Part shown: positions 1 through 64,000 of the stretch, in pieces
How positions within the stretch are numbered: position 1 is the first letter of the stretch
Layout: each line of letters begins with the position of its first letter
Source: Anaerolineae bacterium
GTDB taxonomy: Bacteria; Chloroflexota; Anaerolineae; Caldilineales; Caldilineaceae
Reading direction: 5' to 3'
NCBI GenBank assembly: GCA_030432295.1
Contig: JAUIHI010000007.1
Span: forward strand, 124,001 to 188,000
Length of the DNA: 64,000 nucleotides
The notes under the pieces: generated by a model
The model's database searches: none
What the model saw: the letters and a program-made list of their open reading frames with translations, nothing else
What the model was told of the DNA's origin: nothing
Made by a program: the position numbers and the translations under genes

Positions 1-676
1 CTTTGTGGGGAACCAGCAGCGCATCGGCCAACCCAACGCCGGAATCGTCGAAGGGCGCGGACAAATCCCGACCTTCGATGGCTTTGCGGATAAGGGAGTA
101 GCCATTTGTGTGGGGGCTGACGCTGGGCAGACCGATGAGAACGTCGCCCGCCCGCATCGTTTCCGTGCGGGGCAGGAGTTCGCCCCGGCCTACCACGCCG
201 ACGATTGTGCCCGCCAGATCAAAGCTGCCGGGTGTATAGACGCCGGGCATCTCCGCGGTCTCCCCGCCCAGGAGCGCGCAGCCGATGGCCCGGCAGGCAT
301 CGGCCACACCGGTCACCGCGGCGGCCACGTGCTCCGGCACAATTTTGGAGGTGGCGATGTAGTCCAGAAAGAAGAGTGGCCGCGCGCCCTGCACCAGAAT
401 GTCATTGGCGCAGTGGTTCACAATGTCGTGGCCGATCCCTTCCCAGCGGCCCACCTGCGCGGCCAGCTTGACTTTCGTCCCCACTCCGTCGGTGGAGGCC
501 ACCAACACAGGATTGGCGGGCAGATCGGTCAGCGCAAAGAGGCCGCCAAAGCTGCCCACATCGGCCAGGACATTCGGCGTGTGGGTGGCGCGCACACTGG
601 CTTTCATCATTTCCACGGCACGGGTAGCGGCGTCGATGTCCACCCCCGCAGCGGCATAGGCAGAAGGTTCAGGCAT
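1..676 (-). CDS. purM: Phosphoribosylformylglycinamidine cyclo-ligase (AIR synthetase), 3' part outside window
   Basis: PurM closes the imidazole ring of FGAM to give AIR, the fifth step of de novo purine synthesis. The first 225 residues are visible; the rest lies beyond position 1. Seen: an N-terminal 'YAAAGVDIDAA' as in PurM, then 'ASTDGVGTKVKLA', 'HDIVNHCANDILVQGA' and 'GGETAEMPGVY', the ATP- and substrate-binding segments of the family. The ATG at 676 overlaps the last codons of the upstream hicB gene by 8 bp, so the two are probably co-transcribed. A long plus-strand open frame over the same bases is an antisense shadow. Identity is secure; only the C-terminal half is missing. Confidence 0.95.
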   Translation of the reverse strand, partial: MPEPSAYAAAGVDIDAATRAVEMMKASVRATHTPNVLADVGSFGGLFALTDLPANPVLVASTDGVGTKVKLAAQVGRWEGIGHDIVNHCANDILVQGARPLFFLDYIATSKIVPEHVAAAVTGVADACRAIGCALLGGETAEMPGVYTPGSFDLAGTIVGVVGRGELLPRTETMRAGDVLIGLPSVSPHTNGYSLIRKAIEGRDLSAPFDDSGVGLADALLVPHK

Positions 677-881
677 ACATCAATTTCCCTTTGGGTTCGG
701 GTATATGTCGCCCCATCTCGCGGGCAGTTTCAACCCACTCCCGGATAACTACCTCCACGTTTGCTAATGCCGCCTGATAAGTCGGGCCGTCGGCCATACA
801 GCCAGCCAACTCCGGCACCTCGGCAATAAACGCTTCATCTTCATCGCTCCAGAAAAGGATAACTTCATATTTACTCGTCAT
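669..881 (-). CDS. hicB: HicB-family antitoxin-like protein
   Basis: A 70-residue protein with the partial RNase-H-like HicB fold: 'YEVILFWSDEDEAFIAEVPELAGCMADGPTYQAALANV' style spacing with the conserved AxVPEL-GC-A-G-T pattern (residues 5-40). It lacks a long C-terminal DNA-binding tail, so it is a short HicB. HicB proteins bind and neutralise HicA mRNA interferases. It overlaps the upstream hicA by 11 bp and the downstream purM by 8 bp. The toxin-first order is the usual one for hicAB. The location inside the purine cluster is unusual. Confidence 0.85.
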   Translation of the reverse strand: MTSKYEVILFWSDEDEAFIAEVPELAGCMADGPTYQAALANVEVVIREWVETAREMGRHIPEPKGKLMYA

Positions 882-1128
882 CGGACACCATCCTGTATTT
901 GATCAAAACCCCACGCACTTGTCGTACTTGATATGCTTTCGCTTTGCTACCTTTCGGTTGCAAGTTGAGAATCTCCTCGACATCAGCGCGGGTAAAGATA
1001 TGATGACTACCGCGAATTCGCTCTTCAAAGCCAAGTCGAGACAAAGCATTTTTGAGGTCACTGAAGTCGATATTCGCATCGGACTGCCCGCGCAGAATAC
1101 GTTCCAAAACCCGTTCATACCGCGGCAT
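871..1128 (-). CDS. hicA: HicA-family mRNA interferase toxin
   Basis: An 85-residue protein with a dsRBD-like HicA fold. Residues around 22-50 read 'FSDLKNALSRLGFEERIRGSHHIFTR', containing the G-S-H-H segment whose His is the catalytic residue of HicA toxins. The C-terminus 'KAYQVRQVRGVLIKY' is the usual closing helix. It is somewhat longer than the minimal about 60-aa HicA because of an N-terminal helix. It starts 54 bp after the HMG-CoA reductase stop and overlaps hicB by 11 bp, typical translational coupling of a toxin-antitoxin pair. Confidence 0.87.
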   Translation of the reverse strand: MPRYERVLERILRGQSDANIDFSDLKNALSRLGFEERIRGSHHIFTRADVEEILNLQPKGSKAKAYQVRQVRGVLIKYRMVSDDE

Positions 1129-1181
1129 TTTACACCCTCACATCTGAATCCGTGCCTACCCAACTACTCCGTGTCCATCTG

Positions 1182-2723
1182 TTACCGATTGCGTCCGTAC
1201 TGCTCGTGGCTGCTCACCCAATCCAGCGAACTGATGGCCGCTGCTAGGGAAAGCTCACCGGCCAGGACCGTCCCCGCCACAATTTCGGCGAATTTGTTGA
1301 CTTTGCCCTTGCCCACACAGCCCAGTAAATCCAGACATTCCCGCTGGGTAGCCAGACCCGTGCCGCCGCCGTAGGTCGCCACAATCAGCGAAGGAATAGT
1401 GATGGAGATGTAGAGATCGTTCTCCGGCGTCAGTTCCGTGTAGAGAATCCCCGCCGATGACTCGGAGACGTTCGCCACATCCTGGCCCGTGGCCATAAAG
1501 AGCGCAGTGATGGCGTTGGCCGAGTGCAGCCCATTGTTGTTGACCCCGGCCAGCAGAGAACCGATGTTGGCAACGCCGTAGTGATAGGACAACTGCTCCG
1601 GCGTCACCCGCATATTCTGGATCAGCACATCCCGCGGCACAATCGCCTCGGCAGTCACCCGCTTGCCCCGGGTGCGCATAATATTGACCTGGCTGGCTTT
1701 CTTGTCCGTGGCAAAGTTGCTCTCCAGGAAGAAGCGCTGGACGCCGGTGTAGTTGTCCAGCACCCAGGAACAGGCGGCAAAAGTGGCCCGCCCCACCATA
1801 TTTTGCCCGGCTGCATCGCCGGTGGTGTAGTTGAAGCGCAAGAAGGCGAATTTATTGGACTGGTAGCAGTCAATGTTGTCCAGCTTGGCCACACTGGAAG
1901 TCGCCTCCGCGTGCTCGCGGATGGCGTCCATATTCTCATCGACCCATTTGACAAAATCCCGTGCGCCACGCGCATCCTCGAAAATGAAGACCGGCGCACG
2001 CTGCATCGCATCGGCCACAACCGTACACTTGACCCCGCCACTCAGATTGAGCAGTTTCATCCCCCGGTTGTAGGAAGCGACGAGCGTGCCTTCGGTCGTC
2101 GCCAGGGGAATGATGAAATCGCCCTGCGCGTGCTCACCGTTGATTTTCAGCGGCCCGGCGAAGCCCAGGGGAATCTGCACGACGCCAGTGAAATTTTCCA
2201 CATTGCCCGCTGTGCTGTGGGCGTCGAAAGAATAGTGGGCGATGTGCTCGACTTCGGTCTCGGCAAAGTCGGCCACAAAGCGCTGGCGGGCCGCGATAAT
2301 CTCCGGGCTGTAGTCGTCGTTGCGGTCCCGGGGGATGCTGGTCAGTTTGTTGGTTTCGGAAATGGCGTCGTCCACACTGAATTTGATGCGGCCAAAGGGT
2401 TTGGTCTTGACCGCCAATTCAATTTCGTGCTTGCCCTTGGCCAGGTTATCACCGCTGATCTGCACGTCCACAATCTGGCGCAGGGGAAAGTCGATGGGCG
2501 TCGCTTCGCTGATGGTGGACGGTTTCACCTGTTGGCCGTTGCCCAGGTCCAGGCTGATGGCGCTGGCAGGCACAGTCTTGCCGTCGATGCGCACCTCTTG
2601 AAATTCGGTGATGTGGGCGTCGCTCAACCGGTTTTTGATATTGAAACGCACCCCGCCATCCACATTTTCCAGACTGCCAAAAGTGTAGAGCCGCTTGAGC
2701 AACATACTGGGAATCAGCGCCAT
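1182..2723 (-). CDS. Hydroxymethylglutaryl-CoA reductase with an extra N-terminal domain
   Basis: A 513-residue enzyme reducing HMG-CoA to mevalonate, the committed step of the mevalonate isoprenoid route. Seen: 'ATTEGTLVASYNRG' (catalytic Glu region, about residue 200), 'TTGDAAGQNM' (the DAMGMNM-like NAD(P)H-binding loop), 'NNNGLHSAN' and a terminal 'SSHEQYGRNR' carrying the C-terminal catalytic His. The organisation is closest to class I reductases. The first 120 or so residues precede the catalytic core, look beta-rich and have no membrane segments, so this is not the eukaryotic sterol-sensing anchor. The gene lies between purD and hicA on the same strand. No other mevalonate gene is in the window. 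Confidence 0.9.
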   Translation of the reverse strand: MALIPSMLLKRLYTFGSLENVDGGVRFNIKNRLSDAHITEFQEVRIDGKTVPASAISLDLGNGQQVKPSTISEATPIDFPLRQIVDVQISGDNLAKGKHEIELAVKTKPFGRIKFSVDDAISETNKLTSIPRDRNDDYSPEIIAARQRFVADFAETEVEHIAHYSFDAHSTAGNVENFTGVVQIPLGFAGPLKINGEHAQGDFIIPLATTEGTLVASYNRGMKLLNLSGGVKCTVVADAMQRAPVFIFEDARGARDFVKWVDENMDAIREHAEATSSVAKLDNIDCYQSNKFAFLRFNYTTGDAAGQNMVGRATFAACSWVLDNYTGVQRFFLESNFATDKKASQVNIMRTRGKRVTAEAIVPRDVLIQNMRVTPEQLSYHYGVANIGSLLAGVNNNGLHSANAITALFMATGQDVANVSESSAGILYTELTPENDLYISITIPSLIVATYGGGTGLATQRECLDLLGCVGKGKVNKFAEIVAGTVLAGELSLAAAISSLDWVSSHEQYGRNR

Positions 2724-2808
2724 CGGGTCATCCTCTCTATTGTTGAAAGCAAATAAGCACAGGTGAAGCTATTATCGGCTCTTTCGTGGCGAAAACCAAA
2801 GTTGGGCT

Positions 2809-2873
2809 GATTCCGGGAATCGACCAGACCAAACTCGGATAGCCCTATCAACAGCCGATCGATTCCCGGAATC
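2809..2873. terminator. Inverted repeat between HMG-CoA reductase and purD
   Basis: Perfect 15-bp arms at 2809-2823 (gattccgggaatcga) and 2859-2873 (its reverse complement) separated by 35 bp. Each arm is itself nearly palindromic around TTCCGGGAA. It sits just downstream (3') of HMG-CoA reductase's start side and immediately beyond the purD stop on the minus strand. There is no U-tract, so it may be a transcript-end structure, a protein-binding site or a repeat rather than a strict intrinsic terminator. Confidence 0.5.
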
Positions 2874-2875
2874 GG

Positions 2876-4144
2876 TCACTGCTGCGGACGCGCAATATCC
2901 GTGCGCCAGACCGCGCCGTCAAAGCTGATGTGGGCCAGCCCGGCATAGGCTTTCTGCGCGGCCCCGGCCAGATCGTCGCCCAGGCCAGTGACCGAAAGCA
3001 CCCGGCCGCCGTTGGTAAGCAGTTGTCCGTCGGCCAGGGATGTCCCCGCGTGGAAGACGCTGCACCCGGCAGCTTCTGCCCCGGCCAGCCCGTCGATTGG
3101 CTCGCCCTTGGCGTAGTCGCCCGGATAGCCGCCGGAAGCCATCACAACCGTCGTGGCCGCGCCCGCCCGCCACACCGGCGTCATTGCGTCCAACCGTCCA
3201 TCGATACAGGCCTGCATCAGATCGACCAGATCGCTCTCCAGCAGAGGCAGCACCACCTGCGTCTCCGGGTCGCCGAAACGGCAGTTAAACTCAATCACCT
3301 TCACCCCGTCATCGGTCAGCATCAGCCCGGTGTAGAGAACGCCCACATAGGGTGCGCCCTCAGCGGCCATCCCGTCGATTGTCGGGCGCAGAATCGTGCG
3401 TTCCACCTCCGCCAGCAGTTCCGGTGTGGCCAGGGGCGACGGGGCAAACGCGCCCATCCCGCCGGTGTTTGGCCCAGTGTCGCCGTCGCCCCGCCGCTTG
3501 TGGTCCTGGGCCGGGGGCATCACACAGAGCGAGCGGCCATCGCTGAAAGCCAGCACAGACATCTCCGGGCCGGTCAGCCGCTCCTCGATCAGCACCGTTG
3601 CGCCCGCCTCGCCAAAACGTCCCTCCACCATCACAGAGCGTAGCACATCCACAGCCTCGTCCCGGCTGTCGGGTAGAATCACCCCTTTGCCTGCGGCCAG
3701 ACCGCTGGCTTTGATCACCGGCACTGCGCCCAGGATACCGACAAAATCGGCTGCACTCTCAAAATCGGAAAAGACCTGGGCCTGGGCCGTGGGAATTCCG
3801 TGACGATGCATAAAGGCTTTGGAAAATGCCTTCGAACCTTCCAACTGGGCCGCGGCCTGCACCGGGCCAAAGATACGCAGGCCCGCGGCCTGGAAGCGAT
3901 CGACGACGCCTGCCACCAGAGGGACTTCCGGCCCGACGACGGTCAGATCGATGGCCCGTTCCTGGGCAAAAGCCAACAGCCCAGTCAGGTCGCTGTCGCT
4001 GATGGGGAGATTCTCACATTTGGCCGTCGTAGCTGTGCCGCCGTTGCCAGGGGCCACAAAAATCCGCTCCACCTGGGCAGACTGGCTCAACTTCCAGGCC
4101 AGCGCGTGTTCCCGCCCGCCAGAGCCGATGAGTAGTAGGTTCAT
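2876..4144 (-). CDS. purD: Phosphoribosylamine-glycine ligase (GAR synthetase)
   Basis: A 422-residue ATP-grasp enzyme that joins phosphoribosylamine and glycine to form GAR, step two of purine synthesis. Seen: 'GSGGREHALAW' at residues 7-17, 'KASGLAAGKGV' (ATP-grasp lysine region), 'DHKRRGDGDTGPNTGGMGA', 'EFNCRFGDPETQ' with the Mg-binding acidic residues. Length matches stand-alone bacterial PurD. The ATG at 4144 follows an AAGGAA-like site. It lies 252 bp downstream of purF with no recognisable gene in between. Identification is secure. Confidence 0.97.
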   Translation of the reverse strand: MNLLLIGSGGREHALAWKLSQSAQVERIFVAPGNGGTATTAKCENLPISDSDLTGLLAFAQERAIDLTVVGPEVPLVAGVVDRFQAAGLRIFGPVQAAAQLEGSKAFSKAFMHRHGIPTAQAQVFSDFESAADFVGILGAVPVIKASGLAAGKGVILPDSRDEAVDVLRSVMVEGRFGEAGATVLIEERLTGPEMSVLAFSDGRSLCVMPPAQDHKRRGDGDTGPNTGGMGAFAPSPLATPELLAEVERTILRPTIDGMAAEGAPYVGVLYTGLMLTDDGVKVIEFNCRFGDPETQVVLPLLESDLVDLMQACIDGRLDAMTPVWRAGAATTVVMASGGYPGDYAKGEPIDGLAGAEAAGCSVFHAGTSLADGQLLTNGGRVLSVTGLGDDLAGAAQKAYAGLAHISFDGAVWRTDIARPQQ

Positions 4145-4396
4145 ACAATCTCATTCCTTGCTTTGAAAACCAATTCAAGACCAGCGCCGGTTGAGTAGGA
4201 GTCGCTTCAGAAAGCGGGGGCTGTTTCCCGCCGTATCGAAACCTAGCGAGTAGATTCAGAATTGCTCATAAACCCGTTCGCTTGATTTCGATACGCCCTT
4301 CGAAGACTCCGGGCTACTCAATCAGCGCTCACTAGCCCACTCTGTACATTACACTGTGGCTTCGCCACCTCACGTAGCACGGAGTACGCAGTAATT

Positions 4397-5848
4397 TCAA
4401 TCTCCCCACACCCCGGCAAACTTCTCCTTCTCCTGGAGTTCGATGTAGGGAATCGGTGTGCTGAAGGGATATTCGCCGGTGAAACAGGCGTTGCAATAGC
4501 CGCTCTCGGCTTGCAGGGCGGTCATCAATCCATCAATTGTGAGATAGGCCAGGGAATCCGCGCCGATGTGTTCGCAGATTTCGTCCAGGCTCTTGTGGGC
4601 CGCGATCAGTTCGCTCTGGCTTGCCATATCCACCCCCATAAAACAGGGGAAGCGGATGGGCGGACAGGCCACCCGCAGGTGTACCTCCGCCGCGCCCGCA
4701 TCGCGCAGCAGTTGTACCAGCGGCCCGCTGGTGTTGCCCCGCACAATCGAATCGTCCACCAGCACAATGCGCTTGCCGGCCAGGTTGTCGGGCAGGGGAT
4801 TGAATTTCATCGCCACGCCAACTTTGCGTAGCTCATCCGTGGGCTGGATGAACGTGCGGCCAATATAGCGGTTTTTGATCAGCCCTTCGCTGTAATCGAT
4901 GCCGCTCTGCTGGGCATAGCCGATGGCGTGGGGTGTGCCGCTGTCGGGCACAGGGACGACAATATCAGCGTCCGCTGGGGCTTCCCGCGCCAGTTGACGG
5001 CCCAATGCCTGGCGCACGGTATGCACCTGTTTGCCGCCCAGCACACTGTCAGGCCGGGCAAAGTAAATTTGCTCAAATGTGCAGAAGGCGAGCTTCTGCG
5101 GTTCTGCGCCCTGGACAATTTTGTAGCCATCTTTGTCGAGACGGACGATTTCGCCGGGCGCCACTTCGTAGATTGTGCGTCCACCGATGGCGGAAAAGGC
5201 ACAGCTTTCCGAGGCCAGGGCATAGCCCCCCTCAAACTCGCCCAGCACCAGCGGACGCAGTCCCCAGGGGTCGCGCACGCCGTAGACCGCATCTTTGGTG
5301 AGAATCGTCAACGTATACGCACCCTCGGCCCGGTCCATCAGTTGGCTGATGCGGGCAAACCAATCGTCCCCCCGGAAACGGGCCAGCAGGTGGATAATCA
5401 CTTCGCTGTCGGTGGAGGTGGAAAGACCGACCCCATCCTCCAGCAGTTCCCGGCGCAGTTGGGGCGCGTTGATCAGATTGCCGTTGTGGCCGATAGCCAG
5501 CGGCCCGTTGAGGGTTTCCAGAATGTAGGGCTGGGTGTTGCGCAGCTTCACCGAGCCGGTAGTGGAGTAGCGGGTGTGGCCAATGGCCAGATGGCCGCGC
5601 AGATGGCTGAGATTCGCTTCGTTGAAGACCTGAGAGACCAGCCCCATCCCTTTGTGGATGTGGGCCGTGTGGCCATCACAGCTTACAATGCCCGCGCCCT
5701 CCTGGCCCCGGTGTTGCAGGGCGTAGATGGAAAAATAGGCCAGCCGTGCCGCATCGGGTTTGGGGCTATAGACGCCAAAAACCCCACACTCTTCGTGGAG
5801 ATCGTCGCCGGACCATTCGTCTTTGTGCAACTCTGCGTAGGGAAACAT
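4397..5848 (-). CDS. purF: Amidophosphoribosyltransferase
   Basis: PurF transfers the glutamine amide to PRPP, the first committed purine step. The start was moved to the ATG at 5848 because GGGAGG stands five bases upstream; the open frame extends 24 codons further, but only through an intergenic palindrome. From this start the nucleophile is Cys21 ('EECGVFGVY'), so a 20-residue propeptide must be removed, as in Bacillus-type PurF. The glutaminase half is followed by the PRPP loop 'RIVLVDDSIVRGNT'. Late cysteines ('SGYCNACFTGEYP' and upstream Cys residues) fit the Fe-S-containing class. The product has 483 residues. Confidence 0.96.
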   Translation of the reverse strand: MFPYAELHKDEWSGDDLHEECGVFGVYSPKPDAARLAYFSIYALQHRGQEGAGIVSCDGHTAHIHKGMGLVSQVFNEANLSHLRGHLAIGHTRYSTTGSVKLRNTQPYILETLNGPLAIGHNGNLINAPQLRRELLEDGVGLSTSTDSEVIIHLLARFRGDDWFARISQLMDRAEGAYTLTILTKDAVYGVRDPWGLRPLVLGEFEGGYALASESCAFSAIGGRTIYEVAPGEIVRLDKDGYKIVQGAEPQKLAFCTFEQIYFARPDSVLGGKQVHTVRQALGRQLAREAPADADIVVPVPDSGTPHAIGYAQQSGIDYSEGLIKNRYIGRTFIQPTDELRKVGVAMKFNPLPDNLAGKRIVLVDDSIVRGNTSGPLVQLLRDAGAAEVHLRVACPPIRFPCFMGVDMASQSELIAAHKSLDEICEHIGADSLAYLTIDGLMTALQAESGYCNACFTGEYPFSTPIPYIELQEKEKFAGVWGD

Positions 5849-5882
5849 TTTTCCTCCCAGAAAGGGAAGGACTGCGGACGGC

Positions 5883-5937
5883 AGACGAAAGACGAACGTC
5901 TGGTGGAACGCTTGCTCCAAACGTTCGTCTTTCGTCT
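5883..5937. repeat. Heptamer-periodic palindrome between purF and purK
   Basis: Perfect 17-bp arms at 5883-5899 and 5921-5937 built from a 7-bp unit (cgtcttt/cgtctac/cgtctat and complement). Weaker copies of the unit continue outward and supply the purK stop codon at 5943-5945. On the other side, they create the spurious N-terminal extension of purF. Confidence 0.85.
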
Positions 5938-5942
5938 ACCGT

Positions 5943-7172
5943 CTATCGTCCTCCCAAAGATTTTCGCGCCGATAGCGCGGTCTCTAACGCTTCTTCCACT
6001 GTCTCCGCGGTCACCGTCACGTGGCCCATTTTGCGCCCAGGCCGGGCCGCGGACTTTCCGTACAAATGCAGTTTGGCCGTGGGGTAGGCCAGCAGCGCAG
6101 CCCAGTCCGGTTCGCCCTTCGCCCACAGATCGCCAAGCAGATTGACCATCACAGCGGGCCGCACCTGCTCGGACGACCCCAACGGCAGCCCACAGACCGC
6201 CCGTGCCTGTTGCTCGAACTGGCTGGTCACTGCGCCCTCAATCGTCCAGTGGCCGGAGTTGTGGGGGCGGGGCGCGATTTCATTGATGAGCAGGCGACCG
6301 GAATGGGACGCGAATGATGCGGACGCAGATGACGCTGAAAAGATAGATTCACGCTGATTTTTTTTGGGCAGCAGGAAAAATTCCACGCAGAGAACACCTA
6401 CCACATCCAGCGCTTCCATCAGGCGGCGGGTTAGTTGCGCCGCTTCTGCCACCACTTCTGACGAAACCTGCGCGGGGGCGATTGTCACGTCCAGAATGTG
6501 GTTGGCGTGGCGGTTCTCCACCAGGGGAAAGGCGGCAAACGCGCCGTCGAATCCTCTTGCCGCCACCACCGACACCTCCCGCTCGAAGGGGACAAAAGCC
6601 TCCAGAATGGCGGGCTGTCCGTTCATCGCCTGCCAGGCGTCTTCGGCCTGGGACGGGTCGTCGATCTTCACTTGGCCTTTGCCGTCGTAGCCAAAAGCCG
6701 CGGTTTTCAGCACAGCAGGCGTGCCCAACTTCGCCAGTCCTGCCTGCAAATCGGCCAGCGAATGGACCAGCGCAAAGGGTGTCACCGGCAGTCCCGCCTC
6801 GGCAAAAAAGCCCTTCTCCCGCAGCCGGTTCTGGGCCACGTGCAGAACGTGACCGCCGGGTCGCACGAGTTTGCCCTCTTCCGCGGCAATCTCTGCCACG
6901 TGGCTGGGCACATTCTCAAACTCGAAAGTCACCGCGTCCACACCCCGCACAAACGCCCGCACAGCGTCCTGGTCGTCGTAGGATACACAGATTTCCTGCG
7001 CCGCCACCTGTCCGGTGGGCGTGTCGCGCTCTGGCGAAAAGGTATGCACCCGAATCCCCAGCGGGTGCGCGGCCAGGGCCAGCATCCGCCCTAACTGGCC
7101 GCTGCCGAAAACCCCAATAACTGGGGGGGACTGGAGATTGGGGATTAGGGATTGGGGATTGGGTGTGGACAA
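5943..7172 (-). CDS. purK: 5-(carboxyamino)imidazole ribonucleotide synthase
   Basis: PurK carboxylates AIR to N5-CAIR using ATP and bicarbonate; PurE, encoded just upstream, takes the product. Seen: 'GVFGSGQLGRMLALAA' near residue 20, 'VTFEFENVP', ATP-grasp residues in 'ILEAFVPFEREVSVVAAR', and 'NEIAPRPHNSGHWTIEGA'. Two parts look alien. The first 17 residues ('MSTPNPQSLIPNLQSPP') are encoded by a heptamer repeat at the purE junction. About 23 residues around position 275 ('NQRESIFSASSASAS') are encoded by another intergenic-type repeat inside the C-terminal half. Both keep the frame. The start at 7172 is 3 bp after the purE stop. Confidence 0.94.
   Translation of the reverse strand: MSTPNPQSLIPNLQSPPVIGVFGSGQLGRMLALAAHPLGIRVHTFSPERDTPTGQVAAQEICVSYDDQDAVRAFVRGVDAVTFEFENVPSHVAEIAAEEGKLVRPGGHVLHVAQNRLREKGFFAEAGLPVTPFALVHSLADLQAGLAKLGTPAVLKTAAFGYDGKGQVKIDDPSQAEDAWQAMNGQPAILEAFVPFEREVSVVAARGFDGAFAAFPLVENRHANHILDVTIAPAQVSSEVVAEAAQLTRRLMEALDVVGVLCVEFFLLPKKNQRESIFSASSASASFASHSGRLLINEIAPRPHNSGHWTIEGAVTSQFEQQARAVCGLPLGSSEQVRPAVMVNLLGDLWAKGEPDWAALLAYPTAKLHLYGKSAARPGRKMGHVTVTAETVEEALETALSARKSLGGR
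6307..6362. repeat. 'aatcagcg/ctgcgtc'-family repeat inside purK
   Basis: Read on the minus strand this is a run of 'aatcagcgtgaatc... tcagcgtcatctgcgtccgcatcattcgcgtcc'-type words seen elsewhere in the window only between genes (14033, 20247, 60258). It inserts a Ser/Ala-rich stretch between 'FFLLP' and 'GRLLINEIAPRPHN' of PurK without breaking the frame. Confidence 0.7.
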
Positions 7173-7196
7173 TCTCTACTCCCCAATCTCTAATTT
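7130..7196. repeat. Heptamer-periodic inverted repeat across the purE-purK junction
   Basis: The left arm is built of gattggg/gattagg heptamers (about 7130-7162); the right arm is the complementary 'caatctct actccccaatctct' at 7171-7196. It encodes the last residues of PurE (KLEIGE) and the first 17 of PurK, and holds both the purE stop and the purK start. Confidence 0.8.
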
Positions 7197-7682
7197 GTCA
7201 TTCATCACCTGCTCGGCTCGTTTGTGACGAAACTCCGCCAGCTTCTCCCGCAGCTCTGGGCGGGAATTGCCCAGAATCGAGACGGCCAGGAGCGCGGCGT
7301 TGATGGCTCCGGCTTTGCCGATTGCCATTGTGGCCACGGGCACACCCGCAGGCATCTGCACAATCGAGAGCAGAGAATCCATCCCGCTCAGGGCCTGGCT
7401 CTGCACAGGCACACCGATGACGGGCAAAAGGGTGTGGCCCGCCACCATTCCGGGCAGATGGGCCGCGCCCCCCGCGCCGGCGATAATCACTTCCAGGCCC
7501 CGGCCCGCGGCGTCGTGGGCGTATTCCACCATCAGGTCCGGCGTGCGGTGGGCCGAGACGATGCGGGTTTCGTGGGGAATGTCGAAGTTATGCAACGTTT
7601 CCGCGGCGAACTGCATACAGCGCTCCCAGTCGGATTTGCTGCCCATTATGACGCCGATGAGTGGGGTGGGGGTTGTGGTCAC
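7176..7682 (-). CDS. purE: N5-carboxyaminoimidazole ribonucleotide mutase (class I PurE)
   Basis: A 168-residue mutase converting N5-CAIR to CAIR. Seen: '[14 protein letters not shown]' at residues 9-22, 'SAHRTPD', '[17 protein letters not shown]', and '[17 protein letters not shown]', the class I PurE signatures. It pairs with purK, 3 bp downstream. The final residues come from the heptamer repeat spanning the junction. Class I assignment follows from the presence of purK and from 'GSKSDW'. Confidence 0.96.
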
Positions 7683-7739
7683 GGGAATTGTCCTGTTTTG
7701 TGCTACGTACTGCGTAAAAGTGGGACGCTGATGGTTGCT

Positions 7740-8012
7740 CTACTGCTGATTCGCTGTGCGACTGCGCTCGGCCAGCCAACGCTGGAAGGATTTCTCGCTC
7801 TCACCACTACGCCGTCCAGCCAGTAGCCCTTCCACGCCGATATACTCGTCCAAATCCGGCCAATGGATAGCATAGCCGTCGCCGAGTAGCTCCCAGTTTT
7901 GGCGTTCCTCGTCGGTAGCGTGTTGGAGACGAGGATACCAGTCGAGTGGTATCGTCAGTTGACGCTGATCTTCGAGTTGGACAATCAATCCCTCCTGATG
8001 AACAGTCGGCAT
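7740..8012 (-). CDS. DUF2442-like small protein
   Basis: A 90-residue protein: 'IVQLEDQRQLTIPLDWYPRLQHATDEERQNWELLGDGYAIHWPDLDEYIGVEGLLAG' carries the pattern of DUF2442 (sensing of a hydrophobic strand, W-P-R, then 'IHWPDLDEDI-V--LL-G'). DUF2442 proteins are often next to toxin-like DUF4160 proteins and are suspected antitoxins; no such partner is seen here. It sits alone between purC (20 bp upstream) and purE (57 bp downstream), same strand. Function is inferred only from family association. Confidence 0.75.
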   Translation of the reverse strand: MPTVHQEGLIVQLEDQRQLTIPLDWYPRLQHATDEERQNWELLGDGYAIHWPDLDEYIGVEGLLAGRRSGESEKSFQRWLAERSRTANQQ

Positions 8013-8031
8013 TTCAACTCCCTTTTCACAC

Positions 8032-9015
8032 TCAGAACATCCACGCCTCTAGATTCCACTTAATCCGCGGACCCGCGGGATATTCCCCCGGCTCGAAGAA
8101 CTTGCCCGTCAGCATCTCATACGTGCGAATGTAACGCTCTGCCGCCTGCACGGCCAGCGCTTCCGGCATGGGAAACGGCTCGCCCTCGCCCCGGTAGCCG
8201 TGGGCCGCATAATAAAGCCGGATGAATTCCTTATCGAAATTCTCCGGCTCTCTTCCCTCTGTGTTCTCTGTGCCCTTTGTGGTTAATTGTTCGTAGCTCT
8301 CCGCTGTCCAGAAACGGCTGGAATCGGGGGTGTGCATCTCGTCGATCAGCACCAGTTCCCCCTCGTCGGTTAGACCGAATTCATATTTCGTGTCCACCAG
8401 AATCAGCCCACCCCGCCGGGCGATCTCCTGCCCCCGCTGGAAGACGGCGATGGCCGCGGCGCAGACCTGCTCCCAGAGCGCGGCGGGGACCAGCCCCCGT
8501 TCCACGATTTCGGCGCTGGTGATGCGCTCGTCGTGGCCGCCGTCCTGGGCTTTGGTCGTCGGTGTGATAATCGGTGTGGGCAGCGCGTCGTTCTTCTTCA
8601 ATCCGTCGGGGAAGTCCATCCCGTAGATGTTGCGCTCGCCCTGACTGTAGCGATACCAGAGCGCGGTGGAGGTGACGCCGCTGATGTAGCCGCGCACGAC
8701 GACTTCCACGGGAAGGGGACGACACTTGCGCCCAATCGTGACATTCGGGTCTGGGGATTCGATGAAGTGGCTGCCAACAATATCCGCCACCTGTCCAAAC
8801 CAGAAGGCTGCCAGTTGGTTGAGCACCTGGCCTTTGTAGGGAACCAGCCCCAGAATCCGGTCGAAGGCCGAAAGCCGGTCGGTGGTGATCAGTACCAGTC
8901 GGTCGTCCAACTCGTAGATATCCCGCACTTTGCCCTGGCGTTTTGTGCCTAGGAAGGGCAGGTCTACGCCCTCAAAGGGGTGGGCCAGCGCGCGCTCAAT
9001 CAGTGTCTTTGTCAT
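8032..9015 (-). CDS. purC: Phosphoribosylaminoimidazole-succinocarboxamide synthase
   Basis: PurC condenses CAIR with aspartate. The 327-residue length and motifs match the longer, yeast-like SAICAR synthetases: 'GKVRDIYELDDRLVLITTDRLSAFD', 'PLPVEVVVRGYISG', 'DTKYEFGLTDEGELVLIDEMHTPDSSRFW'. After that motif there is an in-frame insertion 'LTTKGTENTEGREPEN' encoded by an 'aaccacaaagggcacagag'-type repeat (8250-8284). The start overlaps the upstream membrane-protein gene by 20 bp. Confidence 0.96.
   Translation of the reverse strand: MTKTLIERALAHPFEGVDLPFLGTKRQGKVRDIYELDDRLVLITTDRLSAFDRILGLVPYKGQVLNQLAAFWFGQVADIVGSHFIESPDPNVTIGRKCRPLPVEVVVRGYISGVTSTALWYRYSQGERNIYGMDFPDGLKKNDALPTPIITPTTKAQDGGHDERITSAEIVERGLVPAALWEQVCAAAIAVFQRGQEIARRGGLILVDTKYEFGLTDEGELVLIDEMHTPDSSRFWTAESYEQLTTKGTENTEGREPENFDKEFIRLYYAAHGYRGEGEPFPMPEALAVQAAERYIRTYEMLTGKFFEPGEYPAGPRIKWNLEAWMF
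8250..8284. repeat. 'accacaaag' octamer-type repeat inside purC
   Basis: On the minus strand: aaccacaaagggcacagag followed by aacacagaggga, the same word family as the intergenic palindromes at 17086, 52068 and 63368. It encodes about 12 residues of low complexity (TTKGTENTEG) in the PurC C-terminal region. Confidence 0.75.
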
Positions 9016-9577
9016 CGGTCTTTTTCTCGGAAAGTTTGCGGGAGGTTCGTCGCCGTTTTGGCGCTGATCCTTCCTTAAAGCGCGGCTTCATTAGATACAT
9101 ATCTGGTGAGAGGCGGCGCAAAACTGGCTCCAGATCATCGTCGTCCCAATCGTCAATCTCTTCATTCTCTGCTGCACCATTGGCAATCATTTGTGAAAAG
9201 AGGAAGAGGGCCAATGCACCTACGACCGCCACCAGCAAGGAGGCTTCCCAAACTGCAAGTGGGGTCGGCCACGCAACCAGGCGGGCCAGAAGGACTTCAC
9301 CGACGGCAATCAGTGCTCCAGCCCCCAGCCCCATCAACAAGAGTAGGATGTCAAAGGCAGGTATCCGGGCTGCGATCAGAATTGTGCTGCCCGCGATGAT
9401 GACTGCCAGGATCGTCGCTTGCAGAAAAGTCAGTGGGGCAAGCAGAGAGAGAAGCCAGGCCAAGCCAAGAAAATAGATGAGTGCCACAGAAAGTGCAATC
9501 AGTCCACCCACTACAACAATCAGAATGGTGCCTGTGACACTCATATCTTCAATTTCGGGTTCTGGTTGTTCACGCAT
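8996..9577 (-). CDS. Four- to five-span membrane protein of unknown function
   Basis: A 193-residue protein. Residues 12-135 form hydrophobic segments (about 12-40, 42-70, 73-98, 110-132), followed by a charged cytoplasmic-looking tail with '[13 protein letters not shown]' and a Lys/Arg-rich C-terminus. No family is recognised. It overlaps purQ by 8 bp and purC by 20 bp, so it is translated within the purine operon, but nothing in the sequence ties it to purines. Confidence 0.8.
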
Positions 9578-10376
9578 TGATCAGCGCCTCAAACAGAGAA
9601 AGACCCAGACCTCCCCGGCTCTTGACTGGACTCTGGATCGCTGTTATGTGATCCTCCGGGTGGGGCATCAGACCGACCACATTGCCAGCCGCGTTGCAGA
9701 TACCGGCGATGTCAGCCACACTGCCGTTGGGGTTCACCGGATAGCGTCCGCCCGCCGGGTTGCCGTCCCCATCCACATAGCGGAAGGCGACCAGCCCGCC
9801 CTTTTCCAAACTCCCCACCGTCGCTTCGTCCGCAGCCTGGAAGTTGCCCTCGCCGTGGGCCACCGGGCAGAAAATCGGCTCCCGGATGGCGGAGAGGAAA
9901 CTGGCCTTTGCGCTGCCATTGACTGCCAAATAGACCCAACGGCATTCAAAGTGGCCGGATGCGTTGTGGGTGAGGGTGACGTTGCGAGTTGCGAGTTGCG
10001 AGTTGCGCAGGCCGTCATCCGTCTGCGGTCCGCTGTCCGCCGTCGGCTGTCCGGGGAGAATCCCCGCCTTCACAAGTGTCTGGAAGCCGTTGCAGATGCC
10101 CAGTACCCGCTTGCCGCTGGCGACAAATTCGTGCAACTGATCGTTGAAAAAGACGTGCATATCCAGAGCCAGACGCACGCCAGCGCCCAGCGCGTCGCCA
10201 TAGGAGAAGCCGCCGGGCAGGATTAGAGCGTCGTAGTCGGCGAAGCGTCGTTCCCCGGCCCGCAGTCGGTTGATGTGGACGATTTCGGGCGCGCCGCCAG
10301 CTAATTCACAGGCCCGGGCTGCTTCGCCGTCCCGGTTCGTGCCGGATGCGTGGAGAATGAGAATTTTTGGTTTCAC
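9570..10376 (-). CDS. purQ: FGAM synthase subunit I (glutamine amidotransferase)
   Basis: PurQ supplies ammonia to PurL for FGAR to FGAM. Seen: '[14 protein letters not shown]', nucleophile in '[22 protein letters not shown]' (Cys about residue 98), and the His-Glu pair in 'GLMPHPEDH'. Start is a GTG at 10376, 3 bp after the PIN-gene stop. Between 'LPG' and '[15 protein letters not shown]', about 25 residues ('[20 protein letters not shown]') are encoded by two heptamer arrays and are absent from ordinary PurQ. The product has 268 residues. Confidence 0.95.
9981..10055. repeat. Two heptamer arrays inside purQ
   Basis: Positions 9981-10008 are four tandem copies of gttgcga/c. Positions 10014-10055 are six degenerate heptamers (gtcatcc, gtctgcg, gtccgct, gtccgcc, gtcggct, gtccggg). 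The 7-bp period is maintained although it is out of step with codons; the total length keeps the PurQ frame. Confidence 0.88.
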
Positions 10377-10379
10377 GAG

Positions 10380-10799
10380 TCAATTCACCGTTCGAATTTT
10401 TTGCAGGAAGTCGTCGGGTGTTACGACTTCAAATGCAGATGACTGAAGTTGTCTTAGAAAATGACGGTTATCGGAGAGCAGAAAATCGAGTTCCTGCCAT
10501 TCCGTAAATCCGCCGATGAAAGCGTCAGCTTTGGCAGGCAACCCCAATCTGCCGTACTTTGTAACAAAGCGAGTCGGCACCGGTTCGTCAACAATACGGG
10601 CAAACTCAAACGGAACAAACAGGCGATAAAAGTTCCGTACTTGCTCAGGGGTCGACAGATTGCGTGCAACTTCCTGAGCAACAAGACGCGGAATGAATAA
10701 CCGGATACTTGGGCCAATTTTGTCCAGAACAGATGCAATCACTGGGTCTTGTGTACGCAGGCCACGGATGAATACACAGCTATCGATACAGATGCGCAT
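10380..10799 (-). CDS. PIN-domain toxin-like ribonuclease
   Basis: A 139-residue PIN protein. Seen: 'MRICIDSCVFIRGL' (first acidic residue Asp6), 'VAQEVARNL' (second acidic position), and 'KADAFIGGFTEWQELDFLLSDNRHFL' with the late Asp residues. PIN toxins of this type cleave RNA and are held by a small antitoxin. It overlaps the upstream antitoxin-like gene by 20 bp and ends 3 bp before the purQ GTG. The pair is embedded between purL and purQ. Confidence 0.85.
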   Translation of the reverse strand: MRICIDSCVFIRGLRTQDPVIASVLDKIGPSIRLFIPRLVAQEVARNLSTPEQVRNFYRLFVPFEFARIVDEPVPTRFVTKYGRLGLPAKADAFIGGFTEWQELDFLLSDNRHFLRQLQSSAFEVVTPDDFLQKIRTVN

Positions 10800-11061
10800 A
10801 CTCCGCCTCGAAAATTTCTTCTCGGGAACGTCTGGTTAACGCAACGATCTCCTCAGCCGTTGAATCTGGCAAAACTCCGCCCTCCTCCTGTACTTGGGCG
10901 CGTAAATCCTCCCAGCCCTGTTGCCACAAGCGACGCTGGCGGACTTCCTCGACCCACTCTGTGATAATAGCAACCGGGTCTTGATGAGCTTCGCTTGCCA
11001 GTTCTGCCAGGTCCGCATACAGACTAGCGGGTAATTGAAGTGTTACTGTTTCTGCGCTCAC
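10780..11061 (-). CDS. Antitoxin-like partner of the PIN protein
   Basis: A 93-residue protein starting at a GTG at 11061, chosen because GGAAGGAAAG lies just upstream and an earlier ATG would overlap the purL end. The N-terminal 'TVTLQLPASLYADLAELASEAHQDP' looks like a ribbon-helix-helix DNA-binding segment; the C-terminal 'LPDSTAEEIVALTRRSREEIFEAEYAHLYR' could wrap the toxin. It is inferred to be an antitoxin from its size, fold pattern and overlap with the PIN gene. Confidence 0.75.
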   Translation of the reverse strand: MSAETVTLQLPASLYADLAELASEAHQDPVAIITEWVEEVRQRRLWQQGWEDLRAQVQEEGGVLPDSTAEEIVALTRRSREEIFEAEYAHLYR

Positions 11062-11105
11062 AATTACTTTCCTTCCATCACAGGCGCTAGGTTCCAGCCA
11101 CCAAT

Positions 11106-14015
11106 TCAGGCAACTTGCCTCTTCCATGCATTTACCAACTCATCCACCGCCAAATCGATCACCGACTCGCCTTCTAATTCTACCACCAAACGGCTGTCCG
11201 CGCTGACTGTGCCGATTTCGACCAGAGGCAGCCCGGCGAAGTGTTCTTCCAGCGTGGTCACGTCCTCCGTCTTCACCTCCACCAGCAGCCGCCCATTGCT
11301 CTCGCTGAACAGCGCTTCCACAGGCGAAAGTTCGCCATTCGCTATTCGCAACTCGCTATTCGCAACTCGCACACCCAGCCGCCCCCCAATCGCCATCTCT
11401 GCCAGGGCCACCGCCAGCCCGCCTTCGCTCAGGTCGTGACAGCTTTGCACCAGATCGGAACGAATCGCGTTGTGCAGGGCTGTGTAGCGGGCCAGGGGTT
11501 CGTTGGGCATTTGGGGCGGGTCGCCGCTGTCGATGCCCAGCAGGGAAAAGAGCAGAGAGCCGCCCAACTCAGCGGCTGTGTCGCCGATGAGATAGAGCCG
11601 ATTGCCCGGGGCTTTCAGGTCGCTGGTGCAGGTATGTTCGATATCCGGCACAATGCCGATGGCGGAGATAAGCAGCGTGCCGGGGATCGGCTCGCCGTTG
11701 AATTCGTTGTAGAGGCTGTCTTTGCCGGAGATGAAGGGCGCATTGTAGGCCAGGCTGCCGTCGTAGCAGCCCTGGGCCGCACGCACCAGTGTGCCCAGCC
11801 GATCCCGCAGTTTGGGATTGCCCCAACAGAAGTTGTCCAGCAGTGCGATCTGGTCCGGGTCTGCGCCCACGGCCACCGCATTGCGGAAAGCCTCATCAAT
11901 GGCGCTGACGGCCATCGCGTAAGGGTCCCGCTTGCCCAGCAGGGGATTGATGCCGTTGCTCAGACAGAAGGCTTTGTTGTGATGCCAGGTTCCCAGGGGT
12001 TTCAACACTGCGGCATCCGCGGGGCCGTCCATCTCTGGCCCGGTGAAGGGACGGACGAGCGTGCCGCCCCGCACTTCGTGATCGTAGGTGCGCACGATCG
12101 CCTCTTTGCTGGCTACGGACGGATGAGAAAGGAGAGTCAGCAGCAGGTTGGAGAGGTTAGAGATTGGGGATTGCGCGTCGGCGGCCAATTTTACCAACTC
12201 TGCCCGCCAATCTTTAATCGCAAAATTCTTGTCCCGATATTCCGCCTGCATCTCCGTTCCCGGCCAGCCGTCGTGGAGGAATTTCATGCCCAAATGGGCC
12301 ACCGGTCGGCCCAGATAATTGACGTGCAATTCGCCGTCGCCGGTGAAAATGCCCAGCACCCGCATCTCCACATCCCAGCCGTCGGCCAGTTCTTGCAGGC
12401 GGGGCAGATTTTCTTCGGGCACGGCCAGCACCATTCGCTCCTGGGCTTCAGAAATCCAGATTTCCCAAGGGGTGAGGCCAGGATATTTGAGGGGTACTTC
12501 GGAAAGCTCGACCTCCACGCCCAGCTCCTTGCCCATTTCGCCGCAAGCAGACGACAGCCCGCCCGCGCCGCAGTCTGTGATGGCGGTGTAGAGCTGCTCG
12601 TCTCGGGCCGCTTCGATCAGTTCGATCAGCCCTTTTTCGGTGATGGGGTCGCCGATCTGCACTGCGCTGCCCGATTTTTCGCTGGTCTCGTGGGTCAGTT
12701 CGGCAGAGGAAAAAGTGGCCCCGTGCAGCCCATCCCGACCCGTGCGCCCGCCCAGGACCACCACCCGATCGCCCAGTTGGGGTTCGGTAGGGTGGCTGTC
12801 CCGGGGCAGCAGACCGACGCAACCGGCGAAAACCAGCGGGTTGCCCAGATAGCCCTCGTCGTAGATCACCGCGCCGTTGACCGTCGGCAGCCCCAATTTA
12901 TTGCCGTAATCGCCGATACCCGCCACCACTCCTTCCCGGATGCGGGCCGGGTGGAGCAGACCAGCGGGCAGTTCGCTCTGGGGGAAGTCCTGGGGGGCAA
13001 AGCAGAGCACATCCGTGCAGGCGATGGGCCGGGCCGAGACGCCGATGATGTCACGCACAACGCCGCCGATGCCTGTGTTGGCCCCGCCGAAGGGTTCGAG
13101 CGCGGAGGGGTGGTTGTGGGTCTCCACTTTGAAGGCCAGGTCGAAGTCGTCGTCAAAGGCGATGATGCCCGCGTTGTCCACAAAGGCCGAGCGCAGCCAG
13201 GGGCGGTCGACCGCTTCGGTGGCACGGCGCAGATAGTAGCGCAGCATCCCCGGCACTTCGCGCACCACACGAGTGTGACGTTCCAGACTGATCCAGCGGA
13301 AAATAATTTTAGAGCGGAATGTCTTGTGGACGCAGTGCTCGCTCCAGGTCTGGGCCAGGGTTTCCAGTTCCACGTCGGTGGGGTCCCGCTCCATCTCGGC
13401 GAAATAGTCCTGAATGGCCTTCATCTCCGGGCCATCCAGCGAGAGCAACCGCTCGCCGCTCAGGGCCACCAGAGATTCTTCGTCCAATCCAGAAAGGCTG
13501 ATCGATTCCACAAAATCGCTGGCCGCGCTCTCCTGGTCAAACTGGGGTGGGATGGGGCCAAGGGTATAGTGTTCGATGGTTTCGTTGCAGAGCAGCCCCT
13601 GGGCCAGCCGGTGCAGATCGCCTTCGCTGAGATCGCCTTCCAATTCGTAGCGGGTGGCGGTGGCTGCATGGCTGATGGATAAACCCAATTCAGCCATTCC
13701 CCGCTCCAACTCCCGCGCGGCCACATCCGTCACGCCGGGGCGCAGGGCCACTTCGACGACGTGGGCGTCCTGCGCGGCAGCGGGCGGCATTTCCCCCGCG
13801 GAGAGATCGTCCCAGCGGGCGGCCTCTGTCACCAGGTCAGCCAAAAGAAAAGCACAGAGCCGGGAAAGCTGCTCTGTGCCTGGGTCTTCTGCCAGAAAGT
13901 ACAATTTGCTGGTGCGGCAGGAGTGCACGGCGTCGATTCCCAGCCGTTGAGCCTGCTGTACAATCTGCACGCCGCCGTCCCCGCGTCGGGGCGAAACTTC
14001 GATACGAATAGCCAT
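11106..14015 (-). CDS. purL: FGAM synthase, PurS-PurL fusion
   Basis: A 969-residue protein, longer than the roughly 740-aa small PurL. The first 160 or so residues contain PurS-like segments ('[20 protein letters not shown]' and '[19 protein letters not shown]'), so the PurS bridge to PurQ seems fused to PurL. The synthetase core follows: '[12 protein letters not shown]', '[27 protein letters not shown]', '[16 protein letters not shown]', '[11 protein letters not shown]'. ATG at 14015 has AGAGGAAAG upstream. Two heptamer arrays add '[10 protein letters not shown]' (about residue 620) and '[13 protein letters not shown]' (about residue 890). The gene heads the purine cluster, behind tRNA-Glu. 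Confidence 0.95.
11331..11372. repeat. Heptamer array inside purL (3' part)
   Basis: Six tandem heptamers: ttcgcca, ttcgcta, ttcgcaa, ctcgcta, ttcgcaa, ctcgcac. They encode '[15 protein letters not shown]' in the C-terminal PurL domain, between 'EMAIGGRLG' and '[12 protein letters not shown]', where ordinary PurL has no such extension. Confidence 0.88.
12145..12179. repeat. Heptamer array inside purL (middle)
   Basis: Degenerate heptamers aggttgg, agaggtt, agagatt, ggggatt. They encode '[12 protein letters not shown]' just before the conserved '[22 protein letters not shown]' segment. The same 'QSPI/ISNL' peptide recurs in the proteins at 31967 and 38694. Confidence 0.78.
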
Positions 14016-14032
14016 ATACTTTCCTCTACTCA

Positions 14033-14119
14033 ATAGCCGCTGATGAACGCTGACAAATACGGATGGGTACAGACAAATTCTGCGCAACCTGTTGTTTCTG
14101 CGTAAATCTGCGTCCTCTT
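14033..14119. repeat. 'gctgatgaacgctgac' family repeat upstream of purL
   Basis: Left portion ctcaatagccgctgatgaac at 14033-14066 and right portion tctgcgtaaatctgcgtcct at 14097-14119 belong to the same word family as 6307, 20247 and 60258. It occupies the purL leader between the tRNA gene and the start codon; no coding potential is seen. Confidence 0.6.
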
Positions 14120-14202
14120 ATCTGTCTGACAATTGGGCCTGAAATGCAAAAGACCCAGACGGTGGACACAGTCGGGTCTTTGAGCGTCGGGATGAAATTG
14201 TG

Positions 14203-14274
14203 TACCCCCAAGGGGATTCGAACCCCTGTCGCGGGCTTGAAAGGCCCGTGTCCTAACCACTAGACGATGGGGGC
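14203..14274 (-). tRNA. tRNA-Glu (anticodon TTC)
   Basis: Read on the minus strand: acceptor GCCCCCA pairs with TGGGGGT (one G-U end pair), D arm 'TCGTCTAGTGGTTAGGACA', anticodon arm CGGGC-CTTTCAA-GCCCG with anticodon TTC, and T arm CAGGGGTTCGAATCCCCTT. Discriminator A; no encoded CCA. All four stems form cleanly. It lies upstream of purL on the same strand. Confidence 0.96.
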
Positions 14275-14440
14275 GGACATTTGACAACAGGATGAAGTAT
14301 AACAGGCGTTGGCGGCGCGGTCAAATTGGGACAAACCTGTTCGACGAACACTTTTTCAGGTTGGCATTTCTGGGATACAATCGATCTTGATCTCGCCCAT
14401 CCGTTTGCCCTGACACGCCCAGATTAGGAGAATCCGACCG

Positions 14441-15604
14441 ATGAAATACCGCTTTCCTACCGGTATCCCTTCCACCCGCATACCTGCCGTCCGCTGGATC
14501 GTTCTATTGTGTCTGTTGACCACCGTTCTGGTGCTCACAGGCTGCACAGTTGAGGAGTTTCTGTCCGACGACGTGCAGCCCATCGAGCAGACACAGACAG
14601 ACGAAGACGACGACTATTACTATACGGAAACCGCGGAGGATTGTTGGGAGGACGAAGAGTTCGACGAGGTGGATCAGCTCTGCTACTCGGTGGTCTATTG
14701 TGACGAGGAGGGCATCTGCGAGGAGGAAGAATACGACTTTCTCGATCTTCTCTTTGGCCTGGTAGATGAATTGGTGTGGGGCGTGGCTGGGGGCGACTTT
14801 GAAGACGCGGCCGAATTGGAGGAGAACACCCTCGTCACTTATCGGGTAGATGGCAACCAGATTTTGGAGCCGGAACTGGCCGCTGTGACCGACGACCTGC
14901 TGGACTTTCAGGCGGACACGGAAGCGCACCAGAAAATCTGGGTCTACTTTGCCCGGTTGGTTCCCCCGGAGCAGCGCCCCTATCTGACCAAATATGTGGT
15001 CTTCACAGACGGCCCGGACGAGGTGCTGGCCTTTGTAACGCCAGACACGGACGATCCGACAAAATGGCTGCTGGGGGTGGACATTACCGATACCAGCAAC
15101 CCGGAGGAGTTGACTTTCACCCTTATCCACGAGTTCGCCCACCTGATGACCCTCAACAGCGGGCAGGTTTCGGTGAATGAATATCTGGCGTTGGAGCCAG
15201 ACAACGAAGAACTCTACGAGGAGGCCGCGGCGGCCTGCTCGGTCTACTTTCCCGGCGAAGGGTGCAGCGAGCCGACTTCGTACATCAACGCCTTCTACGA
15301 GCGCTTCTGGGCTGACATCTACGAGGAGTGGTCGGAGATCAGTTGGATGGAGGACGAGGACGAATACGCGGCGGCGGCAGAAGAATTTTATCTGTCGCGG
15401 GAGGATGATTTCGTCTCCGACTACGCGGCCACCAGCCCGGAGGAGGACATCGCTGAGTCCTTCGCCACTTTTGTGCTGAAGCCCAAACCCACCGGCGACA
15501 CCCTGGCCGACCAGAAGGTGGCCTTCTTCTACGACTATCCCGAACTGGTCAAACTGCGGGCCGAAATGAGCGGACGGATTTACTCCCGCCTGCGACGGCG
15601 ATAG
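14441..15604 (+). CDS. Acidic lipoprotein with HExxH zinc-peptidase motif
   Basis: A 387-residue exported protein. Residues 18-35 are a hydrophobic signal ending in lipobox 'VLTGC' (Cys35). Residues 40-130 are extremely acidic and contain five or so Cys. The motif 'TLIHEFAHLMTLN' puts H230, E231 and H234 in a gluzincin-like zinc site; a third ligand could be in 'EEDIAESFATFVLKP' (E-x-x-A-E-x-F, a pattern seen in putative zinc-dependent peptidases). Surface-anchored protease is therefore plausible; substrate unknown. It is monocistronic, between the tRNA-Glu and the brnTA promoter. Confidence 0.78.
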   Translation: MKYRFPTGIPSTRIPAVRWIVLLCLLTTVLVLTGCTVEEFLSDDVQPIEQTQTDEDDDYYYTETAEDCWEDEEFDEVDQLCYSVVYCDEEGICEEEEYDFLDLLFGLVDELVWGVAGGDFEDAAELEENTLVTYRVDGNQILEPELAAVTDDLLDFQADTEAHQKIWVYFARLVPPEQRPYLTKYVVFTDGPDEVLAFVTPDTDDPTKWLLGVDITDTSNPEELTFTLIHEFAHLMTLNSGQVSVNEYLALEPDNEELYEEAAAACSVYFPGEGCSEPTSYINAFYERFWADIYEEWSEISWMEDEDEYAAAAEEFYLSREDDFVSDYAATSPEEDIAESFATFVLKPKPTGDTLADQKVAFFYDYPELVKLRAEMSGRIYSRLRRR

Positions 15605-15642
15605 ATGCGCAAAGGCCAGAAGAAATCAAACGAAATTTGTAC

Positions 15643-15671
15643 TTGACAAATCATATTTGTAGCTACATAAT
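15643..15671 (+). promoter_or_regulatory. brnTA promoter and probable operator
   Basis: TTGACA at 15643-15648, 17-bp spacer, CATAAT at 15666-15671. Around the -10 box, tgtagct(a/g) occurs twice, 14 bp apart, flanked by atttgt and gcaaat; repeats of this kind suit binding of the autoregulating BrnA-BrnT complex (family knowledge, not shown here). Confidence 0.75.
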
Positions 15672-15704
15672 TGTAGCTGCAAATATCGTATCCAGGAGGA
15701 CGAA

Positions 15705-15995
15705 ATGAACTGGATATGGGAGGAAAGAAAGAACGCCATCAATCGGCGGAGGCACAGGCTCAGCTTCGAGACGGCATCTCTGGTCTTTGACGATCCGTTT
15801 GCTGCCAGCCGCTCCGATCACTACCCCTATGAGGAACGGTGGCAGACAATCGGTGCTATCGGAAATGTCGTTATACTCGTCGTGCATACGCAGCCGGTGG
15901 TGGATGAGTTGACAGGGGAAGAAACGGGACGGATCATTAGCGCCCGAAAAGCCACTGCCCACGAGAGGAAAATCTATGCAGAAGGCGATTTCTAA
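15705..15995 (+). CDS. brnT: BrnT-family ribonuclease toxin
   Basis: A 96-residue BrnT toxin, a RelE-fold ribonuclease. Seen: 'WEERKNAINRRRHRLSFETASLVFDDP', 'EERWQTIGAIGNVVILVVHT' and the closing 'RIISARKATAHERKIY', which is the family signature with conserved Arg/His/Tyr. The ATG at 15705 has AGGAGG eight bases upstream. The 3' end overlaps brnA by 20 bp. Confidence 0.93.
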   Translation: MNWIWEERKNAINRRRHRLSFETASLVFDDPFAASRSDHYPYEERWQTIGAIGNVVILVVHTQPVVDELTGEETGRIISARKATAHERKIYAEGDF

Positions 15996-16281
15996 GCAAC
16001 TTACCCCAGCACAGCAGGCCGAACTTGCCGCGCTGGAAAATATGCCGGATGAGGCGATAGATACGCAGGATATACCCGAAACAGCCGACTGGAGCGATGC
16101 AAAACGGGGGGTATTCTATCGACCGGTCAAACAGCAGATCACCCTACGGCTAGACGCTGATCTGATTGATTGGTTCAAAAACCAGGGTGAATCCCCGACG
16201 GGCAGAGGCTACCAGACCCGCATCAATCTCGCGTTGCGTGAATACGTCGCTCACTATACTGTAGATGATTCATCGGAATGA
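15976..16281 (+). CDS. brnA: BrnA-family antitoxin
   Basis: A 101-residue antitoxin. The centre 'DWSDAKRGVFYRPVKQQITLRLDADLIDWFKNQGE--GRGYQTRINLALREYV' is the BrnA pattern: a toxin-neutralising first half and a ribbon-helix-helix C-terminal half that binds the promoter. It overlaps brnT by 20 bp with its own GAGAGG site. Its stop codon directly abuts the stop of the convergent aldolase gene, leaving no room for a terminator. Confidence 0.92.
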   Translation: MQKAISKQLTPAQQAELAALENMPDEAIDTQDIPETADWSDAKRGVFYRPVKQQITLRLDADLIDWFKNQGESPTGRGYQTRINLALREYVAHYTVDDSSE

Positions 16282-17064
16282 TCAGTCACATCCGCAATCT
16301 TCTGCCTGGTGGTTGACCCCACAGACCACACAGATGTCCTCGTACTGGCCGGGACGCAACAGCCCCTGCTGCTCCCGCCAGGCTACCAGTTTGTCCACTT
16401 CGCCCTGGGGCAAGGGTTCCGGGCGGCGCAGTTCGTAGACAGTCTTGGTGATCTGTGCGGCCTGCTCCAGCTTTTCCAGACGCAGATAGGCTTCCAGCAC
16501 CGAGCCACCGACGGTAACGCTGCCGTGGCGTTGCAGGACAATCGCGTCGTAGCGTTTGATCAGTTCCCGGATCACCTCGGCCCCTTCCTGGCTGGCGGGG
16601 GTGGCGTAATCGCTGGTGGGGATCAGCCCCAGCCCCAGCACCACATCGGGGATTAGACAGTGGGCCAGGCTGATGCCGGCGATGCTCAGGGCGATGGCCG
16701 TGGGCGGGTGGGCGTGGACCACCGCGTCCACATCCGGGCGCTGGCGGTAGGCTTCCAGATGGAGGAGCATTTCGCTGGTGGGGCGCAGATAGCGCTTCGG
16801 CCCGTAGCTGGGGCCAACCACATCCACATTCGAGTCCACAATAATCAATTCGTCGGGCTGGATCAGCCCTTTGCTGTAGCCAGAGGGGGTGCAGAGAAAG
16901 CGATCCGGCCCCAGGCGCACGCTCACATTGCCATCGTTGGCTGCCACGTACTGGCGCTGCCACAGCATCTGGCATACCTGAACGATCTCCTGGCGGAGTT
17001 GCTGCTCACTCTTGCGCGCTTTAGGCGCTGCGCTGCGCTGATACCGAATCAGTGTCTCACTCAC
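16282..17064 (-). CDS. Class II aldolase/adducin-family protein, microcompartment-linked
   Basis: A 260-residue class II aldolase. Zinc-site histidines are seen in 'VVHAHPPTAIALS' (about 118-130) and 'VLQRHGSVTVGGS' (about 180-192); 'SVRLGPDRFLCTPSGYSKG' matches the substrate-binding N-terminal half of fuculose/rhamnulose-phosphate aldolases. The C-terminus carries an extra Cys-rich tail 'DICVVCGVNHQAEDCGCD', unlike ordinary aldolases. It is the last gene of an operon with two EutN/CcmL vertex proteins, which suggests an encapsulated aldolase cleaving a sugar phosphate into DHAP and lactaldehyde (inference). Confidence 0.85.
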   Translation of the reverse strand: MSETLIRYQRSAAPKARKSEQQLRQEIVQVCQMLWQRQYVAANDGNVSVRLGPDRFLCTPSGYSKGLIQPDELIIVDSNVDVVGPSYGPKRYLRPTSEMLLHLEAYRQRPDVDAVVHAHPPTAIALSIAGISLAHCLIPDVVLGLGLIPTSDYATPASQEGAEVIRELIKRYDAIVLQRHGSVTVGGSVLEAYLRLEKLEQAAQITKTVYELRRPEPLPQGEVDKLVAWREQQGLLRPGQYEDICVVCGVNHQAEDCGCD

Positions 17065-17085
17065 GGACTGCTCCTACCTCATTTG

Positions 17086-17148
17086 AACCACAAAGACACA
17101 AAGACACGAAGAACAGCTTTTCCTTTGTGTCTTTGTGCCTTCGTGGTT
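17086..17148. repeat. 'aaccacaaagacac' palindrome
   Basis: Left arm 17086-17111 (aaccacaaagacacaaagac acgaag) and right arm 17123-17148 are nearly perfect reverse complements built from an 8-bp unit. It fills the gap between the aldolase start and the stop codon of the first vertex protein. Related copies at 52068-52132 and 63368-63434, and one inside purC. Confidence 0.85.
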
Positions 17149-17431
17149 ACTGTTCAATTTCGATGTCGTCCACAATTCCTACAATCACCGCCCGTACAGC
17201 GCCCTGGCCCGGTTCGGCTTTCTGGCCGAGAATCTGCTTGGCCCCGCTGCCCTCGTCCATCACCAGCACAGTATCGCCCACACCAGCCTGTACACTGTCC
17301 ACGCAGATGTCGTACTTGGGAGTGGGTTGACCGTCCACCCCCTGCATTTCGACCAGCAACAGTTTGTGGCCGTCGAAAGTGGGATGCTTGACTGTAGCGA
17401 CGACCGTCGAGACAACTTTGCCGATGTACAT
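17147..17431 (-). CDS. EutN/CcmL-family microcompartment vertex protein 1
   Basis: A 94-residue BMC-P protein. The pattern 'IGKVVSTVVATVKHPTFDGHKLLLVEM' and 'CVDSVQAGVGDTVLVMDEGSGAK' followed by 'AVRAVIVGIVDDIEIE' matches pentameric proteins that cap the corners of bacterial microcompartments. Its ATG overlaps the stop of the second vertex gene (TGATG). No hexameric BMC-domain shell gene is in the window, so any shell would need genes elsewhere. Confidence 0.9.
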   Translation of the reverse strand: MYIGKVVSTVVATVKHPTFDGHKLLLVEMQGVDGQPTPKYDICVDSVQAGVGDTVLVMDEGSGAKQILGQKAEPGQGAVRAVIVGIVDDIEIEQ

Positions 17432-17742
17432 CAGGCCACCGCCTCAGACCTGCCGGGTTTCGGAAAACCCGGCAGGTCTGTCGAAATTTCGTCCACAATG
17501 CCCACAATCGCCAAATCGACCGGCGCAAAGGTGCGCTCCAACGCCTGGGCCGCTTCCCGGCTGGCGATGAGCATCACCCGCTCGCCCACCCCCGCCTGCC
17601 CAGTCGCATCTGCGGCGATCTGAGGCTGGCCACTGGGCGCGCTGTGGCGGTCCAACAGCTGGACGACGAGGAGTTTCACCCCGTCCAGATTGGGCGCTTT
17701 GTGGGTGGCGATGAGGGTACCGATAACCTGGCCCAACTGCAT
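17431..17742 (-). CDS. EutN/CcmL-family microcompartment vertex protein 2
   Basis: A 103-residue BMC-P protein: 'LGQVIGTLIATHKAPNLDGVKLLVVQLLD', 'GQAGVGERVMLIASREAAQ' and 'DLAIVGIVDEIS'. The family normally ends at about this last segment; the extra 'TDLPGFPKPGRSEAVA' is encoded by a palindrome (17446-17479) that elsewhere serves as a terminator. Translationally coupled to the first vertex gene. Two divergent vertex paralogues are common in real microcompartment loci. Confidence 0.9.
   Translation of the reverse strand: MQLGQVIGTLIATHKAPNLDGVKLLVVQLLDRHSAPSGQPQIAADATGQAGVGERVMLIASREAAQALERTFAPVDLAIVGIVDEISTDLPGFPKPGRSEAVA
17446..17479. repeat. 'agacctgcc' hairpin read as coding sequence
   Basis: Perfect 15-bp arms at 17446-17460 (agacctgccgggttt) and 17465-17479 with a 4-bp loop. 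It is nearly identical to the fabD terminator at 60373-60406, but here it lies within the 3' end of a vertex-protein gene. Confidence 0.88.
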
Positions 17743-17776
17743 AGGGTTCTACCTTTGGAGGTGTGGGATATGGGCG

Positions 17777-18760
17777 TTACAGGCGGGCCAGGCCATAGCT
17801 GGCCGCGCCGAGCAGGGCCGCTTTGGGATTCAAAATCACATGCACTGGCACATTTTGCAGCAGCGCCGCAAAGCGCCCTTTGGCTGTGAATTCGGCCAGA
17901 AATCTGCCGCTTTCCAGCACAGGCAAAATGCGGGGCGGGATGCCGCCACCCAGATAGACGCCGCCGGTGGCCAGCACTTTCAGCGCCATATTGCCCGCCT
18001 CGCCGCCCAGAATTGCCACGAACATTTCCAGGGTAGAACGACAGATGGCGCAATCGGGCTGGGCCAGAGCCGTCTTCACAATTACCGGCGTAGGGTCGGG
18101 TGCGGCGGCCAACTTTTCGGTCAGCCACTCCGGTTCGGGGCAGCGCCCGCTCTCTTTGTAGAAGGCATAAATGTTGGGAATCCCCAGCCCGGAGCAGACC
18201 CGCTCGTAGCTGATGTGGCCCAGTTTGCCCTGCAAAAAGCCCAGCATTGCCAACTGCTCCTCATTGACCGGCGCAAAGGAGGCGTGGCCGCCTTCGGAGG
18301 CGTGGGCTTTGTAGCGCTTGCGTTCCCAGGTCAGGAACGCCTCGCCCAGCCCTGTGCCGGGCGCGACAATCGCAATCGGTCCCCGTTCCACAGGCTGACC
18401 GGCGCGCAGGGTGTGGAGGTCTTTGGCTTCCAGACTGGGCACGGCATTGGCGATGGATTCCAGATCGTTGAGCAGTTTGACGTTTTTGATGCCCAGGGCT
18501 GCTTCCAGTCCCTCTTCTTCCATACGCCAGGGCAGATTCGTGACCGTCGCTTTGCCGTCCACCACCGGCCCGGCCACGCCAAAGACCGCGCTCTCGAAGG
18601 GCAGATGGGTGTGGACCCGAAAGTCGTCGATCAGCGCTTCCAGTGAGCTATAACGACCGCTGGGGAAAGTAGACTCGGCCAGCGGCGCTGACAATCCGCT
18701 CTCAGCCGCATAGACCGCCAGATTGGTTTTGGTTCCGCCGATGTCGCCAGCCAGGAGCAT
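17777..18760 (-). CDS. glk: Glucokinase
   Basis: A 327-residue ROK-independent, Escherichia-type glucokinase. Seen: 'LLAGDIGGTKTNLAVY' (phosphate-1 loop, residues 2-17), 'VFGVAGPVVDGKATVTNLPW', 'LLNDLESIANAVPSL' with the catalytic Asp, 'IAPGTGLGEAFL' -type ATP loop, and 'GGVYLGGGIPPRI'. It phosphorylates glucose for glycolysis in the cytoplasm. GGAG stands nine bases before the ATG. Its neighbours, an oxidoreductase, methylglyoxal synthase and vertex proteins, make a sugar-metabolism operon. Confidence 0.93.
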   Translation of the reverse strand: MLLAGDIGGTKTNLAVYAAESGLSAPLAESTFPSGRYSSLEALIDDFRVHTHLPFESAVFGVAGPVVDGKATVTNLPWRMEEEGLEAALGIKNVKLLNDLESIANAVPSLEAKDLHTLRAGQPVERGPIAIVAPGTGLGEAFLTWERKRYKAHASEGGHASFAPVNEEQLAMLGFLQGKLGHISYERVCSGLGIPNIYAFYKESGRCPEPEWLTEKLAAAPDPTPVIVKTALAQPDCAICRSTLEMFVAILGGEAGNMALKVLATGGVYLGGGIPPRILPVLESGRFLAEFTAKGRFAALLQNVPVHVILNPKAALLGAASYGLARL

Positions 18761-18802
18761 AGAAGGTTTCTCCAGAGTTTATTTTGTGTCCGCAGAACAA
18801 AC

Positions 18803-19810
18803 TTACAATTCAGAGGCGATGGACACTACACTTTCATCCTCCGCCGCGGCCAGCATCGCCTCCACCAGGGCCAGGTCAGCCAGAGCTTCCTCCGGCGAAT
18901 TGCGGTGGGGCACGCCGGTCAGGGCGGACTCGACAAAGGCGGCCAGTTCCCGATGGGTGCTGAAGGGTAGGCCAAAGCTCTCCTCCGTGTGCTCGTCACC
19001 CCGTTGGATAATGAGCTTCTGCGTAGTCACGCGCAGGCTGCCTTCTGTGCCGACGACGTGCAGGCCGTTGTCACACAGGGGGCTGCCCGCGGCGTAGGTG
19101 ACTGTGTAGCTGCCGATGACGCCGTTGGCGAAGCGCAGCCACGCACTGAGGCTATCCGCCGGGGGCAGATCGTCCCGCTGCTGGGCCACGACTGCGCCCA
19201 CACTCTTCACTTCGCCCAGCACCAGGCGCAGACCAGCCGTGTGATGCACGCCGCCATCCAGCAGAAAGCCGCCGGGGAAGTCGCCGCTGCGTCGCCAGGC
19301 CGTGCGATAGTTGGGCGAGCCGGGGGGCACGGGCAGTTGCAGAGAAAAGTCACAGGTCAACGGTCGCCCGATCGCACCGTCCCGGATGGCCTGCCCCGCC
19401 TGCACAAAAGCCTCTTCGTAGCGCCAATTCTCCGCCACCATCCACACCTGGCCGGGGTGCTGTCGATGGATTTCCAGCAGGGGTTTGGCTTGGGCCACCG
19501 TCGGCGCCAGCGGCTTCTCGCTGACCACATGCACACCCGCGGCCAGGGCCAGGGCTGTCACTTCCGGCAGCAGGGGAATGGGCAGCACAATATCCACCGC
19601 ATCCAGCCCTTCCAGGGCCAGCAGAGAAGGGATGTGATCGTATATTTCCACCGGCTCTGGCAGGAGCGCGGCCACGGCTTCGGCGGATTCGTGGGAGCGG
19701 CTGCACACGGCCACCACCTGGCAGTGCTCTTGCAGGGCCGCGTAGGCGGGCACGTGGGCTTTGCGCGCAAATGTGCCCGCACCGATCAGGGCCAGTCGCA
19801 GTCGACTCAT
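18803..19810 (-). CDS. Gfo/Idh/MocA-family oxidoreductase
   Basis: A 335-residue NAD(P)-dependent dehydrogenase of the glucose-fructose oxidoreductase type. The N-terminal Rossmann fold starts 'LRLALIGAGTFARKAHVPAYAAL' and the 'VSEKPLAPTVAQAKPLL' segment holds the conserved Lys of the E-K-P motif. 'GGFLLDGGVHHTAGLRLVLG' carries the D-x-x-x-H active-site pattern. Likely acts on a sugar or inositol; substrate cannot be told. Start overlaps the mgsA stop by 4 bp. Confidence 0.88.
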   Translation of the reverse strand: MSRLRLALIGAGTFARKAHVPAYAALQEHCQVVAVCSRSHESAEAVAALLPEPVEIYDHIPSLLALEGLDAVDIVLPIPLLPEVTALALAAGVHVVSEKPLAPTVAQAKPLLEIHRQHPGQVWMVAENWRYEEAFVQAGQAIRDGAIGRPLTCDFSLQLPVPPGSPNYRTAWRRSGDFPGGFLLDGGVHHTAGLRLVLGEVKSVGAVVAQQRDDLPPADSLSAWLRFANGVIGSYTVTYAAGSPLCDNGLHVVGTEGSLRVTTQKLIIQRGDEHTEESFGLPFSTHRELAAFVESALTGVPHRNSPEEALADLALVEAMLAAAEDESVVSIASEL

Positions 19811-20235
19811 TGGGTCTCTCCTTCTGGACTATCCGCTTCTGGCGAGAGTTGGGCCACCAGACCAGCCAGCACAAAGCGGGCGCTGGCTTCATTCGTAGCC
19901 AGGGGGATGTCGTATACATTGCAGATACGCAGCAGGCTGCTGATGTCCGGTTCGTGGGGGTGGGCGTAGAGGGGGTCGACCAGAAAGAAGACCCCAGCGA
20001 TTCCGCCCTGGGCTACTCGCGCGGCAATCTGGGCATCACCGCCGTAGGGGCCGCTGAGCATCCGCTCCACCGGCAGGCCCGTAGTTTGCTGGATGCGCTC
20101 ACCGGTTGTGCCCGTGGCAATCAGCCGGAAGCGGGCCAACGCGTCCCGGTGTTGCCGGGCAAAGCGGATCATATCGTCCTTTTTGCCATCGTGGGCAATC
20201 AGTGCTATCGTGGACACGGGTTGTCTACTCGCCAA
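19807..20235 (-). CDS. mgsA: Methylglyoxal synthase
   Basis: A 142-residue enzyme turning DHAP into methylglyoxal and phosphate. Seen: 'IALIAHDGKKDDMIRF' (phosphate-binding His and Lys), 'ATGTTGERIQQTTGLPVERMLSGPYGGDAQIA' with the catalytic Asp region, and 'FFLVDPLYAHPHEPDISSLLRICNVYDIPLATNEASA'. The frame opens at a TTG (20235); a GTG at 20217 ('VSTIALIAHD') is an equally plausible start. First gene of the sugar operon. It would act on DHAP released by the class II aldolase at the operon's end (inference). Confidence 0.94.
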   Translation of the reverse strand: MASRQPVSTIALIAHDGKKDDMIRFARQHRDALARFRLIATGTTGERIQQTTGLPVERMLSGPYGGDAQIAARVAQGGIAGVFFLVDPLYAHPHEPDISSLLRICNVYDIPLATNEASARFVLAGLVAQLSPEADSPEGETQ

Positions 20236-20246
20236 AAGATTGAAGT

Positions 20247-20300
20247 TATCAGTGAACGCTAATCAGAGGAAAAGAGAGCACTGATTAGCGTTCACTGATA
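20247..20300. repeat. Perfect 20-bp palindrome of the 'ctgattagcg' family
   Basis: Arms 20247-20266 and 20281-20300 (ctgattagcgttcactgata and complement), 14-bp loop. It stands between the divergent mgsA and MTA-phosphorylase-like genes, so it cannot terminate either; it may be a mobile-type repeat or a shared control site. Confidence 0.85.
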
Positions 20301-20367
20301 GCTATTCAGGCCATAAATCCCATCAACTATTGTCCTTATTATACCGCACCAACAAACCAATCAACCA

Positions 20368-21171
20368 ATGACCACTCCACCACCCGAAGCCGATCTGCTC
20401 CTGCTGCTCGCCGTTGTCCTGCCGCCCCGCGCGCTAGACGCGCTCGGCCCCGTTGTGGATGAACGCTTTGTCAGCACCACCTACGGCGACATCGGCCCGT
20501 TGGCTCTGCGCCGCAGCCCCAGCGGGCGCGGGGTGTGGGTGCAGCCCTACAACGGCCTGCCCAGCCGCACGGATCCCCGTTCCACATTGCTGGCTGCGCG
20601 CAAGCTGGGCGTGCAACGGGTGCTGAACTGGGATACGGCGATTGCGCTCAACCCGCTCCTGGCCCGGGGGCACGTGGCGATTGTGACCGATTACATCGAT
20701 TTTGTGCGCCACCAGCCCCATACTTTTCTGGAAAGCGAAGGCATTACCGGCATCCACCAGTCGCCACCCATCTGCCCGCAGATGAGCGAGAGCCTCTCCC
20801 GGGCATTGCCTATGGCGCCCGGTGTTGTCTATGTGGGGGTGGATGGCCCCCGGCGGGAGACAGCCGCCGAGGCCCGGATGTTTCGCCAGTGGGGTGGCGA
20901 CGTGCTGGGCTACAATCTGATCCCAGAGATCGCGCTGGCCGGGGAGCTGGAACTCTGCTACGCGGGGGTAGTGACAGTTGTCAATGCCAGCGCCGACCGC
21001 TTCTCTGTCCCGGTGGAGGGAGAGACCCGAATCGGCCTGGAAGTGGTGCTGGATGCGCTGCCCCGTTTTGTAGAAATGCTGGCCGCACCAGCCACCTGCG
21101 GCTGTTCCGAACGGTTGAGCGCGCCTCGCAAACGGGGCACACTGGCCAACGATTGGTGGTCGGCCAAATGA
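20368..21171 (+). CDS. MTA/purine phosphorylase-family protein
   Basis: A 267-residue protein of the nucleoside phosphorylase fold, closest in pattern to S-methyl-5'-thioadenosine phosphorylase: 'LLAARKLGVQRVLNWDTAIALNPLL', 'AIVTDYIDFVRHQPHTFLESEG', 'YVGVDGPRRETAAEARMFRQWGGDVLGYNLIPEIALAGELELCYAGVVTVVN'. The last stretch aligns with 'P-ETPAE---F---G-D-VGM---PE---A-E---CYA'. It is shorter at the N-terminus than typical MTAP, and the usual 'GTG-G' phosphate loop is not evident, so substrate is uncertain. It overlaps the next gene by 4 bp (ATGA). Confidence 0.75.
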   Translation: MTTPPPEADLLLLLAVVLPPRALDALGPVVDERFVSTTYGDIGPLALRRSPSGRGVWVQPYNGLPSRTDPRSTLLAARKLGVQRVLNWDTAIALNPLLARGHVAIVTDYIDFVRHQPHTFLESEGITGIHQSPPICPQMSESLSRALPMAPGVVYVGVDGPRRETAAEARMFRQWGGDVLGYNLIPEIALAGELELCYAGVVTVVNASADRFSVPVEGETRIGLEVVLDALPRFVEMLAAPATCGCSERLSAPRKRGTLANDWWSAK

Positions 21172-21866
21172 CCAAAATCACCCAACTCTACCCCCGGCTG
21201 GAACTGCTGTCCGAAGGCGACACGCCCGACGGTCCCCCGGCCCACGCCCTCTTTGTGATGGCCCGTCTGTTGGGCACACCGGACCGTCTGCTTCTCATCG
21301 ATCCCCCGGCAGATGTGGCGGAGCGCTTTACCCTGGCCGAAGAGAATGCGGTCATCTTCACCGGCGCGCCTGTGGAGACGGGGCTGCCCAGCCTGCAAAC
21401 CCAGCCGGGCGGCGTGGCCCACATCAGCATCGGCGAGCATCTGTTGGACATCTACAGCCAGCAGACGGGCAATGTCATCTATTTTCCTACTCTGGGGGTT
21501 CTCTGCGGTGGCGAATTTGGCAGCGATCTGGCCCTGCCCCGGCTTGCCTCCGGTTCGGATGGGAGCGACGCCATCGAGACATTGCGCCTGCTGGCCCAGA
21601 TGGTCAAGCAGCGGCGGATGGACCTCTACATTCCGCGTGTGGGTTCGCTGGGCCGGGATCGTGTGGAGGTGATGGGACGGCTGGCCGGGGATGTGAGCTA
21701 TCTGCACGGACTGCGCCACACTATCAGCACAGCCGCCGAGCAGGGCCAAGCCCTGGAACGGGTGGAGCAGTTGGCCGCCGCACTTCTGCCGGAGAACCGG
21801 CACACGGCCCTTTGCCGGGCAATCCACGAGGAAAATGTGGAGCGACTTTGGCGGACGGCCCACTAA
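21168..21866 (+). CDS. Degenerate metallo-beta-lactamase-fold protein
   Basis: A 232-residue protein starting at the ATG that overlaps the previous stop. The alternation 'ALFVMARLLGTPDRLLLIDPP', 'AVIFTGAPVET', 'GGVAHISIGEHLLDIYSQQTGNVIYFPTLGVLCGGEFGSDLALP' follows the strand order of MBL-fold hydrolases, where the last part is the 'G--vY---g-ltGD--F' region. The HxHxDH metal motif is missing, so catalysis is doubtful. Coupled to the phosphorylase-like gene. The fold assignment is by pattern only. Confidence 0.6.
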   Translation: MTKITQLYPRLELLSEGDTPDGPPAHALFVMARLLGTPDRLLLIDPPADVAERFTLAEENAVIFTGAPVETGLPSLQTQPGGVAHISIGEHLLDIYSQQTGNVIYFPTLGVLCGGEFGSDLALPRLASGSDGSDAIETLRLLAQMVKQRRMDLYIPRVGSLGRDRVEVMGRLAGDVSYLHGLRHTISTAAEQGQALERVEQLAAALLPENRHTALCRAIHEENVERLWRTAH

Positions 21867-21898
21867 AAGTTCGACTTCTTCTGAGAAGTCGAACTTTT
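21865..21898. terminator. Bidirectional terminator hairpin
   Basis: 15-bp arms 21865-21879 (aaaagttcgacttct) and 21884-21898 around a 4-bp loop, with A/T ends that give short U-tracts on both strands. It separates the convergent 21168 gene and ruvB. A sister hairpin lies at 61420-61454. Confidence 0.85.
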
Positions 21899-21900
21899 GA

Positions 21901-22968
21901 TTACCCAAACAACCCGCCCTGGTTGGGGACTTCGGGGTAGACAGCACCCATATGAGCGTAGGCGGCCCGGGTTGCCAGGCGTCCTCTGGGGGTGCGGTCC
22001 AGAAAGCCGAGTTGGAGCAGATAGGGTTCCACCACATCCATAATTGTGTCGGCCTCCTCACTGATGCTGGCGGCCAGGGTTTCCAGGCCGACCGGCCCCC
22101 CGTTGAATTTGTGAATGATGGCGTCCAGCACCCGCCGGTCCAGATCGTCCAGCCCCAAAGGATCAATTTCGTGGATAGCCAGGGCTTCGTCGGCCACCTG
22201 CTGGTCGATGATACCGTCGGCGCGCACTTGGGCGTAGTCCCGCACCCGCCGCAGCAGACGCAGGGCCACACGGGGCGTCCCTCGAGAGCGGCGGGCGATC
22301 TCCCGTGCGCCGATTTCGTCGATGGGCATCTCCAGCAGCGCGGCGGCCCGCACAATAATCTCCTGTAATGCGTCCTCGCTGTAGAAGTCGAAACGTTCCA
22401 CCACACCGAAGCGGGCGCGCAGGGGTGATGTCATCAGGGCGAGACGGGTGGTGGCCCCGATAATCGTAAAGCGGGGCAGCTTCAGACGGATGCTGCGCGC
22501 GCTGGGACCGCTGCCGACTGTAATATCCAGAACAAAATCCTCCATCGCCGGATAGAGAATCTCCTCGACTACCCGGCCCAGCCGATGAATTTCGTCGATG
22601 AAAAGAATGTCGCCCTTGCGCAGATTGGTGAGGATGGCGGCCAGGTCCCCGGCTTTTTCGATGGCCGGCCCCGCGGTCGGCTTCAGATTGCCCCCCATCT
22701 CTGCGGCCAAAATGTGGCTGAGGGTTGTCTTGCCCAGGCCGGGCGGGCCGTAGAGCAGCACGTGATCCAGAGATTCGCCCCGCCCTTTGGCCGCATCCAC
22801 CAGAATGCGTATTTTGTCCCGCAGCCGCTCCTGGCCGATCATCTCGTCCAGGGAACGGGGGCGCAGCGCGTAGTCCACCCGCTGGTCTTCAGGCTGCTTC
22901 TCGCCAGAGATGGCCCGTTCGGGCGCTTCTTTTTCGCTGCGTTTTGGCTCGCTTGGATCAATCGCCAT
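21901..22968 (-). CDS. ruvB: Holliday junction branch migration ATPase RuvB
   Basis: A 355-residue AAA+ motor that drives branch migration with RuvA. Seen: '[19 protein letters not shown]', Walker A '[20 protein letters not shown]' (about 70-89), Walker B '[11 protein letters not shown]', sensor 1 '[20 protein letters not shown]', arginine-finger and sensor 2 '[20 protein letters not shown]', and the winged-helix '[16 protein letters not shown]'. ruvA and ruvC are not adjacent. The N-terminal 25 residues are charged and variable. Confidence 0.98.
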
Positions 22969-23114
22969 CGCTCTGTCCTTGGACTGCTGGTGTGAGGCGG
23001 ACGGGAGGGGTCTGCTTCACGAATTTGTGCGAACTGGAATTCGTGTCGAACGAGTGTGCTATACTATCATACCAGAGAAAAGAATTCAGGAGAAATTTAT
23101 CGTCAGAATTCAGA

Positions 23115-23143
23115 TTGACGAAATGACAAAAAACTGCTATAAC
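23115..23143 (+). promoter_or_regulatory. Promoter of the DksA-like gene
   Basis: TTGACG at 23115-23120, 17-bp spacer, TATAAC at 23138-23143; 88 bp before the start codon. It lies in an AT-rich stretch between the divergent ruvB and DksA-like genes. Confidence 0.65.
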
Positions 23144-23230
23144 TGGACAACGTTTTTTTCCGTAAATGGCTACCCATTCTACTGTCGGAAGGGTATTGTC
23201 TGTTTATCAGTGTAGGATGGAAGGATTGGA

Positions 23231-23608
23231 ATGGCTAAGCAAAAGTCTTTAAGCAAAGAACAGACCCACTTGGAGGCCGAACGGGTGCAGGTGGGCTCTG
23301 AATTGGAGAACCTGCGTGCGGCGATGCTCAATGAAGTGGACACAGAGCCGGATGAGGGGGACTCGGAGATTTTCGAGCGGGAAAAGACCGCAGCGCTCAT
23401 CGCTGTGCTGGAGCGCCGTATGCAGGACATTGAGCACGCGCTGCGTGCGATCGAAAAAGGTCAGTACGGCCTTTGTGAACGGTGCAGCAATCCCATCGAA
23501 CCGGAGCGGCTGGAAGTCAAGCCCGACGCGATTCTCTGCTTGAATTGTCAGCGAGAAGTAGAGGCGATCAACAAACGCAACCGGGGCCGTGCGCCTATCC
23601 GCTGGTAG
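23231..23608 (+). CDS. DksA/TraR-family C4 zinc-finger protein
   Basis: A 125-residue protein: a coiled-coil N-terminal half ('[22 protein letters not shown]', '[30 protein letters not shown]') and a C-terminal zinc finger '[29 protein letters not shown]' with C-x2-C and C-x2-C ligands. Family members bind RNA polymerase through the secondary channel, or act as general stress proteins. It precedes upp by 34 bp and probably shares its transcript. Confidence 0.9.
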
Positions 23609-23642
23609 GAGAGCCATCACCCATTCCATCCAGGAGTTTCCT

Positions 23643-24299
23643 ATGCCGGGCAAATTGCACGCATCCACCCACCCGATGGTGGCCCACAAACTGACCCAAC
23701 TGCGGGATGTGACCACCGATTTTCGCCGTTTCCGTTCGATTGTGGATGAGCTGGCGATGATCCTGGCCTATGAAGCGACAGCGGATATAACCACCCGATC
23801 CGTGCCTGTGCAGACGCCGCTGACAGTTACCGAAGGGCAAAAGTTTGATGAGCAGGTAGGGCTGGTTCCCATCCTGCGCGCCGGGCTGGGAATGGTGGAT
23901 GGGATGCTCCACCTGCTGCCCCAGGCCGAGGTCTGGCATCTGGGCTTCTACCGGGACGAAGAGACGCTGCAACCGGTGATCTATTACAACAAAATGCCCG
24001 GAGACCTGTCCACCCACACCTGTTTTGTGTTGGACCCGATGCTGGCGACCGGCGGCTCGGCCATTGCCGCGGTGGACATTCTGCGGGCCAGGGGTGTCAG
24101 CCGCATCAAATTTGTGGGGCTGTTGGCCGCGCCGGAAGGGGTGGCTGCGCTCCACGCCAAATACCCGGATGTAGCGGTCCACGTGGCCGCAGTGGACGAA
24201 CGGCTGACCGATGCAGGCGACGCCAGCGCTGGCTTCCCACCCGGCTTCATCTGGCCGGGGCTGGGTGATGCCGGTGACAGGCAGTTTGGCACAATGTAA
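23643..24299 (+). CDS. upp: Uracil phosphoribosyltransferase
   Basis: A 218-residue salvage enzyme joining uracil and PRPP to UMP. Seen: '[13 protein letters not shown]', '[14 protein letters not shown]', the PRPP loop '[20 protein letters not shown]' and the uracil-binding C-terminus '[10 protein letters not shown]'. Start ATG 23643 follows CAGGAG. Length is normal for the family. Confidence 0.96.
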
Positions 24300-24415
24300 G
24301 TCTGTGGTGAGGACGAATTCAACAGGGGTGGGGCGACAGAATCGCTTCATCCCTGTTGCCGATCTTGGCATCAGAAGCGGACCGCAAACTAACAGTTTGC
24401 GTTACAGGGGGAGCT

Positions 24416-24757
24416 ATGCGGGAAAGCCATACAGCAGTCATCGAGCGCAATGTCACCTGGCGGGGTGATTTCGCCACCGAACCCTATGAATGCGCCTGGG
24501 CCGGGGAAGCTATCTTTTTTGTGCGCTGTCTCTCTGCCGATGGCCTGGATGAATCAGACCGGGCTGACCTCCGGATACAGATTTCACCGGACGGGATGCA
24601 CTGGTGTGACGAAGGCACGTCTATGAATCTGCCCACAGAACCGGACGAAGTAACCTTTGGCCGGGTATCCCACTTTGGCGGCTGGCTGCGTCTGGTCGGA
24701 GAAGTGCCGGAAGATGGAGCGCTGACAGTGCTGGTCTATCTGGTGTTGAAGGAATAG
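24416..24757 (+). CDS. Small conserved-looking protein of unknown function
   Basis: A 113-residue soluble protein starting at ATG 24416 behind GGGGGAG. It is Trp- and acid-rich: 'ERNVTWRGDFATEPYECAWAGEAIFFVRCL', 'DGMHWCDEGTSMNLP', 'FGGWLRLVGEVPEDGALTVLVYLVLKE'. The beta-strand pattern suggests a small beta-sandwich. No family recognised. It may be read through from upp; a short hairpin (24383-24401) separates them. Confidence 0.75.
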   Translation: MRESHTAVIERNVTWRGDFATEPYECAWAGEAIFFVRCLSADGLDESDRADLRIQISPDGMHWCDEGTSMNLPTEPDEVTFGRVSHFGGWLRLVGEVPEDGALTVLVYLVLKE

Positions 24758-24774
24758 CAAACAATCCAGACGCG

Positions 24775-24811
24775 GCGGGGATTCCGTGCCAGTTTTGTAC
24801 GGAATCCCCGC
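24775..24811. terminator. Hairpin after the 24416 gene
   Basis: 13-bp arms 24775-24787 (gcggggattccgt) and 24799-24811 around an 11-nt loop, located 18 bp after the stop codon; U-tract absent. It is probably the transcript end for the upp unit. Confidence 0.55.
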
Positions 24812-24997
24812 AGAGCCACTCGTAATCCGCGTTGTATCTCAGGCTCTACTGCAAAAGGCTAAAAACCGAGTTTTTGAGACCGAATCACTCCTGGAAATCC
24901 GGGCGATCTGCACAAACAACGATGTAGCCCCTTCCTGAATTTCTCTTGACCCCTAACCTGCGGGTAGCACCGTTTCAACTCCCCAATTCTCCTCGGA

Positions 24998-26440
24998 TTA
25001 TGACGCTACCCCTGCTTTCTGTTCCACCCCACTAGACGAGACTATCGGTTCGTTCTGCCTGGCGCTGTTCTGCTCAGATCTATTCTGCTTGGCCCGCAAC
25101 ACCTGCCAGACAATGCGGGGATGAAAGAGGCTGGCCGGCGAGGACAGCATATGCTGGACACGGGCAAAGGCGGCGGCGATCTCGCCATTCTCCACCATTG
25201 CCGCCAGCACCCACCCGAAGTAGCCCTGGACCAGACGGCTGATGGGGTCTGGCTTATAGTCGGTCCCGGCGCTGGGCCAACGCAGATCCTGGCCGGTTGC
25301 CATCTGCCAGGGACCGGTGTTGACCTTTGCCAACATCCCCTGGAAGCGACGGGCCAGACCGGTGGCGTTGTCGGCGGGGTGATGGCGCAGGCTGCCCAGC
25401 AACTGGTCCAGCGCGGCTGCGCCCAGCGCGGCGACGGTCATCCCCTGACCGTAGACCGGATTGAGGGCGTAGACAGAATCGCCAATCGCCAGCACTCCTT
25501 CCAAATGGCGGGGCAGGCGCTCGTAGTGGCGCAGACGGTTGGCCCCGTGCCGATAGCCGATCGGATCCGTCAGAGGTTCCGCCTGGCTGAGCACCCGGTA
25601 CAGTTCCGGCACAGGGATGCTGTGGGCAAAGGCCACAAAGCCTTCGGCGTCGGTGGGCGGATGATCCCCGTTCATTCCGGTCAGAGTGATCTGCCAGCGC
25701 TCCCCTTCCATCGGGCCGATGATGCAGCCCCGGCTTTGGTGAGGGGCCTGGGGAATGCTGTAGACCACCTTCCAGCTTTGGTTGTGGTTGGCCGTTCGGC
25801 GGTAGATGCGGGTGGCATAGCCCGCCTGGGCATCGACGACTGTCTCTGCGGGCGCGGGGAAGCCCAGCGCGGTCAACCAGACGGGCAGACGAGAGCCGCG
25901 ACCGCTGGCGTCCACAATCAGATCGCCGGTGATCACTTCCTCCGCTGCTCCGTTGTGGCGGGCCTGGATACGCACACCGGTAGCCCGTATGCCGTCAGCA
26001 TCGGTACAAAGACCCTTCACGTCGTAGCCTTCCCGAAAGCGGACAGCTTCCAGTGCCCGCAGTCGTTGGCCCATTGCCCATTCCAGCAGCGCCCGGCTGC
26101 ATGCGTTCAGGGGTATGTCCCAGGGGAAAGGCTGCACGGGTCTGCTGTTAATGTACAAGCGGAATTCGCTGCCCATATTTGTGGGGACAGCGCCCTGGGC
26201 GGTCATCTCCGCGCCGATGCCAGGAAAGTAGCCTTCGACGATCTGCTGCCCCCGGGCCAGCAATCCGTGGAGGTGGCGAGCCTGGGGCGCGCCTTTGCGG
26301 AAGTCGGGGGTTGTGGGTAGCACATCCCGCTCAATGACGGTGACGGCGGCGAAGTGGTTGGTCAATACACGGGCGGTGAGCATTCCGGCGATGCTGCCGC
26401 CGATGACGATTGCGTGGCCGCGGGGGATCGATTGGTTCAT
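24998..26440 (-). CDS. FAD-dependent monooxygenase/oxidoreductase
   Basis: A 480-residue flavoprotein. The start was set at ATG 26440 behind GGAGAA. Seen: dinucleotide fold 'HAIVIGGSIAGMLTARVLTNHF', 'VIERD' at the strand-2 end, 'DLIVDASGRGSRLPVWL' and 'VLAIGDSVYALNPVYGQGMTVAALGA', the FAD-ribityl GD motif of group A hydroxylases and geranylgeranyl-reductase relatives. Substrate unknown. The first 22 codons upstream of this start are out of keeping with the family. Monocistronic as far as can be seen. Confidence 0.85.
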   Translation of the reverse strand: MNQSIPRGHAIVIGGSIAGMLTARVLTNHFAAVTVIERDVLPTTPDFRKGAPQARHLHGLLARGQQIVEGYFPGIGAEMTAQGAVPTNMGSEFRLYINSRPVQPFPWDIPLNACSRALLEWAMGQRLRALEAVRFREGYDVKGLCTDADGIRATGVRIQARHNGAAEEVITGDLIVDASGRGSRLPVWLTALGFPAPAETVVDAQAGYATRIYRRTANHNQSWKVVYSIPQAPHQSRGCIIGPMEGERWQITLTGMNGDHPPTDAEGFVAFAHSIPVPELYRVLSQAEPLTDPIGYRHGANRLRHYERLPRHLEGVLAIGDSVYALNPVYGQGMTVAALGAAALDQLLGSLRHHPADNATGLARRFQGMLAKVNTGPWQMATGQDLRWPSAGTDYKPDPISRLVQGYFGWVLAAMVENGEIAAAFARVQHMLSSPASLFHPRIVWQVLRAKQNRSEQNSARQNEPIVSSSGVEQKAGVAS

Positions 26441-26567
26441 TGGAAAGTTCTCCTGTAATTTTGATTGGAGCCATTGCGCAGTAGCGTAACGGCTCTGGAC
26501 GCGCATGGGCGGGACATTCCGGGGCCTGTGGCCGCTCTGTTTGGAATGCCCCGCCCTTTGTCAATCT

Positions 26568-26936
26568 TTAGCCGACGATGTCGAATAAGATAATATCGCC
26601 ACCGCCGCCGTTGCCTCGCGTACCTTCGCCTCTGCTGTTTTGCTCGACCGCCAATTCATCGGCGGTCAGCAATTGGCCGTCAACGGCTTGTGTGGGCGTC
26701 GTGCGCCGCGCGGCGTCGTAGTTCTCGGCGGTGATGATTTTGCCATCCACCCAAACATCGTCGGTAGAAGTGGTTGGCGTGGCGGAGGTATCAACGATGT
26801 CGAGGTCGATGATTATCCCGCCACCGCCGCCGCGCGCAGGGCCTTCCTCCGCCTGGGCCATCTGGGGCTGTGCCCAAAAGCTGACGGTTACGGCTGTGAC
26901 CAGGACTGCCATTTTTGCGTACTTTGCGAAATTCAT
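26568..26936 (-). CDS. Small secreted Gly-rich protein with two similar ends
   Basis: A 122-residue protein from ATG 26936 (GAGAGGAAC upstream). Signal peptide about 1-30, cleaved near 'MAQA-EE'. The mature part begins with 'GGGGGIIIDLDIVD' and ends with 'GGGGDIILFDIVG', two related Gly-plus-hydrophobic motifs flanking a middle region 'VDGKIITAENYD' and 'VDGQLLTADELA' that also looks duplicated. This internal symmetry suggests assembly or a substrate for processing, but no family is recognised. Confidence 0.75.
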   Translation of the reverse strand: MNFAKYAKMAVLVTAVTVSFWAQPQMAQAEEGPARGGGGGIIIDLDIVDTSATPTTSTDDVWVDGKIITAENYDAARRTTPTQAVDGQLLTADELAVEQNSRGEGTRGNGGGGDIILFDIVG

Positions 26937-27055
26937 TGTTCTGTTCCTCTCTAAAAACGATTGAAGTTTGTACTGCTCCGATGTGTCTATTGTGACACGA
27001 TTCTGCGCTCTCTGATGCCTCACAAAAGGCGGTCTGTGCATCACACTTCTGGTTT

Positions 27056-27185
27056 CGTAGTGCGCTGTGCGTGAACTATTGGTGATAAGAGTCGCTCTTC
27101 ACAAGCCAGTTTCGTTTGGTATAAAACGAGCAATAACCTGTGGCAGAACCAATTTTGTTCACCAGTACACGCACCGCGCACTACG
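27056..27185. repeat. 130-bp element with 18-bp terminal inverted repeats
   Basis: Left end 27056-27073 (cgtagtgcgctgtgcgtg) and right end 27168-27185 match in 17 of 18 positions when inverted. The interior is AT-richer and has no ORF. It directly abuts the globin stop codon. The size and ends resemble a miniature inverted-repeat element; no convincing target duplication is seen. Confidence 0.5.
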
Positions 27186-27599
27186 CTATACAGCCACCCT
27201 CTCCCCCTCCTGCATCACACCGGCCAGCAGACCGTAGGCCGCGGCCCAGGCGTCCCGCACATCCGTCGTGAAGGCCGGGCCAAAGACCGCTCCCAGTGTC
27301 CAAAGAAGGGCCTGGCCGACGGTGGCGTAGTGGTGGGGCTGGACACTGTAGCCCACGTGCCGCTCCCCCAATCGCCGCACCGGCTCCAGAATCGTCTCCG
27401 GTTTGCTCAGGCCAGCCACGGCAAAGGCGAGGACGGTCATCAGCTTCTGGCCCTGCTGTTGGATGTCCCCGTGGAAGAGGGGACGCAGGCCGGAGTCCAG
27501 TTCAAAGAGGCGCTGGTAGAAGCGGGTGGCTATCTCATCGGCCATCGGCGCGGCCAGGGCAAAGGTGCGCTGCACGGTTTCGATCTGCTGGCTGTTCAT
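27186..27599 (-). CDS. Single-domain bacterial globin
   Basis: A 137-residue haemoglobin of the Vitreoscilla/flavohaemoglobin-N type. Seen: 'VQRTFALAAPMADEIATRFYQRLFELDSGLRPLFHGD' (helices A-C with the conserved Phe/Leu), a Gln-rich E-helix start 'IQQQGQKLM', and 'ERHVGYSVQPHHYATVGQALLWTL', in which His81 is the proximal haem ligand. No reductase domain follows. It probably binds O2 or NO in the cytoplasm. It lies between two genes for secreted proteins with no evident functional link. Confidence 0.93.
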   Translation of the reverse strand: MNSQQIETVQRTFALAAPMADEIATRFYQRLFELDSGLRPLFHGDIQQQGQKLMTVLAFAVAGLSKPETILEPVRRLGERHVGYSVQPHHYATVGQALLWTLGAVFGPAFTTDVRDAWAAAYGLLAGVMQEGERVAV

Positions 27600-27732
27600 C
27601 GTTCGTTCTCCTCTGGCTGTGTGTTTTGTGCTGGCTGTACTTCACTACTGCACTGAAACCAGCATACCCGGAGAATGGCCCGGCTGGTGCCTCACAAAAG
27701 GGGGGCTTTGCATCGCATCCGGCGAAGGGGAC

Positions 27733-27765
27733 AAAAAAACCGCCCCACACAAATGTGTGGGGCGG
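27733..27765 (-). terminator. Intrinsic terminator after the 27829 gene
   Basis: 11-bp GC-rich arms 27740-27750 (ccgccccacac) and 27755-27765 with a 4-nt loop, followed on the minus strand by seven U (27739-27733). Confidence 0.92.
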
Positions 27766-27828
27766 CAGTAGATTCAACAATCCACGTCCATCCGTCTTTT
27801 CCGCGTTACCCGCGTTCCACTCTTCTTC

Positions 27829-28656
27829 TCAGTAGTTGCCGTGGTTGGGCGGGTCCACGACGAGGCTGGCGATGTGGGTTCCCGCGGGCGCAACCAGCCC
27901 CGTGGCCGGATTGTAGCCGATGAAAACTGTGGTCATCGGTGTGTAAAAGGAGACCTGTGCATTGGCCGTTATGACTGTCTCCTGGGCTGCACCGACAAAA
28001 TAATCCATAGCGCAGCCACCGGCACAGCTATAGAAGGCTTCATAGCTGCGCATCACCCCCAGGCCAGGCAATGCCAGCGCGGGCGCAGACGGAATGCTGC
28101 CGTGGGGCGTCAGCGCGGCGGTGATCTGGGCCGTGGAGGATTGGACATCGACGGCATAGGATGCGTCCGGGTGATAGAAGAGAGGCGCTGGTCCCGGATT
28201 CGTTGCCAGAAGCTCTGCCGTGGCCCGGAAGTGGGTGTAGGGTTCGTTGTCGTTGATCGCCAGATTGCATTCGGAAACCCGGGTCTTACAGATCGCCACC
28301 GCGCGCTTGATTGCGCTCTTCACGTCCAGCTCGCAGCGCAGATAGCCGCCATTCAACTTCAATTCTCCGTCGGAAACAGTCAGGTTGCCCACTCGCCGAC
28401 AGGGGACAGGTGTGTTCTGCACGGCCAGCGGCGGTTCCTGGGGCGCGCCGTCGTCGTTGTGGCCCACCACCACCTGCAGTACGCCATCAGCGCCGTCTTC
28501 AAAGTCAAAGGTGAGAGACCAGTAGTAGGCGTAGCCAGTATCAGCCTGGGCCACGGGCGCGGGCTGGAATCCCCCCAATAGGACCGTTGCAGCGAGCACA
28601 ACAGCCATCCACAGGCGTCTCCTCCGGGCATACGAAAAAACGACAAACCTTTGCAT
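27829..28656 (-). CDS. Secreted protein of unknown function
   Basis: A 275-residue protein from ATG 28656 (AGAGGAG upstream). It has an Arg-rich N-terminus 'YARRRRLW', a hydrophobic core and a signal cleavage site near 'APVAQADT'. The mature part is beta-rich with six or more Cys ('VPCRRVG', 'YLRCELD', 'AICKTRVSECNL', 'FYSCAGGCAMDYF'), probably paired as disulfides outside the cell. No family recognised. Followed by a strong terminator. Confidence 0.75.
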   Translation of the reverse strand: MQRFVVFSYARRRRLWMAVVLAATVLLGGFQPAPVAQADTGYAYYWSLTFDFEDGADGVLQVVVGHNDDGAPQEPPLAVQNTPVPCRRVGNLTVSDGELKLNGGYLRCELDVKSAIKRAVAICKTRVSECNLAINDNEPYTHFRATAELLATNPGPAPLFYHPDASYAVDVQSSTAQITAALTPHGSIPSAPALALPGLGVMRSYEAFYSCAGGCAMDYFVGAAQETVITANAQVSFYTPMTTVFIGYNPATGLVAPAGTHIASLVVDPPNHGNY

Positions 28657-28813
28657 CTTCGTTCTCCTCTGTAACAGATCGTGCAATGGTGCGGTTGGAC
28701 AATAGCAACAGTGTAGAGGTTGTGCCCATACCCGGCTGTGTCTGAGTTATCATCCCGCATGTGGTCTACAGCGTATCACGGCCCGGCGGCGCTGGTGCAT
28801 CAGAATATCAGCG

Positions 28814-31519
28814 CTATGCATCATCCATCTGTGCATCATCCAGTTGGAGGAGTGCGGCGAGGTCGTCTACCTTTTCTTCGATTTTGAGCGCCTGAAAAAA
28901 TTCCAGCGCCCGCACGAATGAAGTGTGTGCCTCGCGCTCTTTCCCCGCGGCCTGCTGCACTCTGCCCAATTCCTCCCAGCAATAGGCCAGCAGATAGCGG
29001 TCCTCGTTCATCTCCGCCAGCCGCTGGGCCTGCTGCAACGCGGCTTCGGCATCGCTCAGCCGTCCATCGGCCTGGCGGATGCGCCCCAGAGAAAAGAGCG
29101 CGTAGGGGTGGCTGTGGGGTTCCTCCTCGGCCAGCACCAGATGGGCGCAGCGCTCGGCCTCGGCGTAGTTGCCCACCTCCACGTTAGCCTCTGCCAGATT
29201 GGAAGCGTTGAGGGCAATCCAGAAGGAATCCCCCATTGCCTGAAAAAAGCCCAGGGCCTGACCCGCTTCGGCAATCGCCTCGTCGTAGCGGGTCGCCTGC
29301 AAAAAGGGGGCCACAATGCCGCTGCGGGTCATCTCCAACCCCACCCGGTTGCCCATCTGTTCGTGGACCGCCATCGCCGCCTGGAAGTGGTCGATGGCCT
29401 CGTCCAGCCGCTTCTGGCGGGAAGCCACATTGCCCAGATTGTGAAAGCTGCGGGCCACCCCGGCCAGATAGCCGCTCTCCTGGGCAATCGCCAGCGCGCT
29501 CCGGTAGTGGCTTTCGGCATCTTCCAGGCGGCCCGATTGTTCCAGCAGCGTGCCGGTCATATTCTCGGCCAGATAGCGGGCGCGGTACACCTCCTGCCAC
29601 GCCTCCTGCATATCCCGCTCGTGCAGATAGACCAGCCCCCGCTGCACGTGCAATTCTACCATCCGACTCTGTAGCTGCTCGGCGGCGAGTAGTCCAGCCC
29701 CATAACTGCGCTGGGCCGCGTCGCCCTGGCCTTTGTGCTTGTAGGCTTTGCCCAGCAGGAGAGCCGCGTCCACCTGCTGCTCGTCGTTTGCGTCCCACGC
29801 CACCCGGCCCAAACTTTCGATCACCTGCTCCGGTGCGCCAGCCAGTTGGTAGAGTTCGCTGCGCAACAGATGCAGTTCCTTCTCTCGTGGCGGGGAGAGA
29901 CGGCGCAGGGGAATCTGCTCAAAGAGGGCCAGGGCCGCGGCCGCCTGTCCCCGGTGAATCTCGTCGGTGCGGTAGGTGTACCAGAGGGCGATGGCCTCCT
30001 CAATCCTTCCCGCCCGTTGCAGATGCCAGGCAGCCGCGGTATATTCGCCCCGCTCGGCGCGGATGCGGGCGGCCTGGGCGTGGGCATCTTCCTGCTCTTC
30101 CGGTGGCAGTTCGGCATAGACAGTCTCGCGCAGGGCGGGGACGAGGGCGACACCTCCCTGCCCATCCGCCTGCACCAGCCGCCGCCCAATCAGCCGGGTC
30201 AGCGCGTCGCTCTCGTCTCCCAGCCAGACATCCCCGGGGGCAAAGGAGCGAAAGACCGACAGGCTGCGCACAATCTTCCGTTCCGCCGGGGGCAACCGCC
30301 GCTCCAGACGCAACCACAGGGGGAGCAGCGCCTGGAACTGGGGGAGCTGGGCAAAAATTGCGCCAAATTCTTCTTCTGTTCCGGCCTGATAGAATGTGAT
30401 GCACAATTCGGCCAGGCGCGGATTGCCGCCGGTATAGGCGTGGAGCGCATCTGCATCGGCCTGGCTGTGGGGAACAGCCCGTTCGGCCAGCAGTCTGTCC
30501 AGTTGCGCCGTGTCCAAGGCTTCCACTGGATAGATGGCGTCGCTCTCCCAAAAGGCGCGCTGACCGATGAGCAGTTGCGCGGTGTGGCCGCGCAGACTGT
30601 CGAGAAATTCCAGCAGTTGCACGTGGTTCGGTCGAGCCTCGGCCTGGGTCAACGGGCGCAGAAAGTCCAGTTCATCGAAGCAGAGCAGTGGTTTGCGAGA
30701 GAGAACGCCCAGATCGGAACGGGCCAGCCCCAGGGCCAACGTGCCATCTTTGATGCGTCCGCCGTCGGCCACCAACTGATGCCAGAGGGTGGATGCGCCC
30801 TGGCGGTGCAGAAAGTGGCCCAGGGCAAAGAGCAGACTCTCTAACTGGTCATTGAAGGTGGGTCGGAAGGTATACCAGAAGATCGCCGGGGAGTTCCAGG
30901 CGTCGGCCACCGCTGCGGCCAGAGAGCTTTTGCCCACCCCGCCGGGACCAGTCAGGCTGATGGTTTTACCCGCGGCCAGATCGTCCAGCAGGCGCGCTTG
31001 CAGAACATCCCGGCCAATCAGTTGGACCGGCGGCAGGGGCTGTTCCAGGCGCACGGCCGGACGCAACCGCTGCAACAGGACCGTCCCCAGCCGTTCTACG
31101 GCAATGCGCAGGTGGCGGTCGTGGGTGGGGCGAGAGATATGCAGAATGTCGTTGTAGATATCGGACTGGTTGCGGGGGACGGGGCGGTAGCGCTGGCGAA
31201 AGTAGTTCAGTTCCAGAATCAGGCAGTCGTAGCGTCCGCCCTGGCTCTCCTCCGCTGCCACGGCGTTGAGCAGGGCCGGGCCGCTTTCTGGCAGTGGGCC
31301 ACCCCACAGGCTCTCCACTGCCCGCTGAATTTCGGCGCACAGGGCTTCGCCCCGGCCCAGGGGTGTGGTCTGCGCGCCGCGGATAGCCTCGCCCAAAAAG
31401 TAGGGCGCGGCCAGAGGCGAGTGATTGCCCAGCCACTCCGGCTGGCTGAAGGCTTCCAGGGCCTGTTTCAGATGTTCAAAGAAAGTTCCATTCGCCGCGC
31501 TGGGCTTGCGAGCGGTCAT
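28814..31519 (-). CDS. STAND NTPase with C-terminal TPR array
   Basis: A 901-residue signal-transduction ATPase. Residues 1-165 are a domain of unknown type (helical, 'DCLILELNYFRQRY... SDIYNDILHISRPTHDRHLRIAVERLG'). Residues 166-450 are the NTPase: 'LIGRDVLQARLLDDLAAGKTISLTGPGGVGKSSLAAAVADAW' (Walker A 191-199) and 'RKPLLCFDELDFLRPL' (Walker B Asp282-Glu283). Residues about 530-890 are TPRs, e.g. 'YLAGVARSFHNLGNVASRQKRLDEAIDHFQAAM'. No HTH of the AfsR/MalT type is seen. Such proteins act as regulators or as conflict sensors. Single gene with its own GGAG site. Confidence 0.85.
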   Translation of the reverse strand: MTARKPSAANGTFFEHLKQALEAFSQPEWLGNHSPLAAPYFLGEAIRGAQTTPLGRGEALCAEIQRAVESLWGGPLPESGPALLNAVAAEESQGGRYDCLILELNYFRQRYRPVPRNQSDIYNDILHISRPTHDRHLRIAVERLGTVLLQRLRPAVRLEQPLPPVQLIGRDVLQARLLDDLAAGKTISLTGPGGVGKSSLAAAVADAWNSPAIFWYTFRPTFNDQLESLLFALGHFLHRQGASTLWHQLVADGGRIKDGTLALGLARSDLGVLSRKPLLCFDELDFLRPLTQAEARPNHVQLLEFLDSLRGHTAQLLIGQRAFWESDAIYPVEALDTAQLDRLLAERAVPHSQADADALHAYTGGNPRLAELCITFYQAGTEEEFGAIFAQLPQFQALLPLWLRLERRLPPAERKIVRSLSVFRSFAPGDVWLGDESDALTRLIGRRLVQADGQGGVALVPALRETVYAELPPEEQEDAHAQAARIRAERGEYTAAAWHLQRAGRIEEAIALWYTYRTDEIHRGQAAAALALFEQIPLRRLSPPREKELHLLRSELYQLAGAPEQVIESLGRVAWDANDEQQVDAALLLGKAYKHKGQGDAAQRSYGAGLLAAEQLQSRMVELHVQRGLVYLHERDMQEAWQEVYRARYLAENMTGTLLEQSGRLEDAESHYRSALAIAQESGYLAGVARSFHNLGNVASRQKRLDEAIDHFQAAMAVHEQMGNRVGLEMTRSGIVAPFLQATRYDEAIAEAGQALGFFQAMGDSFWIALNASNLAEANVEVGNYAEAERCAHLVLAEEEPHSHPYALFSLGRIRQADGRLSDAEAALQQAQRLAEMNEDRYLLAYCWEELGRVQQAAGKEREAHTSFVRALEFFQALKIEEKVDDLAALLQLDDAQMDDA

Positions 31520-31628
31520 GCCAGTCTGCTCCTGCGGGCTATTGTTGGATCGATTGGATCGACGCTTCTGTCGGTTTTGGTGTGGACAGTTCTATTGTAT
31601 CTGCAATGCGCGTCTCTGAAAAACGTAA

Positions 31629-31699
31629 CAGGCGTTGAGGCGGGGATCGCCCGGCGCTAAAGACGCCGGGCTACCAGGCAACGCCCCCTGAACGGGGCT
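31629..31699. repeat. 71-bp structured repeat, copy A
   Basis: Begins caggcgttgaggcggggatc and ends ctgaacggggct. An outer stem ggcgttg/caacgcc can enclose the hairpin gcccggcg/cgccgggc; a second small hairpin (gcccc/ggggc) follows. A second copy lies 191 bp further on. The region 31520-31966 holds no gene; between the copies are more short hairpins (gaaacgg/ccgtttc, gccggat/atccggc). Confidence 0.8.
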
Positions 31700-31819
31700 T
31701 TCGCCGAAACGGTTTGTCCGTTTCTAAGCCGGATTTATCCGGCGTCGCTCAATAGCTCCGGGTCTTTAGCCCTGTGCGGTCGTCGCAAACCCACCCCTGC
31801 CCCAAACTTGAATTACACC

Positions 31820-31890
31820 CAGGCGTTGAGGCGGGGATCAGCCAGCGCCAAAGAGGCCAGGCTGCCAGGCAACGCCCCGTGAACCGGGCT
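31820..31890. repeat. 71-bp structured repeat, copy B
   Basis: Same length as copy A and identical at 61 or so positions. One of the differences is a C-G pair replaced by G-C in the closing pair of the last hairpin, which preserves folding; the main hairpin stem is shifted by one base but still forms. Confidence 0.8.
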
Positions 31891-31966
31891 ATGCAGAAAC
31901 CACACTTCCTGTGGAACGATCTGCGTGATAAAATATCCCAACTGACCACCCAATACGGAGCCACCG

Positions 31967-32845
31967 ATGACAACAATGCCCAATCTCCAATCCCCAATTC
32001 CTACGCTCTCCGCCTTCGATCCCCTGCCCCGCATCCTCTTCGCCGACGATTTCGACCGGGGCCTGTGCGGGTGGACCGGGCTGATCGGCAACTACGAGCA
32101 TTCGCTGGATTCGATTCTCCCCGAATATCGGGACCTGCGCCCGCCCCAACTGAGCAATCTGAGCGTCTGGGACACGGGCACGGACGGTTCACTCAGCGGG
32201 ACCTACGCGATGAAGCTGGCGACTCGCCCCCAGGCTGGCGCGTTTTCCGTGGGGATCAAACGGGCCACCTTCCGCAAAGCCGGGCCGATCCGCCTGGAAG
32301 CCTACTTCACTTTCAAGCCGGAAGCGTCGGAACTGTTGCTGTCGGAGACGGATGTGCGGGCGGTGGGGGTGCTTTTCGATTTGCAGAGCAGCGATACGTT
32401 GCGGGGCAATGGCGCGGAACGGGTGATGCCCCATCTGCGCTATCTCAACGCGCTGGACGGGGAGTTCGGCGGGCGTTGGCAGTTCAAACGCAAGCGGGAG
32501 GCGCTGGAGGCCATTGGCAATACGGGCAAAGTCCGTTCCCACTTTCACCTGGCCGACGAGGGCTGGGAGGATATTCCCGGCGGCGAGCAACTGCTCTGCT
32601 ACAACGAAATCGCCACCAAACAGAACTGGCACTACCTGCGCCTGGATGTGGACCTGGCGGAGATGGCGATCACCGGCTTCCGCTGCAACGACCGGGTTTT
32701 CGATGTCTCGGCCATTGAGCCAATGCGTATGCCGGCGATGGCGAATCTCTGGTGTATGCTCAACACTGTCTTCTTCGCCGAGACAGACCGGGACAAGCGG
32801 GCCTTTTTGTATGTGGATTCGGTGGTACTGTCGGGGGAGTTCTGA
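31967..32845 (+). CDS. Conserved-looking beta-rich protein of unknown function
   Basis: A 292-residue protein. The N-terminus 'MTTMPNLQSPIPTLSA' is encoded by a heptamer array (31978-32005). The body looks like a lectin-type or laminarinase-like beta-sandwich: 'ILFADDFDRGLCGWTGLIGNYE', 'GTYAMKLATRPQAGAFSVGIKRATF', 'PIRLEAYFTFKP', 'NWHYLRLDVDLAEMAITGFRCNDRVFDVS', 'RAFLYVDSVVLSGEF'. That layout (a 'LFADDF' opening and a closing strand 'VDSV-L') is typical of domains binding or acting on carbohydrate, but no catalytic motif is seen. No signal peptide. Confidence 0.75.
   Translation: MTTMPNLQSPIPTLSAFDPLPRILFADDFDRGLCGWTGLIGNYEHSLDSILPEYRDLRPPQLSNLSVWDTGTDGSLSGTYAMKLATRPQAGAFSVGIKRATFRKAGPIRLEAYFTFKPEASELLLSETDVRAVGVLFDLQSSDTLRGNGAERVMPHLRYLNALDGEFGGRWQFKRKREALEAIGNTGKVRSHFHLADEGWEDIPGGEQLLCYNEIATKQNWHYLRLDVDLAEMAITGFRCNDRVFDVSAIEPMRMPAMANLWCMLNTVFFAETDRDKRAFLYVDSVVLSGEF
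31978..32005. repeat. Heptamer array at the start of the 31967 gene
   Basis: Four heptamers: gcccaat, ctccaat, ccccaat, tcctacg. They encode 'PNLQSPIPT', the same peptide family as the purK N-terminus. Confidence 0.8.
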
Positions 32846-32880
32846 GCGACTGAAATTTCGTCCGCTGCTTTTAGGCTCTT

Positions 32881-32928
32881 AAAAGGTGAAATGTGAGATC
32901 GGAGGGCGATCTCACATTTTACCTTTTT
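32881..32928. terminator. Bidirectional intrinsic terminator
   Basis: About 20-bp arms (aaaaggtgaaatgtgagatc at 32881-32900 and complement at 32908-32926) around a short GC loop, ending in seven T on the plus strand and four A at the other side. It stands between the convergent 31967 gene and the deacetylase gene. Confidence 0.92.
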
Positions 32929-32934
32929 TACGTC

Positions 32935-33963
32935 TCACACCCTATGCAATCTGGCCGCAGCCGCCAGCAGTTCACCCACATCCGCCTCCCCTCCCGGCGC
33001 GGGGCCGAAGGGATCGCTGACGCTTGCCGGGTCCGCGCTGAGGGTGCGCAGGGTGGTGAGGACGCAGTGGGGCAGCACCTCCAGATTGTAGCCCCCTTCC
33101 AGCGTTGCCACCAGCCGCCCGCCGCAGAGTTCGTCGGCCAGCCCCATCAACTCCGCCACCAGCGCCGCGTAGCCCGTCACACTCAGCCGCTCCTGGGCCA
33201 GCGGATCCATCCAGTGCGCGTCGTAGCCCGCGGAGAGCAGAATCAGCTCCGGCTGGAAGCGGCGGGCAATCGGCGCGAGCACCTGCCGGAAGGCGGCCAG
33301 ATAACCCCCATCCCCCACGCCGGGCGGGAAGGGGACATTGACGGTATACCCCTCGCCCTGCCCTGCGCCCGTCTCGTCAAGCGCGCCGCTGCCGGGATAG
33401 TAGGGGAACTGGTGGGTGTTGAAGACCAGCACAGACGGATCGTCCCAAAACATCTCCTGGGTTCCGTTGCCGTGATGGACGTCGAAATCGACGATCAGTA
33501 CCCCTTCCACGCCGTGGCTTTTCTGGGCGTGGCGGGCGGCAATCGCTACATTGCCAAAGAGACAGAAACCCATCCCCGTATGGGGTCGGGCGTGATGTCC
33601 CGGCGGGCGCACCAGGGCAAATCCGTTGTCGGCCTGCCCGCTCAGCACCGCATCGGTCACAGCCAGCAGTCCCCCCGCGGCCAGCAGACTGGCCTTCCAG
33701 GTCGCCCCCACCACATACGTGTCCGGGTCCACTCTGCCCCCGCCCCGGGCCGCCATCTGCTCCAACGATTCCACATATTTGGCTGTGTGTACGGCGGTGA
33801 TAGCCTCGATCGGCGCGGGGCGACTCTCCACCCGCAGCAGCCGTTCCAGAATGCCGTCTGTCTCCAGCAGATTCCACGTGCCTGCCAGCCGCGCCGAATT
33901 TTCGGGATGGCCGTAGTAGGTGTGTTGCAGGTTGAAGGGGTCGTAGGCGAGGGCGGTGGTCAT
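32935..33963 (-). CDS. Histone-deacetylase-family amidohydrolase
   Basis: A 342-residue zinc deacetylase of the AcuC/AphA/HDAC class. Seen: 'YYGHPENSARL', 'RPPGHHARPHTGMGFCLFGNVAIAARHA' (paired active-site His), 'VLIVDFDVHHGNGTQEMFWDDPSV' (zinc Asp and His), and 'LLSAGYDAHWMDPLAQERLS' (zinc Asp). These cytoplasmic enzymes deacetylate polyamines, acetoin-pathway proteins or lysines; target not predictable. The ATG at 33963 with GGAG upstream was preferred to an in-frame start that overlaps the ASCH gene. Confidence 0.93.
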   Translation of the reverse strand: MTTALAYDPFNLQHTYYGHPENSARLAGTWNLLETDGILERLLRVESRPAPIEAITAVHTAKYVESLEQMAARGGGRVDPDTYVVGATWKASLLAAGGLLAVTDAVLSGQADNGFALVRPPGHHARPHTGMGFCLFGNVAIAARHAQKSHGVEGVLIVDFDVHHGNGTQEMFWDDPSVLVFNTHQFPYYPGSGALDETGAGQGEGYTVNVPFPPGVGDGGYLAAFRQVLAPIARRFQPELILLSAGYDAHWMDPLAQERLSVTGYAALVAELMGLADELCGGRLVATLEGGYNLEVLPHCVLTTLRTLSADPASVSDPFGPAPGGEADVGELLAAAARLHRV

Positions 33964-33967
33964 CGAT

Positions 33968-34444
33968 TCACTCCGGGGCAAAGAGCAGGCGAAAACGGAC
34001 ACAGACCAGCGGCATTGTCTCTTCGGGCTGGCGTCCCAGGAGGGTACATTCGTGGGCGTAATAGCCTCCCAATGCACGCTGCCACCAGGCCAGGGAGCGG
34101 TCACCTTCGCCGTAGTCATAAGCAAAGGCTTCGTCGATGGCGTTGAAGGGACGAATGGCTACTTCGGTAATTTCGGTCACACAGAGCGGTTCGCCCTGGC
34201 CGTCGATAGTCACCTCCACATCGCCGACAACCGGCAGGGGATCGCCGCTGGCCTCGTACTCCCAGAGCAGGCCGCTGGTAACCGTCTTTACACCGTACTG
34301 CACCAGACGACCTAACGCATCGGCCATTTCAGGTGAACTACCGTAGCCGTCCACCAAGTCAGGCCAGGGATGGCCTTGGGCCGCGTCCGGGTTGGCGGCG
34401 AGATAGGCTTGCCAGAAGGCGGCGACGGCAGGTGTGAGTTCCAT
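33968..34444 (-). CDS. ASCH-domain protein
   Basis: A 158-residue protein with the ASCH (PUA-like RNA-binding) pattern: 'YGVKTVTSGLLWEYEASGDPLPVVGDVEVTIDGQGEPLCVTEITEVAIRPFNAID' (the G-K-T/K-T-S-L--y and 'v-d--g-p-ciiet' motifs), then 'EFAYDYGEGDRSLAWWQRAL' style and 'FRLLFAPE'. ASCH proteins are thought to act on RNA or as coactivators; some are ribonucleases. Four bases separate it from the deacetylase gene, so they are likely one transcript. Confidence 0.85.
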   Translation of the reverse strand: MELTPAVAAFWQAYLAANPDAAQGHPWPDLVDGYGSSPEMADALGRLVQYGVKTVTSGLLWEYEASGDPLPVVGDVEVTIDGQGEPLCVTEITEVAIRPFNAIDEAFAYDYGEGDRSLAWWQRALGGYYAHECTLLGRQPEETMPLVCVRFRLLFAPE

Positions 34445-34446
34445 AA

Positions 34447-34533
34447 TTATTTTGTGTAGGGTTGAATCGTTCGCAAACCGGGGATAAAAGCGTAGTGCTT
34501 TTGGTTGAAGTTATTGCTGTCGACGAGTATCAT
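34447..34533 (-). pseudogene. Internally deleted vapC (PIN toxin) remnant
   Basis: A 28-codon frame 'MILVDSNNFNQKHYAFIPGL...'. The first residues 'MILVDSN' are the start of a PIN toxin (first acidic Asp5); then it jumps straight to 'HYAFIPGLRTIQPY', which matches the end of VapC proteins. About 100 codons are missing in between. It starts 11 bp after the stop of the VapB-like gene, as a vapC would. Toxin activity must be lost. Confidence 0.72.
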
Positions 34534-34544
34534 TCTTGAATCAC

Positions 34545-34856
34545 TCAGCGCTGTTCTGCCTGCTGGCGCAACTCTCGCGCGTAAATAGAGCTGTCGCTGA
34601 TGTCAGTTCTGTCCCGCCACATACCCAGCAGACCGGAACGGCGTATATCCCCTATGGTCAGACGAGCGATCGGTGCTGAATTGGTGGGTTGGGTTTGCCC
34701 AGCAATTGACGCAGGCTGTCCTGGGTGTATTAGGGTTCCGGGAATCGGTGTTTCGCTACCTTTGTCCAATTTTTTTTGCCCCACTAATTCTATGCGCATC
34801 TCAACTTTGTGATGACTATCGGCAAAAGCGTCCATCTGAACGATTTTAGACGTCAA
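34545..34856 (-). CDS. VapB-like antitoxin left without an intact toxin
   Basis: A 103-residue protein. The C-terminal 'LTIGDIRRSGLLGMWRDRTDISDSSIYARELRQQAEQR' is the toxin-binding end typical of VapB-like antitoxins. The first 75 residues are Ser/Pro/Thr-rich and lack an obvious DNA-binding domain, so the N-terminus may have been rebuilt. The ATG overlaps the ABC-3C ATPase 3' end by 11 bp, which would couple it to that operon. The partner toxin downstream is reduced to 28 codons. Confidence 0.7.
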   Translation of the reverse strand: MTSKIVQMDAFADSHHKVEMRIELVGQKKLDKGSETPIPGTLIHPGQPASIAGQTQPTNSAPIARLTIGDIRRSGLLGMWRDRTDISDSSIYARELRQQAEQR

Positions 34857-36687
34857 GCAAGCGGTTTGATTGTGTCAAAGCAATCTTAGCAGGTGGTAAA
34901 AACTCGAAGTTTTCATTGACGACTACGAAAAGTTGAAATACTTCACCGTAAATCTCCTCCAATTGAGCGAACTGTCGAAGGACTGTCTCATATGATTCCC
35001 TGGCAAGATTATCTTGAAGTAAAGTGTCAATGACCATAAAACTAGGAATGTAAGAGGGCGATTCCAAAGAAAAGCGCAGGAGGGCATAAAAATACCCCAA
35101 TATAGCTATGTTTTTCTCTGTTGCACTTTTTGCCTTGTAATTATAGCCGTCAATTTTCGGTAAATAAGCATCATCGATCTGTGTCTCTGTCTCTGGGAAA
35201 AATTGAGCGTAGAATTGCTGAAAAAACTGCTTGAACGAGAGAAGCTTGTATTCCGCTTGTCTTTCTTGTTCGGCAATTTCTTGTTTTTGCTTCCGTATAT
35301 CCATTAACCTTTGCTGGATGTCTTGTAGAGATTCTTGCATCTTCTGAATCTGCGAACGCCATCGAGACTGCATGCGTAGTTGATTTTTCTCACTATCCAA
35401 TTTGGTCAGCGTTTGATTGAGGAGAACGATATTGCTTATTGCTGGTGAAACAAGTTCTGCCATCATCTCATCGAGAGATTGCCGCTTCTGATTCAGTTCG
35501 TTTTCAATTTGGAATAGGTTGCTGCGAATTCGTTCAATAGTTGATTCGTAGCGTTCTTGTAGTTCAGTGAGTTCTTCGAGTTGTGATTCAATTTGTTCTT
35601 CGTATAAATTCAGATCACCTATATTATCGGTATGTTCTGCCAGCGGACGTCCACAAACGCTGCAGATCGATTCAAGTTCCTTCATTTTCATTTCATCAGT
35701 TATGACCTGAAGGCATCGTGGACATTGTTCGAATTCAAACGAAGCCATTTGATTCACGGACGCTCGCACTCTGGTTGCTTTATCTAAGTCTTCGGCTAAC
35801 TGATTGTCCAACTCTCTATATGACTGCAATGTCTGAGTAGAAAAGTATAATTCTTGCTTTTGATTGGCTACGGTTTCTTCCAATGAAACGACTTCATCGC
35901 GCAAAGGGTTCGCGTAACTTGATGAAGCTTGTATATGTTGCTGAATTGTTGCCAGTTGATTTTCAATCTGCAAATACTCCTCATCAATTTGGCGTAGGCG
36001 GGCATTAATTTCGCTGGGATGGAGAATTTCTACCTCGCCCAGGAACCGATTTAGGTATTCAATCTCCTGCTCTCCCTCTTTCCTTCTTTTCAACAATTCA
36101 TCTTCTTTGACGAGGGTATCATAAAAATTTGGCGCACTTATACCTGTCAATAGCTTGAATAACGGGGCGCGATCTTTGTCAGAAAGGTTTGCTTGGATTT
36201 TCGAAAACCCCTTTGCCTGATCAATATGCAAACTGTCGTATACATCATTAAAACTGATGGATTTTTCACGGCCATACTCATCGATGACGCTTACTATAGG
36301 AATGCCGAGTCGCTGCAATAAAAAATCAGACATTTCGCCGCGAAGCAATGTGGTTGTAGGTAGAAATATGTCATCAACTCTACCAGAATAGACGACTAAT
36401 TCTTGTGAACCATAAAACTTACGATCAATCGTGTATGGAGTTCCATTAATTTCTACTTCCAGTACAAGCTTTTCACATTCGCTTATCTCAGGAATGAAAT
36501 CCCGAATATTGAGGTTTGCACCCAGTCCGAACTCAAAGAGTTTAAGCAGTGTCGTGCGTCCCGTGCTGTTCTCGCCGCGAATAACATTTAGTCCCTTACT
36601 GAATTTGGTTGCCGGCAAAGCAAGCCCACCACCTTTGCGGCTTACGCGGATTTCTGTGATCACCAAGTTGGGAGAATTTTCATTCAT
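34846..36687 (-). CDS. ABC-3C system SMC/Rad50-like ATPase with Arg in Walker A
   Basis: A 613-residue ATPase. Head N-half: 'ITEIRVSRKGGGLALPATKFSKGLNVIRGENSTGRTTLLKL'; the P-loop (38-46) reads GENSTGRTT, with Arg44 where Lys is expected. Coiled coil about 195-320 and 355-480, interrupted by 'CPRC' (322-325) and 'CSVC' (342-345), a probable zinc knuckle. Head C-half: 'KSATEKNIAILGYFYALL' (signature-like, 520-537) and 'FMVIDTLLQDN' (Walker B Asp554, no following Glu). Composition is AT-richer than the flanks. It overlaps the middle-component gene by 8 bp; predicted to be the sensor/motor of an antiphage system. Confidence 0.85.
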   Translation of the reverse strand: MNENSPNLVITEIRVSRKGGGLALPATKFSKGLNVIRGENSTGRTTLLKLFEFGLGANLNIRDFIPEISECEKLVLEVEINGTPYTIDRKFYGSQELVVYSGRVDDIFLPTTTLLRGEMSDFLLQRLGIPIVSVIDEYGREKSISFNDVYDSLHIDQAKGFSKIQANLSDKDRAPLFKLLTGISAPNFYDTLVKEDELLKRRKEGEQEIEYLNRFLGEVEILHPSEINARLRQIDEEYLQIENQLATIQQHIQASSSYANPLRDEVVSLEETVANQKQELYFSTQTLQSYRELDNQLAEDLDKATRVRASVNQMASFEFEQCPRCLQVITDEMKMKELESICSVCGRPLAEHTDNIGDLNLYEEQIESQLEELTELQERYESTIERIRSNLFQIENELNQKRQSLDEMMAELVSPAISNIVLLNQTLTKLDSEKNQLRMQSRWRSQIQKMQESLQDIQQRLMDIRKQKQEIAEQERQAEYKLLSFKQFFQQFYAQFFPETETQIDDAYLPKIDGYNYKAKSATEKNIAILGYFYALLRFSLESPSYIPSFMVIDTLLQDNLARESYETVLRQFAQLEEIYGEVFQLFVVVNENFEFLPPAKIALTQSNRLLDV

Positions 36688-37321
36688 ACTTTTGCTCTTG
36701 TTTTGTAACAGGAATTATTTGCCGTTGTGGTAATCTCACAACTTCAGGAAAGTGGCGGTAGATAAAATCCTTTATCTCACTTCCTAAAAGATCACCAAAT
36801 AACTTCTTGACGATACGGCAACGCTCAACCAGTACCGAAAATTCTTGCTGCTCGCTCAGTTTTCCAGCGAGTTGAACTCCTGCTTCGGTCAACAGGAAAC
36901 TATCCATATTTCTTTTCTGTTGAACTGCGATTAAGCTTTTGCCACTCAAGTACGCAAGCACAAGATAATATTTCTGATCCCACGGTCCATACCTGTAGCG
37001 AATCATTTGGGACTCAATAGTAGGACTTACTTGGATAATCTTCTTGATTTCTTCTACAACAGTTTGCTTGCCTTCTATTTCCGCCGCTCTTAGCAAATAC
37101 GTTGGATAGCGCACAAAAAAGTCTAGCTTGGCAAGTTTTGTGCGTCCGTCAATTCCGGGCTTTCCAGCCCAGTTAATGAGTAATATCAGCCGTGTTGCGT
37201 GGAATGGGATGTTATCGTCGAGAAGAAACAAAGACGCGGGGGGACGATTCGTGGTTGCCCCAAATTTGTTGGCTGAATCCAGTAATTTTTTAGGTGCGCT
37301 TGGAGGGTGTGGGTGGGTCAT
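36680..37321 (-). CDS. ABC-3C system middle component
   Basis: A 213-residue protein. The core 'FHATRLILLINWAGKPGIDGRTKLAKLDFFVRYPTYLLRAAE' (about 53-95) is the pattern of ABC-three-component middle components: a winged-helix-like unit with 'L--LDF--RYP--L'. Then 'IESQMIRYRYGPWDQKYYLVLAYLSGKSLIAVQQ' continues as a small helical domain. It is thought to link ATPase and effector. Four-base overlap with the effector gene and eight-base overlap with the ATPase gene make a tight operon. Confidence 0.82.
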   Translation of the reverse strand: MTHPHPPSAPKKLLDSANKFGATTNRPPASLFLLDDNIPFHATRLILLINWAGKPGIDGRTKLAKLDFFVRYPTYLLRAAEIEGKQTVVEEIKKIIQVSPTIESQMIRYRYGPWDQKYYLVLAYLSGKSLIAVQQKRNMDSFLLTEAGVQLAGKLSEQQEFSVLVERCRIVKKLFGDLLGSEIKDFIYRHFPEVVRLPQRQIIPVTKQEQKYE

Positions 37322-38595
37322 TTCGAGTTATTCCAACAGTGCCATTCGTAATGGCATTCTGCCGTAAGTTGACACATCATTCCATGTAAATATTCCCGAT
37401 CGACATCATCAACTGGAACATTTTTGCGTTGCTGTTGGTCTGCTAGTTTCTCCAATTCATTTAGGATAGCTGCGTAGGTTTGCCCAATTTCACCACCATT
37501 CATCACTGTGTTGCGATGGCAAATGCCCCAAACTAAGTGGCGCAACTCTGCGATATATGAAGCAGCATAGCTTTGCTGCTGTCTAAATTTAATTGCAAAG
37601 AAATTCCTGCTGCTTATGAAATACTCTACAGCTTTTGGATCAATACTATTTAGTTTTTTAGTTTTCTGGCGTAAAGTACGCCTTTGTGGCTCGTCGTGTT
37701 TTTCATCAAGTACAAATTGAGTCAAATGTGCATCGATAAATGGACCAGAAATACATATCTCTATGTTGTGCGGTCTGACTTTTCGTAGCTCAATAGATTC
37801 CGCAGACGTCGCAGTAGCTGGTGGCTTCACACTTTTTCTCAAAGAATTTATGATTTCCTCATAAATTCTCGCTAAATTTGCACTATCAGCATTAATGCCA
37901 CGCATTTCTAATATCTTTTGAAGTTTACGAATATTGTTAGATTCCAAACCTGATTCACGATTATAATCGGTCAAAATACGAATATTCCAGAAAAAAGCTT
38001 CTGTTTCTGTGAGATTATTGAAACTCCAGTCCTTATCAAGTCTTGAAAGTAGAGTGTCAACACTGCTTCTATCCTTTGCATTCTGGTTACAAATTTTTTC
38101 TCCTTGAAACGTCAGTTTTTTCATATATCCTAAATCTGGAATGCGATTTCTCTTCCCCCTAGCAGACGAAAACTTATTTGTTTGGTCACTAACAAACCAA
38201 AACGAATTATTAGGTCCAAATGCATCCCTTAACTTGATGAAGTTCGTCCAGACATTACGGGACTTCAAGTCACTCAGATTCCATTGCTCAGTGGCTCGTT
38301 GTTTAACTTGATAGAATTCGTACGTGCCATTTTTTAGCCGAACGACAACATCTTCGTGGGTTTCAGATGAGACAAACTCGTATTTATCTGGATATTCCAG
38401 CATTTCTAAGCATTTTTGGGCCGCAAAGTGAAACTGGTAATCAAAACCGGAAACGGCAATTGCACCACCGTCATTGTCTTGGCGAATATCTTCTAAGTTG
38501 GGAATTGATTGTGGCTGGTGGCTTTGATTTGACATTGAGGTGGACCGAATCATCTGATATTGAAAAGAATTCTCTGAGTTTAGAGTATCATTCAT
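37318..38595 (-). CDS. ABC-3C system effector with DUF4297-like nuclease domain
   Basis: A 425-residue protein. Residues 40-100, 'DNDGGAIAVSGFDYQFHFAAQKCLEMLE' then 'YEFVSSETHEDVVVRLKNGTYEFYQVKQR', match DUF4297/Cap4-type dsDNA endonucleases: G-F-x-Y-Q helix, E-D (81-82) and Q-x-K (96-98) as the PD-(D/E)xK core. The C-terminal part (290-425, 'QTYAAILNELEKLADQQQRKNVPVDDVDREYLHGMMCQL') would contact the middle component. Predicted to cleave DNA when the ATPase senses infection (inference). First gene of the island operon; AT-rich codon use suggests acquisition. Confidence 0.83.
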   Translation of the reverse strand: MNDTLNSENSFQYQMIRSTSMSNQSHQPQSIPNLEDIRQDNDGGAIAVSGFDYQFHFAAQKCLEMLEYPDKYEFVSSETHEDVVVRLKNGTYEFYQVKQRATEQWNLSDLKSRNVWTNFIKLRDAFGPNNSFWFVSDQTNKFSSARGKRNRIPDLGYMKKLTFQGEKICNQNAKDRSSVDTLLSRLDKDWSFNNLTETEAFFWNIRILTDYNRESGLESNNIRKLQKILEMRGINADSANLARIYEEIINSLRKSVKPPATATSAESIELRKVRPHNIEICISGPFIDAHLTQFVLDEKHDEPQRRTLRQKTKKLNSIDPKAVEYFISSRNFFAIKFRQQQSYAASYIAELRHLVWGICHRNTVMNGGEIGQTYAAILNELEKLADQQQRKNVPVDDVDREYLHGMMCQLTAECHYEWHCWNNSK

Positions 38596-38620
38596 CGCTT
38601 TGTCACCAGAAAGTAGGTCA

Positions 38621-38650
38621 ATTGTAATTCAACTCTTCATTCAACGTCAA
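38621..38650 (-). promoter_or_regulatory. Putative promoter of the ABC-3C operon
   Basis: On the minus strand TTGACG (38650-38645), 18-bp spacer, TACAAT (38626-38621), 26 bp before the start codon. Upstream, tactcta occurs twice around tcga (38674-38691), a possible operator. Confidence 0.55.
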
Positions 38651-38693
38651 ACGAACTTAATCTTCACGACTGCTGTACTCTATCGATACTCTA

Positions 38694-40358
38694 TTACGCG
38701 GAAAAACGCGGACGAAAGAGCCACCCGCCATCGCCCCGAAAGCGCAGGTCGAAGTCGTCTTCCCCCGCGCCCAGCACTTGCAGACGGCTGTGACGCTGCA
38801 CTGGCCCGGCGAAGTCCACGTCCAGGGGCGCGGTCGTCTCTGCTTTCCCGCTGGGACCGGATGTGCGGGCCACGTGAAGAGTCTCCCCGTCCCACAGGAG
38901 AGTGACGCCGCCGTCGCCAACGGGCAAATCCACCAGCGCCCACCAGCCCCAGTCGTCGGGCCAGGCGCGGGCAAGGGTGAGGGTGTCCCCCAGCCAGGAG
39001 ATATTGGATATTGGGGATTGGGTATTAGAGATTGGCGCGTCGGGATCATCAATCTCTACTCTCCAATCCCCAATCGCATATTCCGCTTCGCCTTCCCAGC
39101 GGGCTTCGTTTACGCTGTCATCCGATGCGCGGGCGAGTTGGGCCGCTGCTTGCAGGGCCGCGGCAAAGTCGGCCAGGGCTGGGGGCTGATCGGTCAGTTC
39201 GTGGCGGGCGCGGATGAGTGCTTCGGCGCAGAGGCGTACAACGGGGTAGTGTTCGGCCAGGGAGAAATCGTGGGGTTGGCGGCGCAGGTGGCCGGCCAGC
39301 GCGGTCAGATAGGCCCGATTGCTGCGGGTAAGGGCGGTAGCGTCGGATTGGCTCTCCACATAAAAGGGTGGGAAGGCGGGGGGCAACTGTCCGCTGCCCT
39401 TCTCGGCCAGACGACGCAGGTGGTCCAGCAGGGAACGGCTGCGGGCTGGCTCGCAGAGGTCGAAGGCTTCTAGCAGCGGGGGAACCGACGCCAGCAGTCC
39501 ATCAGCGGGCGCGTCACCCCCGCGCAAACGCACAAGCTGGCGGGCCGCGTTCTGCTTGGCCTGGTCCAGCGCCCGATTGACTGTCGGGTCTGGCGTCCAC
39601 AGGCGGCCCCGCTGGGTGATGCGCCCCCAGACATTCTGGGTGAGATTGAAAGCCCGTTCGATGTCCCGCTGGGCCAGAAAGCCGTTCCAGGCCATCTGCT
39701 CTCCCACTTCGCTGAGCGTCAGAATCAGGGGCAGGTCCACCTGGCCCGCCACCAGCACGTGATAGAGCAGGTGGGCGCGGGATTCGTCGGGAAAGGAGAC
39801 CAGATCGGGCCGCCCCTCCGCCGCACCAAAGACCCGGGTACTCTCCGCGTTCTGCTGCTCGTGGACGCCCCGTGCCTGGCCGGGAAGGCTCTGGGCGACC
39901 AGCAGGCCATCTACCATCCGCTGCTCCAGCGGCTCGCCCCAGTCAATCTCCACGGCGATTTGCAGCAGCCGGTCCCCCTCGGCCTGACACTCCAACTGCC
40001 AGAGGACCGAGCGGTCGTCGTTGCTGCCCATCGGCGCGTAGGTGCGCTTGCTGACGATCACTCCTTCCGTGCCGTAGATCGTCTCCTGGTAGCCGGGGAA
40101 AAAACGCACAGCCAGGGGCAGCACATCCTCCACCGATTCGGCGCTGATGCCTTTGCTGGTGTAGATGGGCGCTGCGATGGAAAGGGTGATGGAGCGGGCA
40201 TAGGGCCGGTTCTGGCGGGGAAAGTCCAGGTCGTGGAGGTCGCTGTTGCGGTCGCTCTGATAGCGCACATCCGGGTTGGCGCGCAGAAAACGGGCCGCGG
40301 GGTCGATGTCGTCGTAGTCGAAGGTGTCCGGGCGGTCGAGGATGGGGCTGATATTCAC
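38694..40358 (-). CDS. Large protein of unknown function, coupled to the ABC importer
   Basis: A 554-residue protein starting at a GTG (40358) that overlaps the ABC ATPase stop by 4 bp (GTGA). The N-half is beta-rich ('ARSITLSIAAPIYTSKGISAESVEDVLPLAVRFFPGYQETIYGTEGVIVSKR'); the middle is helical and resembles an alpha-barrel glycosidase-like region ('NLTQNVWGRITQRGRLWTPDPTVNRALDQAKQNAARQLVRL'). A segment near 465-495 ('PDAPISNTQSPISNISW') is encoded by a heptamer inverted repeat (39001-39083). No signal peptide. Function is not known; possible sugar or nucleoside processing is only suggested by context. Confidence 0.72.
   Translation of the reverse strand: MNISPILDRPDTFDYDDIDPAARFLRANPDVRYQSDRNSDLHDLDFPRQNRPYARSITLSIAAPIYTSKGISAESVEDVLPLAVRFFPGYQETIYGTEGVIVSKRTYAPMGSNDDRSVLWQLECQAEGDRLLQIAVEIDWGEPLEQRMVDGLLVAQSLPGQARGVHEQQNAESTRVFGAAEGRPDLVSFPDESRAHLLYHVLVAGQVDLPLILTLSEVGEQMAWNGFLAQRDIERAFNLTQNVWGRITQRGRLWTPDPTVNRALDQAKQNAARQLVRLRGGDAPADGLLASVPPLLEAFDLCEPARSRSLLDHLRRLAEKGSGQLPPAFPPFYVESQSDATALTRSNRAYLTALAGHLRRQPHDFSLAEHYPVVRLCAEALIRARHELTDQPPALADFAAALQAAAQLARASDDSVNEARWEGEAEYAIGDWRVEIDDPDAPISNTQSPISNISWLGDTLTLARAWPDDWGWWALVDLPVGDGGVTLLWDGETLHVARTSGPSGKAETTAPLDVDFAGPVQRHSRLQVLGAGEDDFDLRFRGDGGWLFRPRFSA
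39001..39083. repeat. Heptamer-periodic inverted repeat inside the 38694 gene
   Basis: Left arm: atattgg/ggattgg/gtattag/agattgg units (39001-39034). Right arm: caatctct actctccaatcccc (39049-39074). Same design as at the purE-purK junction; here it is wholly within a reading frame, adding about 28 residues. Confidence 0.82.
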
Positions 40359-41875
40359 GCCTCTTTGACTCCTGCCATCAACAGCCCCAGCCCTTCCCGG
40401 GTGGCGTCGTCCCGGTCTACAATGTCGATGATCTCGCCTTTGTACATCACAGCGATGCGGTCGGAGAGGGCGAGGATTTCGTCCAGTTCCGAGCTGACCA
40501 GCACAACCGCCACCCCTTCGTCCCGCTTGGCGACGATCTGCTGGTGGATGAATTCGATGGAACCCACGTCGATGCCCCGTGTAGGCTGGGCCGCAATCAG
40601 CAGTTGAATCGGGCGGCTGAATTCCCGGGCCACCACCATTTTTTGCTGATTGCCGCCGGAAAGACTGCCCCCGCTCAGGTGGACCGACGGGGTGCGCACA
40701 TCGAATTTTTCCACCAGTGCGGCGGCATTGGCTTCGATTGCGGGCCGGTTGACGGTAATTCCTCTGGCAAAAGGCGACTGATAGTACGTGTTCAGCACCA
40801 GATTGTCGGTGATGGGATAACCGTCCACCATTCCAAAGGCGTGGCGGTCTTCGGGGATGTGGCAACTCTGTCCCTCTTCGGTGATGCGTCGGGGGCTGGC
40901 GTTGGTCATACCCTGGCCGCCGATGCGGATTGTGCCACTTTTGGCCGTGCGCAGGCCGGTCAGGACTTCCACCAGTTCGGTCTGGCCGTTGCCCTGGACA
41001 CCAGCCACGCCTACAATTTCCCCCGCGTGGACGGTGAGGGAGACGCCGGCCAGGGCCGTATCGCCCAGATCGGTGGTGGCGCGCAGGTCGCTGATTTCCA
41101 GAACGGCTTTGCCTGGATGGGCGTCGGACTTCTCCACTTCCAGAATCACTTCCCGGCCCACCATCAGGCTGGCCAGGCTGGACTGGGTGGCGGTCTTGGG
41201 GTCGGCTTCACCCACCACCTGGCCCCGACGCAGGACGCCGATGCGGTCAGCCACCCGCAGCACTTCCTTCAGCTTGTGGGTGATGAAAATAATCGACTTG
41301 CCCTGGCCGCGCAGCAGGTCCATCACCGCAAAAAGTCCTTCGATCTCCTGGGGGGTGAGGACAGCGGTCGGTTCGTCCAGAATCAGAATATCGGCCTGAC
41401 GGTAGAGGGCTTTGATGATTTCGACCCGTTGGCGCACGCCCACGGGCAGGTCCTCAACCAGCGCGTAGGGGTCCATCGCCATATTGTAGCGCTCGGAGAG
41501 TTCGGTGATGCGGGCGGCCGCGGCTTCCCGGTTGAGAAACGCGCAGCGCACGCTCTCGCTGCCCAGCATTACATTGTCCACGACAGTCATCACTGGCACC
41601 AGTTGGAAATGCTGATGGACCATTCCAATGCCCAGAGCAATGGCGTCTTTGGGCGAGCGCATCTGCACCGGCTTGCCGTTGACGAGGATTTCGCCTTCTG
41701 TGGGCTGGTAGAGGCCGTAGATGATATTCATCAGTGTGGATTTGCCCGCGCCGTTTTCGCCCAACAGGGCCAGAATCTCGCCCCGGTACAGGGTCAGATT
41801 GACGTTCTGGTTGGCGATGACGCCGGGGAAACGTTTGGTGATGTTGCGGGCTTCGAGTACAGGTATTTGTTCCAC
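40355..41875 (-). CDS. Nucleoside-type ABC transporter, dual ATP-binding protein
   Basis: A 506-residue protein with two ABC domains, as in YufO/NupO and RbsA relatives. Domain 1: 'ALLGENGAGKSTLMNIIYG' (Walker A) and 'ILILDEPTAVLTPQE' (Walker B). Domain 2: 'GVAGVQGNGQTELVEVLTG', in which the P-loop Lys is replaced, as is usual for the second domain, and 'LSGGSLSGGNQQKMVVAREF'. It energises the two permeases encoded upstream. GTG start at 41875 overlaps the permease stop by one base. Confidence 0.94.
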   Translation of the reverse strand: MEQIPVLEARNITKRFPGVIANQNVNLTLYRGEILALLGENGAGKSTLMNIIYGLYQPTEGEILVNGKPVQMRSPKDAIALGIGMVHQHFQLVPVMTVVDNVMLGSESVRCAFLNREAAAARITELSERYNMAMDPYALVEDLPVGVRQRVEIIKALYRQADILILDEPTAVLTPQEIEGLFAVMDLLRGQGKSIIFITHKLKEVLRVADRIGVLRRGQVVGEADPKTATQSSLASLMVGREVILEVEKSDAHPGKAVLEISDLRATTDLGDTALAGVSLTVHAGEIVGVAGVQGNGQTELVEVLTGLRTAKSGTIRIGGQGMTNASPRRITEEGQSCHIPEDRHAFGMVDGYPITDNLVLNTYYQSPFARGITVNRPAIEANAAALVEKFDVRTPSVHLSGGSLSGGNQQKMVVAREFSRPIQLLIAAQPTRGIDVGSIEFIHQQIVAKRDEGVAVVLVSSELDEILALSDRIAVMYKGEIIDIVDRDDATREGLGLLMAGVKEA

Positions 41876-42924
41876 TACTCCGTCCCTCCCTCTGTTTCGT
41901 AGACCTTCCCCTCAGCCGCGGGGGGACGTACACGCCCCACAAAGCCGGAGACGGCCACAATCGTCACAATATAGGGCAGCATGGAAATAAACTGGCGGGG
42001 AACGTTCGTAACCCCGGCCAGGAGCAGCTCGTTTTGCAGGGCCTGGGTATAGCCAAAGAGCGTGGCAGCGCCCAGCGCACCAAAGGGATTCCAGTTGCCG
42101 AAGATCATCGCGGCCAGGGAGATAAAACCCCGGCCAGCGGTCATCCCCTCCTGAAACTGGCCCACGGCCTCCAGCACCAGATAGCCCCCAGCCAGCCCGG
42201 CCAGCATCCCACCGATGGATGTGTTGACGTAGCGGTAACGGTTGACATTGATGCCGACGGTATCCGCGGCTCGGGGATGCTCGCCCACGGCCCGGGTGCG
42301 CAGACCCCAGCGGGTGTAGAAGAGGGCGACGTGGACGACTACCACCAGCAACAGAGCCAGATAGGTGAGAGGCGGGTTGTCGAAAAGCACCGGCCCAATC
42401 ACCGGAATATCTGAGAGGCCGGGAATGGCGACCGATGAGAACTTGCCCTGGGCAATGGCGTCCCGGTCGTAGAGATAGGAGGATGTACCTGCGGCCAGAA
42501 TGATAATCACTGTGCCGGAGATGATCTGGTCCATACGAAAACGAATGGAAAGAATGGCGTGCAGGAGTCCCATCAGCCCGCCCACGGCCAGAGCGATGAG
42601 CACACTGAAAATCAGGCTGCTCATCAGCGGCCAGTGGTTGGTATTGGTCTTGGCAACGAACCCGGCAAAGGCCCCAGCCAGCATCATCCCTTCGATGCCG
42701 ATGTTGATAATACCAGAACGCTCGCACAAAATGCCGCTGAGCGCGCCCAGAACAAGGGGAATCGAGGCACGCAGGGTAAAGTTGAGCGCGCTCACCCCAA
42801 AGAGCACCCGCAGCCAGGTGTATTGGCTCAGGGATGTGAGGTTGACCAGCACAGCCATCACTACCAAAAATAGCGCGATACCGATCGAAATAAGTGAGGA
42901 ACGTTTCCAGAATGTGCTACCCAT
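41875..42924 (-). CDS. Nucleoside-type ABC transporter permease 2
   Basis: A 349-residue inner-membrane permease of the BPD_transp_2 family (YufQ-like), about nine hydrophobic segments. 'LSGILCERSGIINIGIEGMMLAGAFAGF' is the EAA-like/'NIG-EG' signature of this branch. Start ATG 42924, behind GGGGAGG and four bases after the first permease stop; the frame's earlier start lies inside that gene. Confidence 0.93.
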   Translation of the reverse strand: MGSTFWKRSSLISIGIALFLVVMAVLVNLTSLSQYTWLRVLFGVSALNFTLRASIPLVLGALSGILCERSGIINIGIEGMMLAGAFAGFVAKTNTNHWPLMSSLIFSVLIALAVGGLMGLLHAILSIRFRMDQIISGTVIIILAAGTSSYLYDRDAIAQGKFSSVAIPGLSDIPVIGPVLFDNPPLTYLALLLVVVVHVALFYTRWGLRTRAVGEHPRAADTVGINVNRYRYVNTSIGGMLAGLAGGYLVLEAVGQFQEGMTAGRGFISLAAMIFGNWNPFGALGAATLFGYTQALQNELLLAGVTNVPRQFISMLPYIVTIVAVSGFVGRVRPPAAEGKVYETEGGTE

Positions 42925-42928
42925 AGGA

Positions 42929-44077
42929 TCAGGAACCTCCCCAACTGGTGCCGAGCGATGTGGATTCGCTTTCTGTGGGCAGCCGTTTGATGCGGTAGAG
43001 GGCACGGATAATCATCGGCGCGGCCACAAAGGCAAGTACCAGCGCCTGGATGATCTGGATGATGTCGGCGGAGACGCGCGAATCAAATTGCATTTTGGAA
43101 GCGCCCGCGTCTAGCGCGCCGAAGAGCAGGGACGACAGCACCACGCCAAAGGGATGGGTCTGGCCCAGCAGCGCAATCGTAATCCCGTCAAAGCCCACCT
43201 GCCCGCCAAATTCGGGCGCGAACTTGTGGTTCAGCCCCAGGGTCTCCACCGCGCCGGCCAGCCCGGCCAGCCCACCCGCAATCCCCATCGTCAGGATGAC
43301 CGTCCAGTTGACCCGGATTCCGGCATAGCGGGCTGCTTTCATATTCTGGCCGACCGTGCGAATCTCGAAGCCGATGGTCGTCTTGTAGATCAGCCACCAG
43401 ATGAAGACGACCGCGGCCAGGGCAATAAAGACGCCGTAGTGGATGCGATAGGAGGGGTCGAAAAGATAGGGCAGCCGGGCCGATGCCAGCACATCCGGCG
43501 TCTCGGAGATGGGGCCAGCCGTGCGATCCCAGAGCGGGCCGGGGGTCTGGCCCTGGCTGCCCCCGGCATAGACCGTCCACCCAGCAAAGAGCGCGGCCAC
43601 GTAGTTGAGCATAATTGTGACGATGACTTCGTGTGCGCCGGTATAGACCTTCAGAATACCAGGGATTGCGCCCCACAGCGCCCCGCCGACAATCCCAAAA
43701 ACAATCGCCAGGGGCAGATGGATCGCCATCGGCAGCCCTTCAAAATTGATGCCGATAAAGACGGAAAAGACTGTGCCCATCACAAACTGACCGGATGCGC
43801 CGATGTTGAACAGCCCGGCTTTAAAAGCCACAGCCACCGACAGCCCCGTCAGAATAAAGGGGATCATCTTGCGGATGGTGGCGGCCCAACCTTTGGCGCT
43901 GCCAAACGCACCCTTAAAGAGACCGATATAGGCGTCCTGGGCATTGTCGCCGGAGAGATGCATCACCAGCGCGCCAGCCACCAGCGCAGTCAGAAGGGCC
44001 AAAACAGGGATAAGCAGGCCGCGGAAAATACGGCGATAACGCCCAGGGGAGGGCAGAGCAGGAGAAGCAGTCGCCAT
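42929..44077 (-). CDS. Nucleoside-type ABC transporter permease 1
   Basis: A 382-residue inner-membrane permease (YufP-like) with about nine transmembrane segments. Seen: 'ILTGLSVAVAFKAGLFNIGASGQFVMGTVFS', 'GIPGILKVYTGAHEVIVTIMLNYVAALF' and 'GFDGITIALLGQTHPFGVVLSSLLFG', all typical of BmpA-linked permeases. It forms the pore with permease 2. Two hairpins separate it from the binding-protein gene, which would allow the binding protein to be made in excess. Confidence 0.94.
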   Translation of the reverse strand: MATASPALPSPGRYRRIFRGLLIPVLALLTALVAGALVMHLSGDNAQDAYIGLFKGAFGSAKGWAATIRKMIPFILTGLSVAVAFKAGLFNIGASGQFVMGTVFSVFIGINFEGLPMAIHLPLAIVFGIVGGALWGAIPGILKVYTGAHEVIVTIMLNYVAALFAGWTVYAGGSQGQTPGPLWDRTAGPISETPDVLASARLPYLFDPSYRIHYGVFIALAAVVFIWWLIYKTTIGFEIRTVGQNMKAARYAGIRVNWTVILTMGIAGGLAGLAGAVETLGLNHKFAPEFGGQVGFDGITIALLGQTHPFGVVLSSLLFGALDAGASKMQFDSRVSADIIQIIQALVLAFVAAPMIIRALYRIKRLPTESESTSLGTSWGGS

Positions 44078-44167
44078 TGTGGATGTCCTGTTCTGGGGGA
44101 ATTGGACAAAGCGGGAGGAATCAGCACTGCTGAACCTCCCGCTTCTTAAGGCGTAATTCGTGTTGGA

Positions 44168-44240
44168 TGAAACGGGAGTGTTCTCTTCTCTCCCGTTTCA
44201 CGGTGCGCGGTATGTGGGCCGGTGCTGATACCGGTCCACA
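44168..44240 (-). terminator. Two hairpins between the BMP lipoprotein and permease genes
   Basis: Arms tgaaacgggag/ctcccgtttca at 44168-44178 and 44190-44200, and tgtgggccggt/accggtccaca at 44213-44223 and 44230-44240 (one G-U). No long U-tract. They could attenuate or stabilise the transcript just after the binding-protein gene. Confidence 0.6.
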
Positions 44241-44259
44241 CACTACGCTCTACGGAATG

Positions 44260-45348
44260 TTAGTTGCCGTAGCCTGTGCTGATGGAGCCGTCGTCCAGAC
44301 CGGCTTTTGTGGTGACCAGCAGGTCCTTGACTTCCTGGGGAATCACACTCTCGAAGTCGTGGAAGGAGGCCAGACCCGCTGCGCCGAAGACGTTACCACC
44401 GCTGAAATTGCCGTCGTGGGCAGCGGTGATCAGTTCCGCCACACCGGGGACGATCAGCTTCATCGCGCTGGAGATCAGGCAGGGCTGGGCCGCGGGGACG
44501 GTGTCCCACTGGTCCGTGTCCACACCGATGCAGTAGAGACCTTCGTGGGTGGCGACTTCTTGCAGCGCGCCGTTGCCGGTGATACCACCAGCCCCAAAGA
44601 CCACATCTGCGCCCTGGTCAATCGCCTGCTTGGCCGTGGCCGCTCCCCATTCGGGATCGACAAAGGCCTGGCTGATCTCGCCGGGGTGGTAGGTGGAGAT
44701 GACATTGATGTCCGGGTTGACCGACTTGGCCCCGGCAATGTAGCCTTCGTTGAAGGCCACAACCGGCGGCACCAAATCTGTGCCCAACACAGCGGCAATT
44801 GTTCCGCTATCGGTCATACTGGCCGCCAGTACACCCGCCAGGTAGCCCGACTGGTCCTCATGGAAGATGAGACCGGCCAGGTTAGGCAGTGCCTCGCCCT
44901 GGAACTGGTCCACACCGATGAACAGAATGTCCGGGTTGTTATTGGCAGCTTCAATCGTTGCATCGCCCAGGGCAAAGCCGACGGTGACAATCACATTGTA
45001 GCCAGCGTCGATGAACTGGCCCATATTGTCCGCGTAATCTTTGGCGTCCTGGGTTTCGATATATTTCACATCGTCCTCAGTCAAGCCCAAATCTGCCTGG
45101 GCCTTCAGCACGCCCTCCCAGGCGGACTGATTGAAACTGCGGTCATTGACCCGGCCTACATCGGTGACCAGACCGATCTTGAAATCAGGGGCTTCGGCCG
45201 CGGGCGCTTCCGTAGCCGCAGGCGCGGCTTCGGCTGGGGCCGCAGCGTCAGAATCAGCGACGGGCGCGGCCGGGGCCGGGCAGGCCGCCAAGACCAGCGC
45301 GCTGATCAACAATAGGGCAAACAGCCAAGTAGAACGAAAGGTTCGCAT
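44260..45348 (-). CDS. BMP-family nucleoside-binding lipoprotein
   Basis: A 362-residue substrate-binding lipoprotein. Signal peptide with lipobox 'VLAAC' (Cys23), then an Ala/Pro-rich linker. The Bmp/PnrA fold starts at 'FKIGLVTDVGRVNDRSFNQSAWEGV' (the G-x-x-D-x-S-F-N-Q signature). Later 'PDILFIGVDQFQ', 'VVFGAGGITGNGALQEV' and 'YCIGVDTDQW' follow PnrA. It captures nucleosides outside the membrane for the importer. AAAGGAG precedes the ATG. With PNP and upp nearby it fits a salvage role. Confidence 0.95.
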   Translation of the reverse strand: MRTFRSTWLFALLLISALVLAACPAPAAPVADSDAAAPAEAAPAATEAPAAEAPDFKIGLVTDVGRVNDRSFNQSAWEGVLKAQADLGLTEDDVKYIETQDAKDYADNMGQFIDAGYNVIVTVGFALGDATIEAANNNPDILFIGVDQFQGEALPNLAGLIFHEDQSGYLAGVLAASMTDSGTIAAVLGTDLVPPVVAFNEGYIAGAKSVNPDINVISTYHPGEISQAFVDPEWGAATAKQAIDQGADVVFGAGGITGNGALQEVATHEGLYCIGVDTDQWDTVPAAQPCLISSAMKLIVPGVAELITAAHDGNFSGGNVFGAAGLASFHDFESVIPQEVKDLLVTTKAGLDDGSISTGYGN

Positions 45349-45577
45349 TAACTATACTCCTTTGGGTTTGGGAATTGACACGTTTGAACAGCAGATGAAG
45401 AATTCGATCGGAACCAAAAACAGATCGAAGCAACTATAAGGGAAGCGTTTGTATTATACCTATGCCCATATCCAGTGGCAAACCCCACCCAAAGTGAATT
45501 GACGAGATTCTCCGCATCTTCATCGATTCCAGCCACAAATGATATACTGATGAAAGGTAAAAACAAAGGAAAAGATT

Positions 45578-46423
45578 GTGCAGCAGACAATCGATGCATT
45601 TCTGGAAAAACTGACAATGGATGGACGCTCACCGAATACGCGCAGTGCGTATCGAGCCGATCTGAACGAACTGCACAGATTCCTGCAGGGAATCTCGCCG
45701 CCTGTGGCTGGCTGGCTGGCTGTAACAGATTCCCATTGGGCCGGGTATCTCGCCCATCTGCAACGCATTGGCCGCAGCTCCGCAACAATCACGCGCAAAT
45801 CTGTTGTGCTGGGCCGCTTTTTTGATTTTATCGGTATCCATCTCTCCAAGCCAGCTACGAGCGCCGCTACGACCACCGCCACCAGTGCCGTCCCCAGCCC
45901 AGAGAACCCGCATCCCCCGGCTGTGGATTCTGCCCAGATTGACCTGCTAATGGCTCAGGCCGCCCATTCCTCAACAGGCCGCCGGGATCGGGCGCTGCTG
46001 GCACTGCTCTGGGGGACGGGTGCGCGGGCATCCGAGTTAGCACGCCTGAATCTGGGCGACTTTGATTCGGCCAGCCAGACGCTCTTTGTGGGCAGAGGCG
46101 GCTCCCACGAGCGCAGGCTGCTCTTGCCCCCTGCTACGGCCACAGCCTTGACCGACTACCTGGCCCAGGGCTTGCCTGCCCCAGATTCCTGCCAGCCTGA
46201 CGACCCACTGCTGCGCAACCAGAGGGGGGGACGACTCACCCGGCAGGGCATCTGGCTGATCGTACGCAGGATTGCCCAGGCAGCCGGTATGCACAGCCCC
46301 ATCACGCCCCGACACCTGCGGCGGGCCGTGGCCATCCGGCATTGTGACGACCAAAAATCCGGCCTTTTGCTGGACGGAAGCCCTCCCGCCATCCACATCC
46401 CCCATCCATTGGACAACGATTGA
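45578..46423 (+). CDS. Tyrosine-recombinase-like protein lacking the catalytic Tyr
   Basis: A 281-residue XerC/D-like protein. N-terminal SAM-like core-binding domain: 'IDAFLEKLTMDGRSPNTRSAYRADLNELHRFL'. Catalytic part: 'RDRALLALLWGTGARASELARLNLGDFD' (first Arg box) and 'TPRHLRRAVAIRHC' (H-x-x-R box). After that the sequence becomes 'DDQKSGLLLDGSPPAIHIPHPLDND'; the usual 'LGH-s---T--Y' with the Tyr nucleophile is not found in any of the three frames. Either inactive, decayed, or diverged at the end. Ends 4 bp before the PNP start, so it may be co-transcribed with it. Confidence 0.75.
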   Translation: MQQTIDAFLEKLTMDGRSPNTRSAYRADLNELHRFLQGISPPVAGWLAVTDSHWAGYLAHLQRIGRSSATITRKSVVLGRFFDFIGIHLSKPATSAATTTATSAVPSPENPHPPAVDSAQIDLLMAQAAHSSTGRRDRALLALLWGTGARASELARLNLGDFDSASQTLFVGRGGSHERRLLLPPATATALTDYLAQGLPAPDSCQPDDPLLRNQRGGRLTRQGIWLIVRRIAQAAGMHSPITPRHLRRAVAIRHCDDQKSGLLLDGSPPAIHIPHPLDND

Positions 46424-46427
46424 AACA

Positions 46428-47276
46428 ATGCACAAACAATTCTCCCTACAGGAATACGACGATGCCGCAGCGTACATCCAGCAGCGCTTGGCCCAGCCAC
46501 CTGCCGTCGGTCTGATTCTGGGCAGCGGCCTTAGTCCCCTGGCCGAATCTATCGAAGATGCGGTGCGTATCCCGTACGCCCACATTCCCCACTTCCCGGT
46601 CAGCACAGTCGAGGGCCACGCCGGGCAACTGGTCATCGGGCAACTGGCGGGTGTGTCTGTTTGTGCGATGCAGGGGCGATTCCACTTCTATGAAGGCTAT
46701 ACCCCCCAAGAGATAACCTTTCCGGTTCGGGTGATGCAGCGGCTGGGTACACGCAAGCTGATTGTCACCAACGCCGCGGGGGGACTGAATCCGACTTTCC
46801 AGGCCGGTGATCTGATGCTGATCGAGGATCATCTGAATTTTGTGGGGATGGCAGGCAATAATCCGCTCTACGGGCCAAATGTGGCCGAATTTGGCCTGCG
46901 TTTTCCATCCATGACCAAAGCCTATTCGCCGGACCTGCGCGCGCTTCTTCTGGCCACAGCGGACGAACTACAGATTCCGGTCCGGCGCGGTGTCTATGCG
47001 ATGGTGGCTGGTCCGAGCTTCGAGACACCGGCAGAGGTGCGTTTTTTGCGCAATGCCGGGGCCGATGCAGTGGGGATGAGCACCGCGCCGGAAGTCATCG
47101 TCGCCCACCACGCGGGGATGGAAGTGCTGGGCATCAGCAGCATCACAAATGTGGCGGTGGATGCGGTGGATTCCGACACAGACACGACCCACTCGGAAGT
47201 ATTGGAGACCGGGGCAATTATCGTGCCCCGGCTGACCCGATTGCTGATAGGCGTATTGGAAAAGATGGTAGGATGA
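46428..47276 (+). CDS. Purine nucleoside phosphorylase
   Basis: A 282-residue trimeric-type PNP cleaving (deoxy)inosine/guanosine to base and pentose-1-phosphate. Seen: 'VGLILGSGLSPLAE' (phosphate Ser), 'QGRFHFYEGY', 'RKLIVTNAAGGLNPTFQAGDLMLIEDHLN', 'YAMVAGPSFETPAEVRFLRNAGADAVGMSTAPEVIVA' and 'ISSITNVAVD' with the purine-specifying Asn. Start ATG 46428; earlier codons overlap the recombinase-like gene. Works with the BMP importer in purine salvage. Confidence 0.95.
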   Translation: MHKQFSLQEYDDAAAYIQQRLAQPPAVGLILGSGLSPLAESIEDAVRIPYAHIPHFPVSTVEGHAGQLVIGQLAGVSVCAMQGRFHFYEGYTPQEITFPVRVMQRLGTRKLIVTNAAGGLNPTFQAGDLMLIEDHLNFVGMAGNNPLYGPNVAEFGLRFPSMTKAYSPDLRALLLATADELQIPVRRGVYAMVAGPSFETPAEVRFLRNAGADAVGMSTAPEVIVAHHAGMEVLGISSITNVAVDAVDSDTDTTHSEVLETGAIIVPRLTRLLIGVLEKMVG

Positions 47277-47277
47277 T

Positions 47278-47310
47278 GGGATGATGCGGGTCGCGGACCC
47301 GCATCATCCC
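47278..47310. terminator. Palindrome between convergent PNP and GNAT genes
   Basis: Perfect 15-bp arms 47278-47292 (gggatgatgcgggtc) and 47296-47310, 3-nt loop, beginning one base after the PNP stop. U-tract absent; likely a transcript end for both directions. Confidence 0.7.
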
Positions 47311-47335
47311 ACTGCTATCACCGGTTTTGCACCCC

Positions 47336-48325
47336 TCAGTTCGTTTCCTTTCCCTCGCTATATTCTGGCTCCTCCCGTAATTTCTTCATATATTCGATGT
47401 GAGCAGGCTGGCGCACGAAGCCCAGACGCGTGTTTATGTCCAACATCCCTTCGTTGTTGGCCTCGTTCCACGTACGAACCTCCCCAATCCCCTTCTGCTG
47501 GGCATAGCGCACGGCCTGAATCTTCAGCGCAGAGGCGATACCCATACGCCGGTGGGAGCGGACAACGCCGGTCAGCCCGGTGTAGAGCAGGTCTGTGCGG
47601 GCCTGGCTGGCCCACAGATTTGTTTGGCCCACGTATTGACCGCCCTGAACAGCAATCCACCAGGCGTCGGGAATTAAATTGGTACGGCTCCATATTTTCT
47701 GCCATTCGACGAAAGGCGTCTTTGTGGGTGGATTGGGCGCGGGTACATCTTTCTCAACCAGCCACTCCATTTCGTACAGTTTCCTGTCCCGGTCAGAATC
47801 GCTGTCCAACTCGCGCACAGTCTTCAGCTCAATACCGGCCTGGGCCATGCGACTCTCATACCTGGCCCATTCGGCCAGGTTGACGGTGGACGGGTCGAGA
47901 CGGGATTCCCATTCGCGCATGGCCTCGTCGAAGCCGTGTTGGGCCAGGAAACGCACGCCACCGGTATAGTCCTCCCGGGTGTGGCTACACAGGGTGGCCG
48001 GTTTATGGGGGGCAAGCTGGGCCATCAGATGCTCATACAGGGCTGTCCCAATCCCCTGCTTTCGATGCTCCGGCAGAACGTCCAGGTCGATCCAAAAGCG
48101 GTTGGGATGATACATATCCAGGGGCTGCCCATAGGCACCGACGCCCACTGTCTTCCCGTTCACTTCGGCCAGAAAACGCGCCCACTTCACTTTGGCAGCG
48201 CGCCGGCTGTCGCCTTCCTTCCACTCGTCAGCCGTGTCCGGATACTCGGCCCAAACCCGGTTGACGACACTGACTACCTTCTCGTAATCACGATCTGTCT
48301 TCTCAAATTGTCGGATAGTAAACAC
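47336..48325 (-). CDS. Double GNAT-domain acetyltransferase
   Basis: A 329-residue protein with two GNAT folds. First: 'WIDLDVLPEHRKQGIGTALYEHLMAQL' (acetyl-CoA loop about 95-105). Second: 'YTGLTGVVRSHRRMGIASALKIQAVRYAQQKGIGEVRTWNEANNEGMLDINTRLGFV' (about 250-305). Tandem GNATs acetylate small amines or antibiotics; the substrate is unknown. GTG start at 48325 with AAAGGAAG upstream. It is preceded by two intrinsic terminators and a short ORF with its own promoter, suggesting attenuation. Confidence 0.88.
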   Translation of the reverse strand: MFTIRQFEKTDRDYEKVVSVVNRVWAEYPDTADEWKEGDSRRAAKVKWARFLAEVNGKTVGVGAYGQPLDMYHPNRFWIDLDVLPEHRKQGIGTALYEHLMAQLAPHKPATLCSHTREDYTGGVRFLAQHGFDEAMREWESRLDPSTVNLAEWARYESRMAQAGIELKTVRELDSDSDRDRKLYEMEWLVEKDVPAPNPPTKTPFVEWQKIWSRTNLIPDAWWIAVQGGQYVGQTNLWASQARTDLLYTGLTGVVRSHRRMGIASALKIQAVRYAQQKGIGEVRTWNEANNEGMLDINTRLGFVRQPAHIEYMKKLREEPEYSEGKETN

Positions 48326-48431
48326 GGCGAACGCTTCCTTTTCTTGTTTTCAGTCAATTGGTTCGGTTGATAACGACATCTGCTCGATTCATTAGGCACA
48401 GGCGCAGGTCACCTCCTTTCTTCGCAAAGAC

Positions 48432-48470
48432 AAAAAAAGGGCCGCGGATGGTGTACGCCATCCACGGCCC
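48432..48470 (-). terminator. Intrinsic terminator 2 before the GNAT gene
   Basis: Arms gggccgcggatgg (48439-48451) and ccatccacggccc (48458-48470), 6-nt loop, seven U on the minus strand (48438-48432). Strong terminator located about 107 bp before the GNAT start. It also carries four T for the plus strand. Confidence 0.9.
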
Positions 48471-48514
48471 TTTTACAGAGTTGGCAAAACGATGCAACGG
48501 TTCAACCGCCAATC

Positions 48515-48550
48515 AAAAAAGGCCGTGGATGCGAAAGCGCACCCACGGCC
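48515..48550 (-). terminator. Intrinsic terminator 1 after the 24-codon ORF
   Basis: Arms ggccgtggatgcg (48521-48533) and cgcacccacggcc (48538-48550), 4-nt loop, six U (48520-48515) on the minus strand. It begins 22 bp after the small ORF's stop and shares the ggccgtgg core with terminator 2. Confidence 0.9.
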
Positions 48551-48571
48551 AGAAATCCAAACGTTACGAGA

Positions 48572-48646
48572 TCAGCGAGCGGGCGCGCCAAAGACAGGCA
48601 AGATGCCGTCGGGGGCTGCAAAGTGAGTCCAGGTCAACTTTGCCAT
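48572..48646 (-). CDS. 24-codon leader-type small ORF
   Basis: Small frame 'MAKLTWTHFAAPDGILPVFG' plus four more residues, ATG 48646, TGA 48572-48574. AAGGAG lies ten bases upstream and a good promoter (48708-48736) about 60 bp upstream, and it ends just before an intrinsic terminator. It could be a leader peptide controlling read-through into the GNAT gene, or a free small protein. Its sequence shows no run of one regulated amino acid. Expression not shown. Confidence 0.5.
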   Translation of the reverse strand: MAKLTWTHFAAPDGILPVFGAPAR

Positions 48647-48707
48647 ACTGCGCCTGCTCCTTTTCATCGTTCTATGTGCGGGCGAACGGTTGCCGCGCAC
48701 AGGTGCT

Positions 48708-48736
48708 ACTCTAGCACGGGGAAAGCCGGTTGTCAA
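48708..48736 (-). promoter_or_regulatory. Promoter downstream of proS
   Basis: On the minus strand: TTGACA (48736-48731), 17-bp spacer, TAGAGT (48713-48708). The -10 box lies within a small palindrome gtgctagagtagcac. It begins 20 bp after the proS stop and would drive the leader region of the GNAT gene. Confidence 0.72.
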
Positions 48737-48755
48737 CAATCAAAATCGGTCCGGA

Positions 48756-50534
48756 TCAGCCCATCTTTTCCGGGACAACCGTCGCTGCGATCAGCGCCCG
48801 CTCTGCGTCCAGCGCAGCCCGCAGACCCGAAACCACAGCGTCGAGCGCCAGCTCGCTGCCCTCGCCCGTGCGCCGGTTTTTCATCTCCACAATGCCGTTC
48901 TCCACGCCCCGCTTGCCCATTGTCAGGCGCAGGGGCAGGCCGAGCAGGTCGGCGTCGTTGAACTTGACGCCCGCCCGCTCGTCCCGGTCATCGTAGAGGA
49001 CTTCGATGCCCGCAGCCTGCAATGCAGCGTAGACTTCCTCTACCTTTGCCACAATCTCCGGCTGTTTGGGCGTGGCCAGGCTGACCAGATGGACTTCATA
49101 GGGGGCAATCGACACCGGCCAGATAATGCCGTTCTCGTCATTGCTGGTCTCGATGACGCTTGCGATCAGTCGCCCGCTGCCGATGCCGTAGCAGCCCATC
49201 ACCATCGGAATGCTCTCACCATTTTCGTCCAGATAGACCGCATCCATAGCTTCGCTGTACTTCGTGCCCAGTTTGAAGATGTTGCCCACCTCCACCCCGC
49301 GCACGGCGGTCAGGGGTTCGCCGCAGACCGGGCAGCCGTGACCTTCCGCGGCGGCCACCACATCCAGCACCAGATCAGCCGTGTAGTCCCGCCCGTAGTT
49401 GACGTTTTTGTAGTGCCAGCCCTCTTTGTTGGCCCCAGCCACCAGATTGCTGCTCTGGGGAATCAGATCGTCCACCACCAGCAGCACTTTGGCCCGGTCG
49501 ATACCCACGGGCGAGCCATAGCCCGGCTCCGCGCCGATAGCTTTGATTTCATCGGTCGTGGCCGGGCGCAGACGGCGGGCGCCGATAGCGTTGGTCAGTT
49601 TCGTCTCGTTCAGTTCCATATCCCCGCGCACGACCACAAAGACAAACTGCTCCCGGCTCTTGCCGTCGTCGCCGTCCATCTCGGCCACCTGGAAGATGGC
49701 TTTGGCCGTGCGGCTCTCCGGCACACCCAAAAATTCGGCCAGGGCTGCGATGGTATTGACGTGAGGTGTCTCCACCTCTTCCAAAGGCAGAGCATCCTCG
49801 GCGGGCGCGGCCTGCTTGACAAATGTAGCGATCTGCCGGTTGGCCGCGTAGTGGCAGCCATCGCAGAGCAGAAGAGTATCCTCGCCGATGGGGGTCAGAG
49901 CCATAAATTCGTGGGCCATTGTGCCGCCCATCATCCCCGTATCGCTCTCCACCGCAATCACTTGCAGCCCGGCCCGACGGAAGATATTGAAGTAGGCCTG
50001 ATAGACATCGGGATAGTAGGCGTCCAGGTCGGCGAAGTCGGTGTGGAAGGAGTAGGCGTCCTTCATCGTAAACTCCCGCACCCGGATCAGCCCACCCCGG
50101 GGCCGGGGTTCGTCCCGAAATTTGGTCTGAATCTGATAGAGCATCTGGGGGAGCTGCCGGTAGCTGTTGATGACGCCGCCCGCCATTTCGGTGATGACCT
50201 CCTCGTGGGTCATGCCCAGCACCATATCCCGCCCGTTGCGGTCCTTCAGCCGGGCCAGATCGTCCCCAATCGCCTGCCAGCGGCCTGTGCGCTGCCAGAG
50301 TTCGGCGGGCTGGACCACCGGCAAGGAGACTTCCTGGCCGTCGATGGCGTCCATCTCTTCCCGCAGAATCTGCTCGATTTTGTGCTTCACCCGCAGGCCC
50401 AGGGGCAGGAAGTCGAAGATGCCCGCGGCCACCTGGCGCACCAGCCCAGCCCGCAGCATCAACCGGTGGCTGGCAACGTCCGCATCAGCGGGCACTTCGC
50501 GCAGGGTCTGGAAAAACAATTTTGACATTCGCAT
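48756..50534 (-). CDS. proS: Prolyl-tRNA synthetase (bacterial type with editing insert)
   Basis: A 592-residue class II synthetase. Seen: motif 1 'ADADVASHRLMLRAGLVRQVAAGIFDFLPLG', motif 2 'QIQTKFRDEPRPRGGLIRVREFTMKDAYSFH', the INS editing domain about 220-400 ('TAKAIFQVAEMDGD', 'VGIDRAKVLLVVDDLI'), motif 3 'MVMGCYGIGSGRLIASVIE' and the C-terminal anticodon domain. It charges tRNA-Pro in the cytoplasm. ATG 50534 has GGAG nine bases upstream. Confidence 0.97.
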   Translation of the reverse strand: MRMSKLFFQTLREVPADADVASHRLMLRAGLVRQVAAGIFDFLPLGLRVKHKIEQILREEMDAIDGQEVSLPVVQPAELWQRTGRWQAIGDDLARLKDRNGRDMVLGMTHEEVITEMAGGVINSYRQLPQMLYQIQTKFRDEPRPRGGLIRVREFTMKDAYSFHTDFADLDAYYPDVYQAYFNIFRRAGLQVIAVESDTGMMGGTMAHEFMALTPIGEDTLLLCDGCHYAANRQIATFVKQAAPAEDALPLEEVETPHVNTIAALAEFLGVPESRTAKAIFQVAEMDGDDGKSREQFVFVVVRGDMELNETKLTNAIGARRLRPATTDEIKAIGAEPGYGSPVGIDRAKVLLVVDDLIPQSSNLVAGANKEGWHYKNVNYGRDYTADLVLDVVAAAEGHGCPVCGEPLTAVRGVEVGNIFKLGTKYSEAMDAVYLDENGESIPMVMGCYGIGSGRLIASVIETSNDENGIIWPVSIAPYEVHLVSLATPKQPEIVAKVEEVYAALQAAGIEVLYDDRDERAGVKFNDADLLGLPLRLTMGKRGVENGIVEMKNRRTGEGSELALDAVVSGLRAALDAERALIAATVVPEKMG

Positions 50535-50605
50535 AAGAAAAGACTCCGTATTTGATCGCCCGTTTGGACGTGGAAGACAAGTTGAAATTTCGGCTCGTTC
50601 GGACA

Positions 50606-50684
50606 GGATATTGGGTATTGGATATTTGGCTGTGACGATTCGAGCGCGTCACTACGAAATACCTAATCCCTAATATCCAATATC
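50606..50684. repeat. Heptamer-type inverted repeat at the thioredoxin 3' end
   Basis: Left ggatattgggtattggatat (50606-50625 onward) and right complementary taatccctaatatccaatat (to 50684), with an inner gtgacg/cgtcac pair. The right arm carries the thioredoxin stop codon and its last residues. Confidence 0.75.
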
Positions 50685-51079
50685 TTCTCCACCCGCTCGC
50701 TCAAGCCGTCGATGGTCAACACCCCTGTGTGGCGGTCCACTGCTTCCCCGTTGCGGAAGAAGATGACAGTGGGGATGCCCAGGATGTTGTAGCGAGCGGG
50801 GGTGGTAGGGTTCTCGTCTACGTCCAGTTTGGCGACGACGATGCGGCCCGCGTACTCCTCGGCCAGGAAGCCGATATGGGGCGACATCTGATGGCAGGGG
50901 CCGCACCAGTCCGCCCAGAAATCGACGACAGCCAGTTGCTCGCTGCCCAGGATGCGCTCGTCAAAGTCCGCGTCGGTCACGTGAATCGGCCGCGCTTTGG
51001 CCGTCGCCGGTTGGGAGGTCACCGGACGGAGTGTCTTCTTTGCTTTCAATCCTGCCATTTGAAGAAATCTGTCTATCAT
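50663..51079 (-). CDS. Thioredoxin
   Basis: A 138-residue thioredoxin with an N-terminal extension of about 35 residues. Active site 'AVVDFWADWCGPCHQMSPHIGFLAEEYAG' (WCGPC) and 'VDENPTTPARYNILGIPTVIFFRNGEAVDRHTGV' with the cis-Pro. It reduces protein disulfides. The start ATG 51079 was chosen over ATG 51085 and an earlier one because AGGTGA stands seven bases upstream. The final residues 'KILDIRD' come from an intergenic-type repeat. Downstream of an OsmC gene. Confidence 0.93.
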   Translation of the reverse strand: MIDRFLQMAGLKAKKTLRPVTSQPATAKARPIHVTDADFDERILGSEQLAVVDFWADWCGPCHQMSPHIGFLAEEYAGRIVVAKLDVDENPTTPARYNILGIPTVIFFRNGEAVDRHTGVLTIDGLSERVEKILDIRD

Positions 51080-51107
51080 TGCCATTTCACCTGTGCAATT
51101 TGCCATC

Positions 51108-51136
51108 CGCGGTCGGCTGTCTGCCGTCTATTCCCG
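51108..51136. repeat. Degenerate heptamer run at the OsmC 3' end
   Basis: cgcggtc, ggctgtc, tgccgtc, tattccc: the same unit family as 10014-10055 in purQ. It covers the OsmC stop codon. Confidence 0.6.
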
Positions 51137-51529
51137 TACCTCAAAATCATGTGTAATCGTCGCCACACCGGAGAGCGTGGCATACGCACCGCAATACTTC
51201 TCTACGCTCAGCGCGATGGCCCGCTCGACTTTGGCTTCGTCCACCCCCGCGCCGGTGACGATAAAGTGCATGTGAATATCCTTCCACGGGCGCTGGGCTT
51301 CCTCGGCCCGCACCCCGTCCATCTCCACCTCCACCCCGGCGAAGGGCTGGCGCTGCTTCTCCAGGATAATCACCACATCGATCAGCGAGCAACCACCCAG
51401 CCCCAGCAGGAGCATCTGCATTGGGCCAACGCCGGGGCCGTCCGGGCCGCTCATCACCGCGGATTTGCCGTTGGCGTCAATGCCGAGAAATGTCTTGCCT
51501 TCGACCCACTTCACGCGTGCTTTGGACAT
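51128..51529 (-). CDS. OsmC-family protein
   Basis: A 133-residue OsmC/Ohr-fold protein: 'ARVKWVEGKTFLGIDANGKSAVM', 'PMQMLLLGLGGCSLIDVVIILEKQRQPFAGVEVEMDG' (catalytic Cys in 'GGCS') and 'SVEKYCGAYATLSGVATITHDFEV' (second Cys in 'KYCG'). The two cysteines reduce organic hydroperoxides in the family. It lies upstream of thioredoxin, a plausible electron donor. GAGG stands seven bases before the ATG. Confidence 0.9.
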   Translation of the reverse strand: MSKARVKWVEGKTFLGIDANGKSAVMSGPDGPGVGPMQMLLLGLGGCSLIDVVIILEKQRQPFAGVEVEMDGVRAEEAQRPWKDIHMHFIVTGAGVDEAKVERAIALSVEKYCGAYATLSGVATITHDFEVRE

Positions 51530-51587
51530 GGGAAACCTCGTTGGGATAAATAATTTTCCAGATGTTTCTATCTCGTCAAGAGCAGAT

Positions 51588-51649
51588 GCTGGGATGATGA
51601 GATGATGCCGTGTTCATAATTCCAGCATCTCATCATCTCACAATCTCGC
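51588..51649. repeat. 'gatgatgagatgatg' inverted repeat at the CoA-binding gene end
   Basis: ctgggatgatgagatgatg on the left and ccagcatctcatcatctcac on the right, again near-7-bp spaced. It supplies the stop codon of the CoA-binding protein gene. Confidence 0.65.
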
Positions 51650-52040
51650 CCTGCGGACTTTGCACGTGCTGGACCAGAATACAATCCTCCACCACATCCA
51701 TCCCATTGGCTTTGGCCCAACGGATGGCTTCAGAATCTTCCGCGCCGGGCTGAAACCAGATGGCTTTGGCCCCGACCTCTTTGGCCTGCTGCACAATTTC
51801 CAGGGCCAAATAAGGCGGAATTACCATATCCACTACAGTGGGTGGCTGGGGCAGGTCCAGCAGGGAAGCGTAGGCGGTGTCGCCCTCGACTTCGCTCTCA
51901 CGGTTGTTGACAGCAAAAACTGTATATCCCGCGGTGCGTAATGTTTTGTAGATGCGGTTACCATATTTGCGGGGATTGTTGCTGGCCCCCACCACCGCCC
52001 ACACCGGCTCGTTGGCGTACTTCTGAATCAGGTTTGGCAT
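51633..52040 (-). CDS. CoA-binding domain protein (YccU-like)
   Basis: A 135-residue Rossmann-fold protein: 'PVWAVVGASNNPRKYGNRIYKTLRTAGYTVFAVNNR', 'VDMVIPPYLALEIVQQAKEVGAKAIWFQPGAEDSEAIRWAKANGMDVVEDCILVQH'. This is the stand-alone CoA_binding_2 domain, thought to bind CoA thioesters; no catalytic partner is fused. The ATG at 52040 was preferred because the upstream frame runs through an intergenic repeat. Confidence 0.9.
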   Translation of the reverse strand: MPNLIQKYANEPVWAVVGASNNPRKYGNRIYKTLRTAGYTVFAVNNRESEVEGDTAYASLLDLPQPPTVVDMVIPPYLALEIVQQAKEVGAKAIWFQPGAEDSEAIRWAKANGMDVVEDCILVQHVQSPQGEIVR

Positions 52041-52067
52041 TGTTGTTCCATCTCGGCAGGGAATCTT

Positions 52068-52132
52068 AACCACGAAGGAAAAGCACTGGTTTGATCTTCT
52101 CTTCTTCTTCGTGTCTTTGTGCCTTCGTGGTT
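52068..52132. repeat. 'aaccacgaagg' palindrome
   Basis: aaccacgaaggaa (from 52068) pairs with ttcgtgtctttgtgccttcg tggtt (to 52132), with a loose loop. Same family as 17086 and 63368. Lies upstream of the CoA-binding gene. Confidence 0.75.
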
Positions 52133-52433
52133 GCCTCTGTTTATGAGTTGAACTGAAAGTATACTGTCCACCGATCAAAGATGTCAAAGATTGCTGCTTT
52201 CCCGTGGGAACTCTGCCGCAACTGGCTCTCTGTATGGTAATGCCACCCCTACTGTGTTTTGACGCGCCGCGGAATGGCTTTTGACTTTTCAAACCGTCTG
52301 GCATGCGCTATACTTCCCAATAATCCTCACGACAGCCGCCCCCCACAGTGGCTGCACTGCCTGATGGAACAATTCAACTTGACCTGCCGGGCCAGCCTGC
52401 CCGCCGTTCCCCTACCCCAAGGAGAAGCCATTG

Positions 52434-54161
52434 ATGTATGATGCAAAGCTATGGATGAAGAACTATGAAAAGGGCGTTCCCGAAAAGGTCACCTATCAGA
52501 ACCAGCTCATCCACCAGACACTGGACGCGGCCGCGGCCAAATATCCCGACAAAGTAGCCGTGCGGATGCTGCTCAAATATCTGCCCCTGGGCATCGCCAT
52601 CCAGTCCAAGATGACCTACCGGGAGCTGGTCGAAGCGACAGATCGCTTTGCCGCGGCCCTGCAAAATATGGGGGTAAAACAGGGCGACCGGGTCTCGGTG
52701 ATGCTGCCCAACACCCCCCAGCAGGTGGTCGCCTTCTACGGCATCCTGAAGGCAGGCTGTGTGGTGGTCAACACCAATCCCACCTACACAGCCCGGGAGA
52801 TCGAACACCAGTTGGCCGACAGCGGCGCAGAGACGATTGTGATGCTCAGCAGCCTCTACAGCCGCCTGGAGCAGGTCAAAGCCAAGACACCCATCAAACG
52901 GGTGATCATCACCGACGTGCCCGACACGCTGGGTTTCCCTTTCAACCGGCTGGTGGAGAAGCAGGTGCGGGCCGGTGGATTGATGGTGGATGTGGCCGAT
53001 GCGCCCGGCATCTTCCGCTACAAAAACCTGCTGGCAACCAGCCAGGCCAAAGCACCCGCCATCAGTACAAAACCGGAGGATGTGGTCCTGCTCCAATATA
53101 CCGGCGGCACAACTGGCGTGCCCAAAGCGGCGATGCTCACCCACGCCAATCTGGTGAACAATGTGCTGCAACTGGAAGGCTGGCTGCCCACTCTGGAACA
53201 CGGCGCGGAGAAGACACTGGGCGCCATCCCCTTTTTCCACGTCTACGGTATGACCGTCGGCATGCTCTTTACCCTCTACAGCGGCAGCGAGCTAATCGTC
53301 ACCCCGGACCCGCGACGCACAGAACTGGTGCTGGAAATTATCCACCGGGAGAAGGTCTCCCTCTACCCCGGCATCCCCACAATGTACAACGCGATTATCA
53401 ACCACCCGAAAGTGTCGGAGTTCGACCTGCACTCGGTGAAAGCCTGTATGTCCGGCGGGATGTCCCTGCCTGTGGAGGTGCAGCGCCGCTTCGAGGAGAT
53501 CACCGGGGGCAAGCTAATCGAGGGCTATGGGCTGACCGAGACATCGCCGGTGGCCTGCGCCAACCCAGTCAACGGCATCCGCAAGGCAGGCTCAATCGGT
53601 ATGCCAGTCTCCTCCACACAGGTGGCGATTGTCGCTCTGGACCAGCGGGAAGATGGCGGCTACGATCTGGTGGAGCCAGGCCAAGAGGGGGAACTGGTCA
53701 TCAAAGGGCCGCAAGTGATGGCGGGCTACTGGCAGCATCAGGACGAAACGGACAAAGTGATGGACAAGGACGGCTGGTTCCACACCGGCGACATCGCCAA
53801 AATGGACGAGGACGGCTGCTTCTACATTGTGGACCGCAAGAAGGATTTGATCATCGCCAGTGGCTACAATATCGTGCCCCGAGAGGTGGAAGAGGTGCTC
53901 TATATGCACCCGAAGGTGCAGGAGGCAGTGGTAGCAGGCATCCCCGATGCCCGGCGTGGGGAGACCGTCAAGGCGTATGTGGTGCTGAAGGACGGGGAGA
54001 GCGGCAGCGTTGACGAAATCCGCAGCTTCTGCAAAGAAAATCTGGCCCCCTACAAAGTGCCCACTTTCGTCGATTTCCGCGACGAACTGCCCAAAAGTCA
54101 GGTCGGCAAAATCCTGCGCCGGGTGCTGGTGGAGGAGGAGAAGGCCAAGCAGGCAGCGTAG
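52434..54161 (+). CDS. Long-chain acyl-CoA ligase
   Basis: A 575-residue adenylate-forming enzyme activating fatty acids to acyl-CoA (FadD-like). Seen: 'VVLLQYTGGTTGVPKAAMLTHAN' (AMP-binding motif), 'GYGLTETSPVACANPV', 'GDIAKMDEDGCFYIVDRKKDLIIASGYNIVPREVEEVL' and the C-terminal catalytic Lys in 'LPKSQVGKILRRVL'. ATG 52434 lies nine bases after AAGGAG; a TTG one codon earlier is also possible. Membrane-associated in function but no TM segment. Confidence 0.93.
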   Translation: MYDAKLWMKNYEKGVPEKVTYQNQLIHQTLDAAAAKYPDKVAVRMLLKYLPLGIAIQSKMTYRELVEATDRFAAALQNMGVKQGDRVSVMLPNTPQQVVAFYGILKAGCVVVNTNPTYTAREIEHQLADSGAETIVMLSSLYSRLEQVKAKTPIKRVIITDVPDTLGFPFNRLVEKQVRAGGLMVDVADAPGIFRYKNLLATSQAKAPAISTKPEDVVLLQYTGGTTGVPKAAMLTHANLVNNVLQLEGWLPTLEHGAEKTLGAIPFFHVYGMTVGMLFTLYSGSELIVTPDPRRTELVLEIIHREKVSLYPGIPTMYNAIINHPKVSEFDLHSVKACMSGGMSLPVEVQRRFEEITGGKLIEGYGLTETSPVACANPVNGIRKAGSIGMPVSSTQVAIVALDQREDGGYDLVEPGQEGELVIKGPQVMAGYWQHQDETDKVMDKDGWFHTGDIAKMDEDGCFYIVDRKKDLIIASGYNIVPREVEEVLYMHPKVQEAVVAGIPDARRGETVKAYVVLKDGESGSVDEIRSFCKENLAPYKVPTFVDFRDELPKSQVGKILRRVLVEEEKAKQAA

Positions 54162-54223
54162 CAGCAGTGCCATATCTGCGCAAGAGTGGCGGGATTTCAG
54201 ACAACTCAGGAGGATTTGGGAGC

Positions 54224-54829
54224 GTGCAGATTGATGCCATCGATTTCCGTTTTAGGCAAGGGTTAACGGGGAAATTGAAGCCGTATCTGTTACTGCTGGT
54301 TGTTATGTCCTGCACTTTGGCAATAGCGGGCTGCCAAAGTGCAGGAATCGAAAGTGCCACGCCAGGTATTGACAGGGCACACACAATCAGGCTGGCAGAT
54401 GCGGATGAACCCGGACAGCGCTTAACGTTGTTTGGCAGGGTTGTGGATGCAGAGAACAACGAGCCGATCCCGGATGCGCTGGTTTATCTCTACCATGCGG
54501 ATGCCAATGGGGAATATTTGCCCACAGATCCGAATGATGAATCGACCGCTAAACTGAGTGGAGAGATTACCACAGACGACAAGGGGCAATTCCAGGTGGA
54601 GACGATCGTGCCGCGTGAGTACGATCAACCGGGCAACAAGCACATTCACCTGCACTATGTGCGGGCAAGAGGATACACAGAAACCGGCGGGGTAATTCTG
54701 TTTGAATACGATGTCAACGATGAAATCCGAGCGTGGGCGCTGGAGACCGGATTCGGAATTATCATAGACGTTACCGAGCGCAATGGCGTGATGGAAGGGC
54801 AGGTGGCGATCGAACTCATTCCTGAATAG
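54224..54829 (+). CDS. Intradiol-dioxygenase-like lipoprotein
   Basis: A 201-residue exported protein. GTG 54224 was chosen because AGGAGG stands ten bases upstream; an ATG 19 codons earlier is the alternative. Hydrophobic signal 'LKPYLLLLVVMSCTLAIAGC' with a lipobox Cys. The mature part has the intradiol ring-cleavage/transthyretin-like sandwich: 'LTLFGRVVDAENNEPIPDALVYLYHADANGEY', 'GEITTDDKGQFQVETIVPREY', 'KHIHLHYVRARGY' (H-x-H iron-ligand pattern). The Tyr ligands are less clear; enzymatic activity uncertain. Followed by a strong terminator. Confidence 0.8.
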   Translation: MQIDAIDFRFRQGLTGKLKPYLLLLVVMSCTLAIAGCQSAGIESATPGIDRAHTIRLADADEPGQRLTLFGRVVDAENNEPIPDALVYLYHADANGEYLPTDPNDESTAKLSGEITTDDKGQFQVETIVPREYDQPGNKHIHLHYVRARGYTETGGVILFEYDVNDEIRAWALETGFGIIIDVTERNGVMEGQVAIELIPE

Positions 54830-54853
54830 AGGAATGGGCAGAGGCAGCGCAAC

Positions 54854-54914
54854 AAAACAGGTTGGGTAAGGTCGGACCTTTCATGCAGGTCCGACCTTAC
54901 CCAACCTGTTTTTT
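54854..54914. terminator. Strong terminator, 26-bp perfect stem
   Basis: Arms 54854-54879 and 54887-54912 are perfectly complementary (aaaacaggttgggtaaggtc ggacct and complement) around a 7-nt loop, with six T on the plus strand. Confidence 0.95.
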
Positions 54915-54934
54915 GATGTCCACGTGCTGCATCT

Positions 54935-54996
54935 CCCCAGCAGCACACCGAACAGCACATCCCCCACGTAATGGCTGCCCATTGCCACCAGCGCCT
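54935..54996 (-). pseudogene. Remnant of a PAP2 phosphatase C-terminus
   Basis: On the minus strand it reads 'ALVAMGSHYVGDVLFGVLLG', nearly the same as 'ARVAMGIHYAGDVLFGVLLG' near the end of the PAP2 gene at 55396-56046. A stop codon (TAG) precedes it and the upstream part of the gene is absent. It points to a tandem PAP2 duplicate that was deleted. Between this and 55395 only a 41-codon ORF and a palindrome are seen. Confidence 0.75.
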
Positions 54997-55080
54997 AGGC
55001 AAGACAGCGGGGGCCTACAGTCGGATTACCACGGCTTGAAACAGTCATAATTTCGCTGCACAGCAATTCGGCCGTTATGG

Positions 55081-55206
55081 CTATTCCCAACCTTCGGGCA
55101 ATATTCCTTTCTCCTTCAATACCTTTTCAAGCTTTGATACTTTTGTATATGCTGAAATCGCAAGGATTACTCCTACGAGCCCAATGCCCAAGAAGAAGTA
55201 GTCCAT
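55081..55206 (-). CDS. 41-residue single-span membrane peptide
   Basis: A short frame from ATG 55206 to TAG 55081. It begins 'MDYFFLGIGLVGVILAISAY', a clear transmembrane segment, and continues with a charged helix 'TKVSKLEKVLKEKGILPEGW' plus one residue. AAGGA lies seven bases before the ATG. The amphipathic 'KLEKVLKEKGIL' tail resembles small bacterial membrane regulators, but no family is named. Its base composition is lower in GC than neighbours. Confidence 0.6.
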   Translation of the reverse strand: MDYFFLGIGLVGVILAISAYTKVSKLEKVLKEKGILPEGWE

Positions 55207-55335
55207 ATCGATTCCTTATTTCCCCAGTGAGTAAATAGTGATGAGCTACCGTTGCCATAGATTTTTCGCTAAGTAAGCTCAAGATTGATAACGTCGATCT
55301 GTTTTGAGAAAAGCGGTTTCCACGAGAAGTCGACC

Positions 55336-55351
55336 TTTGGGATATCCCAAA
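55336..55351. promoter_or_regulatory. 16-bp perfect palindrome (possible operator)
   Basis: tttgggatatcccaaa is fully self-complementary. It lies between the PAP2 gene end and the 41-codon ORF, 130 bp upstream of the latter. A regulator site is possible; no clear promoter adjoins. Confidence 0.4.
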
Positions 55352-55395
55352 TACTTTGTTGACGGGGAGGAGACAAAACTACAGGTCGTCCGATC

Positions 55396-56046
55396 TCAAG
55401 GCTCACGCTTGACGCTTCTTTTTGCTACCCGCCCCACGCCCCACCCCAGCAGCACCCCAAATAGCACATCCCCCGCATAATGGATGCCCATCGCCACCCG
55501 CGCCCAGCCGATCCACAGACCGATGAATGGGGCCAGCCAGCCAGCGCCAGGCCACAACGCTTCTGCCCAGACGAGTATAACGCCTACCCGTGCGCCGTGG
55601 CCGCTGGGAAAGCTGTGCTGATCCGCGCCGGGGCCATAGAGGAGATTGCCTGTGCCGGGGCGGGGGCGGCGAAAGATGCGTTTGATAAAGAGTGTAACCG
55701 CAACCGCGCCCGCAAAGGCCGCCATCCAGCCCCCCAACAGACCCTTGCGCGCCGGATCGTCCCCGGCCTTCCGCCACAGCAGGGCCGTGATCCCCAGCCA
55801 CAGCAGACTATCGCCCAGATGCGCGCCCACATTCGCCAGCCAAAAGAGCGGGTTGCGCCCATTGCGCTGGGATTCGTTCAGGGCAATGCGGGCACTGAGG
55901 GATTTGTCGATGGGGGAGAGGAAAGCCGTGAGGGAGGAAAATAGAGATGCCAAAAAATGCTCCGATGGGTTGGTTGATTGGTTGAATAGTTGATCGGATT
56001 GTTGCGGCTCAACACAACCAATCAACCGATCAACTACCTTCCCCAT
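55396..56046 (-). CDS. PAP2-family membrane phosphatase
   Basis: A 216-residue lipid-phosphatase-type protein. Motifs: 'KRIFRRPRPG' (C1: K-x6-R-P), 'YGPGADQHSFPSGHGARVG' (C2: P-S-G-H) and 'GWARVAMGIHYAGDVLFGVLLG' (C3: R-x5-H-x3-D), with about five membrane spans. It may act on phosphatidate or undecaprenyl pyrophosphate. The first 30 residues ('QLFNQSTNPSEHFLA') are encoded by a repeat and are not family-like. ATG 56046 overlaps the NTP-transferase gene by 17 bp. Confidence 0.92.
   Translation of the reverse strand: MGKVVDRLIGCVEPQQSDQLFNQSTNPSEHFLASLFSSLTAFLSPIDKSLSARIALNESQRNGRNPLFWLANVGAHLGDSLLWLGITALLWRKAGDDPARKGLLGGWMAAFAGAVAVTLFIKRIFRRPRPGTGNLLYGPGADQHSFPSGHGARVGVILVWAEALWPGAGWLAPFIGLWIGWARVAMGIHYAGDVLFGVLLGWGVGRVAKRSVKREP
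55967..56037. repeat. 'ggttgattggttg' heptamer-type inverted repeat
   Basis: Left ggttggttgattggttgaat (from 55968) and right caaccaatcaaccgatcaac (to about 56033). It encodes the PAP2 N-terminus and reaches the NTP-transferase stop. Similar words at 20348 and 61789. Confidence 0.75.
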
Positions 56047-57073
56047 TCGCCGGATGAGCCGGGTGGCGGACCAAATACTCCTTCACCTGCTCCCACTGGA
56101 AGGGCTTATCCACATCCATCCCCGCCTCGGCAAAGGGGAGGATGACCGGTTTGCCAGTGATGCCAAAGACTCTCTGCACCACACCCAGCAGATCGTCGAT
56201 GGCCAGACGGCGCAAGAGAAAGCGCAGAATAACACCCGGCCCCAGAAGCAGAAGCTGGCGCACCACACTCTTGCGGTTTTCAATAAAGCCCCGCATCTTT
56301 TCTTGAATCTGCTCCGCGGTGGAAAGCCTGCCCAGATAAATATCACCGCTGCAAAAGCGCCCTTCGCGCAGGGCCAGATAGCTGCGTTTGCTATCGGGAA
56401 AGCCGGTCAACATCACCGATTCCGGCACAATCCCCCAATAGAGTCCCCGGTCGTAGGGCTGGCACCCATCGATGAATGCGTTGATCACTTCCCCCGTAAC
56501 CAGCGGAATGTCGGCGGTTGTGCCGATGATCAACCGATCCGCCGGGTTGATCTCGCGCAGACGACGTACCCCCGCGTTCTGGCTGGCCCACAGGCTAGGC
56601 TGGTTGGGCACGTAGTGGACCGGCACACCAAAATCAATCCCGTGCTCCGGCCCCAGCCCAACAATCACAATCTCGCCTACCCGTCCGCTTTGGACAAAAG
56701 CGTTGACCACATGCCAGATCATCGGCTTGTGGCCTACGGGAACCAGGGATTTGTGGTCCACACCGGCCACCGCCAGCAGAGGGTCCGCTTTGTCTGGGTC
56801 GTAGCCGGCAGTGATGAAAACATCGAATTTCTCTTGCACGAGTAGTTTCTCCTTGCGCGGAGGGGAGGCGAGGGGCGCACGGTCGATTGCCAGCCGCAGC
56901 CGCCCTTCCTCCGCCTGCAAGCGGATCACTTCTGCCTGCAAAGCAGAGAGCTGGTCGACTCGCGCCCCGCTGTTGGCTGCCTGTTGGGCCGCTTCCAGAC
57001 GGCGGCGTGTGCCGACCAGCTCTCGAATTACCTCATTTTTGCGGACGATCAGTTCCGTCCGCTCATTCGTCAT
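56030..57073 (-). CDS. NTP-transferase-domain protein with coiled-coil N-terminus
   Basis: A 347-residue protein. Residues 1-70 form a coiled coil ('VIRELVGTRRRLEAAQQAANSGARVDQLSALQAEVIRLQAEE'). A GT-A nucleotidyltransferase fold follows: 'DVFITAGYDPDKADPLLAVAGVDHKSLVPVGHKPMIWHVVNAFVQSG' and 'RLIIGTTADIPLVTGEVINAFID', similar in plan to MobA/IspD-like transferases, with the Lys and Asp of the nucleotide site. Substrate unknown. ATG 57073 overlaps tatC by 11 bp, so it is made with the Tat proteins; the functional link is unclear. Confidence 0.82.
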   Translation of the reverse strand: MTNERTELIVRKNEVIRELVGTRRRLEAAQQAANSGARVDQLSALQAEVIRLQAEEGRLRLAIDRAPLASPPRKEKLLVQEKFDVFITAGYDPDKADPLLAVAGVDHKSLVPVGHKPMIWHVVNAFVQSGRVGEIVIVGLGPEHGIDFGVPVHYVPNQPSLWASQNAGVRRLREINPADRLIIGTTADIPLVTGEVINAFIDGCQPYDRGLYWGIVPESVMLTGFPDSKRSYLALREGRFCSGDIYLGRLSTAEQIQEKMRGFIENRKSVVRQLLLLGPGVILRFLLRRLAIDDLLGVVQRVFGITGKPVILPFAEAGMDVDKPFQWEQVKEYLVRHPAHPANGEGS

Positions 57074-57848
57074 CTCCGCCGCCCCAGTCCATCTCGTCCA
57101 GGTCACGGGGGGCACGGGGTTTGTAGAGAATGTAGGCCAGCCCCACACCCATAAAATAGAGCAGAATCAGGGGGGCCATCACAACCGCCATATTGACCGG
57201 ATCGACGGTGGGTGTGATCATCGCCGCGATGACAGAGACAATCACAATCGCCTGCCGCCAGTAGCTCAATAGCTGAGGTCCGTTGACCAGCCCAATGCGG
57301 GCCATAAACGCAATGACGAGAGGTGTCTCAAAAAAGACGCCGATCCAGAAGACGATGCGGGTGACAAAGCCAATATATTTGTCGATCGTCCATTCCTGGT
57401 TGATGACTGTGCCCAGAAAATTCTGCAAAAATCCCACAGCCACAGGCAGCATAATAAAATAGGCAAAGGCCGCGCCCGTAAAAAAGAGCAGCATAATACC
57501 CGGCATCAGAATAAGCAGGGAACGTTTTTCGTGGGGATAGAGACCGGGGGCAATAAAGGCGATGATCTGGTAGACCATCACCGGCATGGCAAAGACTGCG
57601 CCGGAGGCAAAGCCCACTTTGAAGAAAATGCCGATGGTGTCGGTCGGCCCCAGGGCTTGCAGTTTCGTGCCAACAGGCGCGGTGATAAATTGCAGCAGTG
57701 GCGTGACAAAGAGGAAGCTAATTACTGTCCCAATCGATAGCGCAGCCACAATCCAGATCATCCGGTCGCGCAACTCGGACAGGTGATCCAGAAGCCCCAT
57801 ACGGCTCTCATCCAACTCTTCGGGAAGGGGCGTGATAGCCTGGGTCAT
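57063..57848 (-). CDS. tatC: Sec-independent translocase TatC
   Basis: A 261-residue protein with six transmembrane segments. Seen: 'GLLDHLSELRDRMIW' (the conserved N-terminal L-x-E-L-R site for twin-arginine signals), 'FKVGFASGAVFAMPVMVYQIIAFIAPGLYPHEKR' and 'RIVFWIGVFFETPLVIAFMARIGLV'. TatC is the receptor for folded Tat substrates. Four-base overlap with tatA/B. Confidence 0.96.
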   Translation of the reverse strand: MTQAITPLPEELDESRMGLLDHLSELRDRMIWIVAALSIGTVISFLFVTPLLQFITAPVGTKLQALGPTDTIGIFFKVGFASGAVFAMPVMVYQIIAFIAPGLYPHEKRSLLILMPGIMLLFFTGAAFAYFIMLPVAVGFLQNFLGTVINQEWTIDKYIGFVTRIVFWIGVFFETPLVIAFMARIGLVNGPQLLSYWRQAIVIVSVIAAMITPTVDPVNMAVVMAPLILLYFMGVGLAYILYKPRAPRDLDEMDWGGGDDE

Positions 57849-58726
57849 GCCTGTTCCTCCTCAACGACCACACGCTGGGGATCTGGACTCTCCACATCCT
57901 CGTCCGGTTGGGACGAGTCATCGCCATTGCCGTTGCCGTTGCTGTTGCCGTTGGCCGTTGGTTCTGCGACCGCTGTTGTTTCAGCGACTGCTGTTTCTGC
58001 CCGCGGGGTGGGTGGTGCAATCGAATTCTCAGACGCTTTAGGAATCAGTGAATTGGCCGCGGCTTTGGCTGCGGCTATCTCTGTGGCATCGGCTTTTTGC
58101 TTGACAAAAGGCGCAGAGGCCGGGGAAGTCTGGTCGTCTTTGCTGCGCTGTTTGGGCTGTTTTGCCCCAGGCTCAGCAGAAGCAGGGGCAGGGGCTTCGT
58201 CGCCTTCGGCAGAACCGCCTGTCTCAGCGGTTGTCTTTGCCTCGGCGGAGTCCGAACTGGCTGTCTCCAGCGCTGCCGGAGAGAGTGGCTCTGCCGCTGT
58301 TTCGCCTTCGTCTTCGGCTGCCGCCGCAGTACTCTGTGCCGCTTTCTGCGCCTCCACAGCCTTTTTCGCTGCCTCGTCAGCCTTCTTCTTTTCGTCGGCT
58401 TTGCGCTTATCCTCCGCCTTTTTGGCGTCGGCTTTCCTTTTCTCTTCTGCCTTCTTCTTTTCCTCGACCTTTTTGGCTTTTTCTATTTCCTTCTCGCTCG
58501 GCTCGTCCAACACCTTTTGAATCTGATAACGGGGGTCAAGCTCCCGGATGTCGCCAAACTCATCCCCCAACTGGGACGTGAGCGTACTCGACAAATCTCG
58601 AATCTGCCGAATAATGTTGGCAATCTGACGCACGGCACCAGGCAACCGCTCCGGCCCCAGAAAAATCAGGGCGAAGATAAGAATGAAAATCAATTCCATT
58701 GGGCCAATGCCGAAAAAGCTATCCAT
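57845..58726 (-). CDS. tatA: TatA/TatB-family protein with long charged tail
   Basis: A 293-residue protein. The N-terminus 'FFGIGPMELIFILIFALIFLGPERLPGAVRQI' is a TatA/B transmembrane segment, G-P hinge and amphipathic helix. Residues about 80-145 are a Lys/Glu/Ala-rich helix ('EKEIEKAKKVEEKKKAEEKR'), then an Ala/Ser/Glu-rich disordered region to the end. Ordinary TatA/B are 60-170 aa, so the tail is long. It forms the pore/receptor with TatC. Whether it acts as TatA or TatB cannot be decided. Confidence 0.9.
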   Translation of the reverse strand: MDSFFGIGPMELIFILIFALIFLGPERLPGAVRQIANIIRQIRDLSSTLTSQLGDEFGDIRELDPRYQIQKVLDEPSEKEIEKAKKVEEKKKAEEKRKADAKKAEDKRKADEKKKADEAAKKAVEAQKAAQSTAAAAEDEGETAAEPLSPAALETASSDSAEAKTTAETGGSAEGDEAPAPASAEPGAKQPKQRSKDDQTSPASAPFVKQKADATEIAAAKAAANSLIPKASENSIAPPTPRAETAVAETTAVAEPTANGNSNGNGNGDDSSQPDEDVESPDPQRVVVEEEQA

Positions 58727-58802
58727 GAGCGTCTATTTCGGGAAGTGAATGCAGGTGTGGTCCCCGCATATCAATTGTGATTTGTGCAATAATCCAGGGC
58801 TT

Positions 58803-58883
58803 TTTTGTAAACACGAATAAGAAGAAACACAGATTGGATAAGAGTAGATATATCCGTGTTTTTTTCTATCTGTGTTTACAAAA
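58803..58883. repeat. Inverted repeat upstream of tatA
   Basis: 12-bp outer arms ttttgtaaacac (58803-58814) and gtgtttacaaaa (58872-58883), plus inner acacagattggata/tatccgtgt. Words of this family ('aacacagat', 'ggatat') resemble the aatcagcg repeats. It separates nusB and tatA. Confidence 0.7.
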
Positions 58884-58910
58884 GAATTCTTTGGTTCTAG
58901 CCACGTCAGG

Positions 58911-59462
58911 TTAGGGTGTAGCAGCGATCTCTTTGAGCGCCGTACCCAGCACGCCGTTGATAAAGCGGGGGCTGCTGTCGCTGCCAAAAATCTTCGCCAG
59001 TTCAACCGCTTCGTTCACCACAACTTTGGAAGGGGCGTCAGAGTCCGGGTTCAACAGTTCAAAGATCGACATTCGCAAAATATTGCGGTCAATCACAGCC
59101 AACTGGTCCACCGGCCATTCGGGAGCGTATTGGGCGATCAGCCGGTCCATATCGTCTTTGTGGGTCACAACACCGCTGATGATCCAACGCAGGAAGGCCA
59201 ACCCCTCGGCCTCCAGCCGTGCAGTGGACTGGCGGGCTTCCAGCACAGGGCCGGGCTTGTGGGTGGTCGTGTCAATCTCATAGAGCGCTTGCAGCGCGGC
59301 CCGCCGGGCCTTGCGTCGCTGGGCAATGGACTGGGAATAGGCGCTCTTAAACGCTCCGTTCTCGTCAGCCACCGGGTTACTGTCAAATTGCCCGCTCTCA
59401 AAATCGTCGGTTTCGGGTCTCGGTTTTTGGGGTCGGGCTGGTTTGCCAACTTTGCCTGCCAT
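58911..59462 (-). CDS. nusB: Transcription antitermination protein NusB
   Basis: A 183-residue NusB with a roughly 45-residue basic N-terminal extension before 'RRKARRAALQALYEIDTT'. Then 'DQLAVIDRNILRMSIFELL' and 'VVVNEAVELAKIFGSDSSPRFINGVLGTAL', the standard C-terminal signature. NusB with NusE binds boxA RNA for rRNA antitermination. ATG 59462 (GGAG upstream) preferred to a TTG at 59483. Lies 24 bp after fabG. Confidence 0.94.
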   Translation of the reverse strand: MAGKVGKPARPQKPRPETDDFESGQFDSNPVADENGAFKSAYSQSIAQRRKARRAALQALYEIDTTTHKPGPVLEARQSTARLEAEGLAFLRWIISGVVTHKDDMDRLIAQYAPEWPVDQLAVIDRNILRMSIFELLNPDSDAPSKVVVNEAVELAKIFGSDSSPRFINGVLGTALKEIAATP

Positions 59463-59486
59463 ACGATTTTTGCTCCAGGCCAAAGC

Positions 59487-60233
59487 CTACATCATTACCA
59501 GACCGCCGTCAACCGACAGCACTTGCCCAGTGATAAAGCCAGCCCGTTCGCTGGCAAGAAAAGCCACGGCCCAGGCCACCTCTTCCGGTTCACCCAAGCG
59601 GCCTACGGGCGTCTGGGCAATGGTGGCGGCCTTCTGTTCGTCGCTCAGCACATCGGTCAGGGCAGTCGGGATAAAGCCGGGAGCCACCGCATTGATGGTG
59701 ATATTGCGGCTGCCGACTTCCCGGGCCAGGCTCTTTGTAAAGCCAATAACACCCGCTTTGCTGGCCGCGTAGTTGGCCTGTCCGGCTTGCCCGGCCAGCC
59801 CCACTACACTGGTGATATTGATGATGCGGCCACCCCGACGGCGTACCATTCCACGCAGCGCGGCTTTGGTCACATTGAAAACGCTGTCCAGATTGGTCTC
59901 AATAACTGTATCCCAGGCATCCTTTTTCATCGTCAAAAGAAGGGTGTCCCGGGTCGTGCCCGCATTGTTGACCAGAATGTCCAGGGGGCCAAGTTCGGCT
60001 TCCACCGCTTTGACCAACTGGGCAGATGCGTCAAAATCGCTCACATCCGCCTGGAAGACGGCGCACTTTCCGCCCGCGGCCTGAATTTCGGCGGCGATGG
60101 CGTTGGCCCCTTCCGGGTTGCTGCGATAGTTGATGCCGACGGCCGCGCCCTGGGCTGCAAACTCTTTGGCGATGGCGGCTCCGATGCCGCTGCTGCTGCC
60201 CGTGACGAGGACGACTTTACCGGAAAAATCCAT
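59487..60233 (-). CDS. fabG: 3-oxoacyl-[ACP] reductase
   Basis: A 248-residue short-chain dehydrogenase for fatty acid elongation. Seen: 'VVLVTGSSSGIGAAIAKEFAAQGAAVGINYRS' (cofactor loop), 'ILVNNAGTTRD', catalytic Ser-Tyr-Lys in 'GGRIINITSVVGLAGQAGQANYAASKAGVIGFTKS' and 'SVDGGLVM' at the end. The start at ATG 60233 removes 33 repeat-encoded codons. In order with fabD, rpmF and nusB. Confidence 0.95.
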   Translation of the reverse strand: MDFSGKVVLVTGSSSGIGAAIAKEFAAQGAAVGINYRSNPEGANAIAAEIQAAGGKCAVFQADVSDFDASAQLVKAVEAELGPLDILVNNAGTTRDTLLLTMKKDAWDTVIETNLDSVFNVTKAALRGMVRRRGGRIINITSVVGLAGQAGQANYAASKAGVIGFTKSLAREVGSRNITINAVAPGFIPTALTDVLSDEQKAATIAQTPVGRLGEPEEVAWAVAFLASERAGFITGQVLSVDGGLVMM

Positions 60234-60257
60234 GAAACGCTTTCCTGTTTCTAGAAT

Positions 60258-60290
60258 AGCCACTGATGAACACTGATAAAACAGGGATAA
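60258..60290. repeat. 'gccactgatgaacactgat' repeat upstream of fabG
   Basis: Half of a palindrome of the family seen at 14033 and 20247; it encodes the spurious N-terminal extension of the fabG frame. Confidence 0.55.
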
Positions 60291-60367
60291 ATTTGTCTCT
60301 GCGCGTTCGTGCCGTCCGCTATTATACCCCACTCCCGTCAGAGGCGAAAGCTGATTGGGTGGCCTGC

Positions 60368-60406
60368 AAAAAAGACCTGCCAGGTTTAAGAAAACCTGGC
60401 AGGTCT
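60368..60406 (-). terminator. Intrinsic terminator after fabD
   Basis: 15-bp arms 60373-60387 (agacctgccaggttt) and 60392-60406, 4-nt loop, with six U on the minus strand. It belongs to the same family as the hairpin that codes for the vertex-protein tail at 17446. Confidence 0.92.
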
Positions 60407-60412
60407 CACCAT

Positions 60413-61396
60413 TTACACCCGAAAGCGGGCGATAAAAGCTTCGACACCCGCCGGATCGGCCACGCTCAGTCGCTCGCTCTTGCGGGCAATGCGCTTCATC
60501 AGTCCGGACAGCACATCGCCGGGGCCGACTTCTACAAATGTCTCCACCCCCGCGTCCACCGCGTGCTGCATAGAGGCTGTCCAGCGCACACTGCCGGTCA
60601 ACTGGGCCACCAGTTCGGCGCGGATGGCGTCGGCACTGGTGAGGGGCGCGGCGCTGGTGTTGCCGATGACAGGCGCAACCGGCGGGTGAATCGGCGTCGC
60701 GTCGATGGCCGCCTTCAGTTCTGCCGCGGCCGGGGCCATCAGCGGGCTATGAGCGGCAATACTCACGGCCAGTGCTACGACTTTGCGTGCGCCCGCGGCG
60801 GCCAGGTCAGCCATAGCCCGCTCCATTCCCGTCCGGTCGCCGGAGATGACGATCTGTCCAGGGCAATTGTCGTTGGCAACCTGGACAATGCCACCGGTCG
60901 CAGCCTGGGCATCGGTGCACACCTGGGCCACCACTGCTTCGTCCAGGGCCAAAATCGCGGCCATCAGCCCCGGGGAATTCTGGCCGGCTTCCTTCATCAG
61001 CCGTCCCCGCTCCCGCACCAGGCGCAGACCGTCGGCAAAAGTGAGGCTGCCCGTAGCCACCAGCGCGGAGTATTCGCCCATACTGTGGCCCGCAAAAAAT
61101 GTGGGCGTGGGCAGGTGATTACCCAGTTCGCTTTGCAGCGCGGCCAGGGTGGCTGTGCTCGCGGCCAGGAGCGCAGGTTGGGCGTTGATGGTATCGGTCA
61201 AGCTCTCTTCGGGTCCGTCAAAGCAGAGCGCGCTGAGAGAAAAGCCCAGCACATCGTCGGCCTCTTCAAAGATCGCCTTGGACGCGGGGTAGTGCCCGAC
61301 CAATTCGCTGGCCATGCCGACTGCCTGGCTGCCCTGGCCGGGAAAGAGCAGAGCGAGGGGCGTTGGATTGTCCCCATAGACGAATGCTTCAGCCAT
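60413..61396 (-). CDS. fabD: Malonyl-CoA:ACP transacylase
   Basis: A 327-residue enzyme loading malonyl onto ACP. Seen: 'LALLFPGQGSQAVGM', nucleophile in 'FFAGHSMGEYSALVATGSL' (G-H-S-x-G), 'GGIVQVANDNCPGQIVISG' and 'AVSIAAHSPLMAPAAAELKAAI' with the catalytic His. ATG 61396 lies six bases after AGGAGGA; an earlier ATG (61417) contains this site and is less likely. Confidence 0.96.
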   Translation of the reverse strand: MAEAFVYGDNPTPLALLFPGQGSQAVGMASELVGHYPASKAIFEEADDVLGFSLSALCFDGPEESLTDTINAQPALLAASTATLAALQSELGNHLPTPTFFAGHSMGEYSALVATGSLTFADGLRLVRERGRLMKEAGQNSPGLMAAILALDEAVVAQVCTDAQAATGGIVQVANDNCPGQIVISGDRTGMERAMADLAAAGARKVVALAVSIAAHSPLMAPAAAELKAAIDATPIHPPVAPVIGNTSAAPLTSADAIRAELVAQLTGSVRWTASMQHAVDAGVETFVEVGPGDVLSGLMKRIARKSERLSVADPAGVEAFIARFRV

Positions 61397-61419
61397 CTTT
61401 CTCTCCTCCTGGCTCATCC

Positions 61420-61454
61420 AGAAGTTCGACTTTTTAGAAGAAAGTCGAACTTCT
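61420..61454. terminator. 'gaagttcgacttt' hairpin between rpmF and fabD
   Basis: 14-bp arms 61420-61433 and 61441-61454 around 7 nt. Sister of the hairpin at 21865. It may reduce read-through from rpmF into fabD. Confidence 0.75.
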
Positions 61455-61531
61455 GCTCATAACAAATAGGGGACTCGGCCTGAGTGCCGACATCCCCTAT
61501 TTGCTGGTCGTCAATTCCAATCCAGACCCAC

Positions 61532-61729
61532 TTAAGCCGTTGCGGTGTCGTCAACATCCAACACTTGCAGCCGACCGCCGTAGGAGCCACAGCTTGGGCA
61601 GACCCGGTGGGGCAGGGTCTTCTTACCACACTGCTGGCAATTCACCAGGTGGGGAATGCCGATGGCATCGTGGGCGCGGCGGCGATCCCGACGGCCTTTG
61701 CTCAATTTACGCTTGGGTTGCGGTCCCAT
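61532..61729 (-). CDS. rpmF: Ribosomal protein bL32
   Basis: A 65-residue zinc-type L32: 'MGPQPKRKLSKGRRDRRRAHDAI' then 'LVNCQQCGKKTLPHRVCPSCGSYGGR' with two C-x2-C pairs. ATG 61729 replaces a 12-codon longer frame. It follows yceD, the usual genomic partner. Confidence 0.96.
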   Translation of the reverse strand: MGPQPKRKLSKGRRDRRRAHDAIGIPHLVNCQQCGKKTLPHRVCPSCGSYGGRLQVLDVDDTATA

Positions 61730-61788
61730 AACCAGTTTCTCCTTTGGTACAAAAATCCAGCACAAGTGCGGTTCGGTTTGTTGTCTTC

Positions 61789-61835
61789 AACCAATCAGCC
61801 GACAGTAAATTTGTTGACTGGTTGATTAGTTGGTT
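61789..61835. repeat. 'accaatcag ... ctggttgatt' repeat at the yceD 3' end
   Basis: aaccaatcagcc (61789) and gactggttgattagttggtt (to 61835) are inverted. It covers the yceD stop codon and the rpmF upstream region. Confidence 0.6.
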
Positions 61836-62410
61836 TCTTCTGTGTCGTTCTTTTGTAACTCCAGCAGCGCGGCCCAACGGGGGTCTACGGCTGGCTGATC
61901 GTCTGTCTCGTCCAAATCGGCGTGGACCTCCGCCATCTCGCTCATCCGCTCGGCAAAGTTTGGACAATTCTCCGGGTCGGCGAAAGCGCAACGGGGAATC
62001 ATCGGCATAGCCAGCCACGTGCTCTGGCGCAATACTTCGCTGATGTCCAGGATGTGGTGATCGTCGATGAGCAGGGCAAAATCTTCCAGATCTTCGCTCT
62101 GCCCCTCAAACTCATCCGGCAGCAGAAAGCGACCAGTGGTCACTTCTGTCAGCGGTCGAAAGCTCTCTTCAAACGAGATTTCAATCTGGGCGGGAATCGG
62201 TTCCAAACAACGGCCACAATCCACCTGTACAGTTGCATCGAACTGCCCGGAGGCCAACACTCCGCTGTGGGTGCGTAACAGACGCAATGTGCCTGTCAAA
62301 TTCGAGAGCGGAATCAATTCTGGGTCCAACCCAATCAGGCTTTCGTCCAACTGATAGGTGCGGGTGGCACCGATCTGTTCTTTCAAAAGCTGGGCAACGT
62401 TGAACTGCAT
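61826..62410 (-). CDS. yceD: DUF177/YceD-family protein
   Basis: A 194-residue protein: 'MQFNVAQLLKEQIGATRTYQLDE', 'VDCGRCLEPIPAQIEISFEESFRPL' (C-x-R-C pattern), 'EDLEDFALLIDDHHILDISEVLRQSTWLAMPMIPRC' -the standard DUF177 ending with a Cys motif ('RCAFADPENCPNF'). The family is linked to 23S rRNA processing and ribosome assembly and is nearly always next to rpmF, as here. ATG 62410 has AAGGAG seven bases upstream. Last codons and stop lie in a 'gttgattagttgg' repeat. Confidence 0.9.
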   Translation of the reverse strand: MQFNVAQLLKEQIGATRTYQLDESLIGLDPELIPLSNLTGTLRLLRTHSGVLASGQFDATVQVDCGRCLEPIPAQIEISFEESFRPLTEVTTGRFLLPDEFEGQSEDLEDFALLIDDHHILDISEVLRQSTWLAMPMIPRCAFADPENCPNFAERMSEMAEVHADLDETDDQPAVDPRWAALLELQKNDTEETN

Positions 62411-62624
62411 CACGAAACTCCTTATGTCGCGCTCCACAAATACAGCCGGTGTCCAAGCGTGGCCCCACGGCTGCATATACACGCAGACAGACGAACATTA
62501 TAGAATGGGGATGATCTCCTGTCAAAACCGGGGTGGGGTGAATTTCGACAGAGTATGGCAAAAGTGATAAGATTGTTCGGGTGCGCGGGCGTTATCGTAG
62601 TTTCCACAGTTTTATGTGTGAAAA

Positions 62625-62653
62625 TTGACATATCTACCAAAATCGTCTATACT
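62625..62653 (+). promoter_or_regulatory. Promoter of the sufR-sufC unit
   Basis: TTGACA at 62625-62630, 17-bp spacer, TATACT at 62648-62653; 44 bp before the sufR start codon. Near-consensus for the housekeeping sigma factor. A SufR-like repressor would be expected to bind here (inference). Confidence 0.85.
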
Positions 62654-62696
62654 CCTCCTAACGTCGCCTGCATTGACCGCAAATTAGGGATTGTTA

Positions 62697-63350
62697 ATGA
62701 CATTCGCATTAGGAACTGATACAGAATCACCGGCCTGGCAGATTGTAGAATATTTGCAACGCAATGCCTCGGCCACTATTAAAGAGTTGGAAGGGCTGCT
62801 GGGTGTTACCCCCTCTGCCGTGCGCCAACACTTGGCCGGGCTACAGGCCGCTGGCTATGTGGCGCGCAGCACAGCCAATAGCGGTGTGGGGCGACCCTAT
62901 CACATTTATACAGCCACCGAAGAGTCACGGCATCTGTTTGACTGCCATTGCGACGACTTGGCCCTGACAATGCTGGAAGAGATGTTTGAGATGGTGGGGC
63001 CGGACAACATCACCCATCTTCTGAAGCGGGTGAGCGGACGGCTGGCAAACCGTTATGCTGGCTCGGTCAAATCACCGGTCTTGTTGAACCGGGTGCAGGA
63101 GATGGCCGGTGTGTTGGGTAAATTGGGTGTCCTGACCGATGTAATCGCCCACGACACCGACACGATTATGCTGAAAACTTATAATTGCCCCTATCACGAA
63201 TTGGCCCAGGAACACCGGCAGATTTGCGATATGGACCAGGAAATGATGCAGCAGGTGCTGGGCCACGACGTGGCGCTGAATGCCTGCATTATGGATGGGG
63301 ACGGGGGCTGTTCTTTTACCGTCACCAAAGATAGAACCGTTTACTCGTAA
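62697..63350 (+). CDS. SufR-like Fe-S-sensing transcriptional regulator
   Basis: A 217-residue regulator. N-terminal winged helix: 'IVEYLQRNASATIKELEGLLGVTPSAVRQHLAGLQAAGYV' with a wing 'SGVGRPYHIY'. The C-terminal half has clustered cysteines 'TYNCPYHELAQEHRQICDMDQ' and 'NACIMDGDGGCSF', the pattern used by SufR for an Fe-S cluster. It sits directly before sufC, the standard arrangement in cyanobacteria and Chloroflexota, and should repress the operon when Fe-S supply is sufficient. ATG 62697. Confidence 0.88.
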   Translation: MTFALGTDTESPAWQIVEYLQRNASATIKELEGLLGVTPSAVRQHLAGLQAAGYVARSTANSGVGRPYHIYTATEESRHLFDCHCDDLALTMLEEMFEMVGPDNITHLLKRVSGRLANRYAGSVKSPVLLNRVQEMAGVLGKLGVLTDVIAHDTDTIMLKTYNCPYHELAQEHRQICDMDQEMMQQVLGHDVALNACIMDGDGGCSFTVTKDRTVYS

Positions 63351-63367
63351 CACTGCAACAAAAGAGA

Positions 63368-63434
63368 AACCACGAAGTCACGAAGTCACAAAGAAAAGCA
63401 AAAAAGCCCTTCGTGTCTTTGAGTCTTAGTGGTT
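63368..63434. repeat. 'aaccacgaag' palindrome between sufR and sufC
   Basis: aaccacgaagtcacgaagtc on the left and cttcgtgtctttgagtctta gtggtt on the right. Third intergenic copy of the family at 17086 and 52068. It lies within the sufR-sufC transcript. Confidence 0.8.
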
Positions 63435-63480
63435 GTATTCTCTGGCGAGGCAAATTTCATTTCAAGGAGTTAAGACAACA

Positions 63481-64000
63481 ATGAGCGTTTTGGAAATCCG
63501 CAATCTCCACGCAACTGTGGGCGACACAGAAATTCTCAAAGGCGTGAACCTGACCCTGCGCAGCGGGGAGATCCACGCGATGATGGGGCCGAACGGCTCT
63601 GGCAAGTCCACCCTTTCCTACATTATTGCCGGCCATCCCCACTACCAGGTCACCGAAGGCGATATTCTGCTGGACGGTGAGAGTATTCTGGATATGGAAG
63701 CCGACGAGCGGGCGCGGGCCGGTATCTTCCTGGCCTTCCAATACCCGGTGGCTGTGCCCGGTGTCAGTGTTGCCAACTTCCTGCGCACGGCTGTCTCGAA
63801 TGTGCGGGGCTATACCGAAGCCGATAAGAATGGCAACGAGAACGGCAGCAGCGGCGTCATCGGCAGCAATCTGATGCCCATGCGCGAGTTCCGCCGGGAG
63901 CTGACCAGCAAAATGAAGGAATTCAATGTGGATTCCAGCTTTGCCCGGCGCTACCTGAACGACGGCTTCTCTGGTGGCGAAAAGAAGCGCACAGAAGTAT
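63481..64000 (+). CDS. sufC: Fe-S cluster assembly ATPase SufC, 3' end outside window
   Basis: The first 173 residues of SufC are visible. Seen: '[48 protein letters not shown]' (Walker A), '[22 protein letters not shown]' (Q-loop with the SufC-type 'FQYP-E/V-PGVS'), and 'FSGGEKKR', the signature motif. A short Gly/Asn/Ser insertion ('[15 protein letters not shown]') follows the Q-loop. SufC hydrolyses ATP in the SufBCD scaffold. AAGGAG precedes the ATG by 11 bases. Confidence 0.96.

What the first reader, a model, noticed from the sequence alone, without database searches (positions are those of the whole stretch)
16282..17742. Two vertex proteins and an aldolase without hexameric shell genes
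The operon encodes two BMC-P proteins and a class II aldolase with methylglyoxal synthase and glucokinase, but no BMC-H or BMC-T gene occurs in 64 kb. It may be a satellite locus of a fucose/rhamnose-type microcompartment, or vertex-like proteins may have another use. The aldolase has a Cys-rich C-terminal tail (four Cys in the last 17 residues), a candidate targeting or metal-binding extension.
Basis: partly seen in the sequence, partly recalled or inferred. Interest (0 to 1): 0.6.

Follow-up and report, generated by a model that had tools for sequence, protein, structure and literature searches.

The report
Detached module of a bacterial microcompartment
Three genes for two shell-corner proteins and a sugar-phosphate-cutting enzyme sit apart from the rest of a protein-shelled bacterial compartment whose main genes lie on another contig; this split arrangement is already described for related compartments, so the finding is largely ordinary.

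Summary
Window 16282-17742 (-) encodes a class II aldolase and two EutN/CcmL-type vertex proteins (BMC-P), and no BMC-domain gene lies in the window. The genome is not shell-less: contig C29 carries a main locus with BMC-H, a CcmP-like BMC-T, a tandem BMC-T, its own BMC-P, acylating AldDH and DeoC. In 150 same-class genomes, the 55 with BMC-P are exactly the 55 with BMC domains. A tree splits BMC-P into three orthogroups: the main locus holds P1, the window pair are P2 and P3. In about ten relatives P2-P3-aldolase directly follow BMC-T, several within a full main operon. The module is therefore a detached part of one compartment, as Sutter et al. [quoted passage not shown] The fucose/rhamnose label is not supported. 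Glucokinase, oxidoreductase, methylglyoxal synthase and phosphorylase are independent neighbours, syntenic in BMC-free or satellite-free relatives. The Cys tail is real: CxxCxxC recurs in BMC aldolases of many phyla, often before an encapsulation-peptide-like helix; the window copy lacks the third Cys and that helix. The substrate is unproven.

The parts
16282..17064 (-). class II (FucA/DrdA-like) sugar-phosphate aldolase, predicted cargo enzyme of the microcompartment
   Evidence: PF00596 E=2e-44; active-site motifs (GN.S, TPSG, SSE/TSE, HAHP, RHG) invariant or nearly so in 20 BMC-linked relatives; AlphaFold2 model with well-predicted core, mean pLDDT 84.9
16285..16335 (-). Cys-rich C-terminal tail (residues 244-260, ICVVCGVNHQAEDCGCD); C245/C248 belong to a conserved CxxCxxC motif whose third Cys is N251 here; C257/C259 are lineage-specific
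   Evidence: alignment of relatives; residues 250-260 have pLDDT under 50
17147..17431 (-). BMC-P vertex protein, P3 orthogroup of the BMC-P triplet
   Evidence: PF03319 E=2e-23; placed in the 'third of three' clade of the BMC-P tree
17431..17742 (-). BMC-P vertex protein, P2 orthogroup of the BMC-P triplet
   Evidence: PF03319 E=4e-25; placed in the 'second of three' clade, 49 rows, 100/94 support

Best explanation
The three genes are a satellite (fission) module of one HO/SPU-like metabolosome in a Caldilineaceae (Chloroflexota) genome. Its main locus on contig C29 encodes BMC-H, a CcmP-like BMC-T(dp), a tandem BMC-T, BMC-P1, acylating aldehyde dehydrogenase and deoxyribose-phosphate aldolase. 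The window supplies the other two vertex pentamers (P2, P3) and a second aldolase. Proposed working: sugar phosphates enter the shell; DeoC and the class II aldolase cleave them to a triose phosphate plus a short aldehyde; the AldDH in the same shell turns the aldehyde into acyl-CoA before it escapes. Shown here: gene content, orthology of P2 and P3, co-occurrence with shell genes, integrated arrangement in relatives. Inferred: co-assembly, cargo status of the aldolase, and the reaction.
For: Main locus on C29 with BMC-H, CcmP-like and tandem BMC-T, BMC-P, AldDH, DeoC. The closest solved natural protein to its BMC-H is the H. ochraceum shell protein HO-5815. The pair lies about 98 kb from the nearer end of a 240-kb contig, so the separation is not a contig-break artefact. 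BMC-P and BMC-domain genes occur in the identical 55 of 150 same-class genomes. The BMC-P tree has three orthogroups, with the window pair in P2 and P3. P2-P3-aldolase directly follows BMC-T in about ten relatives, several with AldDH upstream. Homologous aldolases in many phyla mostly sit beside BMC genes. Of 10 genomes with a CxxC-tailed aldolase away from shell genes, 9 encode BMC domains elsewhere, against 3 of 18 for tail-less homologues (Fisher p about 3e-4). Sutter et al. 2021 describe the same satellite for type I HO BMCs (PMC8217296).
Against: No expression, proteomic or microscopy data. The window aldolase lacks the C-terminal encapsulation-peptide-like helix seen in many relatives, and the own AldDH as called lacks the N-terminal one seen in a relative, so loading would need another element. 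One same-family genome (G097) has a main locus but no P2/P3/aldolase. The genome has no PduL and no RpiB, so the core is incomplete compared with SPU loci. The Fisher test is not corrected for relatedness.
Confidence: 0.88

Rival explanations
1. Satellite of a fucose/rhamnose (PVM/GRM5-type) microcompartment: the aldolase cleaves fuculose- or rhamnulose-1-phosphate to DHAP and lactaldehyde.
For: Class II aldolase of the FucA/OtnC superfamily; the same Pfam is the signature of PVM and GRM5 loci (PMC4207490, PMC8217296).
Against: Matches are far below every FucA equivalog cut-off. No fucose isomerase C-domain hit over cut-off in the genome. The main locus has DeoC and a EutE-like AldDH, and no PVM-type gene set was seen. 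Rhamnose isomerase was not searched.
Confidence: 0.08
2. The BMC-P pair has a function outside a shell (orphan vertex-like proteins).
For: No shell gene within the 64-kb window.
Against: BMC-P and BMC-domain genes co-occur perfectly in 150 genomes; the pair groups with P2/P3 proteins encoded inside full shell operons.
Confidence: 0.02
3. The operon is one pathway: methylglyoxal synthase, oxidoreductase, glucokinase, phosphorylase and aldolase together feed the microcompartment.
For: Same strand, short gaps or overlaps from mgsA through to the BMC-P genes; the phosphorylase is divergent next to mgsA.
Against: None of these neighbours recurs beside P2-P3-aldolase in about 20 other genomes. pnp-gfo-glk is syntenic in BMC-free G136 and pnp-mgsA-gfo in satellite-free G097.
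Confidence: 0.07
4. The aldolase acts in a DHAP shunt: it splits 5-deoxyribulose-1-P or methylthioribulose-1-P, from 5'-deoxyadenosine or MTA, into DHAP and an aldehyde inside the shell, with an adjacent MTAP-like phosphorylase and the genome's MtnA. (This specifies the substrate within the satellite reading.)
For: MTAP-like phosphorylase gene 20368-21171 nearby; MtnA present, TIGR00512 over cut-off; a FucA-like class II aldolase is the third enzyme of the known pathway and releases acetaldehyde (PMC6079011), which suits an EutE-like AldDH.
Against: Phosphorylase and MtnA are not linked to the module in any other genome examined; the phosphorylase scores well below MTAP cut-offs and is syntenic in BMC-free relatives.
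Confidence: 0.1

Closest known systems
Satellite locus of type I HO (Haliangium ochraceum-type) BMCs, Sutter et al. 2021 (PMC8217296)
   Same: Two BMC-P genes plus an aldolase, distal from a main locus that has BMC-H, BMC-T(dp), one BMC-P and AldDH; the block sits in the main locus of other members (type II HO).
   Different: The host is Chloroflexota rather than the best-known myxobacterial case; the main locus here carries DeoC. The authors' HMM-based typing could not be run.
SPU (sugar phosphate utilization) BMCs
   Same: DeoC aldolase, AldDH and CcmP-like BMC-T(dp) in the main locus; some Anaerolineae are reported to carry SPU6.
   Different: RpiB (pfam02502), a signature shared by all SPU subtypes, was not found in the genome; an additional class II aldolase is present.
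ACI, PVM and GRM5 BMC class II aldolases
   Same: pfam00596 aldolase in BMC loci; ACI is described with a C-terminal encapsulation peptide and a BMC-P triplet.
   Different: The window enzyme has a Cys motif but no C-terminal encapsulation-like helix, and the main locus is of another type.
DrdA / DHAP-shunt aldolase (5-deoxyribulose-1-P)
   Same: FucA superfamily, expected DHAP plus aldehyde products.
   Different: No linked MtnA or sugar kinase; no microcompartment is mentioned in the DrdA paper read.

Membership tests
BMC satellite locus (definitions of Axen 2014 and Sutter 2021) | shell genes of one kind only (PF03319 or PF00936, not both), contiguous | tested here: met
   two adjacent PF03319 genes, no PF00936 on the contig
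BMC satellite locus (definitions of Axen 2014 and Sutter 2021) | a non-satellite BMC locus elsewhere in the genome | tested here: met
   C29 locus with BMC-H, BMC-T and BMC-P
HO-type BMC | BMC-P triplet | tested here: met
   three BMC-P genes falling in three orthogroups
HO-type BMC | CsoS1D/CcmP-like BMC-T(dp) and an AldDH | tested here: met
   NF053796 CcmP 354 bits over cut-off 340; AldDH subfamily PRK15398 over cut-off; matches to HO BMC-T structures
HO-type BMC | assignment by the catalogue's locus HMM scores and AldDH branch | not testable with these tools
   supplementary HMMs and trees not available
SPU BMC | DeoC (pfam01791) | tested here: met
   TIGR00126 281 bits, cut-off 117
SPU BMC | RpiB (pfam02502) | tested here: not met
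   no hit in the whole genome; controls ring
PVM/GRM5 fucose-rhamnose BMC | class II aldolase pfam00596 | tested here: met
PVM/GRM5 fucose-rhamnose BMC | fucose/rhamnose pathway genes in the genome | tested here: inconclusive
   fucose isomerase C-domain only below cut-off; rhamnose isomerase not searched
DHAP shunt aldolase (DrdA/Ald2) | linked MTA/5dAdo phosphorylase or kinase and MtnA-like isomerase | tested here: inconclusive
   MTAP-like phosphorylase nearby but divergent; MtnA on another contig
DHAP shunt aldolase (DrdA/Ald2) | activity on 5-deoxyribulose-1-P | not testable with these tools
   needs an enzyme assay

The most novel reading that the evidence does not exclude
The CxxCxxC tail is an unrecognised, cross-phylum signature of microcompartment class II aldolases, possibly a metal or Fe-S site or a loading element. 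In this lineage, where the encapsulation helix is gone, the tail itself would anchor the enzyme in a shell that salvages deoxy sugars such as 5-deoxyribose.
Probability: 0.12. Interest if true: 0.55.

Novelty: new member of a known kind. Interest (0 to 1): 0.25.

Why it matters
It shows that an apparently shell-less vertex operon is explained once the whole genome is read: the shell's three vertex paralogues are split between two loci. The useful residue is the Cys-tailed aldolase family. Its tail goes with the presence of a microcompartment in the genome even when no shell gene is nearby, and it gives a testable handle on how this aldolase is loaded and what it cleaves.

Tried and rejected
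Orphan BMC-P function: rejected by the perfect co-occurrence with BMC domains in 150 genomes. Contig-break artefact: rejected because the pair lies deep in a 240-kb contig. A functional link to glucokinase/MgsA/Gfo/PNP: rejected by synteny in BMC-free and satellite-free relatives and absence of recurrence. Conserved extra enzymes beside the module: none beyond shell genes, AldDH and a PduS/RnfC-like protein (several shared clusters there are antisense reading frames of the same genes). An NCBIfam scan of a whole locus failed because of stops; it was repeated on the gene. The AlphaFold model does not resolve the tail. Promoter/terminator scans gave near-chance counts and were not used.

Full report
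What is there. The window is G000:C49:124001-188000 of a 6.72-Mb, 61-contig genome. On the minus strand, 16282-17064 is a class II aldolase (PF00596, E=2e-44), and 17147-17431 and 17431-17742 are two BMC-P proteins (PF03319, E=2e-23 and 4e-25). Upstream in the same direction are glucokinase, a Gfo/Idh/MocA oxidoreductase and methylglyoxal synthase; an MTAP-like phosphorylase is divergent; a BrnT/BrnA pair converges on the aldolase. No BMC domain is in the window. The aldolase of a 'Caldilineaceae bacterium isolate Ww71' record is 96% identical, so the host is most likely a Caldilineaceae member of Chloroflexota.

The missing shell. A whole-genome search finds three BMC-domain hits, all on contig C29, and three BMC-P genes, one on C29 and two in the window. 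The C29 locus (L008) reads, all on one strand: DeoC 12884-13687, a small protein, a CcmP-like BMC-T(dp) 11873-12499, BMC-H 11439-11735, inorganic pyrophosphatase 10888-11430, an MBL-fold hydrolase 10148-10885, BMC-P 9864-10151, AldDH 8470-9867, a YbjN-like protein, a Menorin-family protein and a tandem BMC-T 6312-6917. The CcmP-like protein was missed by the PF00936 search but passes the NCBIfam CcmP cut-off. Among solved natural structures the BMC-H is closest to HO-5815 of Haliangium ochraceum. The genome therefore has a complete shell set plus two detached BMC-P genes. The window genes lie about 98 kb from the nearer contig end, so this is a true separation.

One compartment, two loci. In 150 genomes drawn from the same class, 55 have PF03319 and 55 have PF00936, and they are the same 55. 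I fetched 40 neighbourhoods. In about ten of them BMC-T is followed by two BMC-P genes and then the aldolase, in several cases downstream of AldDH in the main operon (for example L043, L052, L062, L065, L066). In eight others the two BMC-P genes plus aldolase stand without other shell genes nearby, as in the window; some of these contigs are short. A tree of 135 BMC-P domains has three groups that correspond to gene position: first (main-locus) BMC-P, second, and third. The window's upstream BMC-P falls in the second group and the downstream one in the third, while the C29 BMC-P falls in the first. The window pair therefore complete a triplet and do not duplicate the main-locus vertex protein. 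Resolution inside groups is low because only 88 columns were used.

What is not part of it. Glucokinase, oxidoreductase, methylglyoxal synthase and phosphorylase do not recur next to the module. In the same family, genome G136 has no BMC genes but keeps phosphorylase, oxidoreductase and glucokinase in the same order, and G097, which has a main locus with a single BMC-P and no satellite, keeps phosphorylase, MgsA and oxidoreductase. The BMC module most likely came to lie downstream of an older, unrelated cluster; it may be co-transcribed with it, which is untested.

The Cys tail. The last 17 residues of the aldolase hold C245, C248, C257 and C259. Across relatives the conserved element is CxxCxxC; in the window protein the third Cys is Asn251, and the CGC end (C257/C259) is shared with the near-identical record L085 but not with the other Anaerolineae orthologues aligned. 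In many relatives, including Nitrospinota, Eisenbacteria, Firmicutes and other Chloroflexota, the motif is followed by a linker and a short amphipathic helix of the encapsulation-peptide kind; the window protein ends before it. Among genomes where a CxxC-tailed homologue is not next to shell genes, 9 of 10 still encode BMC domains elsewhere, compared with 3 of 18 for tail-less homologues (Fisher p about 3e-4; not corrected for relatedness). The tail is thus a marker of microcompartment aldolases, not an absolute one: 28 of 76 shell-adjacent homologues lack the CxxC, a few of them because the contig ends. The structure model has a confident core and a low-confidence tail, so metal binding and targeting both remain open.

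Mechanism. By analogy with studied metabolosomes (PMC8217296, PMC4207490) the aldolase should produce an aldehyde that the shell retains for AldDH. DeoC gives acetaldehyde from deoxyribose-5-phosphate; the AldDH belongs to the EutE-like subfamily. The class II aldolase's substrate is not decided. The genome lacks RpiB and PduL and has no fucose isomerase over cut-off. It does have MtnA, which together with the MTAP-like neighbour leaves a DHAP-shunt role possible (PMC6079011), but neither gene is linked to the module elsewhere.

Comparison with what is known. Sutter et al. [quoted passage not shown] The window matches both statements. Formal typing as HO needs their HMMs and was not possible; SPU membership fails on RpiB. 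The finding is a new example of a known arrangement, with the Cys tail as the one element I did not find described in the papers searched.

Noticed in passing
window 17083-17148; also 52107-52129 and 63371-63423: Imperfect palindromic repeat built on CACAAAGACACGAAG lies between BMC-P3 and the aldolase and recurs twice in the window (9 pattern matches against 0.1 expected); it may be a dispersed hairpin element affecting expression of the aldolase.
   Followed up: partly
window 15705-16281 (+): BrnT/BrnA toxin-antitoxin pair converges directly on the 3' end of the aldolase gene.
   Followed up: no
L008:6977-7738 (-): A Menorin-family (PF10223) protein is encoded inside the main BMC locus between AldDH and tandem BMC-T; in relatives a PduS/RnfC-like protein occupies that position.
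   Followed up: no
G097 (L059): A same-family genome has the main BMC locus with a single BMC-P and no P2/P3/aldolase module, so the triplet seems dispensable.
   Followed up: partly
L065:605-1405 and L066:2925-3710: Reading frames just upstream of DeoC begin with an encapsulation-peptide-like helix (EEEIRRIVRRTLERM); they may be RpiB-type proteins, which would make those loci SPU-like, unlike the own genome.
   Followed up: no

Follow-up and report, generated by a model that had tools for sequence, protein, structure and literature searches.

The closest described systems to the locus analysed here are the type II Lamassu or DdmABC complexes of solved structure (9hqu and 9hqx, the Salmonella LmuACB; 9uxh; 9ny5, LmuABC), which share with it a Cap4 nuclease effector, LmuA, a small middle component, LmuC, a Rad50-like protein, LmuB, and the order of the genes. 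In the parts of the literature drawn upon here, release and tetramerization of LmuA are described in two reports (PMC12409362, PMC12799240), and a third holds putative ATP binding by LmuB to be essential wherever tested, mentions a Glu-to-Gln change in the LmuB Walker B motif and suspects Lamassu of little or no ATP hydrolysis (PMC10586767). ABC-three-component (ABC-3C) systems with a Cap4 effector currently go by the name of type II Lamassu in the same body of work (PMC10586767, PMC12409362).

How does the present locus compare? In the window, that is, the whole 64,000-nucleotide stretch of DNA analysed, three minus-strand genes at 34846–38595 overlap by 4 and 8 bp, just as proposed in a sequence-only reading that took them for a probable ABC-3C operon. 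Since ABC-3C and type II Lamassu form one superfamily, that label was right, under an older name; membership of the operon in type II (Cap4) Lamassu/ABC-3C is well supported by sequence comparison. The features discussed below are:

38621–38650, minus strand: candidate operon promoter TTGACG-18-TACAAT (sequence match; count not above chance)
37318–38595, minus strand: lmuA, Cap4-type dsDNA nuclease effector with C-terminal domain, 425 aa (Pfam PF14130, PADLOC LmuA PDLC03848)
38302–38364, minus strand: LmuA nuclease motif E78...D82...Q96-V-K98 (alignment of five LmuA)
36680–37321, minus strand: lmuC, middle component with predicted winged-helix fold, 213 aa (PADLOC LmuC PDLC03872, model)
37103–37138, minus strand: LmuC core KLAKLDFFVRYP, residues 62–73 (alignment of 22 middle components)
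36977–36991, minus strand: LmuC YGPWD motif, residues 111–115 (same alignment)
34846–36687, minus strand: lmuB, Rad50/SMC-like ATPase, 613 aa (PADLOC LmuB PDLC03862, fold match)
36550–36576, minus strand: LmuB Walker A loop GENSTGRTT, residues 38–46, with Arg44 in place of the usual Lys
35653–35724, minus strand: LmuB zinc-hook cysteines C322, C325, C342 and C345 (LmuB comparison)
35023–35040, minus strand: LmuB Walker B motif FMVIDT, residues 550–555, with Thr555 replacing the catalytic Glu of Rad50-type proteins
34545–34856, minus strand: orphan ORF resembling an antitoxin, directly next to lmuB and not part of the defence operon (similar to ORFs of G005 and G006)
34646–38694, no strand: segment that G005, a genome of the same genus, lacks; maximum extent of the insertion (window positions 34645 and 38695 match L048 positions 2117 and 2384)

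Each of the three proteins matches a PADLOC Lamassu profile, and the HMM search suggested along with the earlier reading returned the Cap4 nuclease and LmuA/LmuB/LmuC models on the expected genes. The DUF4297/Cap4-like nuclease effector is borne out by a match of LmuA to Cap4_nuclease (E 4.9e-18, above the Pfam cut-off) and by the PADLOC LmuA profile (1e-23, residues 41–419). E78, D82 and K98 are invariant in all five aligned LmuA, and a regular expression for the nuclease motif fits 58 of 83 LmuA ORFs, the remainder including truncated or wrongly started ones. The nuclease domain family is shared with Cap4 effectors, whose use in CBASS is mentioned in PMC10586767. SAVED, the domain expected of a CBASS Cap4 effector, gives no signal in LmuA beyond the nuclease part, PADLOC SAVED/PDDEXK models matching residues 40–128 only. 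The PADLOC profile of Hachiman HamA also matches its N-terminal part (3.5e-14, residues 39–268), but the LmuA profile scores better. HamB, the Hachiman partner, is a helicase, whereas the partners here are LmuC and LmuB. Wadjet does not fit: three genes are present rather than the four of JetABCD, the best profiles are those of Lmu proteins, and JetC models cover nothing but internal segments of LmuB (around residues 194–520).

For the middle component, on whose profile match the earlier reading had been made to depend, the PADLOC LmuC profile matches at 1.9e-19. The 'KLDFFVRYP' core noted in that reading is real and conserved, eight positions of residues 62–73 (K62, A64, K65, D67, F68, R71, Y72 and P73) showing no variation among the 22 aligned middle components, and neither do G112, P113, W114 and D115 of the second motif. 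Relative to the solved type II Lamassu, this LmuC falls into a subfamily marked by the motifs TKLAKLDFxxRYP and YGPWD. ABC-3C systems with middle components named MC2, MC4 or MC5 in Pfam or NCBI records have the same order of effector, middle component and ATPase; in contrast to them, the window's LmuC is recognized by no Pfam model (E 0.001), MC4 and MC2 included, while among the 22 aligned proteins MC4 matches six and MC2 five. The predicted LmuC structure (mean pLDDT 86) can be superposed on small chains from two Lamassu complexes of known structure, 9uxh_D (Z 7.8) and 9ny5_C (Z 7.6), over 133 and 137 residues at rmsd 4.3 and 5.0; these chains of 170–171 residues are taken as LmuC by length, the Z-scores lie within the common winged-helix range, and the top fold match of the model is DarTG (Z 10.1). 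For the LmuC model by itself, Foldseek found nothing at E <= 0.001; phmmer with LmuC had no match among the solved chains, to which profile matches were weak (best E 0.08).

In fold and profile, LmuB fits the SMC/Rad50-like ATPase of the earlier reading. It matches the PADLOC LmuB profile at 1.9e-67 (residues 27–586) and, by profile, the solved LmuB of 9hqu (8.4e-23) and 9ux7 (2.9e-18). The best fold match of its predicted structure is the type II Lamassu chain 9uxh_F (E 1.8e-17, TM-score 0.43), and six of the top seven matches of this model are solved Lamassu chains; the second, 9a6c_A, bears no Lamassu label. All four zinc-hook cysteines are present in 80 of 85 LmuB. The order effector, middle component, ATPase, as in ABC-3C, recurs in related loci, where LmuB follows LmuC in 85 of 85 and an LmuA-like ORF precedes LmuC in 71 of 85.

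The operon has the appearance of an acquired element. As first noticed from composition, its GC content (0.389, 0.436 and 0.414 for the three genes) is lower than that of the remaining window (0.596 without 34646–38693). G005, of the same genus, has the site without the operon, and LmuB is absent from all six same-genus and all 30 same-family genomes searched; among 61 genomes it was found only in the window's own, the 60 relatives being without a match. Conservation of the three genes at this place in comparable same-genus genomes, which would have spoken against the earlier reading, was thus not observed. Judged by sequence, the operon is horizontally acquired and inserted relative to G005; no repeats marking the insertion ends flank it (34300–39000 examined). 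A promoter of its own had also been proposed: the hexamers TTGACG-18-TACAAT do exist (38650–38621), but promoter-like sites in the region number eight against 8.7 expected from shuffling, so the candidate by itself is no evidence. The ORF after lmuB was rejected as a fourth Lamassu gene, since most of it resembles an antitoxin-like ORF in G005 and a pair of ORFs in G006. The cassette adjoins a toxin–antitoxin-like module in a variable spot of what is probably a Chloroflexota genus.

As for ABC-3C systems, the distribution is sporadic and points to mobility. LmuC occurs in three of 400 genomes of the phylum and three of 396 of the class, own genome included; its profile, run on this set of 396 and on overlapping sets of 48 and 400 genomes, matched three, one and four, with the window's own in the first, and three of the four in the last set look by coordinates like the Anaerolineales systems L071, L072 and L074. 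Queried with LmuB, genome contigs, viral contigs and phages yielded no relatives, and 24 plasmid records matched. The conserved LmuC motifs recovered relatives better, the best 80 of 253 being used; related systems were found both on plasmids and among viral-collection contigs, and NCBI annotates the plasmid ones as ABC-three component. PADLOC LmuB matches in 73 of 100 genomes (E 0.001) were not accepted as Lamassu, being partial (head end or coiled coil) except for those of the window and of G072.

What sets this system apart is the nucleotide site of LmuB, an alteration absent from the sequence-only reading. The solved type II Lamassu also lack the Walker B Glu in alignments (Gln in 9hqu, 9uxl and 9ny5, Ser in 9ux7); the window's protein differs from them in having Thr there and, in addition, Arg44 (codon CGC, 36556–36558) for the Walker A Lys, within a loop that otherwise keeps G38, G43 and T45. 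We tallied 104 LmuB, including two exact duplicates, with L076, L122 and L133 unreadable at one site and with L062, L069, L177 and L180 of 19 plasmid regions left out (interrupted, partial or unannotated gene). The Walker A Lys is kept in 99 of the 103 readable there. Among the 101 readable at both sites, 97 have Lys without Glu, three Anaerolineales systems (L071, L072 and L074) have Arg with Glu, the window's LmuB alone combines Arg with the lack of Glu, and the Lys and Glu pair carried by an SbcC-like control aligned into the set occurs in none. These three systems, from metagenome-assembled genomes, resemble ours in the Walker A Arg (codons AGA and CGA), in LmuC (41–46% identity), in a Cap4 LmuA (L072 and L074) and in PADLOC LmuB matches (L071 and L074); unlike the window's LmuB, to which theirs are about 24% identical, they retain Glu, and their second P-loop Gly is gone (DRT or YRT). 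In the tree, the window's LmuB pairs (95/91) with that of L090, a Lys and Ser system from genome G716, within a Chloroflexota clade of five members (98/95), so that Arg needs two changes. A topology test does not reject a single Arg clade (p-AU 0.091), and a common ancestral Arg lineage is neither demonstrated nor refuted by these sequences; Arg with Glu, confined to one clade, counts as one event, not three. A literature search covering titles and abstract openings found no report of Lamassu/DdmC Walker A variants, which may nevertheless have been mentioned before.

Might the altered site simply mark a decaying copy, its ATPase site lost by drift and the system defunct? LmuB has lost its two key catalytic residues, and its branch is long (1.66 changes per column). 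Yet the three ORFs are intact, their overlaps are preserved, and so are the nuclease motif and the zinc-hook cysteines. Arg stands at the same site in three other systems, two of which, when compared, appear under strong amino-acid constraint (dN 0.18, synonymous change saturated), and none of the 97 LmuB that carry Lys and can be read at both sites has the Walker B Glu, which makes its loss normal for the family. We regard decay as improbable. Even less credible, to the point that we give it very little weight, is a non-defence module of ABC ATPase and nuclease, serving DNA repair or plasmid housekeeping, for instance: LmuB is indeed distantly related to Rad50, but the patchy presence, the foreign composition, the three matching PADLOC defence profiles and the relatives on plasmids and viral-collection contigs all speak against it.

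A stronger contender, which we rate at somewhat under even odds, is that the P-loop with Arg44 goes on binding ATP and clamping the LmuB heads, the mechanism being that of other Lamassu and the substitution neutral. The remainder of the loop is preserved, the sister L090 has Lys at 26.6% LmuB identity, and Lys-to-Arg changes in P-loop enzymes often weaken, rather than abolish, nucleotide binding. On the other side, Lys is retained in nearly all LmuB readable at this site, and the Anaerolineales Arg systems have also lost the neighbouring Gly, which is unlike a neutral swap there.

Together, we favour, at a probability of roughly 80%, a type II Lamassu whose LmuB would act as a non-hydrolysing, DNA-gated switch, releasing LmuA and leading to abortive infection. 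The identities and order of the genes, the motifs, the residue states and the patchy occurrence come directly from the sequences; assembly of the complex, its activation, the missing hydrolysis and a role against phages are inferred. With both the Walker A Lys and the Walker B Glu missing, LmuB most likely lacks an ordinary ATP hydrolysis cycle. By analogy with the described systems, a zinc-hooked LmuB dimer together with LmuC would keep the LmuA nuclease inactive; LmuB would bind ends or hairpin-like structures in foreign DNA that is invading or being replicated; once DNA-bound, it would release LmuA to form a tetramer and cut DNA, and the resulting abortive infection would protect the population. 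Here, LmuB is most likely a one-way switch that at most binds nucleotide. Counting against a non-hydrolysing switch, LmuA activation follows ATP hydrolysis by LmuB according to PMC12342005; and with putative ATP binding described as essential (PMC10586767), the missing Walker A Lys could also mean weak or lost function.

A bolder and, in our estimate, unlikely extension is that LmuB has been selected not to hydrolyse ATP, by either of two routes: loss of the Walker B Glu with Lys kept in most lineages, or Lys-to-Arg with Glu kept in a Chloroflexota lineage, the window's system having lost both. If true, the ABC head of the Chloroflexota clade would work without nucleotide, as a clamp that is gated by DNA and sets the nuclease free. 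The LmuB variants with Arg, without or with Glu, represent natural test cases for whether ATP hydrolysis, ATP binding or neither is needed for nuclease release.

What kind of system does this operon encode? The three minus-strand ORFs lie where the sequence-only reading had placed them, with the overlaps of 4 and 8 bp that it described:

37318-38595, minus strand: lmuA, ORF
36680-37321, minus strand: lmuC, ORF
34846-36687, minus strand: lmuB, ORF
38650-38621, directly upstream of the operon: promoter-like site, candidate promoter

Profile searches matched all three products: PADLOC models for LmuA (1e-23), LmuC (1.9e-19) and LmuB (1.9e-67) were hit in gene order, and Pfam identifies the lmuA product as a Cap4 nuclease (PF14130, 4.9e-18). 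The nuclease part of LmuA also matches Hachiman HamA in PADLOC, albeit more weakly (3.5e-14), and the NCBIfam library yielded nothing above a curated cut-off. A 30-sequence LmuB profile found solved Lamassu LmuB chains as its best matches (9hqu_A, 8.4e-23, from a record titled as a Salmonella Lamassu complex; 9ux7_A, 2.9e-18). Among the fold matches of the predicted window LmuB (mean pLDDT 86), chain 9uxh_F of a type II Lamassu complex comes first (E 1.8e-17, TM-score 0.43); six of the top seven are Lamassu chains. For LmuC, the predicted structure (mean pLDDT 86) is that of a winged-helix protein; two solved Lamassu complexes each contain a small chain, taken as LmuC by its length, to which it aligns over 133 and 137 residues, respectively (Z 7.8 and 7.6), but the Z score is higher for a chain of DarTG (10.1). 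As such Z values are by themselves no proof of kinship, that of LmuC rests on its profile match and on gene order.

The ABC-three-component (ABC-3C) label originally given to the operon was right and equals the Lamassu naming: a passage of PMC10586767 unites Lamassu types I and II, Lamassu-like systems, ABC-3C and DdmABC in one Lamassu superfamily, and according to an excerpt of PMC12409362, DdmABC fits ABC-3C and was classed afterwards as type II Lamassu. The AT-rich character claimed for the block holds as well, with GC contents of 0.389 (lmuA), 0.436 (lmuC) and 0.414 (lmuB) versus 0.596 for the window without 34646-38693. Of the operon's proposed own promoter, the site itself is present, but such sites are not above chance in the region (8 observed versus 8.7 in shuffled sequence). 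The Lamassu operon of locus L090, in another Chloroflexota genome of the same class (G716), is also GC-poor (0.412 versus 0.613 in its surroundings).

Among relatives, BLAST with LmuB detected lmuB in one of 61 genomes, the window's own; the other 60, some of them incomplete, share its genus (6), its family (30) or its class (24). An LmuC profile, with the own genome counted, matches in three genomes each of a 400-genome set from the phylum and a 396-genome set from the class. Window positions 34645 and 38695 match positions 2117 and 2384 of the locus in G005, a genome of the same genus in which the flanking genes lie close together; ~4.0 kb of the window thus correspond to 266 bp in G005. A PIN-like toxin and its antitoxin lie in the G005 gap, and two further same-genus genomes (G003, G006) carry at the same place different PIN-like toxin ORFs, which also have antitoxin-like partners, all named by sequence likeness rather than profile search. 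The window retains the antitoxin-like ORF and lacks ~300 bp of the toxin gene relative to G005:

Window 34447-34533 and 34545-34856: toxin-antitoxin remnant (toxin gene of G005: L048 1619-2005)
L048 1619-2268, L049 1505-2240, L050 736-1447: PIN-like toxin/antitoxin-like ORF pairs, different in three same-genus genomes, by eye from sequence

The antitoxin-like ORF is intact, an orphan directly after lmuB. Between it and a histone-deacetylase-like gene lies an ASCH-domain protein (33968-34444; PF04266, 5e-18), of which no counterpart was found in the aligned G005 stretch. A phosphotransferase-like gene, seen by eye, also sits at this spot (L049 2430-3377). Judged by gene content, the site resembles a minor hotspot of conflict genes; a search for repeats around the operon revealed none flanking the insertion.

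A scan with the conserved LmuC motifs gave 253 related loci in genome_contigs, the best 80 of which were used together with five viral-collection loci. LmuB, whole or partial, follows LmuC in all 85, and a loose search with the LmuA profile places an LmuA-like ORF just upstream in 71; the remaining 14 include truncated contigs and wrongly started ORFs. Near-identical LmuB proteins occur in three viral-collection contigs (L151, L152, L153) and an Acidobacteriota MAG (L131). Since those of L131 and L153 are identical, a phage or prophage may carry that system. Two plasmid relatives look interrupted, with LmuB annotated in pieces (L062) or insertion-sequence transposases inside the locus (L177).

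The window LmuB has neither the Walker A Lys nor the Walker B Glu, the respective residues being R44 and T555. In an alignment of 104 LmuB proteins (102 distinct)—a sample drawn around the window's LmuC subfamily, with some plasmid relatives added, and not exhaustive—the Walker A position is Lys in 99, Arg in four (the window and three Anaerolineales MAG loci, L071, L072 and L074) and unreadable in one (L076). Both sites can be read in 101 proteins: 97 have Lys and no Glu, which is replaced mostly by Ser, Asn, Phe, Gly or Thr; three combine Arg with Glu; one, the window's, combines Arg with Thr; and Lys together with Glu occurs in none. Lys without Glu is also what alignments show for the four solved LmuB sequences. 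An SbcC-like protein encoded near the L090 system shows both Lys and Glu when added to the same alignment, so the columns were correctly chosen.

Could R44 reflect sequence error or decay? Its codon, CGC, differs at all three bases from both Lys codons, and the Arg codons elsewhere are AGA (L071) and CGA (L072, L074). The L071 and L072 LmuB proteins are 73% identical, with dN 0.18 and saturated synonymous change, by which measure Arg-type LmuB is under selection in that pair. An LmuB tree, built without the Walker A columns on sequences that are divergent (the window's is ~24-27% identical to its four nearest), unites five Chloroflexota systems in one clade (98/95), within which the window adjoins the Lys-bearing L090 (95/91). 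Two origins of the Arg state, or one plus a reversion, fit this tree best, but a topology with only one Arg clade passes the AU test (p-AU 0.091).

How might such a protein work? Passages of PMC10586767 state that in LmuB the Walker B Glu is generally changed to Gln and that its ATP hydrolysis may be slight or absent, the putative ATP binding of LmuB being essential wherever tested, whereas in an excerpt of PMC12342005 LmuA becomes active once LmuB has hydrolysed ATP. Sections of other reports describe LmuA as set free on activation and forming a tetramer, which switches on the Cap4 domain (PMC12409362), Lamassu effectors as activated by oligomerisation (PMC12799240), and DNA-end and hairpin sensing (PMC12904381). 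The window operon keeps the zinc-hook cysteines, LmuC and the LmuA nuclease residues E78, D82 and K98, so that the sensing and release layout of the studied systems is our best guess here: LmuB would sense DNA ends or hairpins, and LmuA, freed on activation, would form a tetramer with an active Cap4 domain. Given its residues at the nucleotide site, the window LmuB may, on a bolder reading, work without any nucleotide; most likely, it would be a DNA-gated switch that works in one direction and binds nucleotide at most.
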